A stretch of 64,000 nucleotides of DNA from Phytohabitans rumicis (GTDB lineage: Bacteria > Actinomycetota > Actinomycetes > Mycobacteriales > Micromonosporaceae): NCBI RefSeq assembly GCF_011764445.1, contig NZ_BLPG01000001.1, forward strand, positions 992,001-1,056,000. Reading direction: 5' to 3'. Every line of letters begins with the position of its first letter. Position 1 is the first letter of the stretch. Positions 1 through 64,000 of this stretch are shown here, one piece after another. The position numbers and the translations under genes were made by a program. Under the pieces are notes generated by a model. It was not told where the DNA came from and did no database searches. It saw only the letters and a list, made by a program, of their open reading frames with translations.

Positions 1-1
1 G

Positions 2-2098
2 GGCTACGAGCCGCATCCTAAGCGGCATATCGACGAGGCGACCATCTGGCTGGGCGAGCAGGAGATCCCCATGGTGGATCTCGTCGCGGCCGTGCTCGGC
101 CGGGTGGATGCGGAGGCCCGCCGGGTGGCCGGTCATCCGGTCGCGGCGGTGACGCTGACCCATCCCGCGGCGTGGGGCGCGGTGCGGATGGGGGTCCTCG
201 GCGAAGCCGCCCGGCGCGTCGGCTGGCCCACCGTCAGCTTCGTCTCGGAGCCGGTCGCGGCCGCCGCATACTTCGCAGAGGTGCTGAACAGGGAGATACG
301 TCCCGGATGGTCCCTGGTGGTGTACGACCTCGGCGCCGGAACGTTCGACGTGAGCGTCGTACGGCGGGCGGCCGGTGGACTCGAGGTGGCCGCCGCCGAC
401 GGGCTGGCCGACGTCGGTGGGCTCGATCTCGACTGCGCGGTGATCGACCACGTCCGGTCCATGACCGCCAACGCGACCGACGCGTGGGGCCGGCTGGATT
501 GGCCACAGACCCCGGCGGACGTACGGGCCCGCTTGGAGCTGTGGGAGGACGCCCGCGCGTGCAAGGAACAGCTGTCGCGACACGCCTCGACGACGCTGCA
601 CGTGCCCTTGGTAGACGTCGATCGGATCCTGACCCGCGATGAGCTGGAGAAGCTGGCCCGGCCGCTCCTCGAGCGCACGTTGCAGCTCACGCTGTCCACG
701 ATGCGCAGAGCGCGGGTCAGCCGCGAGGCGACCGCGGGGGTGTTCCTGGTCGGCGGCGCCAGCCGTATCCCGCTGGCCGCCACCCTGTTGCACCGGAGCC
801 TGGGCATCGTGCCGACCGTGATCGACCAACCCGAGCTCGTCGTCGCCGAAGGCAGCCTCTGCGTCCAGCCGCGGCCGGTCCCGCCATCACCGGCAATGGC
901 CGCCGGGCCGCCGACCGCGCCGGCCCCCGTACCGCCGACGGCACCGATGCCTGCGCCGGCGGCTCCCGCGGCCGACCCGTGGCCGTCCGCACCCCTCGGG
1001 AGCCTGGTCCCGCCCCCGCCCGCGCCGGACGGCGCGACGGTGGCTCCACGGCCCGCGGCCGAACCCCCACCCGGCCGCGCCGGCCGGGGCGGACCGCCGG
1101 CGAAGCGGCCGCACCGTCGTCGATGGTTGGTTCCGGTGCTCGCCGGCCTGGCCTTGATCCCGCTCCTCATCGCGATCCCGGCCGCCATCGCGATCTTCCG
1201 GCCGGATGCCGGGGGCATCAACGCCGTCGCGTTCGGCCCGGACGGTACGACCCTCGCGGCCGGCGGGGAGGACGGCACCGTTCAACTGTGGGATGTGGAC
1301 AGTCTGCGCGGCGCCGACGGCGGCGAGGCCGGCGAGTCCATGACCGGCCACACCGAGGCGGTCATGGGCGTGGCGTTCCGCCCGGACGGAAAGATCCTCG
1401 CCAGTGCCGGGGCGGACGGGACCGTGCGGCTGTGGAACGTGCCCGACAAGAAGCAGATCGGCGAAGCTCTCACCGGCCACCGGGGCGCGGTGACCTCGGT
1501 CGCCTTCGACCCCGACGGGAGGTTCCTGGCCAGCGCGGGCGCCGACCAGACCGTACGGCTGTGGAACGTGACGACCCAGGAGCAGGTCGGCAAGCCGATG
1601 ACCGGCCATCGCGGCGCGGTCAACTCGGTCGCCTTCGCGCCGGAGGGCGGGTACATGGCCAGCGCGGGCGCCGACCACACCGTACGGCTGTGGGACATGG
1701 TCAACGGGCGTCAGGTCGGCGAAGCGATGACCGGCCACAGCGACGCGGTCGAAAGCGTCGCGTACCGCGCCGACGGGGCGGTGCTCGCGAGCGCGAGTGC
1801 CGACCACACCGTACGGCTGTGGGATGTCGCCGGCCAGCGTGCGATCGGCGAACCCATCACCGGTCACACCGACGCGGTCAAGGGCGTGGCGTTCCGCCCC
1901 GACGGCCGGACCCTCGCGAGCGCCAGTGACGACCACACCGTACGGCTGTGGGACACCACCGACGGGCGACAGGTCGGTGAGTCACTCACCGGCACGAAGC
2001 CCATCGTCACTGTCGCGTTCAGCAAGGATGGGAACACCCTTGCCAGCGGCGGCGGCGATAACGAAGTGCGGCTGTGGGACACCACCGGCGGCAGCTGA
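2..2098 (+). CDS. Hsp70-like ATPase fused to a WD40 propeller (5' partial)
   Basis: The reading frame is open from the left edge, so the N-terminus, including the first Hsp70 phosphate loop, lies outside the window; 698 residues are visible. Residues 1-290 are the Hsp70/actin-type ATPase fold, with the motifs LVVYDLGAGTFDVSVV and VFLVGGASRIPL. A Pro/Ala-rich linker (about 300-370) follows, then a basic patch and one membrane helix (WLVPVLAGLALIPLLIAIPA, about 378-400). Seven WD40 repeats (about 407-698) fill the C-terminus, most ending TVRLWD or TVRLWN. The likely arrangement is a cytoplasmic ATPase with an external beta-propeller, but topology is inferred. Hsp70-WD40 fusions are known in actinomycetes; their role is not established. 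The repeats are very similar to each other at DNA level, which suggests recent internal duplication. Confidence 0.9.
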   Translation, partial: GYEPHPKRHIDEATIWLGEQEIPMVDLVAAVLGRVDAEARRVAGHPVAAVTLTHPAAWGAVRMGVLGEAARRVGWPTVSFVSEPVAAAAYFAEVLNREIRPGWSLVVYDLGAGTFDVSVVRRAAGGLEVAAADGLADVGGLDLDCAVIDHVRSMTANATDAWGRLDWPQTPADVRARLELWEDARACKEQLSRHASTTLHVPLVDVDRILTRDELEKLARPLLERTLQLTLSTMRRARVSREATAGVFLVGGASRIPLAATLLHRSLGIVPTVIDQPELVVAEGSLCVQPRPVPPSPAMAAGPPTAPAPVPPTAPMPAPAAPAADPWPSAPLGSLVPPPPAPDGATVAPRPAAEPPPGRAGRGGPPAKRPHRRRWLVPVLAGLALIPLLIAIPAAIAIFRPDAGGINAVAFGPDGTTLAAGGEDGTVQLWDVDSLRGADGGEAGESMTGHTEAVMGVAFRPDGKILASAGADGTVRLWNVPDKKQIGEALTGHRGAVTSVAFDPDGRFLASAGADQTVRLWNVTTQEQVGKPMTGHRGAVNSVAFAPEGGYMASAGADHTVRLWDMVNGRQVGEAMTGHSDAVESVAYRADGAVLASASADHTVRLWDVAGQRAIGEPITGHTDAVKGVAFRPDGRTLASASDDHTVRLWDTTDGRQVGESLTGTKPIVTVAFSKDGNTLASGGGDNEVRLWDTTGGS

Positions 2099-2342
2099 GC
2101 CTCTTCGCGCCTGCACCGAGCGCCTCAACAACCTCTGGCGGAACTTCCAACCCTCGATCATGCTGCGTGTGTACGGTCTACGCCGTATCACCCGCACGGT
2201 ATGTCGCCGTATGCTGGACTCGCGGATGCCTGCAGGGGTTTGTGCAGGTCGGCGCCGAGTTTCCCGAGCCAGACCGGATCGACGCGGCCGGGGTGGACAC
2301 CGACCCGCACGGCCTGCGTTGGGAGTCCGCGCGAGGCAAATC

Positions 2343-3482
2343 ATGGAGACATTCACCGTCATATGGGAACAGTCCGCCGGCTGGTCTCGCCCGCTGCCGG
2401 ACTGGGATGGCCCCGGGACGCTGGTGTTGGCGTTTTGCGCGTCACCGATGCCCGAGGGGCGGACCGCTGTCCGCGACCTTGCCGCCGCGTACCCGACATC
2501 GTGTGTGATGGGGTGCTCGACCGCGGGCGAGATCATGTCGGACGCCGTCGTACGAGACAGCGTGGCTGTCGCGGTGGCGAGATTCAGCAGCACGCGCATC
2601 AGCGTTGTCAATGAGCGCGTCGAGCACGCGGAGCAGTCGTACGACGTGGGCAGGTCGCTCGGCAAGCAGCTGCTCAACCGGGAGCCAGACCTGAGCACCA
2701 TCTTCGTCCTGTCCGACGGCCTTAGCGTGAACGGCAGCGGGCTCGTGTCCGGGCTGGTCGACGGCACCGCCGACAAAGTGATCATCATGGGTGGTCTTGC
2801 CGGCGACGGCGAACGCTTCGAGCGCACCTGGGTCCTTGTCGATGGGGAGCCGCGCAGCGGTTATGTCAGCGCGCTGGGTTTCGCCGGTCCGCATGTGAGG
2901 GTCGGGCACGGCTCGCGCGGCGGCTGGGGGATCTTCGGGCCGGAACGTCGCGTCACCCGATCGAAGGGCAACGTGCTCTATGAGCTGGACGGCCAACCGG
3001 CCCTGGAGCTGTACAAGAGGTACCTTGGTGATCTTGCTGGCGGGCTGCCGGCGACCGGATTGCTCTTCCCGCTGGCGGTGCGGGCGCCGGGCACTGACGA
3101 GCGCTCACTCGTGCGCACCATCCTCGCGGTGGATGAGCAGGAGCAGAGCATGACCTTCGCCGGAGACGTCCCGGAGGGCTCACTGACTCAGCTCATGTGC
3201 GCCAACATGGACCGGCTCGTCGACGGGGCACATGAGGCCGCGGTGGAGACCGCTACCGAGGCGGGCCAGCCCGTGCTCGCGGTCGCCGTGAGCTGTGTCG
3301 GTCGGCGTCTACTGCTTGGCAGGCGGACCGAGGACGAGATCGACGCCGCGCGGTCGGCCCTGCCGCCAGGGACCGACCTGGTGGGCTTCTACTCGTACGG
3401 AGAGATCTCCTCGACCACTCCGGGCATCTGCGACCTGCACAACCAGACCATGACGATCACCACCATCTGGGAATCGGCATAG
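2343..3482 (+). CDS. FIST domain signal-transduction protein
   Basis: This 379-residue protein has the FIST N-terminal domain (about 20-220: VMGCSTAGEIMSDAVV, IFVLSDGLSVNG, DKVIIMGGLAGDGERF) and the FIST C-terminal domain (about 225-375, ending GFYSYGEISSTTPGICDLHNQTMTITTIWE). FIST domains are thought to sense small ligands such as amino acids and usually partner with histidine kinases or c-di-GMP enzymes. The start is the ATG that begins METFTVIW. The same frame stays open upstream, but that part resembles no FIST protein. The preceding ribosome site is weak (GCGAGGC). The stop lies 4 bases before the GGDEF-EAL gene, so the two are very likely co-transcribed and act as sensor and output. Confidence 0.88.
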   Translation: METFTVIWEQSAGWSRPLPDWDGPGTLVLAFCASPMPEGRTAVRDLAAAYPTSCVMGCSTAGEIMSDAVVRDSVAVAVARFSSTRISVVNERVEHAEQSYDVGRSLGKQLLNREPDLSTIFVLSDGLSVNGSGLVSGLVDGTADKVIIMGGLAGDGERFERTWVLVDGEPRSGYVSALGFAGPHVRVGHGSRGGWGIFGPERRVTRSKGNVLYELDGQPALELYKRYLGDLAGGLPATGLLFPLAVRAPGTDERSLVRTILAVDEQEQSMTFAGDVPEGSLTQLMCANMDRLVDGAHEAAVETATEAGQPVLAVAVSCVGRRLLLGRRTEDEIDAARSALPPGTDLVGFYSYGEISSTTPGICDLHNQTMTITTIWESA

Positions 3483-3486
3483 TTCG

Positions 3487-5010
3487 ATGGCTTCCGCTGC
3501 GGACTACCACCGGATCCTCGAACGCCAACTGCGCCGCCTCGGGCTGTCCCCAGACAAATCACCGGACACGTCGCAATGGTCGAAGCTCCTGGACGTGGTG
3601 AGTACGTCCTATCGGGAGTCCGACACCGACCGGTACATGCTGGAGCGCTCGATCGAGATCTCCTCCGAGGAGATGCGCGCCATGCACGAGGTGCTCAAGC
3701 GGCAGGCGTGCCGGGACGCGTTGACCGGGCTGTTGAACCGCTCGGCACTCAGCGACCTGCTCACCGGGGCGCTGGCACACCGCCGCGACGGGAAGCTCGC
3801 GGTGCTCTTCGTCGATCTGGACAACTTCAAGCTGGTCAACGACACCCTCGGGCACTCAGCCGGCGACGAGCTGCTCATGGATGCGGCTCAACGGATCTGC
3901 GGCGCGGTGGGCGAGCACCACATCGTGTCCCGCCTGGGGGGCGACGAGTTCGTCGTGATCTGTGTTGACGTCAATGACATCGATACGGTCATGGGAATCG
4001 CCCGGCGGATCGCCGCCGACCTCGAACAACCTTTTCGCGGGAACACACAAGAGATCATGGTCAGCGCCAGCATCGGCATCGCCTTCGCCGGAGCCGGCGA
4101 CACCACCGACGACCTGCTACGGCGGGCCGACATGGCCATGTACGAGGCGAAGACGGGCGCCCGCAGCCAGTTTGTGATCTTCGACGATGACATGCAGCAG
4201 CGCGTCGCCGGCCGTCTGGCGACCGAGCACGCGCTGCGAAACGCGGTCAGCAACGAGGAACTGGTGCTGCACTACCAGCCCATCGTGGCGCTGACTGACC
4301 GGCGACTGCTCGGCACCGAGGCGCTGTTGCGGTGGGAGCGCCCGGGTCACGGCCTTTTGATACCAGACGCGTTTATCCCGATAGCGGAGGAGACCCGCCT
4401 GATTCAGACCATCGACGCATGGGTCATCGAGACCGCCTGCCGGCAAGCCGTCGCCTGGGACCACCTGGAGGCCACGATGGCGGTGAACCTCTCGGCCCGC
4501 GACCTGCAACAGCCCGACACAGCTGACAAGATCAGCGATGTACTACGAGACACCGGACTGGCGGCACGCCGTCTCATCATGGAGATCACCGAATCGACAC
4601 TCGTGTCAGACGACGCCACCGTGGCAGCGAATCTCGCGCGGCTGCACGCCCTGGGCATACAACTGGCCATCGACGACTTCGGCACCGGCTATTCATCCTT
4701 CGCTTCCCTGCGCCAGCTTCCAGCTCAAACACTGAAGATCGACCGATCGTTCATCTCCCGACTGGGTGACGACGACGCCACCACCGCGATCGTGGGCGCG
4801 ATCATCAACATGGGACACGCGCTGGGTCTGGGAATCGTCGCCGAAGGTGTCGAACGGGCCGTCCAGGCACAACTGCTGCACGCACTCGGGTGCGACGCCG
4901 CGCAGGGGCATCTCTTCGCGCACCCACAACCCGCCGCGGCGCTTGAGCGCTACCTTCCCGCCACGACCATTCGTCCGGCTGCCCGTCGCCCGCGCGCCTC
5001 CCGACGGTAG
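3487..5010 (+). CDS. GGDEF-EAL c-di-GMP turnover protein
   Basis: This protein of 507 residues makes or breaks the second messenger c-di-GMP. An N-terminal helical stretch (1-75) lacks membrane segments. The GGDEF domain (about 75-235) has an intact GGDEF signature at 151-155. No RxxD product-inhibition site lies five residues before it (GEHH instead). The EAL domain (about 250-495) keeps EAL at 278-280, the Asn of VNLS, the Glu of EITES, the DDFGTGYSS loop, Lys in LKIDRSF, EGVE and the Gln of DAAQGHLF. Both halves therefore look catalytically competent. It has no sensor of its own, which fits the FIST protein encoded 4 bases upstream as its input. Confidence 0.93.
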   Translation: MASAADYHRILERQLRRLGLSPDKSPDTSQWSKLLDVVSTSYRESDTDRYMLERSIEISSEEMRAMHEVLKRQACRDALTGLLNRSALSDLLTGALAHRRDGKLAVLFVDLDNFKLVNDTLGHSAGDELLMDAAQRICGAVGEHHIVSRLGGDEFVVICVDVNDIDTVMGIARRIAADLEQPFRGNTQEIMVSASIGIAFAGAGDTTDDLLRRADMAMYEAKTGARSQFVIFDDDMQQRVAGRLATEHALRNAVSNEELVLHYQPIVALTDRRLLGTEALLRWERPGHGLLIPDAFIPIAEETRLIQTIDAWVIETACRQAVAWDHLEATMAVNLSARDLQQPDTADKISDVLRDTGLAARRLIMEITESTLVSDDATVAANLARLHALGIQLAIDDFGTGYSSFASLRQLPAQTLKIDRSFISRLGDDDATTAIVGAIINMGHALGLGIVAEGVERAVQAQLLHALGCDAAQGHLFAHPQPAAALERYLPATTIRPAARRPRASRR

Positions 5011-5081
5011 CCAAACACGTCCGACCGCTGCTCGTCTGCCTACGGCAGCATGTCCGTTTTATCGGGCTTATGCTCATTCCA

Positions 5082-5117
5082 ACGACGCACGGAGGGTCTC
5101 CCGCGTGGGCGGGCTGA
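5082..5117. repeat. 36-bp dispersed repeat, copy 1
   Basis: These 36 bases recur at 26793-26828 with one mismatch. The core is imperfectly palindromic (GGAGGGTCTCCC here, GGAGGGCCTCCC in the other copy). It lies between the GGDEF-EAL gene and the next small gene, just before a ribosome-binding site. Both copies are intergenic and on the same strand, as expected for a REP-like or regulatory element. Confidence 0.6.
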
Positions 5118-5146
5118 CAGGTGCGTCCGCGCTAGAGGAGGTCGCC

Positions 5147-5449
5147 GTGGATGAGCACTTCGTCTGGATGACCACCCGCAGGATCAGGCCGGGCACGCTG
5201 GCGGACTTCGAGCGGGCTTGGCGGCCACCGAGCACGCCGTCCGGCATGCTCCGTGCCTACGCGTTCTGGTCGGAGGACGGGTTGGAGATCATTGGCGTGT
5301 CGTTCTGGGACTCCCGAGACTCGTGTGACGCCTGGCGCGCGAGCGAGGCAGAAGCGCGGCGGCGTGAGGCGATGGCGCCGTACGTCATCGAGGAGCGGGA
5401 ATCTCTATACCGCGGCCGCGAACTCGGCATCCCGTTGGGCTCGGGGTGA
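5147..5449 (+). CDS. Small monooxygenase-fold (ABM/Dabb-like) protein
   Basis: This 100-residue protein starts at a GTG (VDEHFVWMTT) preceded by a strong ribosome site (AGAGGAGG). Its pattern, a short strand with R-x-R-P-G then a helix FERAWRP then strands EIIGVSFWDS, resembles dimeric ferredoxin-like alpha/beta-barrel proteins (antibiotic biosynthesis monooxygenase or stress-responsive Dabb types). No cofactor motif is visible and substrate cannot be assigned. Its TGA overlaps the ATG of the flavoprotein by one base, so the two are translationally coupled and probably act together. Confidence 0.75.
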   Translation: MDEHFVWMTTRRIRPGTLADFERAWRPPSTPSGMLRAYAFWSEDGLEIIGVSFWDSRDSCDAWRASEAEARRREAMAPYVIEERESLYRGRELGIPLGSG

Positions 5450-6588
5450 TGCGGCAGGTACTGATCCTGGGCGCCGGCTTCGGCGGGCTGGAGCTGGCCA
5501 CACGGCTGTCCGAGTCACTGCGCGACGAGGTAAGAGTCACCATCGTCGATCAGAACGACTCGTTCGTCTTCGGCTTCTCCAAGTTGGCGATCGCGTTCGG
5601 CCGTCAAACCCGCGAACAGGTGCGTTGCCCGTACCGCGACATCACCCGGCCCGGGATCGAATTCCGGCAGGAACGCGTCACGTCGATCGACCCCCAAACG
5701 CGTCACGTCGTCACAAACGCCGGCACCTACGAGCCCGACATCCTCATCGTCGCTCTCGGCGCCGACTACGACCCTGCCGCCACACCCGGCTTCGTAGCCG
5801 ACGGCCACGAGTACTACTCCGTCGCCGCCGCCGAACGCCTGAGCGAGGTCCTGGCCTCGTTCCACGGCGGCAGGGTCCTCATCGCCATCCTCGGCGTCCC
5901 ATTCAAGTGCCCGCCAGCGCCCTACGAGGGCGCCCTGCTGCTCCACGACTACCTGCTCACCCGCGGCGTCAGAGACGCCACGACCATCCACGTGATCAGC
6001 CCGATGCCCTCACCCATCCCGGTATCCAAGGAAACCTCCGAAGCGATCGTCCAAGCGCTCGACGAGCGAGGCATCGACTACACGCCCAGCCACCGGGTCA
6101 CCGAACTGGACCCGACCGCACACGTGGCCCGGCTCAAGACCGGGGACCTCCCCTACGACCTGTTCATCGGCATCCCTATCCACCGCGCACCCGCCGTCGT
6201 CGAGCAGTCAGGACTGACCGAAGGCGGAACCGACGGCTGGGTGGCCGTCGACCCGCACAACCTCACCACCCGCTTTCCTGATGTGTACGCACTCGGAGAC
6301 TGTGCCGACGCCCCCGTACCCCGGGCGGGCGTGTTCGCCGAGACCGCAGCCCGCGCCGTCGCCGACGACATCACCGCGAAAATCCGCGGCACAGGACCGA
6401 TAGCTCCCTACGACGGCAAAGGATCCTGCTACATCGAATTCGGCCAAGGCATCGTCGGCAAAGTCGACGCCGACTTCCTCTCCGGCCCTGCACCCACAGC
6501 GCCGTTCCTCGGACCGTCACGGGAACTGGCCGCCGAGAAGGAACAGTTCACCCGCATCCGCCGCCGGCGCTGGTTCGGCACCCAATAG
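5449..6588 (+). CDS. FAD/NAD(P)-dependent oxidoreductase, sulfide:quinone reductase-like
   Basis: This 379-residue two-dinucleotide-binding flavoprotein starts VLILGAGFGGLELATRL (FAD loop) and has the second FAD motif FPDVYALGDCADAPVP at about 285-300. Residue Cys-147 sits in KCPPAPYEGALLLHDYL, a motif typical of the SQR and flavocytochrome-c dehydrogenase branch. The family passes electrons from sulfide or NADH to quinone at the membrane surface. SQR enzymes use additional redox cysteines, and only one is in the expected region, so true sulfide oxidation is uncertain. An in-frame GTG at 5446 is an alternative start. It is coupled to the small protein upstream. Confidence 0.85.
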   Translation: MRQVLILGAGFGGLELATRLSESLRDEVRVTIVDQNDSFVFGFSKLAIAFGRQTREQVRCPYRDITRPGIEFRQERVTSIDPQTRHVVTNAGTYEPDILIVALGADYDPAATPGFVADGHEYYSVAAAERLSEVLASFHGGRVLIAILGVPFKCPPAPYEGALLLHDYLLTRGVRDATTIHVISPMPSPIPVSKETSEAIVQALDERGIDYTPSHRVTELDPTAHVARLKTGDLPYDLFIGIPIHRAPAVVEQSGLTEGGTDGWVAVDPHNLTTRFPDVYALGDCADAPVPRAGVFAETAARAVADDITAKIRGTGPIAPYDGKGSCYIEFGQGIVGKVDADFLSGPAPTAPFLGPSRELAAEKEQFTRIRRRRWFGTQ

Positions 6589-7358
6589 CCCACAGAACCA
6601 TTACACCCGCTTTTGGCACGCACAGACACGTCTCCGACAGGCGTCGAGCGTCCGAAGCGATAGCGTGTCCGCGCGACCGCCGTGCGGGAAGCGGACCTTC
6701 GCGTCACACCACGCTTGGCCAATCTGCCGGCCCACCGGCTACTACGGATCGAACCCGTCCTCCTGATCACCGAGCTGCCGGACCAGCAGCTCACCGCCGC
6801 GGACCCCGGCTTCTGACACCATCCGCCACCACACACAGCCGAGGCACGTCCGAGGGCTGGCCGGGCGACAGATGTTGTCCCGTTGCGGCTCGGGGGCCGT
6901 AGAGCGGGTCCGCTACCGTAGCCGGCGGCCAACTGCCCGAGGCAGAGGAGCGAGGCGATGATGCCTTCGATCACCCGCTCCGTGATCAGCGCCCAGCGCG
7001 GCGGGTGGTCGAGGATCAACTCCAGCAGCGAGGGCGGGTCGAGCAGCCAAGCCGGGGGATGCCCGGCCCTGAACACGAGCCCGTATCCGAGGGCGATCAA
7101 GCCGTATCCCAGCCACACCGCCAGCATGCGTGGGCCACCGATATCGCCGGCGATCTGGAGGTGCACCAACTGCATGAAGCCGATGGTCAACGCGGCGAAA
7201 ACCAGAGCGCCGATGATCCCCAGCCACCACGACGCGGTCTGACTCAAACCTAGGCTGACCAGCCCGCGCCGCCAGGTGGGAAACGACACCGCAAGGAAAA
7301 CGAGCGCCGACAGGCCCGCGATGAAGCCGAGACAGCCAAGTCCATCACCGTCGTCCAC
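6429..7358 (-). CDS. Multi-pass membrane protein, C-terminus uncertain
   Basis: The GTG start at 7358 has a good ribosome site (GGGAGGAC). The first 150 residues carry four or five hydrophobic segments (LGFIAGLSALVFLAVSFP, WWLGIIGALVFAALTIGFM, MLAVWLGYGLIALGYGLVF, IIASLLCLGQLAAGYG) and look like a real integral membrane protein. I do not recognise the family. After about position 6900 the translation becomes Arg/Ser-rich and runs antisense through the end of the flavoprotein gene. That tail is unlikely to be genuine; a single missing base near 6915 would bring in a TAG right after the last membrane segment. The 6590-6900 stretch otherwise holds nothing I can assign. Confidence 0.5.
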   Translation of the reverse strand: MDDGDGLGCLGFIAGLSALVFLAVSFPTWRRGLVSLGLSQTASWWLGIIGALVFAALTIGFMQLVHLQIAGDIGGPRMLAVWLGYGLIALGYGLVFRAGHPPAWLLDPPSLLELILDHPPRWALITERVIEGIIASLLCLGQLAAGYGSGPALRPPSRNGTTSVARPALGRASAVCGGGWCQKPGSAAVSCWSGSSVIRRTGSIRSSRWAGRLAKRGVTRRSASRTAVARTRYRFGRSTPVGDVSVRAKSGCNGSVGYWVPNQRRRRMRVNCSFSAASSRDGPRNGAVGAGPERKSASTLPTMPWPNSM

Positions 7359-7695
7359 AATGTCCTCCCGAAGGCCCTGCTCCTATCATGGCGGCCACCG
7401 TCAACAGACCACGTCGCGCGCCGGATGTGGCGCCGGGCGGCCGGGCGTTGGCGGCGACGTAGCGGCGGCCGCGTCCACGCCGGCCGGACGTAGCCCACCA
7501 TCCGTGGATGCTCGCGGCCCCGGTTCGCCGGCCGACCAGGTATTCGATCCCGTCTACGGCGGTCCTCCGTGGCTGCTATGCCCAGGTACGACGTTTCAGG
7601 CCCGGCACCGACCGATTAGCCGTAGCGGCGCGGCGGTGTTCTTTCTACGATCGGGCAACCACGCACTCGCGCGGGCTGGTACCAACGGGGGAACC

Positions 7696-8718
7696 ATGGA
7701 TATTCGACAGTGGACAGTGCGCGTCGCGGTTGTCGCCACGGCGGCCGTCAGCGCCGGGGCGATCGGGGCACCGGCGCAGGCGGCGACCACGGGGGTCGCG
7801 ACGGTGGTGAGCTCCACGGTCGTGGAGTTCAAGGCGGGGGCGTCCAAGACAAATTCGGTGACGGTGACCCGTTCCGGGCGGGTCATCACCATTGACGACA
7901 AGGTGCGGGTCAACCCCGGCAAGGGTTGCAAGCGCGTCGGCACCGACATCACCAAGGTGCGCTGCACGACTTCCGCCAACCCGACTCGGATACGCGCCTG
8001 GCTGCGCGCGTACAACGACTATTTGACCAACAAGACCGACGTCGCCATGTCCATCTACGGTGAGGCGGGCAACGACCGGCTGATCGGCGGGCCTCGCAAC
8101 GACTCCATCGTTGGCGGCTCCGGCAACGACACGATCACCGCTCACGGCGGTAACGATGACATCGACGGCAACGACGGCAATGACGGGCTTGACGGCGGCC
8201 TCGGCAACGACCTGCTCGACGACGGGACGGGCAGCGACACGGTCCTCGGCCGGGACGGCGAGGACCAAATCATCAACGGTGTCGGCAACGACCGGATCTG
8301 GGCCGGCGGTGGCGCCGACACCATCTGGCAGAGCATCGAGGGGATGGGCGCGGACGCTGACTACATCTCCGGCGGCGCCGGCACCGACGCGCTGTATTAC
8401 GTCCGTGGTAAGGCGGTCTACCTCGACGCGGACGGCGCGACCGGCGACGACGGGGCGTCAGGCGAGCGCGACTCGATCGCCGCCGACGTCGAGATCCTGA
8501 CCGGCGGAGACGGCAACGACCGGATCTCCGGCGGCGCCGGCAACGACGTACTGACCGGCGGCGCCGGCAACGACACGCTCACCGGCGGCGCCGGTGACGA
8601 CGCGTTGATCGGCGAGGGCGGTGCTGACCGATTCGACGGCGGGCCCCACGCCACCGCCAACGGCGACTACTGCGACGTCGGCGCCAACGACACGGCCACC
8701 GGCTGCGAAAGACGGTGA
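7696..8718 (+). CDS. Secreted protein with RTX-type calcium-binding repeats
   Basis: This 340-residue protein has a signal peptide (VRVAVVATAAVSAGAIGAPAQA, cleavage after AQA near residue 30). A short globular part with two cysteines follows, then from about 115 onward many nonapeptides of the form GGxGNDxIx or GGAGNDxLT, ending near ATGCERR. Such repeats fold into a parallel beta-roll that binds Ca2+ outside the cell. The repeats form two blocks split by a non-repeat segment (about 215-260). No catalytic domain is visible, so it may be a structural or calcium-buffering surface protein. The upstream frame to 7276 is open but compositionally unlike the protein; the ATG at the signal peptide is the likely start. 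Confidence 0.85.
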   Translation: MDIRQWTVRVAVVATAAVSAGAIGAPAQAATTGVATVVSSTVVEFKAGASKTNSVTVTRSGRVITIDDKVRVNPGKGCKRVGTDITKVRCTTSANPTRIRAWLRAYNDYLTNKTDVAMSIYGEAGNDRLIGGPRNDSIVGGSGNDTITAHGGNDDIDGNDGNDGLDGGLGNDLLDDGTGSDTVLGRDGEDQIINGVGNDRIWAGGGADTIWQSIEGMGADADYISGGAGTDALYYVRGKAVYLDADGATGDDGASGERDSIAADVEILTGGDGNDRISGGAGNDVLTGGAGNDTLTGGAGDDALIGEGGADRFDGGPHATANGDYCDVGANDTATGCERR

Positions 8719-8814
8719 CGGGCTCGGTCGGGGCAGCCCTGGCGGCGCCAGCCGGCCTACGCCACCCTTCCCCACACTGCGGGCCTGCGCATCGGCGCTG
8801 TCCATCCCCGGCGA

Positions 8815-8940
8815 ACGGTCGACGACTGCGCGGTACTCACTGCGATCGCCCGGCCATCCGTGCAGCAACACCGCCGCTACCCCAGTCCCTCTGCGGTCGT
8901 AGCGCAGGCGGAACCCGTCGATGGCGCTCGTCCAACCCAT
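8815..8940 (-). pseudogene. N-terminal fragment of an alpha/beta hydrolase
   Basis: On the minus strand an ATG at 8940 opens a stretch reading DGFRLRYDRRGTG then VLLHGWPGDRSEYRAVV, the characteristic first strands and oxyanion HGWPGD loop of epoxide-hydrolase-like alpha/beta hydrolases. After about 42 residues the similarity ends, and the frame runs into the antisense of the calcium-repeat gene. Neither a nucleophile elbow nor a catalytic His can be found. It is a truncated relic whose 3' part was lost, probably when the neighbouring sequence was joined here. Confidence 0.6.
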
Positions 8941-9042
8941 GCCGCCACGGTAGGCGTCGGGGCGCCACGTCAGGGTGACGGCGCTGGCCTGGGCAGATGC
9001 TATGCGGCGGGCTCGGTGGCGTGCCGATTGTCGCTGGATCGC

Positions 9043-9990
9043 CTACTTCCGGAGCAGTGCCAGCTTCGCGTAGAAGTCTTGGAGCATGAGGCGTACGTCG
9101 AGGTGGGTGTAGACGCGGATCAGGCGCCCGTCCGGGCGCTCTTCGTAGCCGCCGTCGTCGGTGATCCGCGGCGCGGGACGCAGCACGTGCCGGCTCGACG
9201 AGGTGTCGGGGTCGAAGTTGGACTGAAGGGTCGAGAGGAGCACGAGCGGGCTGTCGCCCATGATGTACGTCTCGCCGAGGTTGCGCCCCGTCCTGGCCAT
9301 GTACTCGCCGACCGCGCACAGCCTGTCGTACAGGTGCTCACCGATCCGGCCCGCCGGCCGTACGTACGCCTCTATCTCCGCCATGCCCGCGATGGTCTGC
9401 CGGTACGCGTCGCGCGGCACCTGCCACAGCGGTATCGGCGAGTCGAAGACGACCTGGGCGGCGGCGAGGTCGATGCTCAGGTTGTACTCGGTGGCGGGCG
9501 GGCCCGGTGGCGGCGAGGCGAGATCGGGGTACTCGGGGCCACCGATCCAGATCGCGGTCAGCCGCTCGGCGATGCGCGGCTCCATCAGGTAGGCGCTGGC
9601 CAGCTCGGTGAGCCCGGCGCCGAACGTCGCGTACAGCGGCAGGTCGGTGTCGGTGCGCATCGCCTCGGCGACGATCGCCTCCGCGCCCGCGGACGGCCGG
9701 GGCGTGCCGGTGTCGGCGTGGGCCACATTGGACCCCGCGTACGCCGGCACCTCCCGTTCCATGATGGACAGCACCTCGACGGCCCGCTCGTATGACTCGT
9801 CCGCCGACCGCCGCGCCGCATTCGACGGGTCGGCGGGCAGGTGTGAGCCGATGACACCGCGCAGTTCGGCGGCGGGCGACAGCAGTTGGTGAACCAGTTG
9901 GGCGAGCCCGTCCGGGTCGCCGCAGTAGTCGTTGTCGGTGATGACGCGGCAGCGTGGGCCGGCGTAGGGCTTGAATCGCACCGCAGTCAC
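9043..9990 (-). CDS. Inosine/uridine-preferring nucleoside hydrolase family protein
   Basis: This 315-residue enzyme has the N-terminal metal site DNDYCGDPDG at residues 19-28, the DxDxxxDD-like calcium cluster of nucleoside N-ribohydrolases, and a second motif LTAIWIGGPEYPD near 150. The family splits nucleosides into base and ribose. Related actinobacterial proteins with this divergent motif are not characterised, so the true substrate is open. It is downstream of, and overlaps by 4 bases, a shrunken FAH-family gene. The pair is divergent from the TetR gene and probably under the same operator. Confidence 0.85.
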   Translation of the reverse strand: MTAVRFKPYAGPRCRVITDNDYCGDPDGLAQLVHQLLSPAAELRGVIGSHLPADPSNAARRSADESYERAVEVLSIMEREVPAYAGSNVAHADTGTPRPSAGAEAIVAEAMRTDTDLPLYATFGAGLTELASAYLMEPRIAERLTAIWIGGPEYPDLASPPPGPPATEYNLSIDLAAAQVVFDSPIPLWQVPRDAYRQTIAGMAEIEAYVRPAGRIGEHLYDRLCAVGEYMARTGRNLGETYIMGDSPLVLLSTLQSNFDPDTSSSRHVLRPAPRITDDGGYEERPDGRLIRVYTHLDVRLMLQDFYAKLALLRK

Positions 9991-10304
9991 GCGCCGGCGA
10001 CGATCCGGTTGACGCAGCTCCCGAGCCCGTCCACGGCCGTGACGAGGCTCTGGCCCGCGCGCAGGTACCGCGGCGGCTTACGTGCGTGCCCGGTGTTGTC
10101 ACGCTGCACGGTCCCGGCCGCGGCTCCCCCGGCCCGACGCACCTGCGTGCCGACGATGGCGGCGAGCTCGCACTCCCAGTCGAACGCGGCGGTCTCGGGC
10201 GGCAGCTCCCCGACGTCGGCGGCGCCGAGATCGACCAGCCGGTCGTCCTCGACCCGTACCGCTCGGGTGGCGCCATCGGCGGTGCGGATGGTGGCCAGTT
10301 TCAT
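9987..10304 (-). pseudogene. Internally deleted fumarylacetoacetate hydrolase family gene
   Basis: The 105-residue product begins like a full FAH-family protein (MKLATIRTADG). It then has the mid-protein motif FDWECELAAIVG (the metal-binding WE-x-E region), jumps to the last segment (RYLRAGQSLVTAVDGLG) and ends NRIVAGA. Family members are normally 250-300 residues, so roughly 150 residues are missing from the centre. The frame nevertheless stays open and its TGA overlaps the nucleoside hydrolase ATG (ATGA). Two of the usual metal ligands are gone, so catalysis is unlikely. It may persist only because it couples translation of the next gene. Confidence 0.65.
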
Positions 10305-10440
10305 CGGTGCGGTCCTTCCGCGCGGCAGGCGAACAGCATGCTCCTGACACGCCGCCGCGAACACAGAGTTCTGCTCTGAAGAACAGCCGCCCTTTGTGTC
10401 GATCACGTTTCAGGAATCTTGCCGAGAGGTCTCGACAACC

Positions 10441-10456
10441 TACCGAGTGCTCGGTA
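10441..10456. promoter_or_regulatory. TetR-type operator palindrome
   Basis: TACCGAGTGCTCGGTA is a perfect inverted repeat with 7-bp arms and a 2-bp centre. It lies 28 bases before the TetR ATG and 137 bases before the divergent FAH-remnant start. Size and place fit autoregulation by the adjacent TetR protein. Confidence 0.75.
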
Positions 10457-10483
10457 AGTTACCGCAACCAAGGAGGGCCGCCA

Positions 10484-11083
10484 ATGACCGAAACCCCTGG
10501 CCGTCGCCGTCTCAAGCCCAGCGCACGCCGCCGCCAGATCCTCGATGTCGCCACCCGCGAGATCGCCGCATCCGGCTTCCGCGGCGCCTCGCTGGCCGAG
10601 ATCGCGGAGAGCGTCGGCGTCTCCCAGCCGGGCCTGCTGCATCACTACCCGAGCAAGGCCGCTCTGCTGCTGGCGGTGCTGGAGCAGAAGAGCGCGGAGG
10701 ACACCAAGCTCGTCGACGAGGTGTTCGCCGACGCCGAGGGCACCGTGGGCCAGGCGATGACGGCCCTCGTGGAGATGAACCAGCGCGACCCCGAACGGCT
10801 CCGGCTCTACACCGTCACCGCGGCGGAGAGCATCGACGCCGGTCACCCGGCGCACGACTTCTACCTCCAGCGGTACCGGACCATACGAGCACGGCTGGCG
10901 GGGCGTCTCACCAAGGACTGCGATCGCGGCAGGCTGCCCGAAAGCCTCGACGTCGACGAGGTCGCCGCCGAGATCCTCGCCCTCCTCGACGGGCTCCAGT
11001 TCCAGTGGCTGCTCGACCCCTCGGTCGACATGACCAGGCCCGTCAAGGCGTACTTCGCACGACTCTATGGAAAGGCCAAGTAA
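10484..11083 (+). CDS. TetR/AcrR family transcriptional regulator
   Basis: This 199-residue protein has an N-terminal helix-turn-helix at about 15-60 (RRQILDVATREIAASGFRG then LAEIAESVGVSQPGLLHHYPSKAALL), the TetR signature. The C-terminal ligand domain is alpha-helical. The start follows AAGGAGGG. A perfect palindrome sits just upstream, so it most likely represses itself, the downstream GH3-ABC-sulfatase genes and the divergent nucleoside hydrolase pair. The inducer is presumably a product of GH3 action or the imported substrate (inference). It directly abuts the GH3 gene. Confidence 0.92.
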   Translation: MTETPGRRRLKPSARRRQILDVATREIAASGFRGASLAEIAESVGVSQPGLLHHYPSKAALLLAVLEQKSAEDTKLVDEVFADAEGTVGQAMTALVEMNQRDPERLRLYTVTAAESIDAGHPAHDFYLQRYRTIRARLAGRLTKDCDRGRLPESLDVDEVAAEILALLDGLQFQWLLDPSVDMTRPVKAYFARLYGKAK

Positions 11084-11084
11084 C

Positions 11085-13508
11085 GTGCACACCCTGAGCC
11101 TCGCCCAGAAGGTAGGGCTGCTCACCGGCGCGACGTTCTGGACCACACCGGCCTGCGTCCCGATCGGGCTGCGGTCGATGGCGCTCGCCGACGGTCCCGC
11201 CGGCGTGCGCGGGGTCCGGTGGGACGCCGCGGACCCCTCCGTGTGCTTCCCCTCGCCCACCGCGCTGGGCGCGAGCTGGGACGTCGAGATGGCCCGCGCG
11301 TACGGCCGGGCACTGGGCGCCGAGGCGCGGCGCAAAGGCGTGCACGTGGTGCTGGCACCGACCCTCAACGTCATCCGTACGCCGTTCGGCGGCCGGGCGT
11401 TCGAGTGCTACTCCGAGGATCCGACGCTGATCGGCGCGATCGGCGCCGCCGTGGTCGCCGGCATGCAGGAGCTGGGAGTGGCGGCCACCGTCAAGCACTA
11501 CGTGGCCAACGACTCCGAGACCGACCGGTACACAGTGGACGTCCGGATGGACGAGCGCACGCTGCGCGAGGTTTACCTCGCTCCCTTCGAGACGGTCGTC
11601 CGCGAGGCCCGTCCATGGGCGGTGATGGCCGCCTACAACGCCGTCGACGGCATCACGCTGACCGAGCACCCCCTGCTGGACGCCCCGCTGCGTACCGAAT
11701 GGGGCTTCGACGGGCTCATCATGAGCGACTGGCGCGCCACCCGGTCCACAGTCGAGTCCGCCCGCGCCGGGCTCGACCTGGCCATGCCGGGACCGATCAG
11801 CCCGTGGGGTGCGGCGCTCGTCGCGGCCGTCGAGCGGGGCGAGGTGGACGAGGCCACCATCGACCGGAAGGTCGCCCACTTGCTGGAGCTGGCCGAGCGG
11901 GTCGGCGCCCTCGGTACCGCTGCCGACAAGCCACTCGCGGACCTGGCGCCGGCCGGCTACGCCGCGGACGTCGCGGCCTACGCCGCCGTGAGCGGCACCG
12001 TCCTGCTCGCCAACGACGGCGCTCTGCCGCTGGCCGCTCCCGCGCTGCGCCGCGTCCTCATCGTGGGCGAGGCGGCCGCGGCGCCGCGCTTCCAGGGCGG
12101 TGGCAGCGCCGAGGTCATGCCGGCCGGCGTCGTGTCGCCTGTGGACGCGATCCGCGCCGCTCTTCCGGAGGTGTGCGAGGTGGTCTACGTTCCCGGCACG
12201 CACGGGGACACCGACCTCGAACCGCTGCCGCTGGACCTGGCCGGCGGGGCCGACGGCATCGAGCTCACCTGGCTCGACCAGGCGGGCGCGGAGGTGCACC
12301 GCGAGCGCCGCTCGTCGACGAAGCTGGTGTACCTCGGCCCGGACGTGCCGGCCGGTGCCACGTCGTGCCGCATCGAGTGGGACTTCACCGCCGACGAGCC
12401 GGGGGCGTGGCAGCTCGGCTTCATCGGCTGCGGCTATTTCGAGCTGTCCGTCGACGGCGCGCAGGTGCTGGCGGAGCAGGCGTCCGCCGCGCACGAAGGG
12501 CCTGGCGCGGAGCTGTTCAACGGCCCGAGCCGGGCCGTCACGCGCGAGGTCCGGGACGGCGAGCCGGTACGCATGCGCCTGGACCACACGTTCGGACAGT
12601 TGGGCGTGTCGGTGACCCTCGGCGCACGCCGGCCCCGGATGGACGCCGGCGAGGAGCGCGACCTGCTGCGGCGCGAAGCGGCGGCGTGCGACGTGGCCAT
12701 CGTCGTCGTGTCGACCGACCGGGCCAGCGAGTCCGAGGGCGTCGACCGCGGCACCCTCGCGCTCCCCGGCGACCAGGACGACGTGGTGTCCCTTGTGGCC
12801 GGTCACGCGCCGTCCACTGTGGCCGTCGTCTGCTCGGGCGCGCCGGTGGCGCTGCCCTGGCGGGACGAGGTCTCCGCGATCCTGGTCGCCTGGTTCGGCG
12901 GTCAGGCGGTCGGCCCGGCTCTCGCCGACGTCATCGTCGGCCACCGCGAGCCCCGGGGCCGGCTGCCGATGTCGTGGCCCGCCGACGACGGCGTCCCCGT
13001 GCACCAGGTCGCCCCCACCGATGGCCGCCTCGACTACGCCGAAGGACTGCACGTCGGCTACCGGGCATGGCTGAAGGAGGGCCGGGAACCGGCCTGGGCC
13101 TTCGGTCACGGGCTCGGCTACACCACGTGGGAGCTGAGCGACGTCGAGGTCGACGCCAACGGCCACGCCGGCGATGCCGGCGCCAACGTCTTCGTCACGG
13201 CCCGCAACACCGGGGACCGCCCCGGTCGCACCGTCATCCAGGTCTACCTGGCCCGTCCCGACTCCGCACACGACCGACCCGTGCGGTGGCTGGCCGGATT
13301 CGCCGCGGTCGACCAGGACGCCGGCGCGACCGCCACCCACCACATCCGGCTACCAACTCGCGCGTTCCAGCACTGGTCGGAGACGACACGGAGCTGGCAG
13401 TTGGAGCCCGGCCAGTTCGAGGTCCAGGTCGGTACCTCCGCGACTGCCATCCACCACCGGCGGATCGTCGCCGTCCACGAGAAAACCAACACACTCCAGC
13501 CCGACTAG
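11085..13508 (+). CDS. Glycoside hydrolase family 3 beta-glycosidase with PA14-like insert
   Basis: This protein of about 807 residues has the GH3 barrel with the substrate motif KHYVANDSETDR and nucleophile Asp-215 in GLIMSDW. The alpha/beta sandwich domain follows, interrupted by a PA14-like beta domain (about 390-510: CRIEWDFTADEPG, QLGFIGCGYFELSVDG), and a C-terminal fibronectin-III-like domain (TVIQVYLARPDS). No signal peptide is seen, so it should act in the cytoplasm on imported oligosaccharides. The GTG at 11085, just after the TetR stop, is preferred over the ATG at 11067 inside the TetR gene. PA14-bearing GH3 enzymes act on beta-glucosides and other beta-glycosides. Confidence 0.92.
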   Translation: MHTLSLAQKVGLLTGATFWTTPACVPIGLRSMALADGPAGVRGVRWDAADPSVCFPSPTALGASWDVEMARAYGRALGAEARRKGVHVVLAPTLNVIRTPFGGRAFECYSEDPTLIGAIGAAVVAGMQELGVAATVKHYVANDSETDRYTVDVRMDERTLREVYLAPFETVVREARPWAVMAAYNAVDGITLTEHPLLDAPLRTEWGFDGLIMSDWRATRSTVESARAGLDLAMPGPISPWGAALVAAVERGEVDEATIDRKVAHLLELAERVGALGTAADKPLADLAPAGYAADVAAYAAVSGTVLLANDGALPLAAPALRRVLIVGEAAAAPRFQGGGSAEVMPAGVVSPVDAIRAALPEVCEVVYVPGTHGDTDLEPLPLDLAGGADGIELTWLDQAGAEVHRERRSSTKLVYLGPDVPAGATSCRIEWDFTADEPGAWQLGFIGCGYFELSVDGAQVLAEQASAAHEGPGAELFNGPSRAVTREVRDGEPVRMRLDHTFGQLGVSVTLGARRPRMDAGEERDLLRREAAACDVAIVVVSTDRASESEGVDRGTLALPGDQDDVVSLVAGHAPSTVAVVCSGAPVALPWRDEVSAILVAWFGGQAVGPALADVIVGHREPRGRLPMSWPADDGVPVHQVAPTDGRLDYAEGLHVGYRAWLKEGREPAWAFGHGLGYTTWELSDVEVDANGHAGDAGANVFVTARNTGDRPGRTVIQVYLARPDSAHDRPVRWLAGFAAVDQDAGATATHHIRLPTRAFQHWSETTRSWQLEPGQFEVQVGTSATAIHHRRIVAVHEKTNTLQPD

Positions 13509-13519
13509 GAGTCTCCCCC

Positions 13520-15067
13520 ATGAGAAGAAAGCTCACCGGCGCCGTCGCCCTCTCCGTCGCCCTGCTCGCCCCCACCGCCTGCACGTCGGCGGTCGACCAG
13601 GCCAACCAGGCGTCGACGGCCACCAACGCGGCCTCCTGCCAGCCCGGCGGCACGCTCACCGGCGCCCTGGCCAGCCCCGCCGACCCCAGCGCGGTCCTCA
13701 GCGGCCGCCCGGGCAACATCTTCTGGGTACGCAACATCGTCGAGCCGCTCTGGTATGTCACCAAGGACTCGCCGGAGCCCAAGCCGCTGCTCGCCAAGTC
13801 CTGGAAGTACGAGAACGACAACAAGACGCTCGTGCTGACCCTCCAGGACGGCGTGAAGTTCCACAGTGGTCGGGCGTTCACCGCCGACGACGTGGTCTAC
13901 ACCTTCAGCCAGGTCACCAAGGCGGGCAGTCCCTCGAACTTCGGCCCGATCGTCTCCACCTGGCAGATCGCGGCCACCGCCCCGAACACGGTCACCATCA
14001 CCGCGCCGACAGCGCTGGACCAGTCGGCGCCGAGCATCCTCGACGTCACGCCGATCGTCGACAAGGACACCTACGCCGACATCGCCTCCGGCAAGCAGAT
14101 CGTCGGTACCGGACCGTTCACTCTGGACACGTACACGCCGGGCGCGGCGATGACGCTGAAGAAGAACCCGAACTACTGGCAGGCCGGACTCCCCAAGCTC
14201 GACAAGATCGACATCCCGGTCATCGCCGACTCGACCGCGCAGATCGCCGCGTTGCAGTCCGGGCGCGTGCAGCTCGCATCCGGCCTCACCGTGCGGGACG
14301 CGACGACCACCGCCGACGGCACGAAGTTCACGCTGGAGAAGAGCGGTGGCATCTTCTACCTGCTCGGCATGGACGTCACCAAGGCGCCGCTGAACAACAA
14401 GCAGGTGCGGCAGGCCATCGCGTACGCCATCGACCGTGAGCGGATCAACGAGCAGGTCTTCGTGAGCCTCGGCACCACCAGCAACCTGATGTGGCCGGAG
14501 TCCAGCCCCGGCTACCCGACGAACCTCGCGAACAAGTACACGTACGACCCGGAGAAGGCCAAGCAGCTCATCGCCAGCGCCGGCGCCACCGGGGCCACGG
14601 TGGACCTCACCTACGCGCAACAGCCGATCCTCGCCTCGATGTACAGCATCATCGCCAACAACCTCGAGGCGATCGGACTCAAGCCCAAGGGCGAGGCGCT
14701 GTCCATCGGCGACTACCAGCAGCGGGTCGCCACCGCCAGCTTCACGATGTCGTACCTGAACAACGCGGCGAGCGGCGGCCAGTCGGCGCCGGTCCTGCTC
14801 GCCACGCTGCCGCAGATCCGCCTGAAGAACAACTCGTTGGGGTACGACGACCCGCAGTTCGCCGCGCTGTCCGACGCGGTCACCACGGCGACGAGCGCGA
14901 CCAGCGCCGACGCGCTGCGCAAGCTCACCGAGTACATGCTCGACGAGGCGAACGTCCAGCTGATCGTGGCCGCTCCCACGACCGCCGTACAGGCCAAGAA
15001 CGTCACCGGCGTGGAGCGCACCCTGACCGGCAGCCTCTTCCGGAACGCCTGTCTCACCACGCCATGA
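13520..15067 (+). CDS. ABC transporter substrate-binding lipoprotein, family 5
   Basis: This 515-residue SBP_bac_5 (peptide/nickel/oligosaccharide) binding protein begins with a lipoprotein signal (VALSVALLAPTACTSA; Cys near 22). Typical motifs follow: LLAKSWKYENDNKTLVLTLQ, FHSGRAFTADDVVYTF, VGTGPFTLDTYTPG and VRQAIAYAIDRERIN. Family 5 proteins can bind peptides or beta-linked oligosaccharides, and the adjacent GH3 and sulfatase genes favour a glycan ligand. It is the first gene of a complete importer (binding protein, two permeases, one double ATPase), and its stop overlaps the next ATG. Confidence 0.93.
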   Translation: MRRKLTGAVALSVALLAPTACTSAVDQANQASTATNAASCQPGGTLTGALASPADPSAVLSGRPGNIFWVRNIVEPLWYVTKDSPEPKPLLAKSWKYENDNKTLVLTLQDGVKFHSGRAFTADDVVYTFSQVTKAGSPSNFGPIVSTWQIAATAPNTVTITAPTALDQSAPSILDVTPIVDKDTYADIASGKQIVGTGPFTLDTYTPGAAMTLKKNPNYWQAGLPKLDKIDIPVIADSTAQIAALQSGRVQLASGLTVRDATTTADGTKFTLEKSGGIFYLLGMDVTKAPLNNKQVRQAIAYAIDRERINEQVFVSLGTTSNLMWPESSPGYPTNLANKYTYDPEKAKQLIASAGATGATVDLTYAQQPILASMYSIIANNLEAIGLKPKGEALSIGDYQQRVATASFTMSYLNNAASGGQSAPVLLATLPQIRLKNNSLGYDDPQFAALSDAVTTATSATSADALRKLTEYMLDEANVQLIVAAPTTAVQAKNVTGVERTLTGSLFRNACLTTP

Positions 15068-16008
15068 TTCGCTTCCTGGTCCGGCGCCTGCCGGTCATCG
15101 CGCTCGTGCTCGTCGCCGCGAGCATGATCGCCTTCCTCCTGCCACGGCTGATGCCGGGCGACCCGGCCGCGGCCGTGGCAGGACCGGAGGCGACACCGGA
15201 GCAGATCGCCCAGGTCCGCCACGACCTGGGGCTGGACCGGCCGGTCGTCGAGCAGTACGTGTTGTGGATCAAGGGACTGTTCACCGGCGACCTGGGCCAG
15301 TCCCTGCAGTACCGCAGGCCAGTCGCCGAGCTCATCGGTACCCGGCTCGAAAGCACCGTCGAGCTGGCGATCGCGGCCCTGATCTTCATGGTGATCATCG
15401 GGGTGGGGATCGGGCTGATCGCCGGCAGCACCCGCGCGGCCTGGCTCCGCTCGGCCATCGACAGCGTCAACACCCTGCTGCTGGCGATGCCCGGCTTCCT
15501 GGTCGGCCTGCTGATGGTCCTGCTGTTCGGCATCTTCTTCCGGATCCTGCCGACCAGCGGCGAGGTGGCGCTGTCCGAGAACCCCGAGATCGGCGTGCAG
15601 TACCTGATCCTGCCCGCCCTGGCGCTTGCGCTCGCCCCCGCCTCCGGTATCGCCCGCCTCGTGCAGACCTCGATGCGGGCGGTACGCCAGCAGGACTTCG
15701 TGGACCTGGCCATCGCCAAGGGCGTGCCGTCGCGGCGGATCGCCACCCGCCACGTCCTGCGCAACAGCCTCGGGCCCGCGCTGGTCGCCATCGGCATCCG
15801 GTTCGGCGACCTGCTCGCCGGGGCCGTGGTGATCGAAGCGATCTTCGCGCGCAACGGCCTGGGCCAACTCGCCGTCGCGTCGGCGCAGACCGCCGACTAC
15901 CCGGTCGTGCAGGTGCTGATCGTCGGCGCCGTGCTGATCGCCGTCGCCGCCCAACTGCTCACCGAGATCGGGCTGGCGCGTCTCGACCCTCGAGTGAGGT
16001 TGGAATGA
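15064..16008 (+). CDS. ABC transporter permease, DppB type
   Basis: This 314-residue inner-membrane protein has six hydrophobic segments. The first is VIALVLVAASMIAFLLPRL, followed by the DppB-type segment PGDPAAAVAGPEATPEQIAQ. The EAA coupling loop reads DLAIAKGVPSRRIATRHVLRN. It pairs with the next permease to form the channel. ATGA overlap with the binding-protein gene and with the following permease shows tight coupling. Confidence 0.93.
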   Translation: MIRFLVRRLPVIALVLVAASMIAFLLPRLMPGDPAAAVAGPEATPEQIAQVRHDLGLDRPVVEQYVLWIKGLFTGDLGQSLQYRRPVAELIGTRLESTVELAIAALIFMVIIGVGIGLIAGSTRAAWLRSAIDSVNTLLLAMPGFLVGLLMVLLFGIFFRILPTSGEVALSENPEIGVQYLILPALALALAPASGIARLVQTSMRAVRQQDFVDLAIAKGVPSRRIATRHVLRNSLGPALVAIGIRFGDLLAGAVVIEAIFARNGLGQLAVASAQTADYPVVQVLIVGAVLIAVAAQLLTEIGLARLDPRVRLE

Positions 16009-16856
16009 CTTCCACTCCTACCACCAAGCGGCGTAACCAAACCCTCCTCCGGTACGCCCGCGCCTTTCGCAGCCCACGCGGCATCATCGGCGCCGGCACG
16101 CTGCTCGCCCTCGTCGTGGTCGCGCTGGCCGCGCCGCTGATCGGCCCCGGCGGGTACGACCAGCAGACGTCGCAGACCCTGGCCGGGGCGGGCGGCCAGC
16201 ACCTGTTCGGCACCGACGAGCTGGGGCGCGACATCCTCGTCCGGACCGTGTACGGGCTGCGGACCGACCTGAGCCTCATCCTCACCGCCGTACCGGTCAG
16301 CCTCGTCATCGGTACCCTCATGGGCCTGTCCGGTGCGGTCTCGAAGGCGCTCGGCGCCGCCACGCAGCGGCTCCTCGACATCATCCTCGGCTTCCCCGGC
16401 CTGGTCCTCGGCGTGATCATCGTGATGATCATCGGCCAGGGCTGGTGGGCGCTGTTCTTCGCGCTCGTCCTCGCCGGGCTGCCCGGCTTCGGCCGGATGG
16501 CCCGGGCAGGTCTGCTGTCCGAACAGGACAGGGACTACGTCCTCGCCGCCCGTGTGCTCGGTGTCTCCACCGGCCGGCGGATCCGGCGGCACATCCTGCC
16601 GAACATCGTCGACCCGCTGCTCGTACAGACGGCGATCTTCATGGTGGTCGCCATCTTCATCGAGGCGGGCCTGAGCATCGTCGGGCTCGGCATCGAGCCA
16701 CCCGCGCCGTCGCTGGGCGCGATGCTCAACGTCGGCGCCCGGTACGCCACCACGCACCCCAGCTACGTGCTCGGGCCGGGCATAGTGCTGCTGCTCCTGG
16801 CGCTGTCCTTCACGCTCCTGTCGGACGCTCTCAACGAGGCGGCGATCAAGCGATGA
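16005..16856 (+). CDS. ABC transporter permease, DppC type
   Basis: This 283-residue membrane protein has the DppC N-terminal helix (GIIGAGTLLALVVVALAAPLIG), the periplasmic motif HLFGTDELGRDILVR, and the EAA loop DYVLAARVLGVSTGRRIRRHILPN. Partner of the DppB-type permease, with ATGA overlaps on both sides. Confidence 0.93.
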   Translation: MTSTPTTKRRNQTLLRYARAFRSPRGIIGAGTLLALVVVALAAPLIGPGGYDQQTSQTLAGAGGQHLFGTDELGRDILVRTVYGLRTDLSLILTAVPVSLVIGTLMGLSGAVSKALGAATQRLLDIILGFPGLVLGVIIVMIIGQGWWALFFALVLAGLPGFGRMARAGLLSEQDRDYVLAARVLGVSTGRRIRRHILPNIVDPLLVQTAIFMVVAIFIEAGLSIVGLGIEPPAPSLGAMLNVGARYATTHPSYVLGPGIVLLLLALSFTLLSDALNEAAIKR

Positions 16857-18850
16857 CGTCCGAGGCACCCCTGCTGCGCGTCGCCGGGCTGCGCACCGAG
16901 TTCCACACCGCCGAAGGCGTCGTCCGCGCCGTCGACGACGTCTCGTTCGACATCGCGCCCGGCGAGATCCTCGGGATCGTCGGCGAGTCCGGATCGGGCA
17001 AGTCGGTGACGGCCCGCTCCATCCTTGGCATGGTCCACGAGCCCGGTCGCGTCGCCGCGGGGCAGATCAGCTACCGGGGACGCGACCTGCGGAGCCTGTC
17101 TCCCAAGGCGATGCGCGCGATCCGGGGCCGCGAGATCGGGCTGGTCTTCCAGGATCCACAGTCGGCACTCAACCCCGTCATGACGGTGCGCGACCAGATC
17201 AGCGAGGCGCTGACCGTACACGGGATGGGCCGTGCGGCGGCGCGCGACCGCGCCCTCGAACTGCTGGAACAGGTCGGCATTCCCGACGCTCGGCGGCGGG
17301 CCGACGACTACCCGCACCAGTTCTCCGGCGGCATGCGCCAGCGGGTCGTCATCGCGATCGCCCTGGCCAACAACCCTTCGCTGCTGATCGCCGACGAGCC
17401 GACGACGGCGCTCGACGTGACGATCCAGGCACAGGTTCTGCGCCTGCTCGGGCGCCTGCGCCGCGAGCTCGGCGTCGCCGTACTCATGATCACGCACGAC
17501 ATGGGTGTGGTGGCCGAGACCTGCGACCGCCTCGTCGTCATGTACGGCGGCCGGGTGCTCGAACGCGGCACGGTGGAGGATGTCTTCCAGGCGCCGAAGT
17601 CGCCGTACACGCACGACCTGCTCGCCGCCATGCCGCGCCTCGACGACGACACGGACGGCACCGGTGCCACGCGGCGACTGCCGTCGATCCCCGGCGCTCC
17701 CCCGGATCCGGCCCGCCTGCCGCCCGGCTGCCCCTTCGAGCCCCGGTGCCGGCTCACCGTCGACGCGTGCAGCGAGAAGATGCCTTCCCCGACAGTGTTC
17801 ACCGTGGACCACGTGGCCGCGTGCCATGTCACGGCGGGCGGCGCGCCAATACCCGCTCTGGTCCCCCAGCCCGCGCACGAGCGCCGCCAGACGGACGGCG
17901 ACCGCCGCCCGATCCTGGAGGTCACTGACCTGCGGATCAACGTCGCGAACGGCCGCCGAGGGTTGTGGGGCAGGCAGGATCCGGTCTACGCCGTCGACGG
18001 CGTGTCGCTGGAGGTCCATCCTGGAGAAACGCTGGGCCTGGTCGGCGAGTCAGGGTGCGGCAAGTCGACGCTCGCGCGGGCGATCGTCGGCATCAACGAG
18101 CCCGCGTCCGGCGCCATCGCCGTGCGCACCGGCGGTGCCGTGCAGTACGTCTTCCAGGATCCGAGCGCCTCGCTCAACCCGCGACGGACGATCCGCGAGT
18201 CGATCGACGAGGGCCTCGAAGCCATCGGTGTGCCGGCGGCGCAGCGGTACGACGAGTCGGTGCGGCTGCTGGAACGGGTCGGCCTCAACGCCCGGCACCT
18301 CGAACGGCTGCCGTACGCGTTCTCCGGCGGCCAGCGCCAGCGGGTCGGCATCGCCAGGGCTCTCGCGGCCAGGCCCGAGCTGCTCGTGCTCGACGAGCCG
18401 GTCTCCGCGCTCGACGTCTCGATCCAGGCGCAGATCATCAACCTGCTGGAGTCGCTGCGCGACGAGCTGGACCTCGGGTACCTGTTCATCGCGCACGACC
18501 TGTCGGTGGTGCGGCACCTCAGCGACCGCATCGCCGTGATGTACCTGGGCGGCATCGTCGAGACCGGCGAGGTCGCCACCGTGTACGGCAACCCGCAGCA
18601 CCCGTACACGGCCGCCCTGCTCGCCTCGTCGCCGCAGCCGGACCCGGCGGCCAAACACCGCGAGCGCATCGTCTTGACCGGCGACCTGCCCAGCCCGAAG
18701 AACCCGCCGAGCGGCTGCCGGTTCCGCACCCGCTGCCCGATCGGCCCGATCGTCCACAGTGACCGGACGATCTGCGTCGAGCGGCGGCCGGCGCTCCAGC
18801 CCGCTCCGAACGGCGCCCACGTCGCCTGTCACTTCCCAGGGGAGGTTTGA
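16853..18850 (+). CDS. Fused DppD-DppF ABC transporter ATPase
   Basis: This 665-residue protein holds two complete nucleotide-binding domains. The first has GESGSGKS, signature FSGGMRQRV and Walker [13 protein letters not shown]. The second has [17 protein letters not shown] and [12 protein letters not shown]. Each is followed by the Cys-containing oligopeptide-ABC C-terminal extension (PGCPFEPRC and SGCRFRTRC). In E. coli DppD and DppF are separate chains; here one fusion energises both permeases. It overlaps the permease gene by 4 bases and is followed directly by the sulfatase. Confidence 0.94.
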
Positions 18851-18852
18851 CG

Positions 18853-20420
18853 GTGCGGGTCATCTATGTCGACGTCGACACGCTCCGGGCCGACCACACC
18901 ACCCCGTACGGCTATCACCGCGACACCACACCAAACCTGGCGGCCCTGGCGGAGAAGTCGGTCGTGTTCGATCGCTACTACTGCTCGGACTCGCCCTGCC
19001 TGCCCTCGCGGACGGCGCTGACCAGCGGCCAGTTCGGCATCACCAACGGGGTCATCGGGCACTTCGGGGAGGCCGCCCGGTTTCGGCTCGACAGCGGGCA
19101 CGGGCCGCACCCGCAGCGACCGCTGCTCGGCCAGCGGCTGCAGCAGGGCGGCTACTACACGGCGGCGGTGTCGATGTTCGCCGAGCGGCACCGGGCCTAC
19201 CACTTCCTGGGCAACTTCCGGGAGTCGATCCGCGCCACCGACCAGCTCAACGACGAGCGGGCCGACGAGGTCAACGCCGTCGCCCTCGACTGGATCCGCC
19301 GCCACGCCAGCGAGGACGACTGGTACCTGCACCTGACGTACTGGGACCCGCACACCCCCTACCTCGTACCCACGGAGTACATCGAGCGGGCCGCCGCGCT
19401 GGGGCCGCCACCGGCCTGGCCCGACCAGGCGACCATCGAGGCGCACGCCGAGATCTACGGCCCGCGCAGCGCGCTCGACCTGCACTACTTCGTCGGCCCG
19501 CGTGACTCGTCCACACCGGACACCATGCCCGACGCCATCCGCGACCGCGCCGACTTCGAGAAGCTCATCAACGGCTTCGACGCTGCCATCCTGTACTGGG
19601 ACGAGCACTTCGGTCAGCTGGTGCGCACCCTGGACGAGCTGGGCATCGCGGAGCAGACCGCCATCATCGTCAGCGCCGACCACGGCGAGGCGTTCGGCGA
19701 GAACGGCCAGTACGCCGAGCACGGGCTGGCCAGCGAGCCGATCCAGCGGGTGCCGCTCGTCATCCACTGGCCCGGTCTGACCGACCGGTTGCCGCAGACG
19801 GCTCGCCGCGACAACAGCCTGCTCTACAACATCGACCTCGCCCCGACGATCTGCGACCTGCTCGACATCCCGGTACCGGAGGGTTGGCAGGGCACGTCGT
19901 TCGCCGATGCCATCCGCGGTGAGGAGATCGCCTCCCGCGAGTACCTGGTGCTCGGCCACGGCGCCCACTCGTACCAGCGGGCGGTGCGCACCCGCGACCA
20001 CCTCTACATCCGCACATTCCACCCGGGTGCCTTCCGCGCCGAGTGGGAGCAGTGCTTCGATGTCACCAACGACCCGCATCTGACCCGCGACCTGCTGCCC
20101 GACTCCCCGAGCTCGGTGCCCGGATGCGCTCGCTGCTGGCAGAATGGACGTGGACCTACACCGGCGGACCCGGGGCGCTGCCCGACCCGATGATGACCAC
20201 CCTCCACATCGGACCGACCTACTACAACGACCCGGCCCGGTACGTCGAGCATCTGCGTGCCACCGGCCGCGAGCACCTGGCCGACGACCTCGAGCAGCGC
20301 CTGGCGTCGGTGCCGGGCGCGGTACGGGTGTCCTGGCACGCTCCCGACGAGCCGTGGCCGCCGGGCCGCCACGAGGCACTGGCCCGCCGGTTCAATGTGA
20401 AACCCGGGGAGGCACCGTGA
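18853..20420 (+). pseudogene. Type I sulfatase, interrupted by a one-base deletion
   Basis: The first frame encodes a sulfatase of the alkaline-phosphatase superfamily. It has metal ligands in YVDVDTLRAD, the formylglycine motif SPCLPSR with Cys-49, and a second metal motif VSADHGEAFGENGQ near 280. The GTG at 18853 has a ribosome site GGGGAGG. Near 20104-20112 (ACTCCCCGAG) one base seems to be missing. The original frame then ends as nonsense at 20193, while the true C-terminus (ELGARMRSLLAEWTWTY to FNVKPGEAP) continues in the next frame to 20420. The full protein would be about 522 residues. Co-location with GH3 and the importer suggests removal of sulfate from an imported glycan. An assembly error would make this an intact gene. 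Confidence 0.82.
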
Positions 20421-21230
20421 AAGCCATCGTGTGCGTGGTGAGCGGCGCGACAGCTTGGTGCAGACCATCGACTTCGCACCGACCCTGCTCGACTTCTTCG
20501 GCCTACCCATCCCGGACGACATGCGGGGCACGCCCTTGCGCGACACGGCCCGCGACGCGGGATTGTTCGGCTCCTTCGGCGGGCACGTCAGCCTCACCGA
20601 CGGCCGGTACGTCTACATGCGAGCACCGGCCGCACCCGGCAACACACCGCTGCTCGAACACACGCTGATGCCGACACACATGCACCGCCATTCCTGCCCG
20701 AGGAGCTGCGCGGCGCCGAACTCGTCGCTCCTGTACGACCTGCTCGACGATCCGGGCCAGGAGCGGCCGCTCGCCGACGACGAGGTGGAGCTACGGATGA
20801 TCGGGCTGCTCGTGGAGCTGATGCGCGCCAACGACGCGCCGCCCAGCCAGTACGAGCGGCTCGGGCTGCCGTACACCGGCCCGGTCGCCGCCGAACACCT
20901 CCAGATCCGCCGGCAGTGGGCGCAGGTGGAGCAGTGCCAGGCCAGGATCGTGCCCGGCGACTACCCCGCGGCCCGATCAGCGCTCACACGCCGCTGCGCG
21001 ACCTGCTCGCCGCCGAGGAGGCCGAAGCTGTACTGGCCGAACACGCCCCCGGACTGACCCGCGAGCCGATGCGCTCGATCGCCGGCCACCTGACACCGGG
21101 TCGAGATCGCCGCGTTCGCGATCGGTGTGGTGCCGCAGTGGGCCCTGTGCCTGATCTCCGACCACCTCGGGAAGCTGTCCTGTGTACCCCAGCGGCCGCC
21201 CCTGGCCGCGGACAAGCCCGGGAATCTGAG
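20417..21230 (+). pseudogene. Second sulfatase, internally deleted and frameshifted
   Basis: A GTG at 20417 overlapping the previous stop opens with KAIVCVV, a sulfatase-like N-terminus. Within a few codons the sequence jumps to a sulfatase C-terminal half read in another frame (SLVQTIDFAPTLLDFFGLPIPDD, SLTDGRYVYMR, SLLYDLLDDPGQERPLADDE). The formylglycine motif and half of the metal site are therefore deleted. The frame is lost again near 20978. A helical tail in a third frame (TPLRDLLAAEEAEAVLAEHA) decays by about 21100, and 21100-21230 shows only scraps. The gene is a clear relic of a tandem sulfatase pair. Confidence 0.72.
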
Positions 21231-21968
21231 TCAGCGCGAGGAGAGGACGCAGAACTCGTTGCCCTCCGCGTCAGCCAGGACCTTCCACGGAACATCGCTC
21301 TGGCCGACGTCGGTGGCGGTGGCGCCCAGAGCCCGTAGCCGGGCCACCTCCGCCTCTTGATCGTCACCGAGGTACGGCGCCACGTCGAGATGGACACGGT
21401 TCCACCAGGTCCTCACGCCGGGCGTGCGGAGGAATTCCAGATACGGGCCGACGCCCTCGGCCGAACGCAGTCGCGCATAATCATCGGTCACCTCGTGCAG
21501 TGTCCAGTCCATCGCCTCGTCCCAGAACCGGGCCATGGCCCGTGGATCCGCGCAGTCGACGACCACCGCGGCGATCGGCCCGGTGTCCCGGTAGATCTCC
21601 CGAGGCTCCAGCACGCAGAACACGTTGCCCTCCGGGTCGGCCAGGACCGTCCACGGGATGTCGCCCTGGCCTATATCGGCGGGCGTCGCACCGAGCTCCT
21701 TCAGGCGCGCGATCAACTCCGTCTGATGGGCCGCGGAGGTGGTGGCGAGATCGAGGTGCACGCGGTACTTCACCGTTTCGGGGTCCGGGACGGCGACGAC
21801 GTCGACGCAGACGGCGACGGGGTCCGGGTAGACGAAGCCCATGGGTTCAACGTTGGTCACACCGGGTCCTTCGCTGGAAACGCCCCAGCCGAGCGCCTGC
21901 GCCCAGAACCGGCCGAGCGCCGAGTCATCCCGAGCCTTGAAATTCACCTGAACAAGTCGCAGCGCCAT
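21231..21968 (-). CDS. Two-domain VOC (glyoxalase/bleomycin resistance) family protein
   Basis: This 245-residue protein is built from two tandem VOC modules. They have related motifs: VNFKARDDSALGRFWAQALG and VVVDCADPRAMARFWDEAMDW at module starts, and PWTVLADPEGNVFCVLEP and PWKVLADAEGNEFCVLSSR at module ends. Each module ends with the Glu/Gly strand that normally carries a metal ligand. The family includes lyases, dioxygenases and drug-binding proteins; the substrate is not evident. The ATG beginning ALRLVQVNF is the best start; the open frame further upstream lacks family similarity. It stands alone. Confidence 0.85.
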   Translation of the reverse strand: MALRLVQVNFKARDDSALGRFWAQALGWGVSSEGPGVTNVEPMGFVYPDPVAVCVDVVAVPDPETVKYRVHLDLATTSAAHQTELIARLKELGATPADIGQGDIPWTVLADPEGNVFCVLEPREIYRDTGPIAAVVVDCADPRAMARFWDEAMDWTLHEVTDDYARLRSAEGVGPYLEFLRTPGVRTWWNRVHLDVAPYLGDDQEAEVARLRALGATATDVGQSDVPWKVLADAEGNEFCVLSSR

Positions 21969-22030
21969 GCGGCCGATCGTATGCGTGGGGGTGGATGAGG
22001 AACCGCACGACGCCACCGTGACGGCGAACG

Positions 22031-22051
22031 CTGAAGATCGACCGATCGTTC
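22031..22051 (+). other. Relic of an EAL-domain coding sequence
   Basis: These 21 bases are identical to 4732-4752 in the EAL gene of this window and encode the conserved LKIDRSF motif, continuing loosely as VSQ. Flanking sequence does not resemble EAL genes. It is either a scrap of a lost EAL gene or a chance match; the length and the codon phase favour a scrap. Confidence 0.4.
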
Positions 22052-22077
22052 GTTTCCCAAGCAACCCGTGGGCGAGG

Positions 22078-22251
22078 CTAAAGGTCGTCTATCTTTAGCG
22101 AGGGTCGCGCGGTGACGGTGACCTGGCCGTCGCAGTTCCAGCAGGTGGCCTCGCCGGCCTCCAGGGTCCGTCCCTGCACGTCGCATGCGCTGCAGTGCCA
22201 TGCGGTCGCGACAACGTACGGTCCAGGAGCCGGTTCCTGGACGAGGCTCAT
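22078..22251 (-). CDS. Small zinc-ribbon protein
   Basis: This is a 57-residue protein with two Cys pairs, WHCSACDVQG and ATCWNCDG, the layout of a structural zinc ribbon. The ATG at 22251 is preceded at 6 bases by AAGGAG; an upstream in-frame ATG at 22272 has no such site. Function is unknown. Small ribbons of this kind in actinomycetes often accompany redox or regulatory proteins. About 250 bases of regulatory-looking DNA lie upstream. Confidence 0.65.
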   Translation of the reverse strand: MSLVQEPAPGPYVVATAWHCSACDVQGRTLEAGEATCWNCDGQVTVTARPSLKIDDL

Positions 22252-22391
22252 CTCGATCTCCTTGTGACGCATGCGGATCGGGTTCTCGGTCGTGAACCCT
22301 AACTCCGGGGGGGGAGGGCAGCTTACCCTCGTCCGCTCACGCGCGAGACCTTTCGAGCAGAATGATAGGCATCGACCACAGGGAGAAATGT

Positions 22392-22404
22392 CCCCTAATA
22401 GGGG
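22392..22404. promoter_or_regulatory. 13-bp palindrome
   Basis: CCCCTAATAGGGG is a perfect inverted repeat with 6-bp arms and one central base. It lies 140 bases before the zinc-ribbon start in an AT-richer stretch. It may be an operator; no partner is known. Confidence 0.4.
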
Positions 22405-22440
22405 CGATTATCAACGTCTATCTGAAATGACCATCTATGA

Positions 22441-22456
22441 TGTGACTAACATCACA
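22441..22456. promoter_or_regulatory. CRP/FNR-type binding site
   Basis: TGTGACTAACATCACA matches the CRP-family consensus TGTGA-N6-TCACA at every fixed position, and the symmetry extends by one base on each side. It lies about 190 bases upstream of the zinc-ribbon gene and 60 bases past the fmdA stop. Cyclic-AMP-responsive Crp proteins of actinomycetes bind GTG-N6-CAC-type sites. Confidence 0.6.
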
Positions 22457-22474
22457 TTAGCCTGCCCGACGTCG

Positions 22475-22500
22475 GACCCGGTCGATGACCCGACCGGGTC
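22475..22500 (-). terminator. Hairpin terminator of the formamidase operon
   Basis: GACCCGGTCG and CGACCGGGTC form a perfect 10-bp stem around a 6-base loop, 15 bases beyond the fmdA stop. No U-tract follows, which is usual for actinomycete terminators. Confidence 0.65.
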
Positions 22501-22514
22501 CTGTCGGAGGAGTC

Positions 22515-23777
22515 CTAGGAGGTCATCGCGCACTGGCCGCGGTCAGCGCGCTTCGGCCCCTCTGCGGTCGGTCGGATGTCGAAATCGAAGATGGCGGTTG
22601 GTAGGTAGAGCGAGCAGCAGGCGTTGGGGATGTCCACGACGCCGCTGATGCGCCCTTCGATGGGGGCCGAGCCGAGGAGCAGGTACGCCTGCTCGCCGGT
22701 GTAGCCCCACTTCTTGAGGTACTCGACGGCGTTGAGGCAGGCCCTGCGGTATGCCACCGTCGCGTCGAGGTAGTAGTTGGTGTCGGTGTCGTGATCGACG
22801 GAGATCCCGATGAAGGTCAGGAACTCCGAGTACCGCGGCTCGACGTTGCCCGGCATGAAGACCGGGTTGGTGGTGATCCCGAACTTTTCCATGCCGCCCT
22901 TGATCAGGTCGACATGGAAGTCGATGAAGCCACCCATCTCGATCGCGCCGCAGAAGGTGATCTCACCGTCACCCTGACTGAAGTGCAGGTCCCCTCCCGA
23001 GAGCTTCGCGCCGTCGACGTGTACGGGGTAGAAGACCCGGGAACCACGGGTGAAGTTCTTGATGTCGTGGTTGCCGCCGTTCTCCCGTGCCGGCACAGTC
23101 CGGGCGCCTTCGTCGGCGATGCGTTGCGCGACCCCGCCGTTCGCCTGGCCGGCGAGGGTGTTCTCGGACAGCGGCGGCAGGCCCAGCGGCGGCACCCGCT
23201 GCGGGTCGCTGGCGATCAGCGCCCGCTCCCGCCGGTTCCACCGGGCGAGCAGCTCGGCGGACGGTGCCGTACCGAAGAGCCCGGGGTGGGTGATGCCGGT
23301 ATACCGGATGCCAGGCAGATGGCGAGATGTGGCGACCTGACCGTGGAAGTCCCAGATCGCCTTGTAGGCGTCCGGGAAGTAGTCGGTCAGGAAGCCACCG
23401 CCGTTCGCCTTGGCGAAGATGCCGGTGTACCCCCAGCCCTCGCCGGGTGCTTCGCCCGGTCGCGCCTCGGGCGTCGTCTGCGGGACCGGTCCGAGGTCGA
23501 GGATGTCCACGACGAGCAGGTCGCCGGGCTCGGCGCCCTCAACCCCGATCGGACCGCTGAGCATATGGGCGTGCGTCAGGTCGACGTCACGTACGTCGTT
23601 GGCGGAGTCGTTGTTGCCGAGCTGAGCGTCGGTCCATTCCCGGCACTCCACCCGAAACTCGTCGCCCGGGCGCACCATGGTGGCTACCGGAATGTCCGGG
23701 TGCCACCTGTTGTGGCCGGGCACCGCCTGATCGCGCATTGACTTGCTCTGATCAACGCTAAACACAAGGTTTGGCAT
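22515..23777 (-). CDS. fmdA: Formamidase (acetamidase/formamidase family)
   Basis: This 420-residue enzyme of the FmdA/AmdA family hydrolyses formamide to formate and ammonia. Typical motifs include RPGDEFRVECREWTDAQLGN, LSGPIGVEGAEPGDLLVVDI, GNHDIKNFTRGSRVFYPV, GGDLHFSQGDGEI and YLLLGSAPIEGRISGVVD. Length matches the family. The ATG has a near-perfect ribosome site (AAGGAGGAG). It is the last gene of the fmdB-amiS-fmdA operon and lies 90 bases after amiS. The formate dehydrogenase gene 1.6 kb away would consume its product, which supports formamide over acetamide as the substrate. Confidence 0.93.
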   Translation of the reverse strand: MPNLVFSVDQSKSMRDQAVPGHNRWHPDIPVATMVRPGDEFRVECREWTDAQLGNNDSANDVRDVDLTHAHMLSGPIGVEGAEPGDLLVVDILDLGPVPQTTPEARPGEAPGEGWGYTGIFAKANGGGFLTDYFPDAYKAIWDFHGQVATSRHLPGIRYTGITHPGLFGTAPSAELLARWNRRERALIASDPQRVPPLGLPPLSENTLAGQANGGVAQRIADEGARTVPARENGGNHDIKNFTRGSRVFYPVHVDGAKLSGGDLHFSQGDGEITFCGAIEMGGFIDFHVDLIKGGMEKFGITTNPVFMPGNVEPRYSEFLTFIGISVDHDTDTNYYLDATVAYRRACLNAVEYLKKWGYTGEQAYLLLGSAPIEGRISGVVDIPNACCSLYLPTAIFDFDIRPTAEGPKRADRGQCAMTS

Positions 23778-23850
23778 GGAACTCCTCCTTAGTAGACCGC
23801 ATTCCGATGCCGAGTTGTTTTCAATCGATCACCGCACCACCTTCCTTTCC

Positions 23851-23867
23851 ATCTTGAAATCCAAGAT
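23851..23867. promoter_or_regulatory. Inverted repeat between amiS and fmdA
   Basis: ATCTTG-N5-CAAGAT forms a short hairpin right at the amiS stop codon. It could modulate read-through into fmdA or be an mRNA processing site; the arms are only 6 bp. Confidence 0.3.
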
Positions 23868-24502
23868 CATGCCGGCCTGCCCCGTTCGGCGGCCGGAACC
23901 GGGGCATGCGCGTGCGGGTGGGTGAGCGGCAGCAGCACCACGGCCATCGCGACGCCGAAGATCCCGAGAGTCAATGCGAGCGCGGTCTGGTTCCAGTCCG
24001 CCCAGTAGCCGCTGAGGATTAGGAATGCCGGAATCGCGGCCGTCACGATGCCTTCGATGGCGGTCACCCAACCCACATAGGCGTTCAGGCCGTCCAGCTT
24101 CAGCCCGAGCAACAGGAAGAAGAGGAACCAAAGAAACGCCCAGTAGAGCCAGATGACCCCGAACGGAGTGTCGTCCAGAAGTCGGAAGTTAGCGAACGAG
24201 TAGCCGACCGCGGCCGCGGCGACGAAGAGCGAGAACCAGCCCACACCGGTGCTGTCCAGCCCGGCCAGGAGCGTAATTCCGACATACAGGTACGTGAACC
24301 CGAAAAGATAGATGCCCGAGGCGTTGAGGATCACGTCTGCGTCGCCACCCGCCGTAAAGATCAGGTACGTCGGGGTGACGACCTGTAGGGCACCGACGAA
24401 GAGGTTGAAGACCGCGGCCGCCTTCGGGTCAACCCTCCCGAGGATCATCACACCGTTGAGGAAGAGAACGGCGCCGACGTAGAGCAGTCCCGTGGCTCCC
24501 AC
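23867..24502 (-). CDS. amiS: AmiS/UreI family short-chain amide channel
   Basis: This 211-residue membrane protein has six to seven hydrophobic segments (LLYVGAVLFLNGVMILG, AAVFNLFVGALQVVTPTYLI, FGVIWLYWAFLWFLFFLLLG, ALTLGIFGVAMAVVLLPLT). It has the family pattern of AmiS and of the Helicobacter urea channel UreI. Proteins of this type let formamide, acetamide or urea diffuse across the membrane. The start is a GTG with GGAAGG upstream. It sits between fmdB and fmdA, the classic arrangement for amide utilisation. The His-rich C-terminal tail (THPHAHAP) could be pH-sensing as in UreI; that is speculation. Confidence 0.9.
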   Translation of the reverse strand: MGATGLLYVGAVLFLNGVMILGRVDPKAAAVFNLFVGALQVVTPTYLIFTAGGDADVILNASGIYLFGFTYLYVGITLLAGLDSTGVGWFSLFVAAAAVGYSFANFRLLDDTPFGVIWLYWAFLWFLFFLLLGLKLDGLNAYVGWVTAIEGIVTAAIPAFLILSGYWADWNQTALALTLGIFGVAMAVVLLPLTHPHAHAPVPAAERGRPA

Positions 24503-24737
24503 TGCTATACACCTTCCTATCCAGCGGCAGAGAACCGGGCAGGCCATTCGCGAGGATGGCCTGGCGACGACCGCCCGCGGGGTGCCCGCCGCCGTCGCGC
24601 CGCTGGGATCGGGCGCGGGCAAACCAGCCGGCGCAGCGCACGTCCAAGGTGCGCGGCTGTTCACGGAGGGTCTTACAGCCTCACGGCCATACGGCCCCAT
24701 CGCTTCATGCCGTCACGGCCAGCAAGGCCGGGCGGCA
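24503..24737 (-). promoter_or_regulatory. Structured 235-base leader between fmdB and amiS
   Basis: This gap has no coding potential but holds several stems on the amiS transcript. One is at 24541-24562 (AGGCCAT and ATGGCCT, 8-base loop), and a GGCTGT/ACAGCC pairing lies near 24660. It fits no riboswitch family I can recognise. It may hold an internal promoter for amiS-fmdA. Confidence 0.35.
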
Positions 24738-25025
24738 TTACGGCCGAGGTAGTTTGGCAAGCATCGGGTTCTGTGGCGGACGGAGCCGCTGGACGCTACG
24801 CGGCGGCACCTTCGAAACGACGCCCGGCACCTCCCGACTCTTTTCATCCAATTCCAGGAGGGCACCGAGTGGCCGGCTGGCCACCTGTCGCAGCATCGGC
24901 GGGGAGAACACCCGCCGAGCGGGTTGCTCGCAACGAGGGCAGCGGCAACGTTCTGGCGCGGCACCCATCGCGAGTCGAATGTCGAATCGGCCACATTGGA
25001 TACACGCGTACTCGTATAGCGCCAT
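24738..25025 (-). CDS. fmdB: FmdB-type zinc-ribbon regulatory protein
   Basis: This 95-residue protein opens ALYEYACIQCG and continues PERCRCPRCEQPARRVFSPP, the CxxC...CxxC putative regulatory zinc ribbon of the FmdB family. It is named for its link to formamidase genes in Methylophilus. The C-terminal half is basic and not conserved. First gene of the fmdB-amiS-fmdA operon. Its exact role is unknown; it may control amide-enzyme expression. Confidence 0.8.
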   Translation of the reverse strand: MALYEYACIQCGRFDIRLAMGAAPERCRCPRCEQPARRVFSPPMLRQVASRPLGALLELDEKSREVPGVVSKVPPRSVQRLRPPQNPMLAKLPRP

Positions 25026-25211
25026 ACGCACCCTCCAACGACCCAGATCGCCGGTGTGCGTTCCCCCAAACCCATAACCGTAACACAGACGCGGCCGGCC
25101 GGGCACCGAACGTGAACATCCCCCATGCCAATCCTCAGCCCCAGATCGTCTGGGCTGCTGCGGCGCAGGCAAACGCGGCCGCCAAGCCCGCCGTCCAATC
25201 CCCACATATCA

Positions 25212-25244
25212 CTACAGGATGGGCTAAGATGCTAGATCCTGTAG
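25212..25244. promoter_or_regulatory. Operator-like inverted repeat before formate dehydrogenase
   Basis: CTACAGGAT and ATCCTGTAG form a perfect 9-bp inverted repeat separated by 15 bases. The spacer includes TAAGAT, a plausible -10 element. It lies 107 bases before the formate dehydrogenase ATG and 187 bases before divergent fmdB, so one regulator could govern both arms. The rest of 25026-25350 holds nothing else I can assign. Confidence 0.55.
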
Positions 25245-25350
25245 AGGGCGTACGAGGTGCCCGCCGCCAGGCGGCGGCCTGGCTCGGAGCGCGGGCGACC
25301 ACCCCACGACTCAACCGATGGGCGCAGGTCTACGACGCGAGGAGCACCCA

Positions 25351-26541
25351 ATGAGCACGGTCTTGTGCGTGCTGTACGACGACCCCGTCGACGGCTACCC
25401 ACCCGAGTACGCGCGGGACGAGATCCCGCGGATCAGTTCCTACCCAGGAGGCCAGACGACTCCAGGCCCCCACGCCATCGACTTCGTGCCCGGGCAGTTG
25501 CTCGGCTGCGTATCGGGCGAACTGGGCCTACGCCCCTTTCTCGAAGGCATGGGCCACACGTTCGTCGTCACCAGCGACAAGGATGGACCCGACTCGACAT
25601 TCGAGCGCGAGCTCACCGAGGCGGAGGTCGTCATCAGCCAACCGTTCTGGCCCGCGTACCTCACCGCGGAGCGGATCGCCAAGGCGGAGAACCTTCAGCT
25701 CGTGATCACTGCCGGCATCGGGTCCGACCACGTCAACCTCCAGGCCGCGATCGAACGCGGTCTAACGGTTGCCGAGATCAGCTACTCGAACAGCATCAGC
25801 GTCTCTGAGCACGTTGTGATGATGATCCTCGCGCTCGTCCGCAACTACATCCCCTCGTACCAGTGGGTCGTCAAAGGCGGCTGGAATATCGCCGACTGTG
25901 TCTCCCGCTCGTACGACCTTGAAGGCATGACCGTAGGGACGGTCGGCGCCGGACGCATCGGGCTCGCCGTACTCCGGCGTTTGAGGGCCTTCGACGTACC
26001 GCTCCGCTACACCGAACGCCACCGCCTGCCCGACGAGGTCGAGCGCGAACTCGGGCTCACCTTCCATGAGAGCGCCGCGGCGATGGTGCCACACTGTGAC
26101 GTCGTAACGATCAACGTGCCGCTCTACCCGCAGACCGAGCACCTCTTCGACGAGCAGCTCATCTCGACCATGAAGCGCGGCTCCTACATAGTGAACACGG
26201 CACGCGGAAAGATCTGCGACAAGGACACGATCGCGCGAGCCCTGCAGAGCGGACAACTCGCCGGCTACGCCGGCGACGTCTGGTTTCCGCAGCCTCCGCC
26301 GGAAGAACATCCGTGGCGGAGCATGCCGCACCACGGAATGACGCCGCACATTTCCGGATCGTCGCTGGCAGCGCAGGCACGGTACGCCGCGGGCACGCGC
26401 GAAATCCTTGAATGCTGGTTCGAGAACCGCCCGATCCGGGATGAATACCTGATCGTCGAGGCCGGTCGCTTGGCCGGCAGCGGCGCGCATTCCTACAGCG
26501 CCGGTGATGCAACCCGCGGATCTGAGGCCGCTGGGAGGTAG
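25351..26541 (+). CDS. fdh: NAD-dependent formate dehydrogenase
   Basis: This 396-residue, metal-independent D-2-hydroxyacid dehydrogenase-type enzyme oxidises formate to CO2 with NAD+. Diagnostic features match the Pseudomonas-type enzyme: PFWPAYLT substrate loop, YSNSISVSEHVVMMIL with the catalytic Asn, GAGRIG at 199-204, NTARGKICD with the catalytic Arg, and PPPEEHPWR plus TPHISGSS with the catalytic His. The ATG follows GCGAGGAGC. Divergent from the formamidase operon, whose product is its substrate. Confidence 0.94.
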   Translation: MSTVLCVLYDDPVDGYPPEYARDEIPRISSYPGGQTTPGPHAIDFVPGQLLGCVSGELGLRPFLEGMGHTFVVTSDKDGPDSTFERELTEAEVVISQPFWPAYLTAERIAKAENLQLVITAGIGSDHVNLQAAIERGLTVAEISYSNSISVSEHVVMMILALVRNYIPSYQWVVKGGWNIADCVSRSYDLEGMTVGTVGAGRIGLAVLRRLRAFDVPLRYTERHRLPDEVERELGLTFHESAAAMVPHCDVVTINVPLYPQTEHLFDEQLISTMKRGSYIVNTARGKICDKDTIARALQSGQLAGYAGDVWFPQPPPEEHPWRSMPHHGMTPHISGSSLAAQARYAAGTREILECWFENRPIRDEYLIVEAGRLAGSGAHSYSAGDATRGSEAAGR

Positions 26542-26571
26542 TGCAGACAACGAAATGGTGGAACTGACCGG

Positions 26572-26763
26572 CTATTCTTCCAACGCGCTGTCAATCAAAT
26601 CCTCAAGGTCCTTGATTGACACATGTCGGCCTTTTCTGTCCAGTACGACAGGAGTGTCGCCCGCACCTATTGCCGCATTGATTGACCCGGCCATATTTCC
26701 CAGAGTCTTGCCGGCCTTATCTGCCGCCTTATGCTTTTCAGGGGGATCGAAATCCGGTGCCAT
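26572..26763 (-). CDS. Small hypothetical protein, possibly leaderless
   Basis: This 63-residue acidic/basic protein (APDFDPPEKHKAADKAGKTL to SIKDLEDLIDSALEE) lies in DNA of clearly lower GC than its neighbours. I recognise no family. TACAAT, a good -10 hexamer, lies at 26770-26775 on this strand, ending 6 bases before the third start codon at 26763; no ribosome site is present. This fits a leaderless mRNA. GTG 26769 and ATG 26766 are alternative starts. The base composition suggests acquisition from elsewhere. Confidence 0.5.
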   Translation of the reverse strand: MAPDFDPPEKHKAADKAGKTLGNMAGSINAAIGAGDTPVVLDRKGRHVSIKDLEDLIDSALEE

Positions 26764-26792
26764 CATCACATTGTACCCACGACGGGCAACGA

Positions 26793-26828
26793 ACGACGCA
26801 CGGAGGGCCTCCCGCGTGGGCGGGCTGA
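26793..26828. repeat. 36-bp dispersed repeat, copy 2
   Basis: Matches 5082-5117 at 35 of 36 positions. This copy has the better palindrome core (GGAGGGCCTCCC). It sits between the small gene and the metallo-hydrolase relic. Confidence 0.6.
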
Positions 26829-26840
26829 GACGTGTCGGGG

Positions 26841-27360
26841 TCAGCGTTGCTGGTGCTGCTCAGGCAGGCGGCTGGCGGGGTGGACCCACAGCAGGACGTT
26901 GTCGAGGCGCGAGGTCCCTGCCTGCTCCCATTGCTGTCGGAAGAATGCGAGGATCTCCCGGTCCGAGTGGCGCAGGCTGAAGTGGGTCAGGACGAACAGG
27001 GTCTGCGGGTGGGCCTGGATCACGGGTCGCAGTTGGCTCCAGACTGTATGCCCGAACCGGTTCGCACGCTCCCGCTGCGAGAAGGCGTATCCGACGCACG
27101 GGACCTTGTGCTCGCACTCCACGACCCGCGCATGGTGTCCCCGGCGTCCGAAGGCGAATTCGTCATCCTGCCGCACACTGTGCAGCCGGTGGCCCGCCAG
27201 GGCCGGATCGTACGCCGCACCGTGGTTCAGTTCGGCGCTCAACGTAGGTAGGGCTCCACATGCGGCACCGCGTCCAGGCTGCACCGCAGTTCGGGGATGT
27301 GGAAGAAGGTCTTGTCATTCGCGCGAGAGTAGCCGGTGAGAGTTAGTCTCGGGGTGGTCG
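26841..27360 (-). pseudogene. Metallo-beta-lactamase fold hydrolase with its centre deleted
   Basis: Reading down the minus strand, the N-terminal part (LTLTGYSRANDKTFFHIPEL then RCSLDAVPHVEPYLR) ends in a TGA near 27249. The C-terminal part (RLHSVRQDDEFAFGRRGHH, CEHKVPCVGYAFSQR, FVLTHFSLRHSDREI) runs in another frame to 26841. These are the two ends of one RNase Z-like hydrolase. The central HxHxDH zinc motif expected between them is gone, so the gene is dead. No start codon is evident at the 5' end, which abuts the next gene's stop. Confidence 0.7.
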
Positions 27361-27367
27361 ACCGTAG

Positions 27368-28012
27368 TCATTTCTCGGTCGCCCCCGTACGATTGGCGAG
27401 CTCGCGCTGGAGCGCTTCGATCTCCGCCACGCGCTCGCGGGACTGCTCCACTTCCTCATCGTCGATGGAGCCCGCGCCCCAGTTCCACGGTTGCATGATC
27501 TCCCATTCGTCCAAGCGGTGCCGGGCGTCGACGTACTCGTGCAGAACCGTGAGCAGGGACGGGCCGCAGGGCCTGACGGACAGCTCGCCGCCTTCGTCCG
27601 CCGCGTGACGTGAGACGCCGACTACGGTGCTGCGGCCGGCGGCGAGCTCGCCGAGGCGGTAACAGTGGATCAGGTCGCCGTGTGGTACCCGGGGCTGCCG
27701 CTTTTTCGCACCGTGATTGGCCCGGTAGTCGCCGTACAGTTCGAGGAGCGGGACGAGATCGGCGTCCCAGGCGAAGATCCGCCGCTCGGCCCGCCGCAGC
27801 ATCCGCCAGGGCTGTACCACGGGACCACCCCGCTCGAGCGGGACCGCCAACTCCCACGGCAGGTTGGTCGCGTATCCGGGGAGCGCGTCGCCTGGGTCTG
27901 CTTCGACGATCACGAAGAACTCTTCCGGAAACGCGACCCCGAAGCACTCGGCCAGCACCTCACGCGGGCCCAGCCCGACGCATCGGTCCGTTGCACCTGG
28001 TGGCCGCGTCAT
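27368..28012 (-). CDS. Hypothetical protein coupled to the SARP gene
   Basis: This 214-residue protein has a segment VLAECFGVAFPEEFFVIVEA reminiscent of the SMI1/KNR4 (SUKH) fold, then aromatic-rich strands (YATNLPWELAVPL, RIFAWDADLVPLLELYGDY) and an acidic coiled C-terminus (DDEEVEQSRERVAEIEALQR). SUKH proteins are immunity or adaptor proteins in actinomycetes; the assignment is weak. Its ATG overlaps the SARP stop by 4 bases, so it is the distal gene of the RiPP/SARP unit and might serve in self-protection (speculation). Confidence 0.65.
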   Translation of the reverse strand: MTRPPGATDRCVGLGPREVLAECFGVAFPEEFFVIVEADPGDALPGYATNLPWELAVPLERGGPVVQPWRMLRRAERRIFAWDADLVPLLELYGDYRANHGAKKRQPRVPHGDLIHCYRLGELAAGRSTVVGVSRHAADEGGELSVRPCGPSLLTVLHEYVDARHRLDEWEIMQPWNWGAGSIDDEEVEQSRERVAEIEALQRELANRTGATEK

Positions 28013-31000
28013 GCGTTGGTGATCGCCGACGGTGGGGGCAGGATCTGGTCAAGAACTCGCCGAGCTTGTTCCCGGTGGGATCTGGCCAGGGTGACGTCGC
28101 CTTGGCTCTGGTGGGCGCGAGCGCGTAGGAGGAGAGTGCGCGCCTGTGCCAGGCGCTGGCCAGCGGGTCGCTGCAGGGTCAGCGCCTGCTCGCAGTGTTC
28201 CAGGCATCCGGCCGGGTCGCGCATCTCGAGGCTTGCTGTGGCCAGGTGGCTGTGGGCTTGGGCCGCCAGAAGGGTGTATCCCGACCGCTGGGCGATCTCT
28301 AGTGCGCGCGTGGCGCGGTCGTGTGCTCGGCGTGGCTGTTGCTTCGCCAGGTGCAGTTCGCAGGTGGCGAGCAGCGCCTCGACGATGGCACGGTCGTGCT
28401 CGATGCGGTGGGCGAGGTTCGTCGCAGCGTCGAGTCGGTCTTCGGCGTCGGCGAGGTGGCCTCGTCTGATCTGTACGTTGGCCAAGCCGACGAGGGCGAA
28501 GGTGGTCAGCCGTCGGTCGGGTAGGCGTTGGGCGATCTCGAAGGCGGCGGTAAGTGCTTCCAGCGCGGCGTCGTGTCGTTCGGCATCGCGGTGTACGAGT
28601 CCCAGGGTGGTCAGGCCGGCCGCCTCGTCGTGGCGGGCACCGACGCTGCGGCAGATGGCCAGGGAAGCGGTGATGGTGTCGAGTGCCTCAACGAGGTGGC
28701 CCTGCTCCCGGCGTACGGTGGCGAGGTAGCTCAGGGCGATGGCTTCGCCTTGGCGCTGGCCGGTTTCCCGCAGTGGCCGCAGGGCGGCCTCGCCGAATCG
28801 GGCCGCCGCGGGCAGGTTGCCGAGCTGTTCGTGCGCGGCGGCCAGGTTGATGAGGAGGGCGGCCTCGCCGGCCCGGTCGCCAATTCTTCGGTCGATGGCC
28901 AGAGACTGTGTGAACCGGTGGATAGCCTGCCGCGTCTGCCCGAGTTGGGCCAGGGCGATGCCGGAGTTACACAGGGCGGCGGACTGTCCCTGCGGCCACC
29001 GGGCGCGGGCGGCGAGGTCCGCCGCGGCCTGACATTCGTCGATCATCGCGTGGAACTCGGCGACACGCCAGCACAGGACGCCCAGGCTATGTCGCATCGC
29101 AGCCTCCCCCTGCAGGTCGCCGGCCTGCCGCGCCGCGTGCAACCCGGTCAGGACGACAGACCGGTACTGCGGCGGAGCTTGAAGCTGCATGAAGTCGCGC
29201 ACGGCGTCAGCGAGGTGCCAGGCCATCCGGTGCCGGCCGGTCGCGGCGGCGAAGTCCAGACCCGCGACGATGTTCGCCCATTCGTCGTGCAGCCACTGTT
29301 GCGCGTGCGCCTCTGCGGCGAACTCCACGATGGGCACGCCGTCCGGTTGTGGATCGCGGGAGAGCTTGAGGCTGGAGCGTCCGTGGAGCAGGGCCGCGGC
29401 CCTGTCGGTGTTGTGCAGGTAGAAATGCAGCAGGCGGTCGGTGGCGGCATCCTGTTCGGCCGGTGGGTCCTGCTCGGCGGTGAGATTGGCAGCGTGTTGC
29501 AGCAAAAGGTCGTGGCAGGCCAGGCGGGTGTTTTCGGCAACCTTGACCAGGTGGTACCGGGCCAGCTGGTCGATCAACGGTTCTACTGCTTCGACGGGCA
29601 GCCCGGCCAATGCCGCAGCGGCGGCGCTCGCCAGGCCGCCGGGCGCGGGCACAAGTCCGAGCAGCCGGAACAGCCGCTGCGTCTCGGAGGCGAGCGCCTG
29701 GTATGACAGGTCGAACGTGCTTCGTACGCTTGCTGTCTCGTCGCCATCCACCCTCAATTGGGCGACCGGGTCGTGCGCGGCCAACTGGTCGACATAGCGG
29801 TCCACACTGAGGTCGGGTCGGTCCGCCAACCTGGCGCCAGCGATCCGTAGCGCCAACGGAAGGTGTCCGCACAGCTGAGCCAGCCGCGCCGCGGCCGCCC
29901 TGTCGGCGTCGATCCGTTCCACTCCGGCAATCTGGGCAAGCACCTCCACGGCGGCGGCGGGGGCAGAGTGTCGACGGCGAGCCGGCGGGCGCCATCGAGG
30001 GCGACCAGACCGCTGAGCCGGTCCCGGCTGGTCACCAGGGTCATGCAGCCTGGATCGGTCGACAACAGCGGCCGTACCTGGTCCGCCTGGGCCACGTTGT
30101 CCAGGATGATCAGGGCTTTGCGGCCGGCCAGGCGTGACTGGTAGAGCGCGATCTGCGCGTCGATGCCGATCGGGATCTTCTCGGCGGCTACGCCCAGCGA
30201 GATCAGCAACAGTGGCAGCGCCTCGTCGGGCGTCACGCGCGACCCGGGATGGAAGCCACGCATGTCCACAAGGTGCTGACCGTCTGGGAAACGGGAGTTG
30301 TTGCCGCGCGCCCACTGCACGGCCAGGCTGGTCTTGCCTACGCCGCCGTTTCCGGTGATGAGGACCAGCCGCTCCCGTGCCTTGTGGAGCGCGTCGAGCT
30401 GGCTCAGTTCGCGTTCGCGTCCGACCAGCGGGAGCGACGTCTGTGCTGTCTCCGGGGCGGTCGACCGCGGGTGCGGTGCTGCCACCGTGAGGGGACCGCC
30501 GGCAACGGCCAGGTCGAATGAGGGTTCCCGGTCATCGAGTATCGCCTGATGCAGCCGGTCGAGTTCGCCGCTGGGCTCGATGCCGAGCTCGTCGACGAAT
30601 CGCCTCCTCAACTGGCGAAAGGTCGCCAACGCGTCCACCCGACGTCCACATCGATGCAGCGCGATCAGTTGCAAGCCTGCCAAGCGTTCCCGCAGGGGGA
30701 ACTCTGTCGACATCGTCGACAGCTCGGCGACGACCTCGTGATGGCGTCCGAGCAGAAGGTCCAGCGCCACGCGGTGCTCCAGGGCTGCCAGCCGTTCTCC
30801 CTCCAGCCCTGGGATCACGTTGTCGGCCAGCCACGATCCATAGACGTCGGCCAGTGGTACGCCGCGCCACAGCGCCAGTCCGATCCGAAGCAGGGCATGG
30901 GCCTGTGCCGGCTGGCTCTGGCCTGCCGCACGCGCCGCGCGCCGGAACCGATGGAGATCCACTGTAGACAGATCGACGTCCAGGCGATAGCCACCCTGCG

Positions 31001-31261
31001 ACGTGAGCAGTTCGGCGTCGGTGGGGACAGTCCGGCCAGAGCCAGCACGCGACGGATCCTGGACGCGCATACCTGTACGGCGTTGCGAGCCCGCGGCGGC
31101 GGCGACGTGTCCCACAAGGCCGTCACGAACCGCTCCAGAGACACCACCAAGCCGGCATCCAGCAACAACAAGGCCAATACGGTCCGCTGCTGCGGCGTCA
31201 ATGGGCCCAGTCGATGACCCGCCTTCCAGATTTCCACCGCGCCCAGCAGGCGAAACTCCAC
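28009..31261 (-). pseudogene. AfsR-type SARP regulator (two one-base deletions)
   Basis: Joined across frames, this is a regulator of about 1084 residues. It has an OmpR-type winged helix (EFRLLGAVEIWKAG, LTPQQRTVLALLLLDAG), a bacterial transcriptional activation domain (HALLRIGLALWRGVPLADVY, DELGIEPSGELDRLHQAIL), an NB-ARC ATPase (VLITGNGGVGKTSLAVQW) and about nine TPR repeats to the C-terminus. The frame is lost near 31020 (CTGTCCCCACCG) and near 29960 (a GCGGCGGGGGC run). Each break is explained by one missing base. AfsR proteins activate secondary-metabolite genes by binding direct repeats. It follows the RiPP genes on the same strand and is the likely activator of the boxes at 34169-34196. 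If the breaks are sequencing errors, it is intact. Confidence 0.85.
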
Positions 31262-31358
31262 ACCGTGACCGGTCTCGTTCAGACGTACTCCCCGATTCAG
31301 GCGGGTGTATGCAGGTCGGCGCCCATGATCTCACGGCCACCGATGCCCGATCAACGAA

Positions 31359-31580
31359 TCAAGGGATACAGCGAATCGACCGAGGACACGACGTCGAAAT
31401 CAGGGACCCCATCGACCTGTCCGGCGAGGCGGCCGACGGCACCTGGCATTGAAAAGGCAGTCCCGCCGTCGCGGCGATCGCAGGTTCGGCACAACTGATA
31501 CCGGTTCCACGGGTGTCCGCTGCGTCCTCCGCACGATGGTACGGCCCCGGCGACGGGCCTACCCTCTCAGGAGCCGTCAT
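31359..31580 (-). CDS. Small Cys-containing ORF coupled to the M50 protease
   Basis: This 73-codon frame starts at an ATG overlapping the protease stop (ATGA). The product is Pro/Ala/Ser-rich with four cysteines (GISCAEP, FQCQVP, TSCPRS, RCIP). It resembles nothing I know, and codon use is less convincing than in the neighbours. It could be a second substrate, an accessory protein or chance. The remaining bases to the SARP start (31262-31358) show nothing else. Confidence 0.3.
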   Translation of the reverse strand: MTAPERVGPSPGPYHRAEDAADTRGTGISCAEPAIAATAGLPFQCQVPSAASPDRSMGSLISTSCPRSIRCIP

Positions 31581-32817
31581 GCGCTGAAGCTCCGACCCAT
31601 CACTCGGCGTAGTTGGTTCCCGTGGTTGCGCCACCATGCCTTGCACCACAGGACCTGTACGAGTCCGGTGACGGACAGGACCGCGGCACCGTCCAAGGCG
31701 TCCGCGACGTCGCCGGTACCGAGGCCATGCACCGCCCGGCCGAGCAGGTGCACGGTGAACGGCATGGTAATGGTCACCGCGGCACCGAGGCAGGTGATGG
31801 TTCCGGCTACGACGATGGCCGTGTACCCGCGGACGACGCGGCGTTCTCTGAGGGGTAGGCCGAGGCTCGGGTCAGGTGTGGCAGGCGATGCCTGGCGTCG
31901 TAGCCGTTGAACGAGCCTTTTGCCCAGATAGCGTGCGTAGGCCGTTCCGTCCGCATAGAGGTTCCGGCATCTGGTCATCTCCTGGAGCAGGAAGTACGCG
32001 TCCGTGCGCATGAAGATCAGAAGTTCGCCGGCGAGCGCGGCCGCGGTCAACGTGGCGATCACGCTGGCGGCGGTGCGAATGACGCCCGGCTCGGCGACCG
32101 CCGACACCGCAAGCGCTGTCGCGCAGACAAGCGCGTCCAAGGCGATGCCGGCCGCATACACGATCATGCGGTGCCACCGGGGGATGCCCATACGCCGCTG
32201 ACGTCTGTCTCCGCGACAAGGAACTGCAGCCGAGTGCCGAGCCGGATCCGACCCGGGACGCCCGCGGCGCGGGCCGCGGCCAGGTGGGCCAGCTCGTGCA
32301 GGTACAGCAGGACCCACCCGATGGCGGCATGAGTGACGAGCACCACGGATCCGTGCCCGCTCCACAGGAGAGCGTGGTAGCTGGGCAGCGGGGCACGGCT
32401 CAGGAAAGCGACGACAAGTCCGGCGACGGTGATGCTCGCGAACGCGGCGAGGAAGGTGCGTGACAGGAGCCAACCGACGTGCCGCGGGCGTAGCCAGGGC
32501 AGGCTGACACGCATGGCAGGCTGCCCAGGTTGAGGATGACCGTCCAGTTCGGCGATGAAGCCGAGCGCGAGCAGGTCTTCGACGAACTCAGCCAGATCGA
32601 CCTGTTCCCCAGTGTTTTCGGCGATTGTGCGCTCGGCGTCTTGTACGGTGACGCCTTCGGCGAGCAAAGCCAGGGCACGCGCCCCAACGGGCGGCACGGC
32701 AATGAACTCTCCGGAGTCGACCCGCCCGACGATGGTGTCGGCGCCGTCCGTTCTGACGGCCAGCCTGCGCAGGAGGACAGTGGACGTGCCGCGCACGGTA
32801 GCCATCGTCGGCGTCAT
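31577..32817 (-). pseudogene. M50-type intramembrane metalloprotease with PqqD-like N-terminus (one-base deletion)
   Basis: The reconstructed protein has about 413 residues. Residues 1-92 resemble PqqD-type leader-binding domains (GRVDSGEFIAVPPVGARALA, DLAEFVEDLLALGFIAELDG). A membrane core follows with the zinc motif HELAH at 174-178, the LQFLVAETDVSGVW segment and, after the break, a second motif GIALDALVC plus three more membrane helices. The frame is lost at about 32190 (TATGGGCATCCCC), where one G is missing between VW and GIPRWHR. Putative peptide zinc metalloproteases of this type accompany RiPP genes and may cut or export modified peptides. The ATG overlaps the ThiF stop (ATGA). Confidence 0.78.
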
Positions 32818-33954
32818 GCCGCCGGCCGGCAGGCCACGCAGTCCGCCCGCCGCGGATGCCGTACCGCGACGGGCTCCCCGGGCACCGCAAGGTTGAGGCC
32901 GAACACCATTCCCGGGTTGCCAGCGACATTCGGGTCAGCAGGGCGATGACCCAGTGGGCGACGAGCTGGCCTGATATGACGGCCGTTACCGCCGTGACGG
33001 GGTTTTCCGCAGCTCGGGGGAGGATCTCTCATGATCTTCTGTGTCCGGCGGCGAGGTACTCTCGGCCTCCCGTAGGCACTCCCAGCAGGCGCCGACGCCG
33101 GGCTGGTATCCGCCCGCGGTGAGCATCGGGCCCCGGTATCCGCCGTCGGCCCAGGGGATGCCCGCGGTCAAACAGGCCAGGTTGGCCCATCGGCGAATGT
33201 CCGCTGGCTGGTCCGCGCACTGGGCGAGCACATCGCAGCCCTCGATCACGTCCGCGATGTCCTGCTGGGAACCGATCCGCCGCTGCTCGCCGGTGACCTC
33301 GATGTCGGAGTTCAGGCGGCGCAGGCGGGCTACGGTGGCCTCGACCTTGGCCTTGCCGAGATCGTCCTCGGTGTACAGGATCTGCCGATTGAGGTTGGAC
33401 AGCTCGACCACGTCAGCGTCGACGCAGTGAAGGTGTCCGATGCCGGACGCGGCGAGCGCGAGCGCGGCCGAGCCGCCGGTCCCACCGACCCCGAGCACGA
33501 CCACCTTGGCTCTTTTGAGACGTTGCTGGACCTCCCAGGGACTGCTGCGGGGGGTGAGATCGACCCAGCTGTAGTACCGGCTGCCCCGCCGGTAGCGTTC
33601 CTGCTCCCGCGACGTCAGGTCCGCGGGCGGGTCGGCACCCGCGTCCTCGACGTGGCCGGCGGTGGTCAGCTGTTCCAGGCCAGCGCGGACATCGTCGTCC
33701 GAAACGGCTGGGTGAGCGCGGCAGACCTCGGCAACGATGTCCTGCTCGACGCGCGTTCCGTCGGTGGCCCGAATGAGGGTCCACAGCCACCCGTCCGGGT
33801 CCTCGATCTCGGCGGCGAGGCCGTAGACGCCGCCGCCGATCCGGACCGTTCCCGCCCGGGTGCGGTACGGCCGATGCTCGAGCTTGAAACGCGGCTTGAA
33901 CATGAGTTGCCTCCTCGCCAGGGTCGGGCCCCTTGCGGGCGGTTGCCAGCGCAC
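32814..33954 (-). pseudogene. ThiF/E1-like adenylyltransferase with leader-binding domain (two one-base deletions)
   Basis: The reconstructed protein has about 380 residues. Positions 1-90 form a small winged-helix-like domain (KLEHRPYRTRAGTVRIGGGV, AGLEQLTTAGHVED) as in leader-peptide recognition parts of RiPP cyclodehydratase partners. The E1 domain has the nucleotide loop GVGGTGG at 138-144 and VDADVVELSNLNRQ at 161-174. It also has a zinc CxxC at 273-276 (CWEC) and a second CxxC near the end (DCVAC). Frame is lost near 33005 (GGAAAACCCC) and near 32945. Family members adenylate peptide carboxyls (MccB) or Glu side chains (PaaA-like). It follows the 34-residue precursor and couples to the protease. 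Confidence 0.82.
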
Positions 33955-33970
33955 AGAACCCTTGACGCGT

Positions 33971-34000
33971 GCCTTGGGTACGGCACGCCGTACCCAAGGC
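33971..34000 (-). terminator. Strong hairpin between precursor and modifying genes
   Basis: GCCTTGGGTACGGC and GCCGTACCCAAGGC are perfect 14-bp arms around a 2-base centre, so a 12-bp stem with a 6-base loop will form. No U-tract follows. It lies 12 bases after the precursor stop and 16 bases before the ThiF ATG. It is placed to give more precursor than enzyme mRNA by partial termination or 3'-end protection. Confidence 0.75.
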
Positions 34001-34012
34001 GCAGCAGGACCG

Positions 34013-34117
34013 CTAGCTCTGTTCCTGGTGACAGAGCTTCGTGGTCTCGATCCGGTCCAGCTTGCGGATGACGATCTTCTTCGCCGCCTTCGGAACCTCG
34101 ATCTTCTTCTCGGCCAT
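34013..34117 (-). CDS. Candidate RiPP precursor peptide, 34 residues
   Basis: This peptide starts MAEKKIEVPKAAKKIVIRK, continues LDRIET and ends TKLCHQEQS. The N-terminal two-thirds is Lys-rich and amphipathic like a RiPP leader. The short C-terminus holds the only Cys, flanked by His and polar residues, and is the likely core. The ATG is preceded by an ideal ribosome site (AAGGAGGTGA, 5 bases from the start), far stronger than most genes here. It is too short for ordinary gene finders. The next genes are an E1-like enzyme with a leader-binding domain and a peptide metalloprotease, the main support for the call. Confidence 0.8.
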   Translation of the reverse strand: MAEKKIEVPKAAKKIVIRKLDRIETTKLCHQEQS

Positions 34118-34168
34118 GTGAGTCACCTCCTTCGCGCGTCCGGCACGGGGAGAAGGCAACCAGGGTGG

Positions 34169-34196
34169 GTTGAGAATCCGTTGAGTTGGCGTTGAG
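34169..34196 (-). promoter_or_regulatory. Three direct repeats spaced 11 bp: SARP boxes
   Basis: CTCAAC (minus strand) occurs three times with starts exactly 11 bp apart (plus-strand GTTGAG at 34169, 34180 and 34191). Direct 6-7-mers at 11-bp steps are the hallmark of SARP-controlled promoters. They lie 52 bases upstream of the precursor ATG. No good -10 hexamer follows, typical of activator-dependent promoters. Confidence 0.7.
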
Positions 34197-34469
34197 TGAT
34201 GATCAGCAGCGGCTGGTCATCGGACAGCAACCCGAACAGGAACAACCATGCCCGCCGGCGCGGCTCCACCCACCGAGCCGGCTCGCGATCGCGGCGAACC
34301 CGGTATTGAACCCCGGCCAGCCACTCCTCGGCGTCTACGCTGTGGCTGTTGGGGCCGCGTCGAGCTCACGGTGCACGACCTGCCCGACCGGACGCGTTGC
34401 CGCAGCTCGGGCACATTGCCGTCGGTGCAACGCTCAAAACCGTGCCGATCATCAGACCAGCGTAATCTG

Positions 34470-35313
34470 GTGTGGTCCGACAACGGCGCGAGCGTAGTCG
34501 CACAGAACTTCCTCGACACACGCACAGTGGACATCACGATCGACTCGGTGGCGCTGGGCCACACCGCATCGGCGCGCATCATCCTGCCGAACCGATTTGG
34601 ACGGCAGGCCGGCGCCTCATGGCCGGTTCTGTATCTGCTGCACGGCGGTTACGGCAGCTACGTGGACTGGACGAAGAACAGCGACATCGCGGGCCTCGTC
34701 CGTGAGCGTGACGTGCTGGTCGTCATGCCGGACGGCTGGAGCCTCGGCTTCTACACGGACTGGTGGGCGCGCGGCGGCCGCAAGCCGGGCTGGGAAACGT
34801 TCCACCTGGTGGAGCTGGTGCAGATCCTGGAGCGCGGCCTCCACGCCGCCGACCGGCGCGCGATTGCCGGTCTTTCGATGGGTGGCTTCGGCGCGGTCTC
34901 GTATGCAGGTCGCCGGCCGGGCTTCTTCCGCGCGGTCGCCTCCTTCAGCGGTACGCTCGACACCCTGCACCCGACCGTCGAACCGATCTCCCCCGGTCCG
35001 TACGCGACGTGGCTGCTGCAGGCGCACAACCCAGCAGACCTCCTGCAAAACCTGCGTGGCACGAAGCTGTTCGTGTCCTGCGGCGATGGGCAGGTCGGCC
35101 CGTTGGATCCACCTGGCACCGATCCCCGCCAGCATCGGCGTCCAGTACGAGGCCGCACAGGCCCGGCAGAACCGGGAGTTCTTCGCGCGCGCCACACGCC
35201 TTGGACTCGACCTCACCTTCGAGATCTACCCCGGCTCGCACTCGTGGCCGTATTGGGCACGTGAGCTCGAGAAGGCGTTCCCGCTCCTGATGCGGGCCCT
35301 CCGGGCCGGGTAG
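34470..35313 (+). pseudogene. Esterase (antigen 85/esterase D-like), N-terminus lost and frameshifted
   Basis: The sequence keeps the alpha/beta-hydrolase features of secreted actinomycete esterases: TVDITIDSVALGHTA, WPVLYLLHGGYGSYVDW, the nucleophile elbow GLSMGGFGA and the His region YPGSHSWPYWARELE. The signal peptide expected before it is absent; a GTG at 34470 is the first usable start. One extra C in the CCCC run near 35130 moves the C-terminus (ASIGVQYEAAQARQN onward) to another frame. Both defects suggest decay. Confidence 0.72.
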
Positions 35314-35323
35314 GTCCTTTCGG

Positions 35324-35463
35324 CTATAGCTTGGCTCGGGCGTAGAGGCGGCGTGCGTTCCCGGTGTAGATCTTCTCTTTGTCGTCCGCGCTGAGCCAGT
35401 AGATGCGCCTGACCGCTTCCTCGAACGGCATGCGCTTCCTGCCGAGGTTGAGCGAGCGCAGCG
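35324..35463 (-). pseudogene. C-terminal fragment of an amidohydrolase
   Basis: The last 46 codons of a metal-dependent hydrolase remain: RSLNLGRKRMPFEEAVRRIY then WLSADDKEKIYTGNARRLYA and a TAG. The ADDKEKIYTGNARRLY motif is typical of the amidohydrolase-2 family end. The rest of the gene is missing upstream. Confidence 0.6.
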
Positions 35464-35476
35464 GAACCCGGAGATC

Positions 35477-35514
35477 GCTGGGTGCTGAGAACCCTTACGC
35501 TCAGCGAACCCAGC
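35477..35514. terminator. 13-bp-stem hairpin
   Basis: GCTGGGTGCTGAG pairs with CTCAGC-GA-ACCCAGC around a 10-base loop, with a 2-base bulge. It lies between convergent genes and may stop transcription from either side. The bases from 35515 to 35678 hold no gene. Confidence 0.5.
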
Positions 35515-35678
35515 AACGCCTGGTCGAACGCGGCCGGAAGCCGGTTCTTGCACCGGCAGTTCCAGCTGCTCCATAGGGGACGGTCGCAAGACCAGTCGTA
35601 CGATCGAACGCTTTCGAGACTGTGGATCAAGCTCGAAACCATGAACCTGGTTTGTGGGCCTATGTGGACGGTGTGCGT

Positions 35679-35707
35679 GGCGGGTGACCGGCCGTCGACC
35701 ACCCGCC
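35679..35707 (-). terminator. Hairpin after the secreted F5/8 C protein
   Basis: GGCGGGTG and CACCCGCC form an 8-bp stem around a 13-base loop, 27 bases past the stop of the minus-strand secreted-protein gene. Confidence 0.5.
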
Positions 35708-35733
35708 GCGCTCCAGCTACCTGAAGACGGGCG

Positions 35734-37341
35734 TTACGCCGCGTACAGCTCCACCTCGTTGACCCGGACGAAGCCGGGCTGGTGGTTGGGTCCGTGGATG
35801 CCGATGACGCGTACGAGCCGGGTCGTCTGCGCGCTGCCGAAGCGAATCTCGACCGAGGTGTTGGTATTGCCCCGCGTGCCACCGACCGTCAGGAACGTGG
35901 TGCCGTTCCACACCTGTACGTCGAAGTCCCGGATCGGATAGCCCTGGCTCGTGTACAGGACCATGCGGCTGAAGGTCTTGTTGACACCCATGTCGACCTG
36001 TAGCCACTGCGGATTGGTCGGCGGGAACACGCCGGAGGAGTTCGCCCAACTGTGCGAGCCGCCGAGGGCCGTGTTCGCGTCGCAGTCGGTCGCCCGCGCG
36101 GGTGAGTAGCCTTCCCACGCGTAGGTGCTGGACGCGGCCGCGAGCGCCCCGCAGGCCAGGTTGTCGATCCCGGTACCACCGTCGCCGCCCACGCTGCACA
36201 TCTGGAACTGCACCTTCCCGGTGTTGTACTCCTTGTAGGTCGAATCGGTGTGCAGGACGTGCATCATCCCGCCGTCGGAGTCGCGCTCCTGGGTCGTGAC
36301 GGTGGTCGTGAGCGTGGGGCCGCCGTTCGGCACCGTGTAGCTGACCGAGTGGGACGTCGACTTGCCACCGTTCACCTCGTACCACTGGAATCCCAGCGCG
36401 TCGCCCCACACGGCCTTGTCCCAGGTGGTCAGGAACCGGTCGACGATCTGCCACGTGGTGATGTGCTTGCGCTTCACCTTCGGGAAGTAGACGTTGGCGA
36501 CCTGGCCCGACCTGCTGATGACGACCAGCCTCATCTCCCTCTTGCCGCCCAGGAAGGTGCCGAAGGTGCTCCTGGAGTCCGTCTTCCAGACGTGCATGTA
36601 CTCGTCGCCCCGGTTGTTGCGGATGCCGGTGGGATTGCAGGCGAGGGCATTGAAGACCGGGCCGGCCTGCACGGCCGGCCCGGCGGCGGTATCGGCGGAC
36701 CCGACCATGGTGGCGCCCCCGTAGTCGGCCCGCTCATGGACGGACAGCACCCACACCTCGTAGGTCTCCACGTACGCCTCGTCGATGATGTTCAGCGGCG
36801 CGACGCTGAGGTCGGTGTCGAACCAGTAGCTCTGCGCGGTCTCGGCCGACTCGTCGGCCGGCCGGACAGCCATCTCGACCCGGTCCGTGGTGTACACCCC
36901 GTCGTCCTGGTTCGGGATGTAGATCTGCGGCTCGTACTGGAAGCCGTCGACCACGAAGTTGGCCACCTGGTCCTTGAGGTCCCGCCACCACCACACGCCC
37001 GTGTCGACCATGCCGCTCGCCTCGGCCTCCGCGATGACGCTCGACAGCAGGGCCTCGGTGTCGCCGTCGACCTGGCGTGCGGCCACGTTGCGGACCAGCC
37101 AGCGCAGGTTGGCGTCCGCGCCGGCGTGCAGCGTGGTGTTCAGCATTTCGTAGAGCCGGCTTTCGATCGCGTACTCCAGCGACGGTACCGCCGCGGGGGC
37201 CGGGGCTGCCGCGGCCGGGCCGCTGACCGCGACGGCCAGCAGCGGCCCGCCGACGACCAGGGCCATGGCGATCCGCCAGATGGGTCGCGGTCGGCGACCG
37301 CGACGGGGTGGGGGTGTGGAACCGGGGAGAAGGCTCACTGA
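35734..37341 (-). CDS. Secreted protein with C-terminal F5/8 type C (CBM32-like) domain
   Basis: This 535-residue protein starts at a GTG behind GAAAGGA; the in-frame ATG at 37359 lacks a ribosome site. A basic N-terminus and hydrophobic segment (IWRIAMALVVGGPLLAVAVS) ending GPAAAAPAPA form an export signal. The middle (about 50-390) is Trp/Tyr-rich (TGVWWWRDLKDQVANFVVDG, YMHVWKTDSRSTFGTFLGGK) and resembles no domain I recognise. The last 130 residues form a discoidin-type domain (ASSTYAWEGYSPARATDCDA, QWLQVDMGVNKTFSRMVLYT) that binds glycans. It lies downstream of the LAL regulator and could be controlled by it. Confidence 0.8.
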   Translation of the reverse strand, partial: SVSLLPGSTPPPRRGRRPRPIWRIAMALVVGGPLLAVAVSGPAAAAPAPAAVPSLEYAIESRLYEMLNTTLHAGADANLRWLVRNVAARQVDGDTEALLSSVIAEAEASGMVDTGVWWWRDLKDQVANFVVDGFQYEPQIYIPNQDDGVYTTDRVEMAVRPADESAETAQSYWFDTDLSVAPLNIIDEAYVETYEVWVLSVHERADYGGATMVGSADTAAGPAVQAGPVFNALACNPTGIRNNRGDEYMHVWKTDSRSTFGTFLGGKREMRLVVISRSGQVANVYFPKVKRKHITTWQIVDRFLTTWDKAVWGDALGFQWYEVNGGKSTSHSVSYTVPNGGPTLTTTVTTQERDSDGGMMHVLHTDSTYKEYNTGKVQFQMCSVGGDGGTGIDNLACGALAAASSTYAWEGYSPARATDCDANTALGGSHSWANSSGVFPPTNPQWLQVDMGVNKTFSRMVLYTSQGYPIRDFDVQVWNGTTFLTVGGTRGNTNTSVEIRFGSAQTTRLVRVIGIHGPNHQPGFVRVNEVELYAA

Positions 37342-37434
37342 CGGTCCTTTCAGGATCATGAGGCGCTTGGGCCGCCAGCAGAATGTCCGACCGGCCGCGC
37401 GGCAGCATCGGGAGACACCCGCAAGGCCCACCCG

Positions 37435-40284
37435 CTAAACGGCCTCGTCCGCCTCGGCGCCGAACACCCGGCGTGCCAGCGCGACCCTGGACTGCACGCC
37501 GAGCTTCGCGAAGGACCGGGAGATGTGCGCCTCGACCGTCTTCTGGCTCAGGTAGAGCCGCGCGGCGATCTCCCGGTTGGTCATGCCGGCCGCGGCGAGC
37601 TGGACCACCTCGCGCTCCCGGCCGGTGAGCAGGTCGATGCCGCTGACGGTCGAGGGCTGCCGCCGGGCCGGGCCGGGGCGTCGCGGCCCCATCGCGGCGA
37701 GCTGCCGTTCGGTGCGGGCGAGGGCCGCGTTGAGCCAGTCGGCGTCGCACGCCGCGAACAGGTTCTTGGCCTGGCCGAGCTCGCTGCGCGCGCGGTCCGA
37801 CTGGCCGGCCTGGGCGTGCAGTTCGGCCGCCAGGTGGCGGGCTCTGCCCTCCTCGGCCGGCGCGCCGGCGTCCGCGTAACCGGCCGCGGCGGCCACGGCC
37901 TCGCCGGCCGCCTCGTCCACCAGTCCGGCGCGGGCCAGCACCCGTGCGCGGGCGTCGCGGGCGGCGGCGACCTGGTGGGACAGGCCGATGGTGCGGGCCT
38001 GGTCCAGCGCCCGGTCCGCCAGCTCCCGCGCCGGCCCGGGGCGTTCCAGCTCGGCATTGGCCACCGCGCACAACGCCGACCGGTAGGCCGCGGCCTCGGC
38101 ACGCCAGGGACCGTGGTCCGGGTCCGGCTCAGACAGCTCGGCCAGGCAGCGCGTGGGGTCCTCGGCGGCCAGGTAGACCGTCGCGAGGTCGAGCTTGACG
38201 ATCCCGGACCACCAGCCCGAGCGGGGCCGGCGCCCGCGGGCGATCTCGCGTGCGAGCTTCACGGCGGCGCGCGGGCCGTCACGCCACAGCACCGGCTTGA
38301 GCGTCACGGCCGTCGCCATGGCCGCCGTCTCGACCCCGTGGATCAGCCGGGACAGCTCGCCCGCCTCGGCCGCCACGCTGACCGCCGCCGCCGGCTGCCC
38401 ACAGCGGATGTGCAGCGCCGCCGCCGTGATCAGCAGGTACGGGAGGCCGTGGCTGCGTCCGTGCCGGTACGCCAGCGCCATGCCGCGGTCGAGGTGGCGG
38501 CGGGCCGCGTCGTAGCGCTGTAGGTGGCACTCCACCCACGCGAGGGGCGCGACGAGTTCGAGGTACGGCAGGACGACCGCGTCGCCGCACCCGTCGACCA
38601 GCCAGGCGCCGCGGTCCACACACCGCTCGGCGTCGCCGACGCGCCCGAGTTGGAGGTGCCCCAACGCGAGCAGGGCGCACGCGGCCGCCTCCAGTGCCAG
38701 GTCGCCGGTCGCGGCGGTGACCAGCAGGGCCCGTCGGCCGTAGCGTTGCGCGCTCACCGGCTCGTTGCGGGCCAGCTCGACGGCGGCCAGCTCGACCAGC
38801 GCGTGGGCCGCGGCCCGGCCATCGTCGCGGCAGCGGGCCAGCTCGCCGGCGAGCAGAGCCTTGGCCTCGTCGAACTGGCCGAGCAGGCGGCACACCACCG
38901 ACGCGAACGTGACGGCCTCCACCCGCCGCCGGCCGTCGATCTGTATCACCTCCTGCAAGAGCGCCCGGCTCTCGGCGAGCTGGCCGGTCACTCCCACGGC
39001 GCGGGCGAGCGCCAGCTGGAGGTCGACCCGCCGGCCGGCCAGCTCGGGTGTCTCCGGCATGATCCGCAGGGCGGCCCGGAGCAGGCGCGCGGCGGTCGTC
39101 GGGGCGGTGTGCAGGCAGGCCGTTCCCGCCTCGGCGAGGATGCTGGCCGCCGGGGCGTCGCCGGGGTGGGCGGACCGTTCGGTGTGGTGCGCCACGACCT
39201 GGAGCGGCCCGTGCCGTATCCGCAGGAACTCCGCCGCCCGGGCGTGGGCGCGGCTGCGCCAGCCGCCGCCGGCCCTCCAGTACGCGGCCGTACGGACCAG
39301 CGGGTGCTGGAAGCGCAGCCCCGAGTCGGCGGTCGTCGTCAGCACGCCGAGCCGATCGAGATCATCTACCGCGGAGGCCACCTGCGGCTCCGGACGCTCG
39401 GCGATCCAGGCGACCAGGTCGAGAGCCGCGGGGTCGCCTGCGACCGCGGCCGACCGCGCGACGTGCTGCAACTCCTGGTCCAGCCGGTCCAGTTCCGCGC
39501 AGAAGACGTCGAGCAACGCGCGTTCGGGCGCGGCCTGGCCATCGCCCGTGCCGGCCAGTTGCGCCAGGGTCTCGTCGCCGGCGCCCGCCAGCGCGCGCAG
39601 GTACAGCGGGTTGCCGCCGCTGCCCAGGTACAGCAGGCGCCGCCGCCGCTCCGGCTCGCCTGGCAGCAAAGCGTCGACGTCGGCCGTCGTCAGCGGCCCG
39701 AGGCCAATGACGCTCGCGGCCGGCCCGAGGTGGAACGCGGCGTCGGCCACGCCGGCCGGCGCCGGCGCCGGCCGGTACGCCACGGCGATCAACAGGCCAC
39801 CGGCGGGCGGGCGGCGCAGCAGGTACCCGGTCAGCTCCACCGCCGATCGATCGGCCCAGTGAAGGTCGTCGAGCACGAGCACCGTTGGACGCGCCGCCGC
39901 CAGCCCTTTCAGCAGGCCACGAACCTGCTGAAACAGTCGGGGCCGGTCCACGTCCGGCAATGGATCGCCCGCCTCGCCGTCCAGCGCCAGGAGCGTCGCG
40001 GGATCGGGCCCAGGCACATTGGCCACGCCCGCGAACGCGTCACGGTAGACAGCAAAAGGTACATGCCGCTCAAACTCGGTGGCGCTTCCCCAGCACACGA
40101 GCGCGCCGAGCGCGGACGCGCGGTGAGCCAACTCCGAAAGCAGTCTCGTCTTGCCGATCCCGGCCTGACCGTGGAGCACCAGTGCCCGGAACTCGCCACG
40201 ACCCATCGCGAACAGCACCGCGTCGACGCTGCTGAGCTCCTGCTCGCGGCCAACCACGCCATCCATCAGCAAAGCAGCCACCAC
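37435..40284 (-). CDS. LuxR family regulator with AAA ATPase (LAL type)
   Basis: This 949-residue protein has an N-terminal AAA module with Walker A HGQAGIGKTRLL and Walker B TVLVLDDLHWADRSAVELTG. A long helical TPR-like middle part follows, then a C-terminal LuxR helix-turn-helix (LLTGREREVVQLAAAGMTNR, YLSQKTVEAHISRSFAKLGV). LAL proteins are ATP-dependent activators, often of secondary-metabolite or sugar genes. The signal and target are unknown; the secreted F5/8 C protein immediately downstream is the simplest candidate. GTG start at 40284 with GAGGGAC before it. Confidence 0.92.
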   Translation of the reverse strand: MVAALLMDGVVGREQELSSVDAVLFAMGRGEFRALVLHGQAGIGKTRLLSELAHRASALGALVCWGSATEFERHVPFAVYRDAFAGVANVPGPDPATLLALDGEAGDPLPDVDRPRLFQQVRGLLKGLAAARPTVLVLDDLHWADRSAVELTGYLLRRPPAGGLLIAVAYRPAPAPAGVADAAFHLGPAASVIGLGPLTTADVDALLPGEPERRRRLLYLGSGGNPLYLRALAGAGDETLAQLAGTGDGQAAPERALLDVFCAELDRLDQELQHVARSAAVAGDPAALDLVAWIAERPEPQVASAVDDLDRLGVLTTTADSGLRFQHPLVRTAAYWRAGGGWRSRAHARAAEFLRIRHGPLQVVAHHTERSAHPGDAPAASILAEAGTACLHTAPTTAARLLRAALRIMPETPELAGRRVDLQLALARAVGVTGQLAESRALLQEVIQIDGRRRVEAVTFASVVCRLLGQFDEAKALLAGELARCRDDGRAAAHALVELAAVELARNEPVSAQRYGRRALLVTAATGDLALEAAACALLALGHLQLGRVGDAERCVDRGAWLVDGCGDAVVLPYLELVAPLAWVECHLQRYDAARRHLDRGMALAYRHGRSHGLPYLLITAAALHIRCGQPAAAVSVAAEAGELSRLIHGVETAAMATAVTLKPVLWRDGPRAAVKLAREIARGRRPRSGWWSGIVKLDLATVYLAAEDPTRCLAELSEPDPDHGPWRAEAAAYRSALCAVANAELERPGPARELADRALDQARTIGLSHQVAAARDARARVLARAGLVDEAAGEAVAAAAGYADAGAPAEEGRARHLAAELHAQAGQSDRARSELGQAKNLFAACDADWLNAALARTERQLAAMGPRRPGPARRQPSTVSGIDLLTGREREVVQLAAAGMTNREIAARLYLSQKTVEAHISRSFAKLGVQSRVALARRVFGAEADEAV

Positions 40285-40635
40285 AGTCCCTCAGGTGCAC
40301 GGCGTCCCGGAGTCCTCGCCGTCCACTCTATCGAAGAACCAGAATCTCAGACCGTCCGCAGTGGACAGACTCCCGTGCGAACGCCTTAGCCGGTTTCCCG
40401 GGTCCGCGGTGCGCGCGACCGTTGCTCCCGCCGGAGTCCGGTCAGCCGCAGGGCGGCCTCCCTTCGGCGTCCGCCGTCTCAAGGACTCCGGCTACGTCAT
40501 TGCGAGCTGCGCAAACCCCTTAGACCCAGCTACTGCGTTCGTAGCCAGGCGATGCAGTCACTTGGGCAGTGAGTCAGCGGTCAGTCGCTGGCTCCTACGA
40601 CGCCAGCATGCTTATGCGTGTTCGGCGGCGGGGGG
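40285..40635. other. 351-base intergenic region
   Basis: This stretch lies upstream of the LAL gene and downstream of azlD. I see no reading frame with convincing composition. An imperfect hairpin around 40580-40600 could end azlD transcription. The LAL promoter must lie here. Confidence 0.4.
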
Positions 40636-40965
40636 TCAGTGGGCGAGCAGAGCGCTGGTCAGAGCCACATGGACAGTGGTGCCGGCGAGGATGCTGAGTA
40701 GCGCGTTGCGGCGCCACAGGTGCAGGCCGATGGTGACGGCCAAGGCGAGCGCCGGGGCGAGTAGGCGGTCGGGGTCGGTCAATGGCAGGTCGCGTAGGCA
40801 GTAGGCGAACAGGATCACCATGACCCCGGCCGGCATGTGCGCGGCGAGGTAGCCGACGGTGTCGCTGGCGCGCAGCCGGGCCAGGGCCGTGAACGGTAGG
40901 GCTCGCAGCGCCCAGGTGACGGCGGCGGACAGGACGACCGCAGTGATCAGGTAGCTGTCAGGCAT
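40636..40965 (-). CDS. azlD: AzlD-type small subunit of an amino-acid exporter
   Basis: This 109-residue membrane protein has four hydrophobic helices (LITAVVLSAAVTWALRALPF, AHMPAGVMVILFAYCLRDLP) matching the AzlD/YgaH family. With AzlC it forms a branched-chain amino-acid exporter. Overlaps azlC by 8 bases. Confidence 0.88.
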   Translation of the reverse strand: MPDSYLITAVVLSAAVTWALRALPFTALARLRASDTVGYLAAHMPAGVMVILFAYCLRDLPLTDPDRLLAPALALAVTIGLHLWRRNALLSILAGTTVHVALTSALLAH

Positions 40966-41701
40966 GGGCTCGTCTCCTGTTGGTGATCAGGCGGCGGGTC
41001 ACAACGGCGGCGGTGAACAGGGCGAAGGCGCCCAGCAACATCTGGCCGGGGAAGGCGAGGCGGGCGGCGATCGCGGCGAGCAGGGCGATCACCGGGGTGG
41101 GCAGATCGCCGTGCCGGGCCCGGATGGCGTCGAGGGCCAGGACAGTGAACAGGGCGGTGAGGGCGAAGTCCAGGCCGGTGACGGTGTCGGGGATCAGGCC
41201 GCCGAGCAGGGCGCCGGTGGTGGCGCCGCCGACCCAGTACAGGTGCATGAACGCCTGAAGCCACAGGATGCGGCCGCCCGGCCAGGTGCGGGCCGGGTGG
41301 GCACCGGTCAGGGCATACGCCTCATCGGTCAGGGCGAACGTGCTGTATGCCTTGGCGGCTCGGCCGCGCACGCGGTGCAGGGGGAACGACAACGCGTAGA
41401 AAACGTGACGGACGTTGACCAGGAACGCGGTCAGGGCGATCGTCGCCAGCGGGGCGAGCGCGACGACCAGGCCGACGAGCAGGAACTCGAACGATCCCGC
41501 ATAGATCACTGCGGTGAAGACGGTGGCCCACCACCAGTCGAGGCCGGCCTGGGTGACGAACAGCCCGAAGGCGATGCCGAGCGGGACCAGCCCCAGTCCC
41601 ACAGCGATGGAGTCCCGTAGCGCGGCCTTCGCCTGCGACGGCGCCGGCGGAGCGGGGGCAGACCGGCCAGGAGTGTCGACAGCAGCACCGGGCAATCTCA
41701 T
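40958..41701 (-). CDS. azlC: AzlC-type large subunit of an amino-acid exporter
   Basis: This 247-residue membrane protein has the AzlC/YgaZ features AALRDSIAVGLGLVPLGIAF and AKAYSTFALTDEAYAL plus several helices. Together with AzlD it exports branched-chain amino acids. Divergent from an Lrp-type regulator, the usual arrangement in which Lrp senses leucine or similar and controls export. Confidence 0.92.
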   Translation of the reverse strand: MRLPGAAVDTPGRSAPAPPAPSQAKAALRDSIAVGLGLVPLGIAFGLFVTQAGLDWWWATVFTAVIYAGSFEFLLVGLVVALAPLATIALTAFLVNVRHVFYALSFPLHRVRGRAAKAYSTFALTDEAYALTGAHPARTWPGGRILWLQAFMHLYWVGGATTGALLGGLIPDTVTGLDFALTALFTVLALDAIRARHGDLPTPVIALLAAIAARLAFPGQMLLGAFALFTAAVVTRRLITNRRRAHA

Positions 41702-41763
41702 GCAGCAATTTTACGAAAGATGTCCCATTATTCGATTGCGATGTATTGCCATACCATCGGCAA
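41702..41763. promoter_or_regulatory. Divergent azlC/lrp promoter region
   Basis: These 62 bases are conspicuously AT-rich for the window (for example CAATTTTACGAAAGATG and CCATTATTCGATTGCG) and must hold both promoters and the Lrp site. Confidence 0.55.
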
Positions 41764-42222
41764 ATGAGCAATGAATACCGCCTTGATGCGCTTGATCGCG
41801 ACATTTTATTTCACCTGCGACAGGACGGGCGGCTGACCAACGTCGAACTGGCCAGACGGGTCGGCCTGACTCCGCCACCTTGCCTGCGCCGGGTCAAACG
41901 GCTGGAAGACGCCGGTGTCATCGCCGGCTACCGCGCCATCATCGATCCGGCAGTCATCGGTCGCGGTCTGGAGGTCCTCATCGACGTAGAGATCTCCGCC
42001 ACCGACCTGAAGACAGTGGAAAGCTTCGAGGCCACGGTGGCCGCCTACGACGAGGTCATCGAGTTCCGCCGGATGTTCGGCCGCCCCGACTACTTCGTCC
42101 GAGTCGCGGTCGCCGACGCGGCCGCCTACGAACAGTTCGTCAGCGGCAAACTCATCGGTCTGCCCGGTGTTCTACGGACAGAGTCCCACCTGACCATGAA
42201 GTCGATCAAGACGGGCTCCTGA
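41764..42222 (+). CDS. Lrp/AsnC family transcriptional regulator
   Basis: This 152-residue protein has a helix-turn-helix (LDALDRDILFHLRQDGRLTN, VELARRVGLTPPPCLRRVKR) and a C-terminal RAM effector domain (LIDVEISATDLKTVESFEA, VIEFRRMFGRPDYFVRVAV). It most likely senses an amino acid and controls the divergent azlCD genes. The ATG beginning SNEYRLD is chosen; an in-frame ATG 18 bases earlier is possible. Confidence 0.93.
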   Translation: MSNEYRLDALDRDILFHLRQDGRLTNVELARRVGLTPPPCLRRVKRLEDAGVIAGYRAIIDPAVIGRGLEVLIDVEISATDLKTVESFEATVAAYDEVIEFRRMFGRPDYFVRVAVADAAAYEQFVSGKLIGLPGVLRTESHLTMKSIKTGS

Positions 42223-42237
42223 CCGCGCACGCGTCAG

Positions 42238-44502
42238 CTACACGGCTCGGCGGTCACGCCTGGGGGAAGCGGAGAAGGTGACCGAGACGGCCTCCGCGGT
42301 TGGGAGGTGGACACGCTGCTCGCCGTACGGCGAGCGCACCGACACGTCCTGGGCGACGGGTGAACGAAGTCGCACGCGCAGAACGTCGGTGTCCCAGCCG
42401 AGTTCCTCGATGGTGACGCCCCCGCGACAGAGCACGCCGTGGATGGCGCCGGTGGGAAGTCCGGCCGGCAGGGCGGGGAGCAGGTCGACCACGCCGGGCT
42501 GGGAGTCGACGAGCATCTCGATCAGTACGCCGGGCAGCGTGTGCGCGGCGTCGGCGTTGTAGATCTCCAGGTCGGGGTTGTGGGAGCTCATCAGCGACCG
42601 GAAGAACATGTCGTTGCCCACGATCTTGCGCACGTTCTCGTAGGCCAGCTCGCCGTCCCGCAGGCGGGCGGCGACCAGCGCGCGATGCAGGCTGCCGTGC
42701 GCGGACAGGTTCTCGTCGCCGCGCAGCGTCAGGGCGCGATGGGCCGCGGCGGCCAGCGCGGGGGTGCCCGGCGGGGTTATCTCGTGCAGCGGCCAGACCG
42801 GGTAGAGGTGGCTGATGTGCCGGTGGTCCTCGTCTCCTTCGTAGCCGGGCCAGGCCCATTCGGCGAGCGCGCCGCGCTCGTCCACCCGGTACGGCGGCAA
42901 CCGGTCCAGCAGCGTGTCCCACTGGTCGGAGCCGGTCACCGCCTTGGCCGTGCGAAAGGCATGGCGCGCCGCGGCAATGTCCATTGTGGCGTTCGCTGCC
43001 GCGTACACCGGGTGTCCGGTCTCGTCGGGCGGGCCGGACTCGGCGGAGAACGACGGCACGAACACCACATGCCCCGCCTCGTCGGTACGCGTCAGGAAGT
43101 CCTCGAAGAACAACGCGGCCTCGACCAGCCACGGCGCCAGTTCACCGAGCCCTTCCCCGGTGACGAGGGAGTGCTCGTACAGCGGGTAGAGCAGCCAGTC
43201 GGCGCCCGGCAGCCACGCCGCCCACGGCCAGTCGTCGTTGTAGTGGAACAGGTGGCCGTGCTCCCCGTCGGTACGGCTCGGCGCGAGGATGCCGCGAGCG
43301 CCGTAGATCGCTCGGGCGTTGGTCTGCCAGTCGCGGATCTGGGCGTAGATGAGCCGGGCGTACGCGGCGGTCACTTCCGGCAACGCGCCGATGTTGGCGC
43401 CGGCCATCTGCAGGTTGACGTTGGCGTCCGTGGTGAAGTCACCGGACCAGGCGGCGCCCCACTCCCCCAGCCACAGTCCGGTCAGCCGCGGCGGCAGAAC
43501 GCCGCTGGAGCTCAGCAGCAGATACCGTCCAGAGTGGAATAGCTTCTCCAGCAATGCCGGCCGCAGCGCGGATCGGTCGGCGTTCTGCTGTGCGAGCAGG
43601 TCCCCCACCGGTAGGTCCCGGTCCGCCGCCGGCACGTGCAGATCCAGCGAGACCCTCTGGTAGGCCGGCCGGTGTATCGCGGTGTGCCGGGCGAGCAGCT
43701 CGGCGTAGTCGAATCCGCCCAAGGCGGCCAGCGCCGCCTCCAGATCCGCCGTCCCCCACCCGGGCTCGTCGTACCGGGCGAGCTTGGTCAGCAGCAGTGC
43801 CTCTCCTCGTACCGCCACCCGGTCACCGCTCGCGGTGGCGTCGCCGAGCACCAGCGTCAGGCCCTCGAAGCCGTACGCGCCGAGCCCTTCCGGATAGGTT
43901 CCCCGGATGCCCAGCTGAACCGATCCGCCAATGCTGTATGCCGCGGTCTGATACCGCACGCTGTCCGGGCGGCCCGGAAGCTCACCGGTCAGCCCGATGA
44001 TGACCTCGCCGCCGCCATCGATGTGCTGCACTACGACAGCGTCGGCGCGTGAGACGAAGCAGCGGCGGTGCACCCGCCCTCCCCAATGGACGGACACTTC
44101 GCCGGTCGTGAAGTCCGTCGCGCGGGAGTAGTCCACGACGTCCCGATCCGCGTCGCTGTCGAGCGTCATCGCGTAGCCAGGGTGGAAGGCTTGGGTCCAC
44201 TGCAGTGGCTCGCCGCCGGCCAGCACGCGTCCCGCCTCAGCCCGGCGGCCGGAGAGGATCAGATCGCGTACCTGCTCGATCTGGTCGGCAAGGTGCGGCG
44301 GTCGCGCGTCGTGGGTGCCGTTGGGCAGGACGAACCGGTGGTGGTTGAAGAGGACCCGCTCCCGGCACGGGTCACCGTGCACCATGATCCCGTATTCGCC
44401 GTTGCCGGATAGGAACGCGTCCTCCCACCGCCCCGCCGGGGTGACGTCTCGGATGCCGTGCATCTCGATGGAGCTGATCACCTCAACCACGGCGGCACCC
44501 AC
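42238..44502 (-). CDS. Glycoside hydrolase family 95-like (alpha-L-fucosidase type)
   Basis: This protein of up to 754 residues has the GH95 plan: a beta-sandwich N-terminal domain (AGRWEDAFLSGNGEYGIMVH), an (alpha/alpha)6 barrel (LTGLWLGEWGAAWSGDFTTD, ANVNLQMAGANIGALPEV, EDHRHISHLYPVWPLHEI) and a C-terminal beta domain (HTLPGVLIEMLVDSQPGVVD). The family inverts alpha-1,2-fucosides, and some members act on galactosides. No export signal, so it should be cytoplasmic. The first start is a GTG at 44502; the ATG at 44463 (HGIRDVTPAG) would fit family length equally well. Confidence 0.87.
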   Translation of the reverse strand: MGAAVVEVISSIEMHGIRDVTPAGRWEDAFLSGNGEYGIMVHGDPCRERVLFNHHRFVLPNGTHDARPPHLADQIEQVRDLILSGRRAEAGRVLAGGEPLQWTQAFHPGYAMTLDSDADRDVVDYSRATDFTTGEVSVHWGGRVHRRCFVSRADAVVVQHIDGGGEVIIGLTGELPGRPDSVRYQTAAYSIGGSVQLGIRGTYPEGLGAYGFEGLTLVLGDATASGDRVAVRGEALLLTKLARYDEPGWGTADLEAALAALGGFDYAELLARHTAIHRPAYQRVSLDLHVPAADRDLPVGDLLAQQNADRSALRPALLEKLFHSGRYLLLSSSGVLPPRLTGLWLGEWGAAWSGDFTTDANVNLQMAGANIGALPEVTAAYARLIYAQIRDWQTNARAIYGARGILAPSRTDGEHGHLFHYNDDWPWAAWLPGADWLLYPLYEHSLVTGEGLGELAPWLVEAALFFEDFLTRTDEAGHVVFVPSFSAESGPPDETGHPVYAAANATMDIAAARHAFRTAKAVTGSDQWDTLLDRLPPYRVDERGALAEWAWPGYEGDEDHRHISHLYPVWPLHEITPPGTPALAAAAHRALTLRGDENLSAHGSLHRALVAARLRDGELAYENVRKIVGNDMFFRSLMSSHNPDLEIYNADAAHTLPGVLIEMLVDSQPGVVDLLPALPAGLPTGAIHGVLCRGGVTIEELGWDTDVLRVRLRSPVAQDVSVRSPYGEQRVHLPTAEAVSVTFSASPRRDRRAV

Positions 44503-44517
44503 CTTCCACCAACCGCT

Positions 44518-44614
44518 GACATGGGATGTCTTTCTAATCCGGGGAAGAGATCCTGTCCAGATTTGGAGAGATCCGTCTCAACTCCACGCCACGAAGATGC
44601 CAAGACATGGGATG
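44518..44614. promoter_or_regulatory. Direct repeats in the GH95/vanA divergent region
   Basis: GACATGGGATG occurs at 44518-44528 and 44604-44614. The 247-base gap between the two divergent genes holds no gene. The repeats could be sites for an IclR protein of the cluster. Confidence 0.4.
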
Positions 44615-44749
44615 GCTCTGATTCTGTCCCGCCACATGCCGCTGACCGACAATGTGCCGTGGTCCTGCTTGCACTGAGTGAAAACCACCCTTCTCCTCGC
44701 GAGCCGGCCACGGAAAGGTACCGGCCACATCCCCAGGAGGTGGTCCGCG

Positions 44750-45796
44750 ATGGCATTCGCGCGCAACCAGTGGTACGTCGCCGCGTATGGCGACGAGGTC
44801 GGCCGGGATCTGCTCGTGCGAACCGTCCTCGGCGAGCCGCTTGTGCTCTACCGCACCGAGGCCGGGCAGGCGGTCGCGCTCGCCGACCGGTGCGTGCACC
44901 GGCGTTATCCGCTGTCGGCCAGCCGCCTCGACGGCGACACGATCGTGTGCGGCTACCACGGCTTCACCTACGACTCAGGCGGCACCTGCGTGTTCGTACC
45001 CGGGCAGCAGCGGATCCCGCGGACCGCGCGGGTTCCGTCGTACCCGGTGGTGGAGCGGGATTCGTTCGTCTGGGTGTGGATCGGCGAGCCGGACCGGGCC
45101 GATCCGGCCGGCGTCCCGCGGGCGCCGTGGCTGGCCGACCCCGGGTACGCCGTGGTGCGCGGGATGGAGCCGCTCAACGCCCGGTACGGCCTGCTGGTCG
45201 ACAATCTCATGGACCTGTCCCACGAGACCTACCTGCACGGCGGCTATATCGGCACGCCGGAGGTGGCGGACACGCCGATCACCACGCAGGTCGACGAGGA
45301 CCGGGGCGTCGTCTACGTCAGCCGGCGCATGGACGACGCCGCCTGCCCGCCGTTCTACGCGCGGTCGACCGGCATCCAGGGTCGGATCACGCGCTGGCAG
45401 GACATCGAGTATCACCCGCCGTGCCTGTACCTGCTGCACAGCCGGATCGCGCCGCAGGGTGTCTACCCGCCGGCGGACGGCCCGGACAGCGCGGCCTTCC
45501 ATGCCGAGATCGTGTACGCCATCACACCGTCCACTGAGGACACCACGTACGACTTCTGGGCGGTGGCCCGGGATTTCGCGATCGACGACGAGTCGGTCGG
45601 CGAGTACCTGCGCACCAGCAACCACACCGTGGTCATGCAGGACGTCACCGCGCTGAACCTACTGGAGCGGGTCATCGCGGCCGAGCCGGACAAGTACCAG
45701 GAGCTAAGCATCAACATCGACACCGGTGGCCTGGCCGCCCGGCGCATGCTGGCCCGGCTGGTCGAGGCCGGGGCGCCGCAGAGAGCGCTCCAGTGA
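44750..45796 (+). CDS. Rieske [2Fe-2S] oxygenase, vanillate O-demethylase type
   Basis: This 348-residue oxygenase has the Rieske centre C48-x-H50 and C67-x2-H70 (RCVHRRYPLSASRLDGD, IVCGYHGFTYDSGG) and the iron site DLSHETYLH with an upstream Asp. The architecture is that of VanA and related aryl-methyl-ether demethylases, which release formaldehyde from methoxy-aromatics. It starts at an ATG behind AGGAGG. It is coupled to a 65-codon gene and a reductase, so it gets electrons from the VanB-like protein two genes on. The exact substrate is inferred from context (a methoxybenzoate). Confidence 0.9.
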   Translation: MAFARNQWYVAAYGDEVGRDLLVRTVLGEPLVLYRTEAGQAVALADRCVHRRYPLSASRLDGDTIVCGYHGFTYDSGGTCVFVPGQQRIPRTARVPSYPVVERDSFVWVWIGEPDRADPAGVPRAPWLADPGYAVVRGMEPLNARYGLLVDNLMDLSHETYLHGGYIGTPEVADTPITTQVDEDRGVVYVSRRMDDAACPPFYARSTGIQGRITRWQDIEYHPPCLYLLHSRIAPQGVYPPADGPDSAAFHAEIVYAITPSTEDTTYDFWAVARDFAIDDESVGEYLRTSNHTVVMQDVTALNLLERVIAAEPDKYQELSINIDTGGLAARRMLARLVEAGAPQRALQ

Positions 45797-45990
45797 CCGA
45801 GCGGGTGTACCGCGTGCGCTGGATGCCCGGCACCGACACCCTGTTCGGCGTCTGCCACTGCGGTGCGGAACGCGCCGCGCAGGAGCCGGTGCAGCTGTGG
45901 GACTGGCTGCTCGGCCACCCGGCCGGCCACGAGCCGCCCGATGGGGCGACCAACGAGCGGCCACGCGACGCGGAGCGGGTGCCGGCATGA
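45793..45990 (+). CDS. Small protein between oxygenase and reductase
   Basis: This 65-residue protein starts at a GTG overlapping the oxygenase stop (GTGA); its own stop overlaps the reductase ATG. It opens VYRVRWMPGTDTLFGVCHCG and contains one CHCGAE motif and a WDWLLGHPAGHEP segment. I recognise no family. The CxC plus His residues could bind metal. Perfect coupling on both sides argues that it is a real component, perhaps an assembly or electron-transfer helper. Confidence 0.7.
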   Translation: MTERVYRVRWMPGTDTLFGVCHCGAERAAQEPVQLWDWLLGHPAGHEPPDGATNERPRDAERVPA

Positions 45991-46925
45991 CCGCGACGGA
46001 CCTGGTCGTCGCGCGGCGGGAGGCGGTCGCAACGGGCGTGCTGGTGCTCGCGCTGTGCCGCCCGGACGGCGGCACCCTGCCGGAGTGGGCGCCGGGCGCC
46101 CACCTCGACCTCGTGCTGGGCCCCGATCTGGTACGCCAGTACTCGTTGTGCGGCGACCCGGGCGACCGGTCGGTGCTGGAGGTGGCGGTGCAGTTGGAGG
46201 CGGGCGGGCGCGGCGGCTCCCGCTTCGTGCACGAGCGGCTCGCCGTGGGCGGTACGGTGCGGGTCGCCGGGCCGCGCAACCACCTCCCGCTCGTCGACGC
46301 GCCGCGGTACCTGTTCATCGCGGGCGGCATCGGCATCACCCCGATCAGGCCGATGGTCGCCGCAGCGGACGCCGCCGGTGCCGACTGGTGCTTGGCGTAC
46401 GGCGGCCGGACCCGCGCGTCCATGGCCTTCGCCGAGCAGTTGCACGGCAAGTACGGCCGCCGGGTCGGCCTGTGCCCGCAGGACGAGACCGGGCTGCTCG
46501 ACCTGGACACGCTGCTGGACAAGCCGGTGCCGGGGACGGCGGTCTACTGCTGCGGGCCGGAGCCGCTGATCGCCGCCGTCGAGGAGCGCTGCCGGGCCCG
46601 GCCGCCCGGCACCCTGCACGTCGAGCGCTTCGCACCCAAACGGGTGGACGCCGGCGGCACCGCCTTCGAGGTGGAGCTGGCCCTTTCTGGCAGGACCGTC
46701 ACCGTACGCCCGGACCGGTCCATCCTGGCCGCGCTCGAGGAGGCCGGCGTCGCGGTGCTGTCCTCCTGCCGCGAGGGCACGTGCGGCACCTGCGAGACCG
46801 TCGTGCTGGGCGGCGTGCCCGACCACCGGGACAGCCTGCTCACCGAGGACGAGCGGGCGGCCGGCGACACCATGATGATCTGCGTGTCCCGAGCCCGTAC
46901 CCCACGGCTCGTCCTCGAGCTCTGA
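45987..46925 (+). CDS. Phthalate-dioxygenase-reductase family protein, VanB type
   Basis: This 312-residue reductase has a flavin barrel (VRQYSLCGDPGD), an NAD domain (YLFIAGGIGITPIRPM, AVYCCGPEPLI) and a C-terminal plant-type ferredoxin with CREGTCGTC and a distal Cys in MMICVSRA. It passes electrons from NADH to the Rieske oxygenase encoded two genes upstream. Confidence 0.93.
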   Translation: MTATDLVVARREAVATGVLVLALCRPDGGTLPEWAPGAHLDLVLGPDLVRQYSLCGDPGDRSVLEVAVQLEAGGRGGSRFVHERLAVGGTVRVAGPRNHLPLVDAPRYLFIAGGIGITPIRPMVAAADAAGADWCLAYGGRTRASMAFAEQLHGKYGRRVGLCPQDETGLLDLDTLLDKPVPGTAVYCCGPEPLIAAVEERCRARPPGTLHVERFAPKRVDAGGTAFEVELALSGRTVTVRPDRSILAALEEAGVAVLSSCREGTCGTCETVVLGGVPDHRDSLLTEDERAAGDTMMICVSRARTPRLVLEL

Positions 46926-46945
46926 CCAGCGGCGATGATAGAGCT

Positions 46946-47716
46946 ATGCCCGGCCGTTCCGTCACCAGCAAGGTGCTGGCGCTGCTGGACGCGTTCGGCC
47001 CGGCCAGCCCGGCGCTGACGCTCAGCGAGCTGGCCCGCCGGGCTGGCGTGTCGCTGCCCACCGCGTACCGCCGGGTGGCCGAGCTGGTCGAGTAGGGCGC
47101 GCTGGAGCGCGGCGACGACGGCCGGTACCGGATCGGGCTACGGCTGTGGGAGGTGGCCTCGCTCGCCCCGCGCGGGCTGGGGCTGCGCGAGCTGGCCATG
47201 CCGACCATGGAGGACCTCTACGAGGTCACCCACGAGAACGTGCAGCTCGCCGTCCGGCAAGGGCTGGAGCTGGTGTTCGTCGAGCGGATCGCCGGCCACT
47301 ACGCGGTGCCGGTGCTGACCCGGGTCGGCGGCCGCTTCGCGCTGCACGCCACCGGCGTCGGCCTGGTCCTGCTCGCCCACGCCCCCGCCGACGTGCAGGA
47401 ACAGGTCCTCGCCGCGCCACTCACCGCGTACACGGAAAAGACAGTGACCGACCCGCGGCGGCTGCGCGCGGTCCTCGCCGGCGTGCGCCGCGACGGCTAC
47501 GCGGTCAGCGACCGCCAGGTCACGATGGACGCCTTTTCGGTGGCCGCACCGATCCACGGCCCGGACGGCGCCGTGGTGGCCGCGGTGTCGCTGGTGGTCT
47601 CCTACGACCGCGCCAATGTGGTCTCGCTGGCGCCGCTGGTGCGGGCGGCCGGTCGGACGATCTCCCGCGCCCTCGCGCCAGCGGTCAGCTCGCGATCACC
47701 GACAGACGCTCCGTGA
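46946..47716 (+). pseudogene. IclR family regulator broken by an amber codon
   Basis: The reading frame encodes a full IclR protein: winged helix (SVTSKVLALLDAFG, LTLSELARRAGVSLPTAYRR) and effector domain (LAMPTMEDLYEVTHENVQLA, VAAVSLVVSYDRANVVSLAP). A TAG at 47093-47095 falls between LVE and GALERGDDGRY, where the family normally has Trp. A single TGG-to-TAG change explains it. The rest is undamaged, so the mutation is recent, suppressed, or an error. The 3' end overlaps the end of the convergent IclR gene. Confidence 0.85.
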
Positions 47717-48488
47717 TCTGGTGTGCGGTGGCCAGCACCTGCCGCACGATCTCGGCCTCGGCCTCGGGGCTCACCCGGGACGCGAGTGCGGCGACGCTGA
47801 CGGCGGCGACGACCTGGTCGTGCTCGTCCCGGATGGGCGCGGCGATGCCGATCACGTCCGGGTCCAGCTCGGCCCGCGTGATCGAGTATCCGGCCCGCTG
47901 GATCTCGGCGAGCCGGGCCATGATGGCTTCCACGTCGGTGAGCGTGGCGGGGGTGAACCGCCGCAGCTCGGCGGCGTCCAGCAGCCGGCGGGTCTCCTCG
48001 GGCGGGCTCCATGCGAGCAGCACCAGCGCCGACGCGCCGGCGTTGATCGGCAGCGAGCTGCCCCGCTCGTACGAGATCCGCACCGCGCGGGTGCCGGCCT
48101 CCGCGCGGTCCACGCAGACGACGAGGTCGCCGGTGCGCCGGGTCAGCAGCACGGTCTCGTGCACCGCCTCGGACAGCGCCGCCATCTGCGGCATGGCGAC
48201 CTCGGAGAGGCCGTAGCTGCGCCGGGCCAGCCGGGCGATCTCCAGGACGCGCAGGCCGAGCCGGAAGCCGCCGCCCGGTGCCTCCTCCAGGAACCGGGTG
48301 GTGACCAGGCTCTGCAGGTACCGGTACGCGGTGGAGCGCGCCACGCCCAGCCGCTCGGCCACGGCGCTTCCGGAGATGACCGGCTGGGTCTCGGTGAACA
48401 TCATGAGGATGTCGAGCGCCCGGTCGGCGGTCGAGTTGCGCTCCCGGTAACCACTCAGCTGGGACCCCGTTCCTGACATGTGCGACAA
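47685..48488 (-). CDS. IclR family transcriptional regulator
   Basis: This 267-residue protein has a helix-turn-helix (TADRALDILMMFTETQ, AVAERLGVARSTAYRYLQSL) and an IclR effector domain (RAVRISYERGSSLPINAGAS, GIAAPIRDEHDQVVAAVSVA). It leads the minus-strand side of the aromatic cluster and, with the other IclR gene dead, is the likely remaining regulator of both arms. ATG at 48479 is an alternative start. Confidence 0.92.
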   Translation of the reverse strand: MSHMSGTGSQLSGYRERNSTADRALDILMMFTETQPVISGSAVAERLGVARSTAYRYLQSLVTTRFLEEAPGGGFRLGLRVLEIARLARRSYGLSEVAMPQMAALSEAVHETVLLTRRTGDLVVCVDRAEAGTRAVRISYERGSSLPINAGASALVLLAWSPPEETRRLLDAAELRRFTPATLTDVEAIMARLAEIQRAGYSITRAELDPDVIGIAAPIRDEHDQVVAAVSVAALASRVSPEAEAEIVRQVLATAHQITERLSVIAS

Positions 48489-48497
48489 GATACCCGC

Positions 48498-49334
48498 CTA
48501 TACGCCATCCGTCGCTACGAGGTTGCGCAGCTCCCCCACGCCCTCCACCACGGTCACCAACTCCTGTCCGGGGCGCAGGAACACCTTGGGGTCGCGGCCG
48601 GCGCCCACGCCGCCCGGCGTGCCGGTGCAGATCAGGTCGCCGGGCCGCAGCGTGATGATGACGCTGACGTACGCGATGATGTCGGCCACGTCGAAGAGCA
48701 GGTCGGCGGTGGTGGACTTCTGCATGGTGTGGCCGTCGACGGCGCAGCTGATGGTCAGGCCGGAGCCGCCCGCGGGCAGCTCGTCGGCGGTCACGAGAGC
48801 CGGGCCGACCGGGGTGGTGGCCTCGAACGTCTTGCCGGACAGGAACTCCCGGGTGCGGTGCTGCCAGTCGCGCGCGGTCACGTCGTTGACGACGGTGTAG
48901 CCGGCGACGTGGTCCAGGGCCCGGTCGGTCGGCACGTCGCGGCCGGACCGTCCGATCACGACACCCAACTCGGCCTCCCAGTCCAGCTCGTCGCTGACCG
49001 CGGGCGCGCGGATCTCGTCGCGGGCGCCGATGAGCGCGCCGTCGTACTTGGCGAACAGCGTCGGGAATCGTGGCGTGGGGCGGCCCATCTCCTTGATGTG
49101 CGAGGCGTAGTTGAGCCCCAGGCAAATGATCTTGTTCGGGTACGGGATGACCGGGGCGAGGGACGCGGCGGCGAGCGGCACCCGCTCACCGTCGACAGCG
49201 GCCGCGCGCGCCAGCCAGTCGTCCCCGCTCGCCAGCAGCGCGCCGACGTCGGCGTACGGCAGCAGCACGAGTTCGTCACCGTCCTGTCGGGCGGCGGCGG
49301 TCCGGCCGGCGGTGCGGATGGTGCTGAGCCTCAT
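48498..49334 (-). CDS. Fumarylacetoacetate hydrolase family protein
   Basis: This 278-residue enzyme has the FAH core: ICLGLNYASHIKEMG, the metal ligands in DELDWEAELGVVIG, VVNDVTARDWQ and the C-terminal LICTGTPGGVGAGRDP and FLRPGQELVTVVEGVGELRN. In ring-cleavage pathways this family hydrolyses acylpyruvates or hydrates or decarboxylates oxo-dienoates. It overlaps the FAD monooxygenase stop by 4 bases and so acts in the same route, probably on the ring-opened product. Confidence 0.93.
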   Translation of the reverse strand: MRLSTIRTAGRTAAARQDGDELVLLPYADVGALLASGDDWLARAAAVDGERVPLAAASLAPVIPYPNKIICLGLNYASHIKEMGRPTPRFPTLFAKYDGALIGARDEIRAPAVSDELDWEAELGVVIGRSGRDVPTDRALDHVAGYTVVNDVTARDWQHRTREFLSGKTFEATTPVGPALVTADELPAGGSGLTISCAVDGHTMQKSTTADLLFDVADIIAYVSVIITLRPGDLICTGTPGGVGAGRDPKVFLRPGQELVTVVEGVGELRNLVATDGV

Positions 49335-50929
49335 CGGCGTACTCCTTCGATCTGGGGCAACAGGGGGTGCAAGGCCGCGCCGACGCGCGCGGCCTGGGCG
49401 GGTGGGAACACGGCCGCGATCAGGCGGTCCGGGCGGACCAGGACGAACCGGCCGGCCAGGTCGGCGCAGATGGCCTGTAACTGGCCGTCGGCGTCCGCGA
49501 TGCCGGCGCGGCCGGCCCGGTCGCGGGGCGCGCGGTCGTCGAGGACGACGTCGATGCGGGTGGCCGCGGGCAGTCCGGCCCGCTCCGCGCCGGTCCAGCC
49601 GTCTTCGGGTACGTCGATGCCGAGCAGGCTCCAGCCGGTGCCGAGGACGTCGTCGAGGCGGGTGACCCGGTGCTCCGGCCCGTGCAGCACCCTCGGCTGC
49701 GGCAGCGACGTGCCGACCAGGGGCGATGCGGTGCCGTCCAGGAGGATCACCGCGCTGGAGCGGACCCGGGTGGCCGGCCGGTACCGCATCTCGGTGAGGT
49801 AGCGGCGCCCGCGCCGCGTGCGCATGGCCCCGCGCACGACCAGGTCGCGCAGCCACGCCCGGCGGCGGTCGGTGGTCATGACGATGCGGCCGAGCCGGAC
49901 GGACAGCTCGATCACCGCTCGGGCGTGCGGGCGACGCTCGGCGTCGTACGTGTCCAGCAGCGCGTCGCCGGCCCGGCCGGCCAGCACCTCGGCCAGCTTC
50001 CAGCACAGGTTCGCCGCGTCCCGCAGGCCGGAGTTGAGGCCCTGCCCGGCGAACGGCGGCATCATGTGCGCGGCGTCCCCCAGCAGGAAGCACCGGCCCT
50101 CGCGCAGCCGGTCGGCCAGCAGCGCGTGGAAGCGGTACGCGACGGCCCGCTCCACCTGCTCGGGCGTGATCTCCCGGTACGGCCGCAGCAGCTCGCGCAG
50201 CAGCTCGAACGGCGGCCGCCGCCCCGGCGCACACTCGCCCGGCCGGAGCAGGAACTCGTACCGGCAGCGGCCGTCGCGGCCCGGCACGATGACGTGCGGT
50301 CGCCGGGGGTCGCCGTGGTGCATGCCGTACCGCTGGTCGTGCGGGTCCGCGAGGGTGTCCGCGACCAGCCAGACGTCCTCGAAGCTGCGCCCGCGCATCG
50401 GGATGCCGACCAGCTCCCGGACCATGCTGCGGCCGCCGTCGCAGCCGAGCACGTATGCCACGTCGAGCGGCTCGGTCGGCCCGCCGTCGCTGGGTTGCAG
50501 CCACACCCGTACCCGGTCCGGCTCCTGTCGCAGCGCGGTCAGGCGGGTCTCGAAGCGCTGCTCGACCCGCTCGAAGCGGCGCAGCTCGGCGCGGAGCACC
50601 CGCTCGAAGTCGGGCTGCGCGAACGGGTTCTTGAACGGGTGCCCGAAACGGTGCCCGCCGGTGCCCCGGGCGTGCACGAGCGGCCGGCCGCGGGCACCGA
50701 AGTACCGCGTCCCGGTGCCCGGCACGATGATCGGGTATATCGCGGCGTCCAGCCCGGCGAGCTGCATGATACGCAGCGACTCGTCGTCGAGGCTGATGGC
50801 CTTGGCGTCGTCGCTGGTGCCGGCGTTGCGCTCCACCAGCAGCACCCGCACGCCCATCGAGCCCAGCAGGTTCGCCGCGGTCAGGCCGGTGGGGCCGGCG
50901 CCGACGACCAGCACGGGCAGGTCCGCCAT
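49331..50929 (-). CDS. FAD-dependent aromatic hydroxylase, MhpA/PheA type
   Basis: This 532-residue flavoprotein monooxygenase has VLVVGAGPTGLTAANLLGSM (FAD loop), the DG motif LGCDGGRSMVRE, the GD motif FLLGDAAHMMPPFAGQGLNS and a C-terminal thioredoxin-like domain. Such enzymes add a hydroxyl group ortho to a phenolic OH using NAD(P)H. It would make the catechol or hydroquinone opened by the adjacent VOC dioxygenase. Confidence 0.92.
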   Translation of the reverse strand: MADLPVLVVGAGPTGLTAANLLGSMGVRVLLVERNAGTSDDAKAISLDDESLRIMQLAGLDAAIYPIIVPGTGTRYFGARGRPLVHARGTGGHRFGHPFKNPFAQPDFERVLRAELRRFERVEQRFETRLTALRQEPDRVRVWLQPSDGGPTEPLDVAYVLGCDGGRSMVRELVGIPMRGRSFEDVWLVADTLADPHDQRYGMHHGDPRRPHVIVPGRDGRCRYEFLLRPGECAPGRRPPFELLRELLRPYREITPEQVERAVAYRFHALLADRLREGRCFLLGDAAHMMPPFAGQGLNSGLRDAANLCWKLAEVLAGRAGDALLDTYDAERRPHARAVIELSVRLGRIVMTTDRRRAWLRDLVVRGAMRTRRGRRYLTEMRYRPATRVRSSAVILLDGTASPLVGTSLPQPRVLHGPEHRVTRLDDVLGTGWSLLGIDVPEDGWTGAERAGLPAATRIDVVLDDRAPRDRAGRAGIADADGQLQAICADLAGRFVLVRPDRLIAAVFPPAQAARVGAALHPLLPQIEGVRR

Positions 50930-50931
50930 GG

Positions 50932-51426
50932 CTACTGGACCGGCTGGTAGGCCGGGCCGCCGTCGGACAGCAACCCCTCGGCCTCGGCGAGCACGGCGGC
51001 CGGGTCCTGGTCGAGGTTGAGGCTCTTGCGGAACGGCTGCCGCACGTCGCGTTCGATGCGCAGGTAGACCTCGTTGCGGTTGCCTTCGGGGTCGAAGAAG
51101 TAGATCCCGATCGCGTTGCCGTGCGTGACTTCCTGCTGGACCTCGATCCCCTCGTCCCGGAACCGGCGGTGAAACTCCAAAATGGACTCCAGCGAGTCGA
51201 CCCGCCAGGAGACCTGGTGCGTCAACCTGGTCCCGTGCGGCGCGGTCCGCCCTTTCTGCAGCACGAACTCGTGGTGCTCCTGCTCGGGGCGCGAGGACAG
51301 GAAGACGATGCCCAACTCGTCGTCCTCGTCGGTGACGGCCAGGCCGAGCACGCGGGTGTAGAAGTCGCGCATCCTCGGCAGGTCGTCGACCCAGAAGCCG
51401 GTGTGGCCCAGTCCGGTGATTGCCAT
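50932..51426 (-). CDS. VOC-type extradiol dioxygenase-like protein
   Basis: This 164-residue single-module VOC protein has GLGHTGFWVDDLPRMRDFYT, RLTHQVSWRVDSLE and FFDPEGNRNEVYLRIE, giving the His, His, Glu iron triad of extradiol dioxygenases. Two-module proteins are usual for ring-cleaving enzymes; one-module versions exist. Position between hydroxylase and NTF2-like genes supports ring cleavage. Confidence 0.85.
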   Translation of the reverse strand: MAITGLGHTGFWVDDLPRMRDFYTRVLGLAVTDEDDELGIVFLSSRPEQEHHEFVLQKGRTAPHGTRLTHQVSWRVDSLESILEFHRRFRDEGIEVQQEVTHGNAIGIYFFDPEGNRNEVYLRIERDVRQPFRKSLNLDQDPAAVLAEAEGLLSDGGPAYQPVQ

Positions 51427-51441
51427 GTTTCTCCCTTGTGG

Positions 51442-52011
51442 TCAGTCGATGAGCGGGGTGAGGATCCGCGCCGCCATCGCCGGGGTGACGACCTGCTCGG
51501 GGCGCAGCTTCTCGATGGTGCGGCTGGCCGCGTCCTCGTAGATGTGCTCGCCGATGAGCCGGCAGTCCTCGTCGTACGGCCAGAACGAGGCCATGTAGTG
51601 GGTGAGCTGGTACCAGGCGTCGGGGTCGTCGACGTCCTCGCCCTGCGCGGCGAGCACGTGCCCGGGCAGGTAGTTGCCGAACAGCGACTCGATCGCCAGA
51701 CCCCAGTCGGCGATCGCGATGCGCTCCTCGATCGGGCCGAAGACGTTCAGGCCGCGGTCGGCGATGTCCTGGTAGAACTTGCCGATCTCGTCCAGGCCGG
51801 TCAGGTGCACCGAGCGGCCGTTCTCGTTGATCCGGTAGACCGGCCGGTCGACGACCATCCGTGGGGTGAGGATCTCCTGCCACCGGCCGGAGACCTCCAG
51901 CAGCGCGTGCCGGCGGAAGTTGGTCAGGATGGCCCGGTGCCGCGGGTTGTCGGTCCGGGCGAGCAGCTCGTCCGGGGCCTTGACGACGTCGCGTACGTCA
52001 AACGTCCGCAT
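51442..52011 (-). CDS. NTF2/SnoaL-like protein
   Basis: This 189-residue protein has a cone-shaped NTF2-like core (ARTDNPRHRAILTNFRRHAL, EIGKFYQDIADRGLNVF, YMASFWPYDEDCRLIGEHIY). Relatives are the small subunits of ring-hydroxylating dioxygenases and polyketide cyclases. Catalytic role unclear; it overlaps the upstream SDR stop by 14 bases and so belongs to the same operon. Confidence 0.78.
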   Translation of the reverse strand: MRTFDVRDVVKAPDELLARTDNPRHRAILTNFRRHALLEVSGRWQEILTPRMVVDRPVYRINENGRSVHLTGLDEIGKFYQDIADRGLNVFGPIEERIAIADWGLAIESLFGNYLPGHVLAAQGEDVDDPDAWYQLTHYMASFWPYDEDCRLIGEHIYEDAASRTIEKLRPEQVVTPAMAARILTPLID

Positions 52012-52792
52012 GCGCGCTCCTTGGGTAGGTGGTGGGTGCGACCGGGTCGGTCGCGTCGAGTCCGCCGTCGACGACCAGGACGGCGCCGGTCAGGTAGCTC
52101 GCCTCGGCGCTGAGCAGGAAGGCCACCGCGGCGGCGACCTCGTCGGGGGTGCCCATGCGGCCGAGCGGACTGCGGGCGTGCAGGTCCGCCAGGGTGTGCG
52201 CGGCGAGGTGCCCGCCCTGCATGGGGGTGTCGATGAGCCCCGGCGCGATCGCGTTGACCCGTATCCCGGCCGGAGCGCCGGCGAGCGCGGCGCTGCGGGC
52301 CAGGCCGATCGCGGCGTGTTTGGTCGCGACGTACGGGGCGATGGCGGCGCTCGGGCGCAGGCCGGCCAGTGATGCGGTGACCACGATGGACCCGCCCGTG
52401 CCCTGCTCGGTCAGCAGCCCCAGCGCGGCCCGGAGGCCGAGGAAGACGCCGCGCTGGTTGACCTCGACGGTGCGGTCGTAGTCGGCGAGGTCGATGTCGG
52501 TGAACGCGGCGTGCGTGCCAGAGATGCCGGCGTTGAGGTGCACGGCGTCGAGCTGGCCGAAGCGGTCGACGGCGGCCCGCAGGTAAGCCTCGACGTCGTC
52601 CGGCTGCGACACGTCGGCCAGGACGGTCAGGGTCTCCCCCGGCACGCCCGCGGCGACGCGGTCAGCGGCGGCCTCGTCGCGGTCCACGAGGACCACGCGC
52701 ATGCCCTCGGCGCCCAGGCGGTGGGCGACGGCCGCGCCGATGCCGCTGCCGGCGCCGGTGACCACCGCGACCCGACCGGTCAGCCCTCGCAT
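51998..52792 (-). CDS. Short-chain dehydrogenase/reductase
   Basis: This 264-residue SDR has TGAGSGIG in the NAD(P) loop, NAGISG, the catalytic Ser in VTASLAGL and the YVATK pair. It is the first gene of the minus-strand aromatic operon and probably oxidises an alcohol intermediate. Divergent from the Liv transporter. Confidence 0.93.
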   Translation of the reverse strand: MRGLTGRVAVVTGAGSGIGAAVAHRLGAEGMRVVLVDRDEAAADRVAAGVPGETLTVLADVSQPDDVEAYLRAAVDRFGQLDAVHLNAGISGTHAAFTDIDLADYDRTVEVNQRGVFLGLRAALGLLTEQGTGGSIVVTASLAGLRPSAAIAPYVATKHAAIGLARSAALAGAPAGIRVNAIAPGLIDTPMQGGHLAAHTLADLHARSPLGRMGTPDEVAAAVAFLLSAEASYLTGAVLVVDGGLDATDPVAPTTYPRSAHADV

Positions 52793-52812
52793 TGCCCCTC
52801 CTCGGTGTTCTG

Positions 52813-52846
52813 AAAAGTAGGACTGGCGTCCCGCAAAAGAGGACTG
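52813..52846. promoter_or_regulatory. Direct repeats in the SDR/Liv divergent promoter
   Basis: AAAAGTAGGACTG and AAAAGAGGACTG start 22 bp apart, two helical turns. TACGCT just after could be a -10 box for the transporter operon. CCGTCAAC also occurs twice 11 bp apart at 52865-52883. IclR proteins often bind such sites. Confidence 0.5.
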
Positions 52847-52900
52847 TACGCTCGCCGCAACATGCCGTCAACGTCCCGTCAACATCCGCGAGGAGGGCTC

Positions 52901-54373
52901 ATGACCGGCGAACTCGCAGTCCGTGACCTGCACAAACGCTTCGGTGGCGTGCACGCGCTGGCCAGTGTCAGCCTGCTGGTCGCGCCCGGCGAGGCGGTCG
53001 CGGTCATCGGCCCCAACGGCGCCGGCAAGAGCACCCTCCTCAAGGCCGTCGCCGGCAGTCATCGGCCGGACCGGGGCGAGATCTGGCTGGGGTCGCGGCG
53101 GCTCGACCGGCTGCCCCCGCACCGGGTCACCCGGGCCGGCGTCGCCCTGGCGCACCAGGTGCCGCGGCCGTTCCCGCAGTTGACCGTGCGGGACAACGTG
53201 CGCGTCGCGGCGATGGCCCGCCGCGGCGGTGCCGCCGTCGACGAGGTGCTCGCGCTCTGCGAGCTGGACACCAAGGCCAGCCGGCCCGCCGGGTCGCTCG
53301 CGGTCCTGGACCTCAAGCGCCTGGAGGTGGCGCGGGCGCTCGCCACCGACCCGGGTGTGCTGATGCTCGACGAGGTCGCGGCCGGCCTGGTGGGGCGGCA
53401 GCTCGACGAGGCCATCGCGCTCATCCGCCGCATCCACGCCACCGGCCGGACGCTGCTGCTGGTCGAGCACATCGAGCGGGTGGTCCGCGAGGTCGTCGGC
53501 CGGGTGCTGGTGCTCAACTGGGGTGAGCCGATCGCCGAGGGCACCCCCGACGAGATCGCCCGCGACCCCCAGGTCCGCGCGGTCTACCTCGGCGACGGCA
53601 CGGCGGCCGCGCCGCGCCGGCCGCCGGCCACCACCGGCACGCCCGGACCGGAGCCCCTGCTGTCGGTACGCGGGCTCGCGGCCGGCTACGGCGGCATGGT
53701 GGCCCTGCGCGACGTCTCCCTGGCGGTCGCGCCCGGCGAGGTCGTCGCCGTACTCGGCGCCAACGGGGCCGGCAAATCCACCCTGTGCGGGGCCATCATG
53801 GGCGCGGTCCGGGTGCGCGCGGGCAGCGTCCAGGTGGCCGGCGCCGACATCACCGGCACGCCCGCGCACCACCGCGCCGGGCTCGGCGTGGCCTACTGCC
53901 CGGAGGGCCGGCGGGTCTTCGCCGACCTCACGGTCCGGGAAAACCTCGTGCTCGGCGCGCCGCTGCGGCTGCCCGCCGCCGCCCTGAGCGAGCGCCTCGC
54001 CGAGGTGCACGAGATCTTCCCGGTGCTCGCGGATCGGGCCGGCCAGCGCGCCGGCACCCTGTCCGGCGGGCAGCAACAGATGCTCGCGGTCGGCCGGGCG
54101 CTGATGGCCCGACCCCGGCTGCTGATCTGCGACGAGATCTCGCTCGGCCTCTCACCGGTCGCGGTCGACGCCCTCTACCAGGCGCTGGCCCGGGTCAACG
54201 AGAGCGGCGTCGCGATCCTGCTCGTCGAGCAGAACGTCCACCGCTGCCTGGCCATGGCCGACCGCGCGTGCGTGCTGTCCCGCGGCCGGATGTCGTACGC
54301 CGGCCCGGCCGCCGACCTGCTCGACGGCACCCGCCTCGACGAGGCGTACTTCGGCACACCATCCACTGTGTAG
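52901..54373 (+). CDS. Fused LivG-LivF type ABC ATPase
   Basis: This 490-residue protein has two nucleotide-binding domains. The first has IGPNGAGKSTLLKAVAGSHR and VLMLDEVAAGL; a canonical LSGG signature is replaced by PAGSLAVLDLKRLEVARAL. The second has LGANGAGKSTLCG, signature LSGGQQQM and LLICDEISLGLSP. They match LivG and LivF in order. The start follows GAGGAGGG. With the next three genes it forms a complete branched-chain-type importer, here probably for an aromatic acid. Confidence 0.92.
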   Translation: MTGELAVRDLHKRFGGVHALASVSLLVAPGEAVAVIGPNGAGKSTLLKAVAGSHRPDRGEIWLGSRRLDRLPPHRVTRAGVALAHQVPRPFPQLTVRDNVRVAAMARRGGAAVDEVLALCELDTKASRPAGSLAVLDLKRLEVARALATDPGVLMLDEVAAGLVGRQLDEAIALIRRIHATGRTLLLVEHIERVVREVVGRVLVLNWGEPIAEGTPDEIARDPQVRAVYLGDGTAAAPRRPPATTGTPGPEPLLSVRGLAAGYGGMVALRDVSLAVAPGEVVAVLGANGAGKSTLCGAIMGAVRVRAGSVQVAGADITGTPAHHRAGLGVAYCPEGRRVFADLTVRENLVLGAPLRLPAAALSERLAEVHEIFPVLADRAGQRAGTLSGGQQQMLAVGRALMARPRLLICDEISLGLSPVAVDALYQALARVNESGVAILLVEQNVHRCLAMADRACVLSRGRMSYAGPAADLLDGTRLDEAYFGTPSTV

Positions 54374-54386
54374 CAAGGAGAGATAG

Positions 54387-55565
54387 ATGGTACGGAAGAT
54401 GGTCGCGGCGGCCTTGGCCGCCGTCACCGCCGCGGGCCTGACCGCGTGCGGCGGCGGCTCCTCCGGCGACGGCGCGGACGAGGTGGTCATCGGCGCCAGC
54501 ATGATGCTCAGCGGGCAGGTCAACCTGGAGACCATCCGGGACGGCTACCAGTGGGCGGTCGACGAGGCGAACGCGGCCGGCGGCATCGACGTCGGCGGCA
54601 CCAAGCGCAAGGTCACTCTCAAGATCCTCGACAACCGCGGCGACACCAGCACGATGGTCCAGCAGGTGCGCGGCCTGGCCCTGGAGGACAAGGCCACGGC
54701 CCTGCTCGGCTCCTGCTGCCAGCAGAACATCGACATGTCCGCCCAGGCCGACTCGCTGCAGATCCCCCTGGTGATGGGCGCCCTGCCGATCGAGCTGCGA
54801 CCGGAGGGCAAGGGGTACGTCTGGGACTCCTTCCAGTCGCTGGACGCGGGCGCAAATGGCTTCTTCGAGGTCGCCGCCTCCACGGACACCAACAAGAAGG
54901 TCCTGCTCATCACCAACAACGACGCCCAGGGCGAGTCCACCGCCGAGCTCTACACGGGCCTTTCCGCCAAGGCCGGCTTCACGATCGCGGCCAAGAGCGC
55001 GGCGCCGGCCGGCACCACCGACTACGCCGACGCCATCGGCAAGGCCAAGTCCGCCGGCGCCGAGGTGCTCATCGCGGTGATGACGCCGCCGGACTGCTTC
55101 GCCATGTGGAAGCAGATGAAGGCCCTCGGGTACGCCCCGAAGGTGGCCATTGGCATCCAGTGCGCGCAGACGCCCGGCTGGACCTCGCTGGGCGAACTGG
55201 GCGCCGGCACGCTCGTACAGATGAACTGGACGCGCACCTCCGGGCTGCCCAAAGCCGACGAGGTCGTGTCGAAGTACGCCGCCAAGTACCCCAACGACAA
55301 CGACCTGTCCTCGGTGGCGATCGGCTACCACGAGGCGAGCATCCTGCTGGCCGCCATCACCAAGGCCGGCTCGACGGACCGCAAGAAGGTCAACGAGGCG
55401 CTGGCGCGCACCGACATCAGCTCGGCGCTCGGCTCCGTGAAGTACACGGACAACAAGAGCGCCACACCGAGTTTCATCGGCCAGTGGAACGCCGACGGCA
55501 GCATCACCCAGGTGTGGCCGAAGCAGGGTGGCTCCGCGCTGCAGGCCCTGTCCGGGCTGTCCTGA
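54387..55565 (+). CDS. LivK-type ABC substrate-binding lipoprotein
   Basis: This 392-residue periplasmic-binding-type lipoprotein has the signal AALAAVTAAGLTACGGG with lipid Cys near 21. Motifs of the type I fold are VVIGASMMLSGQVNLETIRD, ILDNRGDTSTMVQQVRGLAL, LLGSCCQQNIDMS and VAIGYHEASILLAAITKAG. Ligand likely an aromatic acid. Ribosome site AAGGAGAG. Confidence 0.92.
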   Translation: MVRKMVAAALAAVTAAGLTACGGGSSGDGADEVVIGASMMLSGQVNLETIRDGYQWAVDEANAAGGIDVGGTKRKVTLKILDNRGDTSTMVQQVRGLALEDKATALLGSCCQQNIDMSAQADSLQIPLVMGALPIELRPEGKGYVWDSFQSLDAGANGFFEVAASTDTNKKVLLITNNDAQGESTAELYTGLSAKAGFTIAAKSAAPAGTTDYADAIGKAKSAGAEVLIAVMTPPDCFAMWKQMKALGYAPKVAIGIQCAQTPGWTSLGELGAGTLVQMNWTRTSGLPKADEVVSKYAAKYPNDNDLSSVAIGYHEASILLAAITKAGSTDRKKVNEALARTDISSALGSVKYTDNKSATPSFIGQWNADGSITQVWPKQGGSALQALSGLS

Positions 55566-55575
55566 AGGAGGAGCG

Positions 55576-56439
55576 GTGTCCGCTGACGTCCTGGTCGCCG
55601 GCGTCCTCTCCGGAGGGTTGTACGCGCTCATCGGCCTCGGCATCTCGCTGGTCTTCGGCGTGCTGAAGATGATGAACCTGATGCACGGCGAACTGGTCGT
55701 CGGCGGCGCCTACGTCGCGTCGCTGCTGGTCGGGTACGCGGGCTTCGACCCGTTGCTGGCGCTGCCGTTCGCGATGCTCGGCGTGGCGCTGCTCGCGTAC
55801 CCGCTGCAGCGGTACCTGCTGACCGGCCTGCTGCGATCCAGCGGCACCGCCCCGCTGGTTGCCACCTTCGGGCTGTCGCTGATGGCCCAGGCCGTGCTGC
55901 AGGCCGCGTTCGGCACCGACCCGCGGGCGCTGCGCGCGCCGTACGCGGACGCCGGCTTCACCGTGCTCGGCGTGCGCGTGCAGGCGGTGTACGCCATCTC
56001 GTTCGCGCTCACCGTGGTGCTGTGCGCGGCCACGCACCTGCTGCTGTCCCGTACCCGGGCGGGCATTGCGGTGCGGGCCGCGGCGGCCGACCCGACCACC
56101 GCGTCGATGCTCGGCATCAACGTGGGCCGGGTGTACGCGCTGACGCTGGCCGGTGCGGCTGCGCTGGCCGCGGCCGGCGGGGTCATGACCGGCGTGGCGC
56201 AGAGCTTCACCCCGACCAGCGGCCTGCCGCTGCTGCTGACCGGGTTCGCCGTGATGGCGCTGGCCGGCATCGGCAGCGTCGGCGGCGTGCTGCTCGGCGG
56301 CGTCGCGCTCGGGCTGCTGCAGTCGGCCAGCACCGCGCTCTTCGGCGGCGGCTGGCGCAACTTCGTCGTCTACACGGTCTTCTTCCTCGCCCTGTCGTTC
56401 CGGCCGACCGGGCTCTTCCGGCGGGCGGTGCGGGCATGA
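55576..56439 (+). CDS. LivH-type ABC permease
   Basis: This 287-residue permease with eight or more helices starts at a GTG behind GGAGGAG (ADVLVAGVLSGGLYALIGLG, SLVFGVLKMMNLMHGELVV, AVMALAGIGSVGGVLLGGV). Overlaps the next gene by 4 bases. Confidence 0.92.
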   Translation: MSADVLVAGVLSGGLYALIGLGISLVFGVLKMMNLMHGELVVGGAYVASLLVGYAGFDPLLALPFAMLGVALLAYPLQRYLLTGLLRSSGTAPLVATFGLSLMAQAVLQAAFGTDPRALRAPYADAGFTVLGVRVQAVYAISFALTVVLCAATHLLLSRTRAGIAVRAAAADPTTASMLGINVGRVYALTLAGAAALAAAGGVMTGVAQSFTPTSGLPLLLTGFAVMALAGIGSVGGVLLGGVALGLLQSASTALFGGGWRNFVVYTVFFLALSFRPTGLFRRAVRA

Positions 56440-57389
56440 CGGTCCACAAAGGAGTTTCGGCGGCTGCCTTGGCGGCCACGCTCGTTGCCGGCCTCGCGGT
56501 CGCGCCCGGCCTGGACCCGAGCACCCAGGACCTCGGCACCACGCTGCTGGCGTACCTGGCCGTGGCGCAGGCGTGGAACATCCTGTCTGGCTTCGCGGGT
56601 CAGGTCTCCCTCGGCGCGGCGGCGTTCGTGGCGGCCGGCGGCTACGGCGCGGGCCTGACGCTGGCGCACAGCTCCGTCGGCTGGCCGGTGGCCGTCGTGA
56701 TCGCCGGCGCCGCCGCCGGGGCGATCGGGGCGCTACTCGCCGTCCCGCTGCTGCGGCTGCGCGGCGACTACTTCGCGATCGGCACCCTCGCGGCCGCGAT
56801 CGCCGTCCAAGCCCTGCTGACCAACTGGGACTGGGCGGGCGGGGCGGCCGGCGTGACCCTACCGATCGACCGGATACCCACCGGCACCGCGCTCTTCCAG
56901 CTCGCCATCGTGGTCGCCGGAGCGGCGATGGCGCTCGCCACGTACGTGCGGTACAGCGCCTTCGGGCTCCGCCTCGCCGCGCTGCGCGACAACGAACCGG
57001 CCGCGGCCGGCCTCGGCGTTGCCGTGTACCAGCACCGGTTCGCGGCGCTGGTCGCCTCCAGCGTGCTCACCGGGATGGCCGGCGCCGTGGTCGCCTACCA
57101 GTACGTCGCCGTCTCACCATCCAGTGTGGCCAGCGTGAACTGGAGCCTCAACGCGGTGCTGATGACGCTCGTCGGCGGGGCGGGCAGCATCGTCGGGCCG
57201 GTGTTCGGCGTGACCGTCGTCTACTATGGACTGACCCGGATGCTCGAAGGCTTTCAGGTGCTCTCCCTGCTGGTCGAGGGCGCCCTGCTGGTGCTGATCG
57301 TCAAGTTCGCCCCGACCGGGGTGTGGGCGCTGATCGTCCGCGCCGCGCGCGCGGTGCGCCCCTCCCGCCGGGAGGTGGAGCCGGCGTGA
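56436..57389 (+). CDS. LivM-type ABC permease
   Basis: This 317-residue permease has family motifs AWNILSGFAGQVSLGAAAFV, LRLRGDYFAIGTLAAAIAVQ and MTLVGGAGSIVGPVFG. GTGA overlap with the following SDR links uptake with catabolism. Confidence 0.92.
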   Translation: MTVHKGVSAAALAATLVAGLAVAPGLDPSTQDLGTTLLAYLAVAQAWNILSGFAGQVSLGAAAFVAAGGYGAGLTLAHSSVGWPVAVVIAGAAAGAIGALLAVPLLRLRGDYFAIGTLAAAIAVQALLTNWDWAGGAAGVTLPIDRIPTGTALFQLAIVVAGAAMALATYVRYSAFGLRLAALRDNEPAAAGLGVAVYQHRFAALVASSVLTGMAGAVVAYQYVAVSPSSVASVNWSLNAVLMTLVGGAGSIVGPVFGVTVVYYGLTRMLEGFQVLSLLVEGALLVLIVKFAPTGVWALIVRAARAVRPSRREVEPA

Positions 57390-58207
57390 GCGGAGACTTC
57401 ACCGGGAAGGTGGCACTGGTCACCGGCGGCGGCACCGGCATCGGCGCCGCCACCGTGGCCCTGCTGCGCACACTCGGCGCCGAGGTCGTCGTCCTCGGCC
57501 CGGACGGCGCGGACCTGGCCGGGACCGCCGCCACCACCGGCGCCGTCGCAGTGGCCGGCGACGCCAGCGACGGGGCCGACTGCGCAGCTGCGGTAGCCAC
57601 CGCCCGCGAACGCTGGGGACGGCTGGACACGCTGGTCGGCTGCGCCGGCATCGGGACGTTCGGCACCGTGCTCGACACCGGCGAGGACGAGTGGCACCGA
57701 GTCCTGCGCGCCAATGTGGACACGGCGTACGTCGCGGCGCGCGCCTGCCTGCCGGAGCTCATCCGTACCGCCGGCACCATCGTGCTCGTCTCCTCCCTCG
57801 CCGGCCGGGTGGCCGTCCCCGGCTCCGCCGCGTACGTCACCGCCAAACACGCCATCATCGGCCTGGTCCGCTCGCTGGCCGCCGACTTCGGCCCGCACGG
57901 CGTACGCGCGAACGCGGTCTGCCCGGCGATGGTGCGCACCCGCATGTCCGACGCCGTGATGGACACCCTGGGCCGGGCGGCCGGGCTGGACCGCGCCCAG
58001 GCGTACGAACGCGCCGCCGCCCTGTACCCGCTGCGCCGAGCCGCCGAGCCCGCACAGATCGCCGAGGTGATCGCCTTCCTCGCCGGGCCCCGCTCGGCGG
58101 CCGTCACCGGGGCGGTTCTGATGGCCGACGGCGGCGTCTCCGCCGTCGACCTGAGCCTCGCCGCACTCACCGTGAACGGAGACCGCAATGAGCCTGCTGG
58201 ACAATGA
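57386..58207 (+). CDS. Short-chain dehydrogenase/reductase
   Basis: This 273-residue SDR has TGGGTGIG, CAGIGTFG, VLVSSLAGR and AYVTAKHA (Tyr and Lys). It starts at a GTG overlapping livM and overlaps the aldehyde dehydrogenase by 20 bases. A role in oxidising an aryl alcohol before the dehydrogenase is plausible. Confidence 0.92.
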   Translation: MSGDFTGKVALVTGGGTGIGAATVALLRTLGAEVVVLGPDGADLAGTAATTGAVAVAGDASDGADCAAAVATARERWGRLDTLVGCAGIGTFGTVLDTGEDEWHRVLRANVDTAYVAARACLPELIRTAGTIVLVSSLAGRVAVPGSAAYVTAKHAIIGLVRSLAADFGPHGVRANAVCPAMVRTRMSDAVMDTLGRAAGLDRAQAYERAAALYPLRRAAEPAQIAEVIAFLAGPRSAAVTGAVLMADGGVSAVDLSLAALTVNGDRNEPAGQ

Positions 58208-59651
58208 CATCTGGACCGGCCGCATCTACTCGGGCGAGTGGAGCGCCGGTTCCGGCGAGGCGTACGACGTCGTCGAGCCGGCGACCGGCGCCACCCTCGG
58301 CCGGATCGGCTCCGCCACCGCAGCCGACGTGCACAAGGCGGCGGAACGGGCGGCGCAGGCGCAGCGGGAGTGGGCCGCACTGCCGTACTCCGAGCGGGCC
58401 GCCGTGCTGCGCCGCGCCGGGCGCCTGTTCGAGGAGCACCAGGACGAGATCGAGACCTGGCTGATCCGCGAGTCAGGCGCGATCCGGCCGTTCGCGGCGC
58501 TGCAGGTGAGCAGCGGCGGCATCGAGGAGTGCTACGAGGCGGCTGCGCTCGCCGCCGCCCCGTACGGTGAACTGCTGCGCTCGCAGCAGCAACGGTTCTC
58601 GTTCGCCCGCCGCCTGCCGGTCGGCGTGGTCGGCGTCATCGCGCCGTTCAACGTACCGATCATCTTGGCCATGCGCGCCGTCGCGCCGGCCCTGGCGCTG
58701 GGCAACGCGGTCGTCCTCAAGCCCGACCCGCGCACCGCCGTGTCCGGCGGCGTGGTCATCGCCCGGGTCTTCGAGGAGGCCGGGCTGCCCCCGGGCCTGC
58801 TGCACATGCTGCCCGGCGGCGCCGACGTGGGCGCCGCGGTCGTGGACGACCCGCTCATCCCGGTCATCGCGTTCACCGGCTCCACCCACGCCGGCCGCGC
58901 GATCGCCGTCGCCGCGGCGGACCGGCTCAAGCGGGTGCACCTGGAGCTGGGCGGCAACTCCGCGCTCGTCATCATGGACGACGTCGACCTGGACCGGGCG
59001 GCGTCGGTCGGCGCCTGGGGCTCGTTCGTCCACGCCGGACAGATCTGCATGGCCAGCGGCCGGCACCTGGTGCACGCCTCGGTCGCCGACGACTACGCCG
59101 CGCTGCTCGCCACGCACGCCGACCGGCTCCCGGTCGGCGACCCGGCCGGCGGCAACGTCGCGCTCGGGCCGGTCATCGACGGCGGGCAGCGCGACCACAT
59201 CCACCGCGTCGTCAACGACAGCATCGACGCGGGCGCCACGCTGGCCGCCGGCGGCACCTTCGAGGGCCTTTTCTACCGGCCCACCGTGCTCACCGGCGTG
59301 CCGACCACCGCCCGCGCCTACACCGAGGAGATCTTCGGCCCGGTCGCGCCGGTCGTGGCCTTCCGCGACCTCGACGAGGTCGCGGCGCTGGCCGCCGGCA
59401 CCCCCTACGGCCTCTCGCTCGGCATCCTCACCCGCGACGTCATGAAGGGCCTGGCGCTCGCCGAGCGGATCCCGAGCGGCCTGGTGCACATCAACGACCA
59501 GACCGTGAACGACGAGCCCACCATCCCGTTCGGCGGTGTGGGCGATTCCGGCAACGGCGCCCGGCACGGCGGCGCCGCAGCCAACCTGGAGGCGTTCACC
59601 GAGCAGCAGTGGGTCACCGTCCGCGGCGACCTGCCGGCATACCCTTTCTGA
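58188..59651 (+). CDS. Aldehyde dehydrogenase (vanillin/benzaldehyde type)
   Basis: This 487-residue NAD(P)-dependent enzyme has Cys-287 in HAGQICMASGR, the general base Glu in HLELGGNSALVI, the cofactor motif FTGSTHAGRAI and VGVIAPFNVP. The family that carries IRESGAIRP and FNVPI motifs includes vanillin and benzaldehyde dehydrogenases. Its neighbour is a lignostilbene-type cleavage enzyme that would supply an aryl aldehyde. Confidence 0.93.
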   Translation: MSLLDNDIWTGRIYSGEWSAGSGEAYDVVEPATGATLGRIGSATAADVHKAAERAAQAQREWAALPYSERAAVLRRAGRLFEEHQDEIETWLIRESGAIRPFAALQVSSGGIEECYEAAALAAAPYGELLRSQQQRFSFARRLPVGVVGVIAPFNVPIILAMRAVAPALALGNAVVLKPDPRTAVSGGVVIARVFEEAGLPPGLLHMLPGGADVGAAVVDDPLIPVIAFTGSTHAGRAIAVAAADRLKRVHLELGGNSALVIMDDVDLDRAASVGAWGSFVHAGQICMASGRHLVHASVADDYAALLATHADRLPVGDPAGGNVALGPVIDGGQRDHIHRVVNDSIDAGATLAAGGTFEGLFYRPTVLTGVPTTARAYTEEIFGPVAPVVAFRDLDEVAALAAGTPYGLSLGILTRDVMKGLALAERIPSGLVHINDQTVNDEPTIPFGGVGDSGNGARHGGAAANLEAFTEQQWVTVRGDLPAYPF

Positions 59652-59661
59652 GGAGACACTC

Positions 59662-61103
59662 ATGGTGGCCACCGACAACAAGTTCCTCAACGGACCCTTC
59701 GCCCCTGGACGGCGCAGGACGAGGCGTACGGCCTGGAGGTGGTCGGGCAACTGCCGCCCGACCTGTCCGGCGCACTGTTCCGGGTCTCGTCCAACCCGCG
59801 CTTGCAGCCCCGCAACGTCGACCGCTACCACTGGTGGGAGGGCGACGGCATGGTCTGCGCCGTCTACCTGCGCGACGGCCGGGCCGCGTACCGCAGCCGC
59901 TGGGTCGAGACCGCCTCGATGCGGGTCGAGGTCGCGGCCGGCGAGGCGATCTACAGCGGCTTCGTCAACGGCGGCACCCCGGGCCGGCTGCCGGACGGCG
60001 CCCCACCGGCCAAGAACGTCGCCAACACCAACGTCGGCGTCTTCGACGACCACCTGATCGTCTACTACGAGGGCGGGCTCCCCCACCGCCTGCACCCGCA
60101 GACACTCGAAACGCTCGGCACCTACGACTTCCACGGCGGCGTCGACGTGCTCTGCACCGCCCACTTCAAGATCGACCCGGACACCGGGGACATGCTGTTC
60201 TTCGCGGCCACCGGCCCGGTGATCACCTGGTACCGGGCCGACGCGAAGACCGGCCAGGTCATCGACAAGCACACCTTCGAGATCGGTGTACCCGTCCTCA
60301 TGCACGACTTCGCGGTCAGCGACACGTACGCCATCTTCTTCGTCACCCCGGCCCAGTTCCGCCTCGACCTGGTGGCCCAGGGCCGCCCCGGCGTGATCTG
60401 GGACGAAAGCGCCACCCCGCACGGCGCGCAGATCGTCCTGCTGGACCGCCGCACCCACCAGGTCACCCGGCACGACGTCGGCGGGCAGTTCGCCAACACC
60501 CACTTCTTCAACGCGTACGAGGCGGGCGGCGAACTGGTCATCGACGGCCACCGGATCACCCGGCTCGGCACCCCCGCCGCCCGCCTCGACGCCCCGCTCG
60601 CCTCGCACGAGTGGTTCCCACCCGCGCTGCCGTACCGGTGGCGGGTGGACCTGCGCACCGGGCGAGCCCGCGAGGAGATGGTCAGCGGCATCGCCGGCGA
60701 GTTCCCCCGGATCAACGACGCCTACACCGGCCGCAAGCACCGGTACGGCTACTTCGTCACCACCCGCGGCCTGGCCGGCGACACCATGACCGACGGCCTG
60801 GCCCGCCACGACTACCTGCTCGACTCGACCGCCGTGGTGGAAGGGCCCGACGGGCTGACCAGCCCCAGCGAGCCCATCTTCGTGGCCCGCGACGGCGCCC
60901 GCGGCGAGGACGGCGGATACCTGCTCAGCGTCTGGTGGAACCGCTCCACCAACCTCAGCGAGCTGCTCATCCACGACGCCGCCGACCTGCGCCGGACGCC
61001 GCTGGCCCGGGTCAAGCTGCCGGCCCGCGTCCCGTTCGGCTTCCACGGCAACTGGGCCGACCACGCCACCCTGGACAACGCCGTCGCGGCACACGGCCGG
61101 TAG
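59662..61103 (+). pseudogene. Carotenoid/lignostilbene cleavage oxygenase with one-base deletion
   Basis: Starting at ATG 59662 behind AGGAGACA, the protein reads VATDNKFLNGPFAP. One C is then missing from a C-run at about 59703-59706 (expected CCCCC, present CCCC), and the rest (QDEAYGLEVVGQLPPDLSGA onward) is in another frame to 61103. The joined protein is about 480 residues. Four iron-binding His are intact: TAHFKID, LMHDFAVS, ANTHFFNAY and GFHGNW. The superfamily splits C=C bonds with O2; bacterial members next to vanillate genes cleave lignostilbenes to two aldehydes. If translation begins at GTG 59739, a nearly complete enzyme results. Confidence 0.82.
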
Positions 61104-61304
61104 TGGCCGGTCGGCGGTGCGGCGGCCCCGTCGGTCGGCATCAACAGGACCGCCGCAGCAGGACCACAGTGTGCCGACAACGGGCGACAGTGGACGCGGA
61201 TGCCCGGCCGCTGCAGTAAGCCCGCGACGGCCTGTCGGTAACGACGCAACCACACCCGGCCCATCCGTGTCGATCAGGAGGCCGGATCAGCCGCCCGCCG
61301 CTCG

Positions 61305-61540
61305 ACCGAACGCGCGGCGGCACTGCGCGCCGGTTGCCAGGGCACCTGCACGCCGCTGCTCGACCTGGACGGTCTGGGCACGGTGCTGACCCCGCAGGAA
61401 CGACAGGTCACCATTCTCGCCGCGGACCTGTCCAGCCGCGAGATCGCCACCCGCTCGGCGTCTCCCGTACCGTCGACAACCATCTCGCCCACGTCTACCA
61501 GAAGCTCGGCATCGCCAGCCGGGTGCGACCCACAGCTATG
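61305..61540 (+). pseudogene. C-terminal relic of a LuxR family regulator
   Basis: ALRAGCQGTCTPLLDLDGLG, LTPQERQVTILAADLSSREI and, after one missing C near 61467, LGVSRTVDNHLAHVYQKLGI form the end of a LAL/LuxR protein with its helix-turn-helix. Nothing of the N-terminal ATPase remains. The 61104-61304 stretch before it is featureless. Confidence 0.65.
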
Positions 61541-61544
61541 ATCC

Positions 61545-61955
61545 GTGATCGTGACCAACCCTCAAGGCGGATACCTACGCATTCTCACGAAGTATCACTG
61601 GATGGCGTTCATGCTGGCGTTGTTCGCGCCCAAGGCCGTCATCAACGGACACACGGTCGCCCTCAAGTGGGGAGAGAACGTAATCCCCATCCCGTTGAGC
61701 ACCCACCAGGTCGAGATCTTCGTGCCTTACCTGTGGAAGTTTGGTTCGGCCACGATCGCCGTCGACAACACCCAATATGCGCCGACAATCCACTACGCCG
61801 CACCGGTTTGGGCGTTCGGCGGCGGCGCGATCGGATTCGAGCCGCAGAAGCACCCAGGTCTGACCGCTGCCTACATCCTGTATGGCGTACTCGCGGCCGT
61901 CATCGTGCTGTGCTGCTGCGGCTCGTTCCTGCTCAGCCTCGCTGACAACAGCTGA
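61545..61955 (+). CDS. Hypothetical protein with C-terminal membrane anchor
   Basis: This 136-residue protein from a GTG (IVTNPQGGYLRIL) has a beta-rich soluble part (HTVALKWGENVIPIPLSTHQ, HYAAPVWAFGGGAIGF) and one clear membrane helix (AAYILYGVLAAVIVLCCCGS) near the end. DNA here is less GC-rich than the surroundings. Conserved actinomycete proteins of this shape exist but have no known role. Confidence 0.6.
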   Translation: MIVTNPQGGYLRILTKYHWMAFMLALFAPKAVINGHTVALKWGENVIPIPLSTHQVEIFVPYLWKFGSATIAVDNTQYAPTIHYAAPVWAFGGGAIGFEPQKHPGLTAAYILYGVLAAVIVLCCCGSFLLSLADNS

Positions 61956-61981
61956 CACCTGGAGAGGTCCTGTGTGGCCCT

Positions 61982-62173
61982 TCAGTGACCGGCCTTGCGT
62001 GCGCGCAGGAAGTACGCGTCCAGCGGGAGCGCCGCACGGCGATGAGTCAGGCCCTCCCCGCCCCGGCCACCGCATCCGGCGGCCAGGGCGGCGACGAGCC
62101 CTGCCAGGAACACAGCCGGCGGCGGCGTACGCGTTCGCCGCGGACCCGCCACCGCCGGCTGTCTCGTGGACAT
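61982..62173 (-). pseudogene. Fragment of a lipoprotein, perhaps a class F-type sortase start
   Basis: This 63-codon frame begins STRQPAVAGPRRTRTPPP, has a signal and lipobox (VFLAGLVAALAAGCGG), then decays to basic sequence and stops. It starts 2 bases after the sorting-signal protein stop. Sortases often follow their substrates and some begin like this, but no sortase core remains. Confidence 0.35.
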
Positions 62174-62175
62174 GG

Positions 62176-62400
62176 TCAGACGGTCCGGCGCCGGCGGGCG
62201 ACGATCACGAACACCAGACCGGCCACGACGAGTGCCGCTCCGACGCCCACCGAGATGGGCAGCCACCGGCCGGTGCCGGTTGACGCGAGGTTTCCGCCCC
62301 CGGCGACCGGCGTGGCGGACGGACCGCCCGTGGCCGGCGGCGGTGCGGCGGCGCCGCCCCGTCCGGGCGTGGCAGCACGAGGCGGCGGCGGATCTGGTCG
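62176..62400 (-). pseudogene. C-terminus of a sortase-anchored surface protein
   Basis: The last 74 codons of a wall-anchored protein remain: Pro/Gly linker, sorting signal NLASTGTG (LAxTG, the class E-type pattern of actinomycetes), membrane helix LPISVGVGAALVVAGLVFVI and the basic tail ARRRRTV. The frame is closed upstream by a TAG at 62401-62403, where a recombinase fragment begins on the other strand. Confidence 0.65.
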
Positions 62401-62690
62401 CTAGGCACGGAGTGATCGTGGCGGAGTACTTCGACGTCGGCTGCTCCCGTCGGCTGCCCTGGACCCAACGACCACGAGCGGCGGCCCTGCTGGACACGAT
62501 CGCTGAGCCGGGCCGCAGGTTCGACGCGATCGTGGTCGGTGTGTACGAGCGCGCGTTCGCCGGCGACCAACTCATTCACCTGCTTCCCACGCTCGACCAG
62601 CATGGGGTTAAGTTTGGTTGCCCGAAGCCGGCGGTCCGATCAATGTGGACGATCCAGCGCACCGGGCGCTGATCCTGCTGCTCGGTCAGT
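62370..62690 (+). mobile_element. Serine recombinase fragment
   Basis: The plus strand reads ADLVARHGVIVAEYFDVGCS then RRLPWTQRPRAAALLD and DAIVVGVYERAFAGDQLIHL, then after one missing base near 62607 VWLPEAGGPINVDDPAHRAL and ILLLG. This is the middle of the resolvase catalytic domain of a large serine recombinase. The start with the catalytic Ser, and everything after LLLGQ, are missing. It marks an old integration event. Confidence 0.72.
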
Positions 62691-62777
62691 GGCCGCGATG
62701 CTGGCTTCGTCAAAGCCCAAGCCATCACGGCGATCCCGGCGCCGTCCGACGTTCCCGCGCTGGACTGGCGTCCCATT

Positions 62778-63256
62778 TGCGCGGAGTGGGTTGATGGCGG
62801 CTCGGGTGGTGACCTCGTTGATCCGGCCGATCGGGTGACTTTGGACGAGTCGGTCAATATGGCGTTTCTGGTTGTGTTGGAGTCGATGACGCCGGCTGAG
62901 CGGGTGGCGTTCATCCTGCACGACGTATTTCGCTTTTCGTTCGCTGAGGTGGCTGGGATCGTTGGGCGTACGCCGGCGGCCTGTCGTCAGTTGGCCTCGT
63001 CGGCTCGGCGCCGTATCCGCGTCGCGCAGGTTCCTGCGGCTTCGGTGGCAGGGCGGGCTGATGTGGTGCGGGCTTTCAAGCAGGTACGCCACGACGATCG
63101 CCGACGGCGGCGGCCTCTCCACCGCGCTCCAACGGCCAACCCGGACTGGTGGCGCACCAAAGGGGCGCACCATGGTGGCACTGGCCTTCGAGTTCGCGGG
63201 CGACCAGAATCAAGCACATCTGGGGAGTGCGGAATCCCGAAAATCTCCGGCCCTGG
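62778..63256 (+). pseudogene. ECF sigma factor (SigJ-like) relic
   Basis: GDLVDPADRVTLDESVNMAF, LTPAERV-like MTPAERVAFILHDVFRF and FAEVAGIVGRTPAACRQLAS form sigma region 4. Region 2 is absent. After VVRAFKQ the frame breaks; parts of the SnoaL-like C-terminal domain appear in other frames (TIADGGGLSTALQRP, then RIKHIWGVRNPENLRPW). 63257-63393 holds nothing clear. Confidence 0.7.
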
Positions 63257-63393
63257 ACGGCCCAACCCGCGTCCCGCCAAGAAACCGACACCGGAACGTC
63301 GTTATCCACCGACCTGCGGCAACGCCCACGACCTGCGCCTATTGCGCCATTGGGACCATTTACAGACTTCGTTGCCACGGCGTTCGATAGCCG

Positions 63394-63417
63394 GTAGCAT
63401 TTGAGTCTGCATGCTAC
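63394..63417. promoter_or_regulatory. Inverted repeat before the SARP leader ORF
   Basis: GTAGCAT and ATGCTAC are 7-bp arms around a 10-base spacer, 38 bases before the 26-codon ORF. It may be an operator overlapping the promoter of the SARP gene. Confidence 0.45.
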
Positions 63418-63455
63418 GTGAGAGCAGCCCTCATTTTTACGGGGAAGGGGCCATC

Positions 63456-63536
63456 ATGCGGCTAGTGATCAATTCTCGCGGCACGGACGGGACAAACCAC
63501 ACAAATCCTCATACCGTCACAAGTGCCAACGTATGA
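63456..63536 (+). CDS. 26-residue leader ORF upstream of a SARP gene
   Basis: ATG at 63456, preceded by GGGGAAGGGG, encodes RLVINSRGTDGTNHTNPHTV and ends TSANV. Its TGA overlaps an ATG of the SARP frame (ATGA). The composition (Thr, Asn, Gly) is unlike the background. It could be a regulatory leader peptide or simply a coupling device. Confidence 0.4.
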   Translation: MRLVINSRGTDGTNHTNPHTVTSANV

Positions 63537-64000
63537 TCAGCACGGCAGCCACCAGGACACGTCCTACCTTGCCGGACTCTCTTAGGCGGATCGAACCGCA
63601 GTCGTCTGCGGTGCCGCGTTCCACCAAGGTGATGGTGGAGTTCCGTGCGTTGGGGCCGATGGAGGCGATCGTCGCTGGTCGGCTGGTGAATCTGGGCGCA
63701 CCCAAGCAGCGTGCGTTGCTGGCCTTGTTGGTGAGTCGGGTGGGTCAGCCAGTGGCGGTGGAATTGATGCTGGAAGCCTTATGGGCAGGGCATCCGCCAC
63801 CGTCTGCGATGACCTCGCTGCAGGCGTATGTGGCCAACCTGCGGAGGGCGCTGGAACCCGGGCGGCCTCCACGGACACCGGCGACGGTGTTGCGCACTTG
63901 CCCTCGGGGCTATCTGCTGGACAGCCAAATCATCGACGTGGATGCCGATCGATTCGGGGAGCACGCCGCTGCGGGCTGGCAGGCGTGGGATCGGGATGAT
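63533..64000 (+). CDS. SARP family regulator (3' partial)
   Basis: An open frame of 156 codons runs off the right edge. After a non-conserved start comes the SARP winged helix (VEFRALGPMEAIVAGRLVNL, GAPKQRALLALLVSRVGQPV, VANLRRALEPGR, LRTCPRGYLLD) and the beginning of the activation domain (VDADRFGEHAAAGWQAW). The start may be ATG 63533, coupled to the leader ORF, or ATG 63632, which begins VEFRAL and fits the family better. Target unknown. The length of the full protein cannot be seen. Confidence 0.82.
   Translation, partial: MISTAATRTRPTLPDSLRRIEPQSSAVPRSTKVMVEFRALGPMEAIVAGRLVNLGAPKQRALLALLVSRVGQPVAVELMLEALWAGHPPPSAMTSLQAYVANLRRALEPGRPPRTPATVLRTCPRGYLLDSQIIDVDADRFGEHAAAGWQAWDRDD

Follow-up and report, generated by a model that had tools for sequence, protein, structure and literature searches.

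What does a 34-residue peptide gene in Phytohabitans rumicis encode, when it is followed on the same strand by the genes of an E1/ThiF-like adenylyltransferase and an M50-type membrane protease, and to which kind of RiPP system does this gene set belong? The locus was analysed within a contiguous stretch of 64 kb (the window), in which the following features were recognised (all on the minus strand):

34117-31577 (minus): RiPP-like operon of peptide, E1/ThiF and M50-type protease
34126..34132 (minus): ribosome-binding site AAGGAGG, 8 bases before the peptide ATG
34013..34117 (minus): gene of the 34-aa precursor peptide, from the ATG at 34117 through the stop codon that ends at 34013
33628..33903 (minus): E1 residues 1-92, N-terminal RRE-like (PaaA-like) leader-binding domain, ATG at 33903
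33058..33534 (minus): E1 residues 124-282, ThiF adenylyltransferase domain (Pfam ThiF 1.5e-42)
32814..33010 (minus): E1 C-terminus, continued in two further frames (three-frame reading), ending CVACRPAA and TGA
32164..32817 (minus): M50-type membrane metalloprotease, first frame, 217 aa, ATG at 32817, with HELAH
32542..32790 (minus): M50 residues 10-92, N-terminal PqqD-type RRE (PqqD E 0.03, profiles and model)
31577..32200 (minus): remaining M50 part, out of frame with the first after a shift near 32200
28009..31340 (minus): adjoining SARP-type regulator (BTAD and AAA; TPR), two overlapping ORFs in different frames

Peptide, E1 and protease are real genes, as the initial annotation had stated, and the peptide indeed starts behind a ribosome site (34132-34126). 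However, the annotation, although it referred to intact genes in other producers, was silent on breaks in both enzyme genes: E1 is read in one frame up to approximately position 33010, then shifts near 33010 and again near 32910 before it ends at 32814, and the M50 frame changes once. The annotated ATGA shared by the E1 stop and the M50 start is present; the stop in question is that of the third and final E1 frame. A single frame change also interrupts the SARP gene (Pfam BTAD 1.6e-35, TPR_12 2.6e-32), a possible regulator of the cluster, while rpoB forms a single open frame of 1176 codons and an uninterrupted frame is also seen in the window's livM-like gene. Since E1, M50 and SARP are frame-broken in this strain, the copy may be dead or mis-assembled; the chances that it is such a relic, from which nothing is made in Phytohabitans rumicis, appear to us evenly balanced. 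Against decay, the precursor, the RRE and active site of E1 and the HELAH motif are all intact, and the frame map of the window contains further same-strand frame switches, which may be gene ends or breaks; assembly indels are also possible. The plasmid collection gave no match at megablast level.

Conservation of the precursor peptide

At least 490 relatives of the E1 enzyme were found, and the maturation unit occurs in many actinomycetes and two cyanobacteria. The comparison covered 84 E1 loci (86 minus L053 and L125, whose stretches are of the same length as those of L030 and L032). By E1, the nearest relatives are a Glycomyces pair (59% identity), beside which the window enzyme is also placed, with weak support (87/46), in a tree that leaves out L034 as well. 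The E1-M50 stop-start overlap (ATGA or GTGA at the E1 stop) recurs in 12 of the 18 relatives' junctions examined, the two genes thus often being translationally coupled.

The window precursor reads MAEKKIEVPKAAKK-IVIRKLDRI-ETT-KLCHQEQS and follows the family motif IxIRxLDKxETT, after which usually 7-9 residues remain. In a motif-pattern search, a peptide of this type was present in 68 of the 84 loci and once in the 64-kb window; the reversed sequences of the 84 loci and the 14 loci with M50 alone contained no match to the pattern. It accompanied E1 in 45 of 48 loci with an M50 gene versus 23 of the 36 without M50 in the examined stretch. The short ORF is thus kept beside related ThiF-M50 pairs, and the coherent maturation unit of the initial annotation, a short precursor with two RRE-bearing enzymes, is borne out by its conservation in relatives. 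The pattern was widened after peptides had been seen, and it demands Glu. A stricter version yielded 41 peptides in 38 of 86 loci, a count too low because a hydrophobic residue was required before Glu; a looser version was discarded, as its 53 matches in reversed sequence made it useless alone. An all-against-all comparison of small ORFs found precursors in Streptosporangiales and, with both strands and all starts included, also divergent ones in Streptomyces.

In all, 77 peptides of the motif type (71 distinct) were assigned to 70 of the 84 loci; none was found in the other 14, three of which carry M50 (L034, where the locus is incomplete, L120 and L126). The family peptides are 22-57 aa long. 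In 43 of the 71 distinct peptides the residue after (V/I)R is K or R, and Leu comes next in 70; 7-9 residues follow ETT in 58, 60 end in N, G, T or S, and Glu and Cys lie close together in 25, the window peptide included. In 26 of 30 precursor pairs, which are non-independent, pS exceeded pN. NCBIfam contained no family for the precursors.

The two leader-binding enzymes

The E1 profile matched MccB (5.8e-48) and PaaA (1.2e-47; 5ff5), the latter alignment starting at residue 3 and including the RRE, and the E1 model retrieved the same proteins by Foldseek (MccB 4.6e-21, PaaA 4.7e-19, over 241-304 columns; model pLDDT 89.8). The leader-binding domain assigned to E1 in the initial annotation is therefore upheld by family profile and model but is weak when Pfam is applied to the window alone (PaaA-like_N, E 0.1). 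Characteristic features of the ThiF domain are GVGGTGG, R173/Q174, K186, D231 and a Zn-type CWEC; R173, Q174, K186 and D231 are invariant in an alignment of 49 rows (P0005 and 48 other E1s from the 86 loci). When mapped by offset, the ATP-site residues lie at a constant +6 from EnfB Arg167/Lys180/Asp225 (numbering of PMC12250964) and at a constant +7 from IndF Q167/K179 (numbering of PMC12150305). No E1-type equivalog of NCBIfam exceeded its cut-off. As a result of its profile matches to MccB and PaaA, the enzyme falls among those of the ThiF-like adenylyltransferase (TLAT) RiPPs, i.e. microcin C, pantocin, GRC, enterofaecin and ind, so that the earlier statement that no named class fits is not supported; the ThiF domain with ATP/Mg residues, the N-terminal RRE fusion and the short precursor alongside are all recognisable in the sequence.

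The protease motif HELAH occupies M50 residues 174-178 (positions 32284-32298) inside the helix 156-184 of the model, and H174, E175 and H178 are invariant in a 44-row alignment (P0003 and 43 of the 44 listed M50 proteins, L120 being left out). Peptidase_M50 (PF02163) stayed below its cut-off in the window protein (E 0.043; 13.6 bits versus 27.2), as did the Pfam M50 family in the relatives L044, L038 and L076; the daptide model NF041824 reached E 0.28 only, and NCBIfam assigned no family either to the tested M50 proteins or to the first M50 frame of the window. By sequence, the annotated PqqD-like N-terminus is weak (Pfam PqqD on the window, E 0.03): its profile matched only the lasso RREs TbiB1 (E 0.012) and TfuB1 (E 0.048), and with a larger alignment these two and a PqqD family protein (0.11-0.39). 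The family profiles and the fold search speak for it: ranks 1-14 of the Foldseek search (model pLDDT 91.8) were all RiPP proteins, with no match at E <= 0.001. Profile and fold searches thus back the leader-binding domains of both enzymes.

Candidate maturation chemistry

On the basis of these sequence features, we consider it somewhat probable that the unit is a RiPP pathway of the TLAT kind, in which E1 would activate a tail carboxylate, a nucleophile would capture it and M50 would remove the leader. E1 would hold the precursor via the IxIRxL block in its RRE and, using ATP/Mg, would adenylate one of the carboxylates in the tail, the likeliest being that at the C-terminus, which is also the site used by MccB, EnfB and IndF. 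Capture of the adenylate by a tail nucleophile (in the window Cys29, in other peptides Ser, Thr or Asn) would give a small ring, and the membrane M50 protease, binding the same leader by its own RRE, would cut near ETT and release a peptide of approximately 8-12 residues into the membrane or to the outside. The likely role of such a product would be that of a signal or an antibiotic, with regulation of the SARP type. Against this reading, no transporter family occurred in more than 10 of the 84 loci among neighbour labels inspected by eye.

A different carboxylate is conceivable, albeit with clearly lower probability: E1 might adenylate the side chain of the conserved Glu24, with Cys29 attacking to form a Glu-Cys thiolactone like that of GrcB, and with a Ser/Thr lactone or, as in PaaA, a backbone imide in peptides without Cys. 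Glu goes with E1: of the 71 distinct peptides linked to E1, 69 have it, whereas none of the 32 peptides from M50-only loci carries Glu before T. GrcB and PaaA activate an internal Glu (PMC12250964), and E-T-T-x-x-C (spacing 5) occurs in 8 of 71 peptides, including those of the window, the Glycomyces relatives and four other kinds, and the GrcA spacing of 4 in 11. However, exceptions such as the two known peptides with Gly (L056, L062) are under-counted because the search pattern required Glu, 46 of the 71 tails have no Cys, and Glu may instead serve leader recognition or cleavage.

MccB ranks among the top matches in both the profile and the model search, and 27 of 71 distinct peptides end in Asn (15 GN, 12 SN); both would also suit a microcin C-like conjugate in which E1 links AMP, or a different nucleotide, to the C-terminal residue. 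This is improbable, given that 44 of the 71, among them the window peptide with its terminal Ser, do not end in Asn and that no MccC/MccF-like gene was seen by eye among the neighbour families present in at least five loci. Homology to ThiF/MoeB/Ube1 and the terminal Gly of 16 of 71 peptides might even suggest a ubiquitin-like or sulfur carrier activated by E1, a reading rejected as highly improbable on length and C-terminus: a beta-grasp fold needs a longer chain than these 22-57 aa, only 2 of 71 peptides end in GG, the window peptide ends QS, and E1 carries an RRE.

Returning to the TLAT pathway with a captured carboxylate, we tentatively suggest a new and large RiPP branch whose common (I/V)R(K/R)x leader would be read by two RREs (that of M50 and, in the E1-bearing half, that of E1), where the M50-peptide pair would be the older core, as found in the 14 M50-only loci with precursor arrays of up to ten or more copies, and where E1 would have been added together with Glu-Thr-Thr. 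By this addition, Glu24 or the C-terminus would become the carboxylate closed into a new short macrocycle. TLAT enzymes are yielding new peptide linkages at a fast-growing rate. The E1 family is intact in named culture-collection actinomycetes and the leader is near-invariant, which opens the way to a direct assay with a synthetic peptide of 34-42 residues; such an assay could separate internal-Glu from C-terminal activation and show whether the two RREs share one leader.

Comparison with known systems

The initial annotation had limited ThiF enzymes of RiPPs to MccB- or PaaA-type substrates. This does not hold for the enzymes of papers from 2025, as GrcB forms a Glu-Cys thiolactone, EnfB a macrocyclic imide and IndF an indolylamide (PMC12150305, PMC12250964). 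Enterofaecin (EnfA/EnfB) shares the RRE-ThiF enzyme and a very short precursor with the unit described here, and EnfB needs the leader motif (V/I)RKA, compared with (V/I)RKL here (PMC12250964). In contrast, it has its own core WWIVI (window tail: KLCHQEQS), transporters and quorum-sensing regulators and belongs to Firmicutes, and the review contains no mention of M50. The Ind system (IndA/IndF/IndP) resembles the unit in its minimal set of precursor, RRE-ThiF and metalloprotease and in a core beginning with EDTT versus ETT here (PMC12150305); it differs by an M16 protease, a transporter and the Trp-Ile indolylamide core NWYFI, whereas the present family lacks a Trp-x-x-Ile end.

GRC (GrcA/GrcB) likewise includes an RRE-ThiF enzyme, which forms the Glu-Cys thiolactone, but the unit includes no counterpart of its two radical SAM enzymes, its separate RRE or its transporter, no radical SAM enzyme being recognised by eye near 31.5-34.2 kb; in place of Glu and a C-terminal Cys at a distance of four, the window peptide has Glu24 and Cys29 at a distance of five, and further residues follow the Cys. 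Pantocin A (PaaP/PaaA) provides the closest full-length architecture, PaaA aligning from residue 3 through the RRE, and differs by the PaaP core Glu-Glu-Asn with its follower, which the window precursor does not contain, by the PaaB oxygenase and by the PaaC exporter. Microcin C7 (MccA/MccB) gives the best profile and model match, and MccB acts on a C-terminal Asn (PMC12150305), the residue found at the end of over a third of the family peptides; MccA, however, is a seven-residue peptide without leader, and an M50 partner is present here. TglG and TmoG (pearlins) and EpeP (epipeptide) are, according to PMC10885120, membrane M50 proteases cutting RiPP precursors; the protease of the unit differs by its N-terminal RRE and its E1 partner.

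The published TLAT work compared here treats enterobacteria, Bacillus, Streptococcus and Enterococcus, and none of the TLAT RiPPs, as described in that work, has this precursor or an RRE-M50 partner. Judged by its sequence features, the conserved unit of peptide, E1 and M50 is a member of this recently recognised kind of RiPP and a separate branch within it.

Organization of the cluster and conservation of its precursor

The best evidence for the unit is the conservation of the peptide, whose gene in the window stands ahead of those of the two enzymes:

34117-34013, minus strand: precursor peptide gene (34 aa, MAEKKIEVPKAAKKIVIRKLDRIETTKLCHQEQS) with a strong ribosome site
start 33903, minus strand: gene of E1 (ThiF-like adenylyltransferase with N-terminal RRE), downstream of the peptide gene
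start 32817, minus strand: gene of the HELAH protease (M50, with PqqD-type RRE), after E1

The E1 and protease genes overlap by ATGA, and the next same-strand gene encodes a SARP-type regulator (BTAD, 1.6e-35 in Pfam). Frame changes occur in E1 (near 33010 and near 32910) and in the protease (near 32200), and the regulator is likewise split over two frames. In the same genome rpoB is a single open frame, and the window's livM-like gene (named by eye) is open as well, so that the breaks may be local, a tentative reading given the other same-strand frame switches that the frame map contains. Upstream of the cluster, two overlapping ORFs (34248-35313, plus strand; esterase-like by eye; no Pfam match for 34600-35310) possibly represent another frame-broken gene.

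Peptides were counted in 84 E1 loci from other genomes (86 minus two duplicates) by the pattern [IVLM]x[IVLM]Rx[LM][DEGAQ][KRTA]xE[TPI], required in a short ORF with start codon and broadened after peptides had been inspected. It retrieved 75 peptides in 68 of the 84 loci (45/48 with M50, 23/36 without), and none in the reversed sequence of these loci or in 14 loci with M50 only (L035-L048). Two Gly-for-Glu peptides (L056, L062) raised the total to 77 peptides in 70 of the 84 loci. Of these peptides, 60 are encoded on the same strand as E1, whereas 17 are divergent and located in front of it. Among 71 distinct peptides, including that of the window, Arg (71/71), Leu (70/71) and Glu (69/71) are near-invariant. 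Synonymous change exceeded amino-acid change in 26 of 30 precursor pairs, which are not independent.

In the Streptomyces-type loci (L073, L078, L086, L088, L091, L109, L111, L116, L118 and others) the precursor (MANKIEIRPLDKKETTGDSGGNGGA type) diverges from E1 and would thus be overlooked by simple downstream searches. Pseudonocardiaceae E1 loci carry no motif peptide; short acidic ORFs (MIEFHEVDDEEMTFSGTDSEA type), perhaps a different precursor class, lie directly upstream of E1 (L071:7905-7970, L081:917-979, L128:7916-7990). In the Nonomuraea loci L056 and L062, Gly-Pro-Thr replaces Glu-Thr/Pro-Thr and no M50 gene occurs within the stretch examined, while the sister locus L065 has kept the Glu; decay following protease loss is a possible explanation.

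Enzymes and their distribution

A profile of 49 E1s matched MccB (5.8e-48, positions 97-362) and PaaA (1.2e-47, positions 3-222), the latter alignment thus running through the RRE of E1. The E1 alignment shows no variation at R173, Q174, K186, D231, C273 and C276. The model of the window's own E1 piece (pLDDT 89.8, poor in the last 18 residues) matched MccB (4.6e-21) and PaaA (4.7e-19). For the protease model (pLDDT 91.8), the fold matches of ranks 1-14 were all RRE-bearing or RRE-fold RiPP proteins, TbiB1 among them, none at E <= 0.001. By sequence, its N-terminus matched lasso RREs only (E 0.012 and 0.048), and with a larger alignment lasso RREs and a PqqD family protein (0.11-0.39).

With the window M50 piece as query, matches (E 0.001) were obtained in 18 of 61 related genomes, its own included; E1 is also encoded in six of 20 stretches around such matches (L029-L034). 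Scanning the E1 alignment against named genomes yielded at least 490 relatives, of which the best 80 were retained: in 44 of these, the M50 protein is encoded nearby on the same strand. Most of the relatives come from actinomycetes; the exceptions include two cyanobacteria (L089, L121) and one archaeal metagenome bin (L126). DUF6879 proteins (Pfam 1.9e-30 for one member) occur in 30 and SARP/NB-ARC/TPR regulators in 22 of the 84 E1 loci; MFS-like and ABC-like families, labelled by eye, reach 10 each.

In L035-L048, 14 stretches from related genomes without E1, the same PqqD-M50 protein adjoins short peptides of two types, MKKLxVRKLEPVKTSA..C and MKKIxVRKxExVRLTSAAxPLYxGxC, which seem to represent a larger peptide family that has no name. 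By pattern, 32 such peptides were found in 13 of the 14 loci, and one more by eye in L042. Further features of these loci are:

L046:9026-10686, L047:9164-10018, L040:9437-10419, minus strand: short precursor genes, nearly identical and arrayed in sets of 6 to 11 ahead of the M50 gene, adjoining a SARP-like gene and (L040, L046) the TPR protein
L039:8338-10479, L040:5933-8032, also L041, L043, L045, L046: conserved ~700-aa TPR protein (assignment from L040) with N-terminal LRGPYTxxG motif, downstream of the M50 gene

Proposed chemistry and comparison with known systems

In ThiF-like RiPP enzymes a carboxylate is adenylated and then attacked by differing nucleophiles, according to PMC12150305. 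MccB, EnfB and IndF are described there and in the review PMC12250964 as activating the C-terminus, GrcB and PaaA in the latter as activating an internal Glu (the GrcB site being worded both ways). Activation of the Glu side chain is favored by the fact that this residue accompanies E1: Glu before T is found in 0 of 32 peptides of the M50-only loci. C-terminal activation is favored by a short, nearly fixed tail with a small last residue: 7-9 residues follow the closing Glu-Thr-Thr in 58 of the 71 distinct peptides (exactly 8 in 41 of those), which end in N (27), G (16), T (9), S (8), A (5) or others (6). From these sequence features, the C-terminal route would rank narrowly ahead of the Glu side chain. 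A tail Cys is present in 25 of the 71, at a Glu-Cys spacing of 4 in 11 and of 5 in 8. The (I/V)R block is common to peptides of E1 and M50-only loci, which fits a leader that would be recognised by the RRE of the M50 protein and, in loci that have E1, by that of E1 as well.

A literature search, with subscription journals mostly outside its coverage, yielded no paper recognised as describing this E1-M50 peptide branch, and the accessible text of PMC12250964 contained no word starting with "actino", no Streptomyces and no M50. As far as the classes of ThiF-like adenylyltransferase RiPPs are described in the available portions of PMC12150305 and PMC12250964, neither this precursor nor an RRE-M50 partner belongs to any of them. 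The former, the paper on ind, reports 27,400 RRE-ThiF fusions and refers to several unexplored clusters in its supplement, and the E1s of the present branch have therefore very probably already been counted among them.
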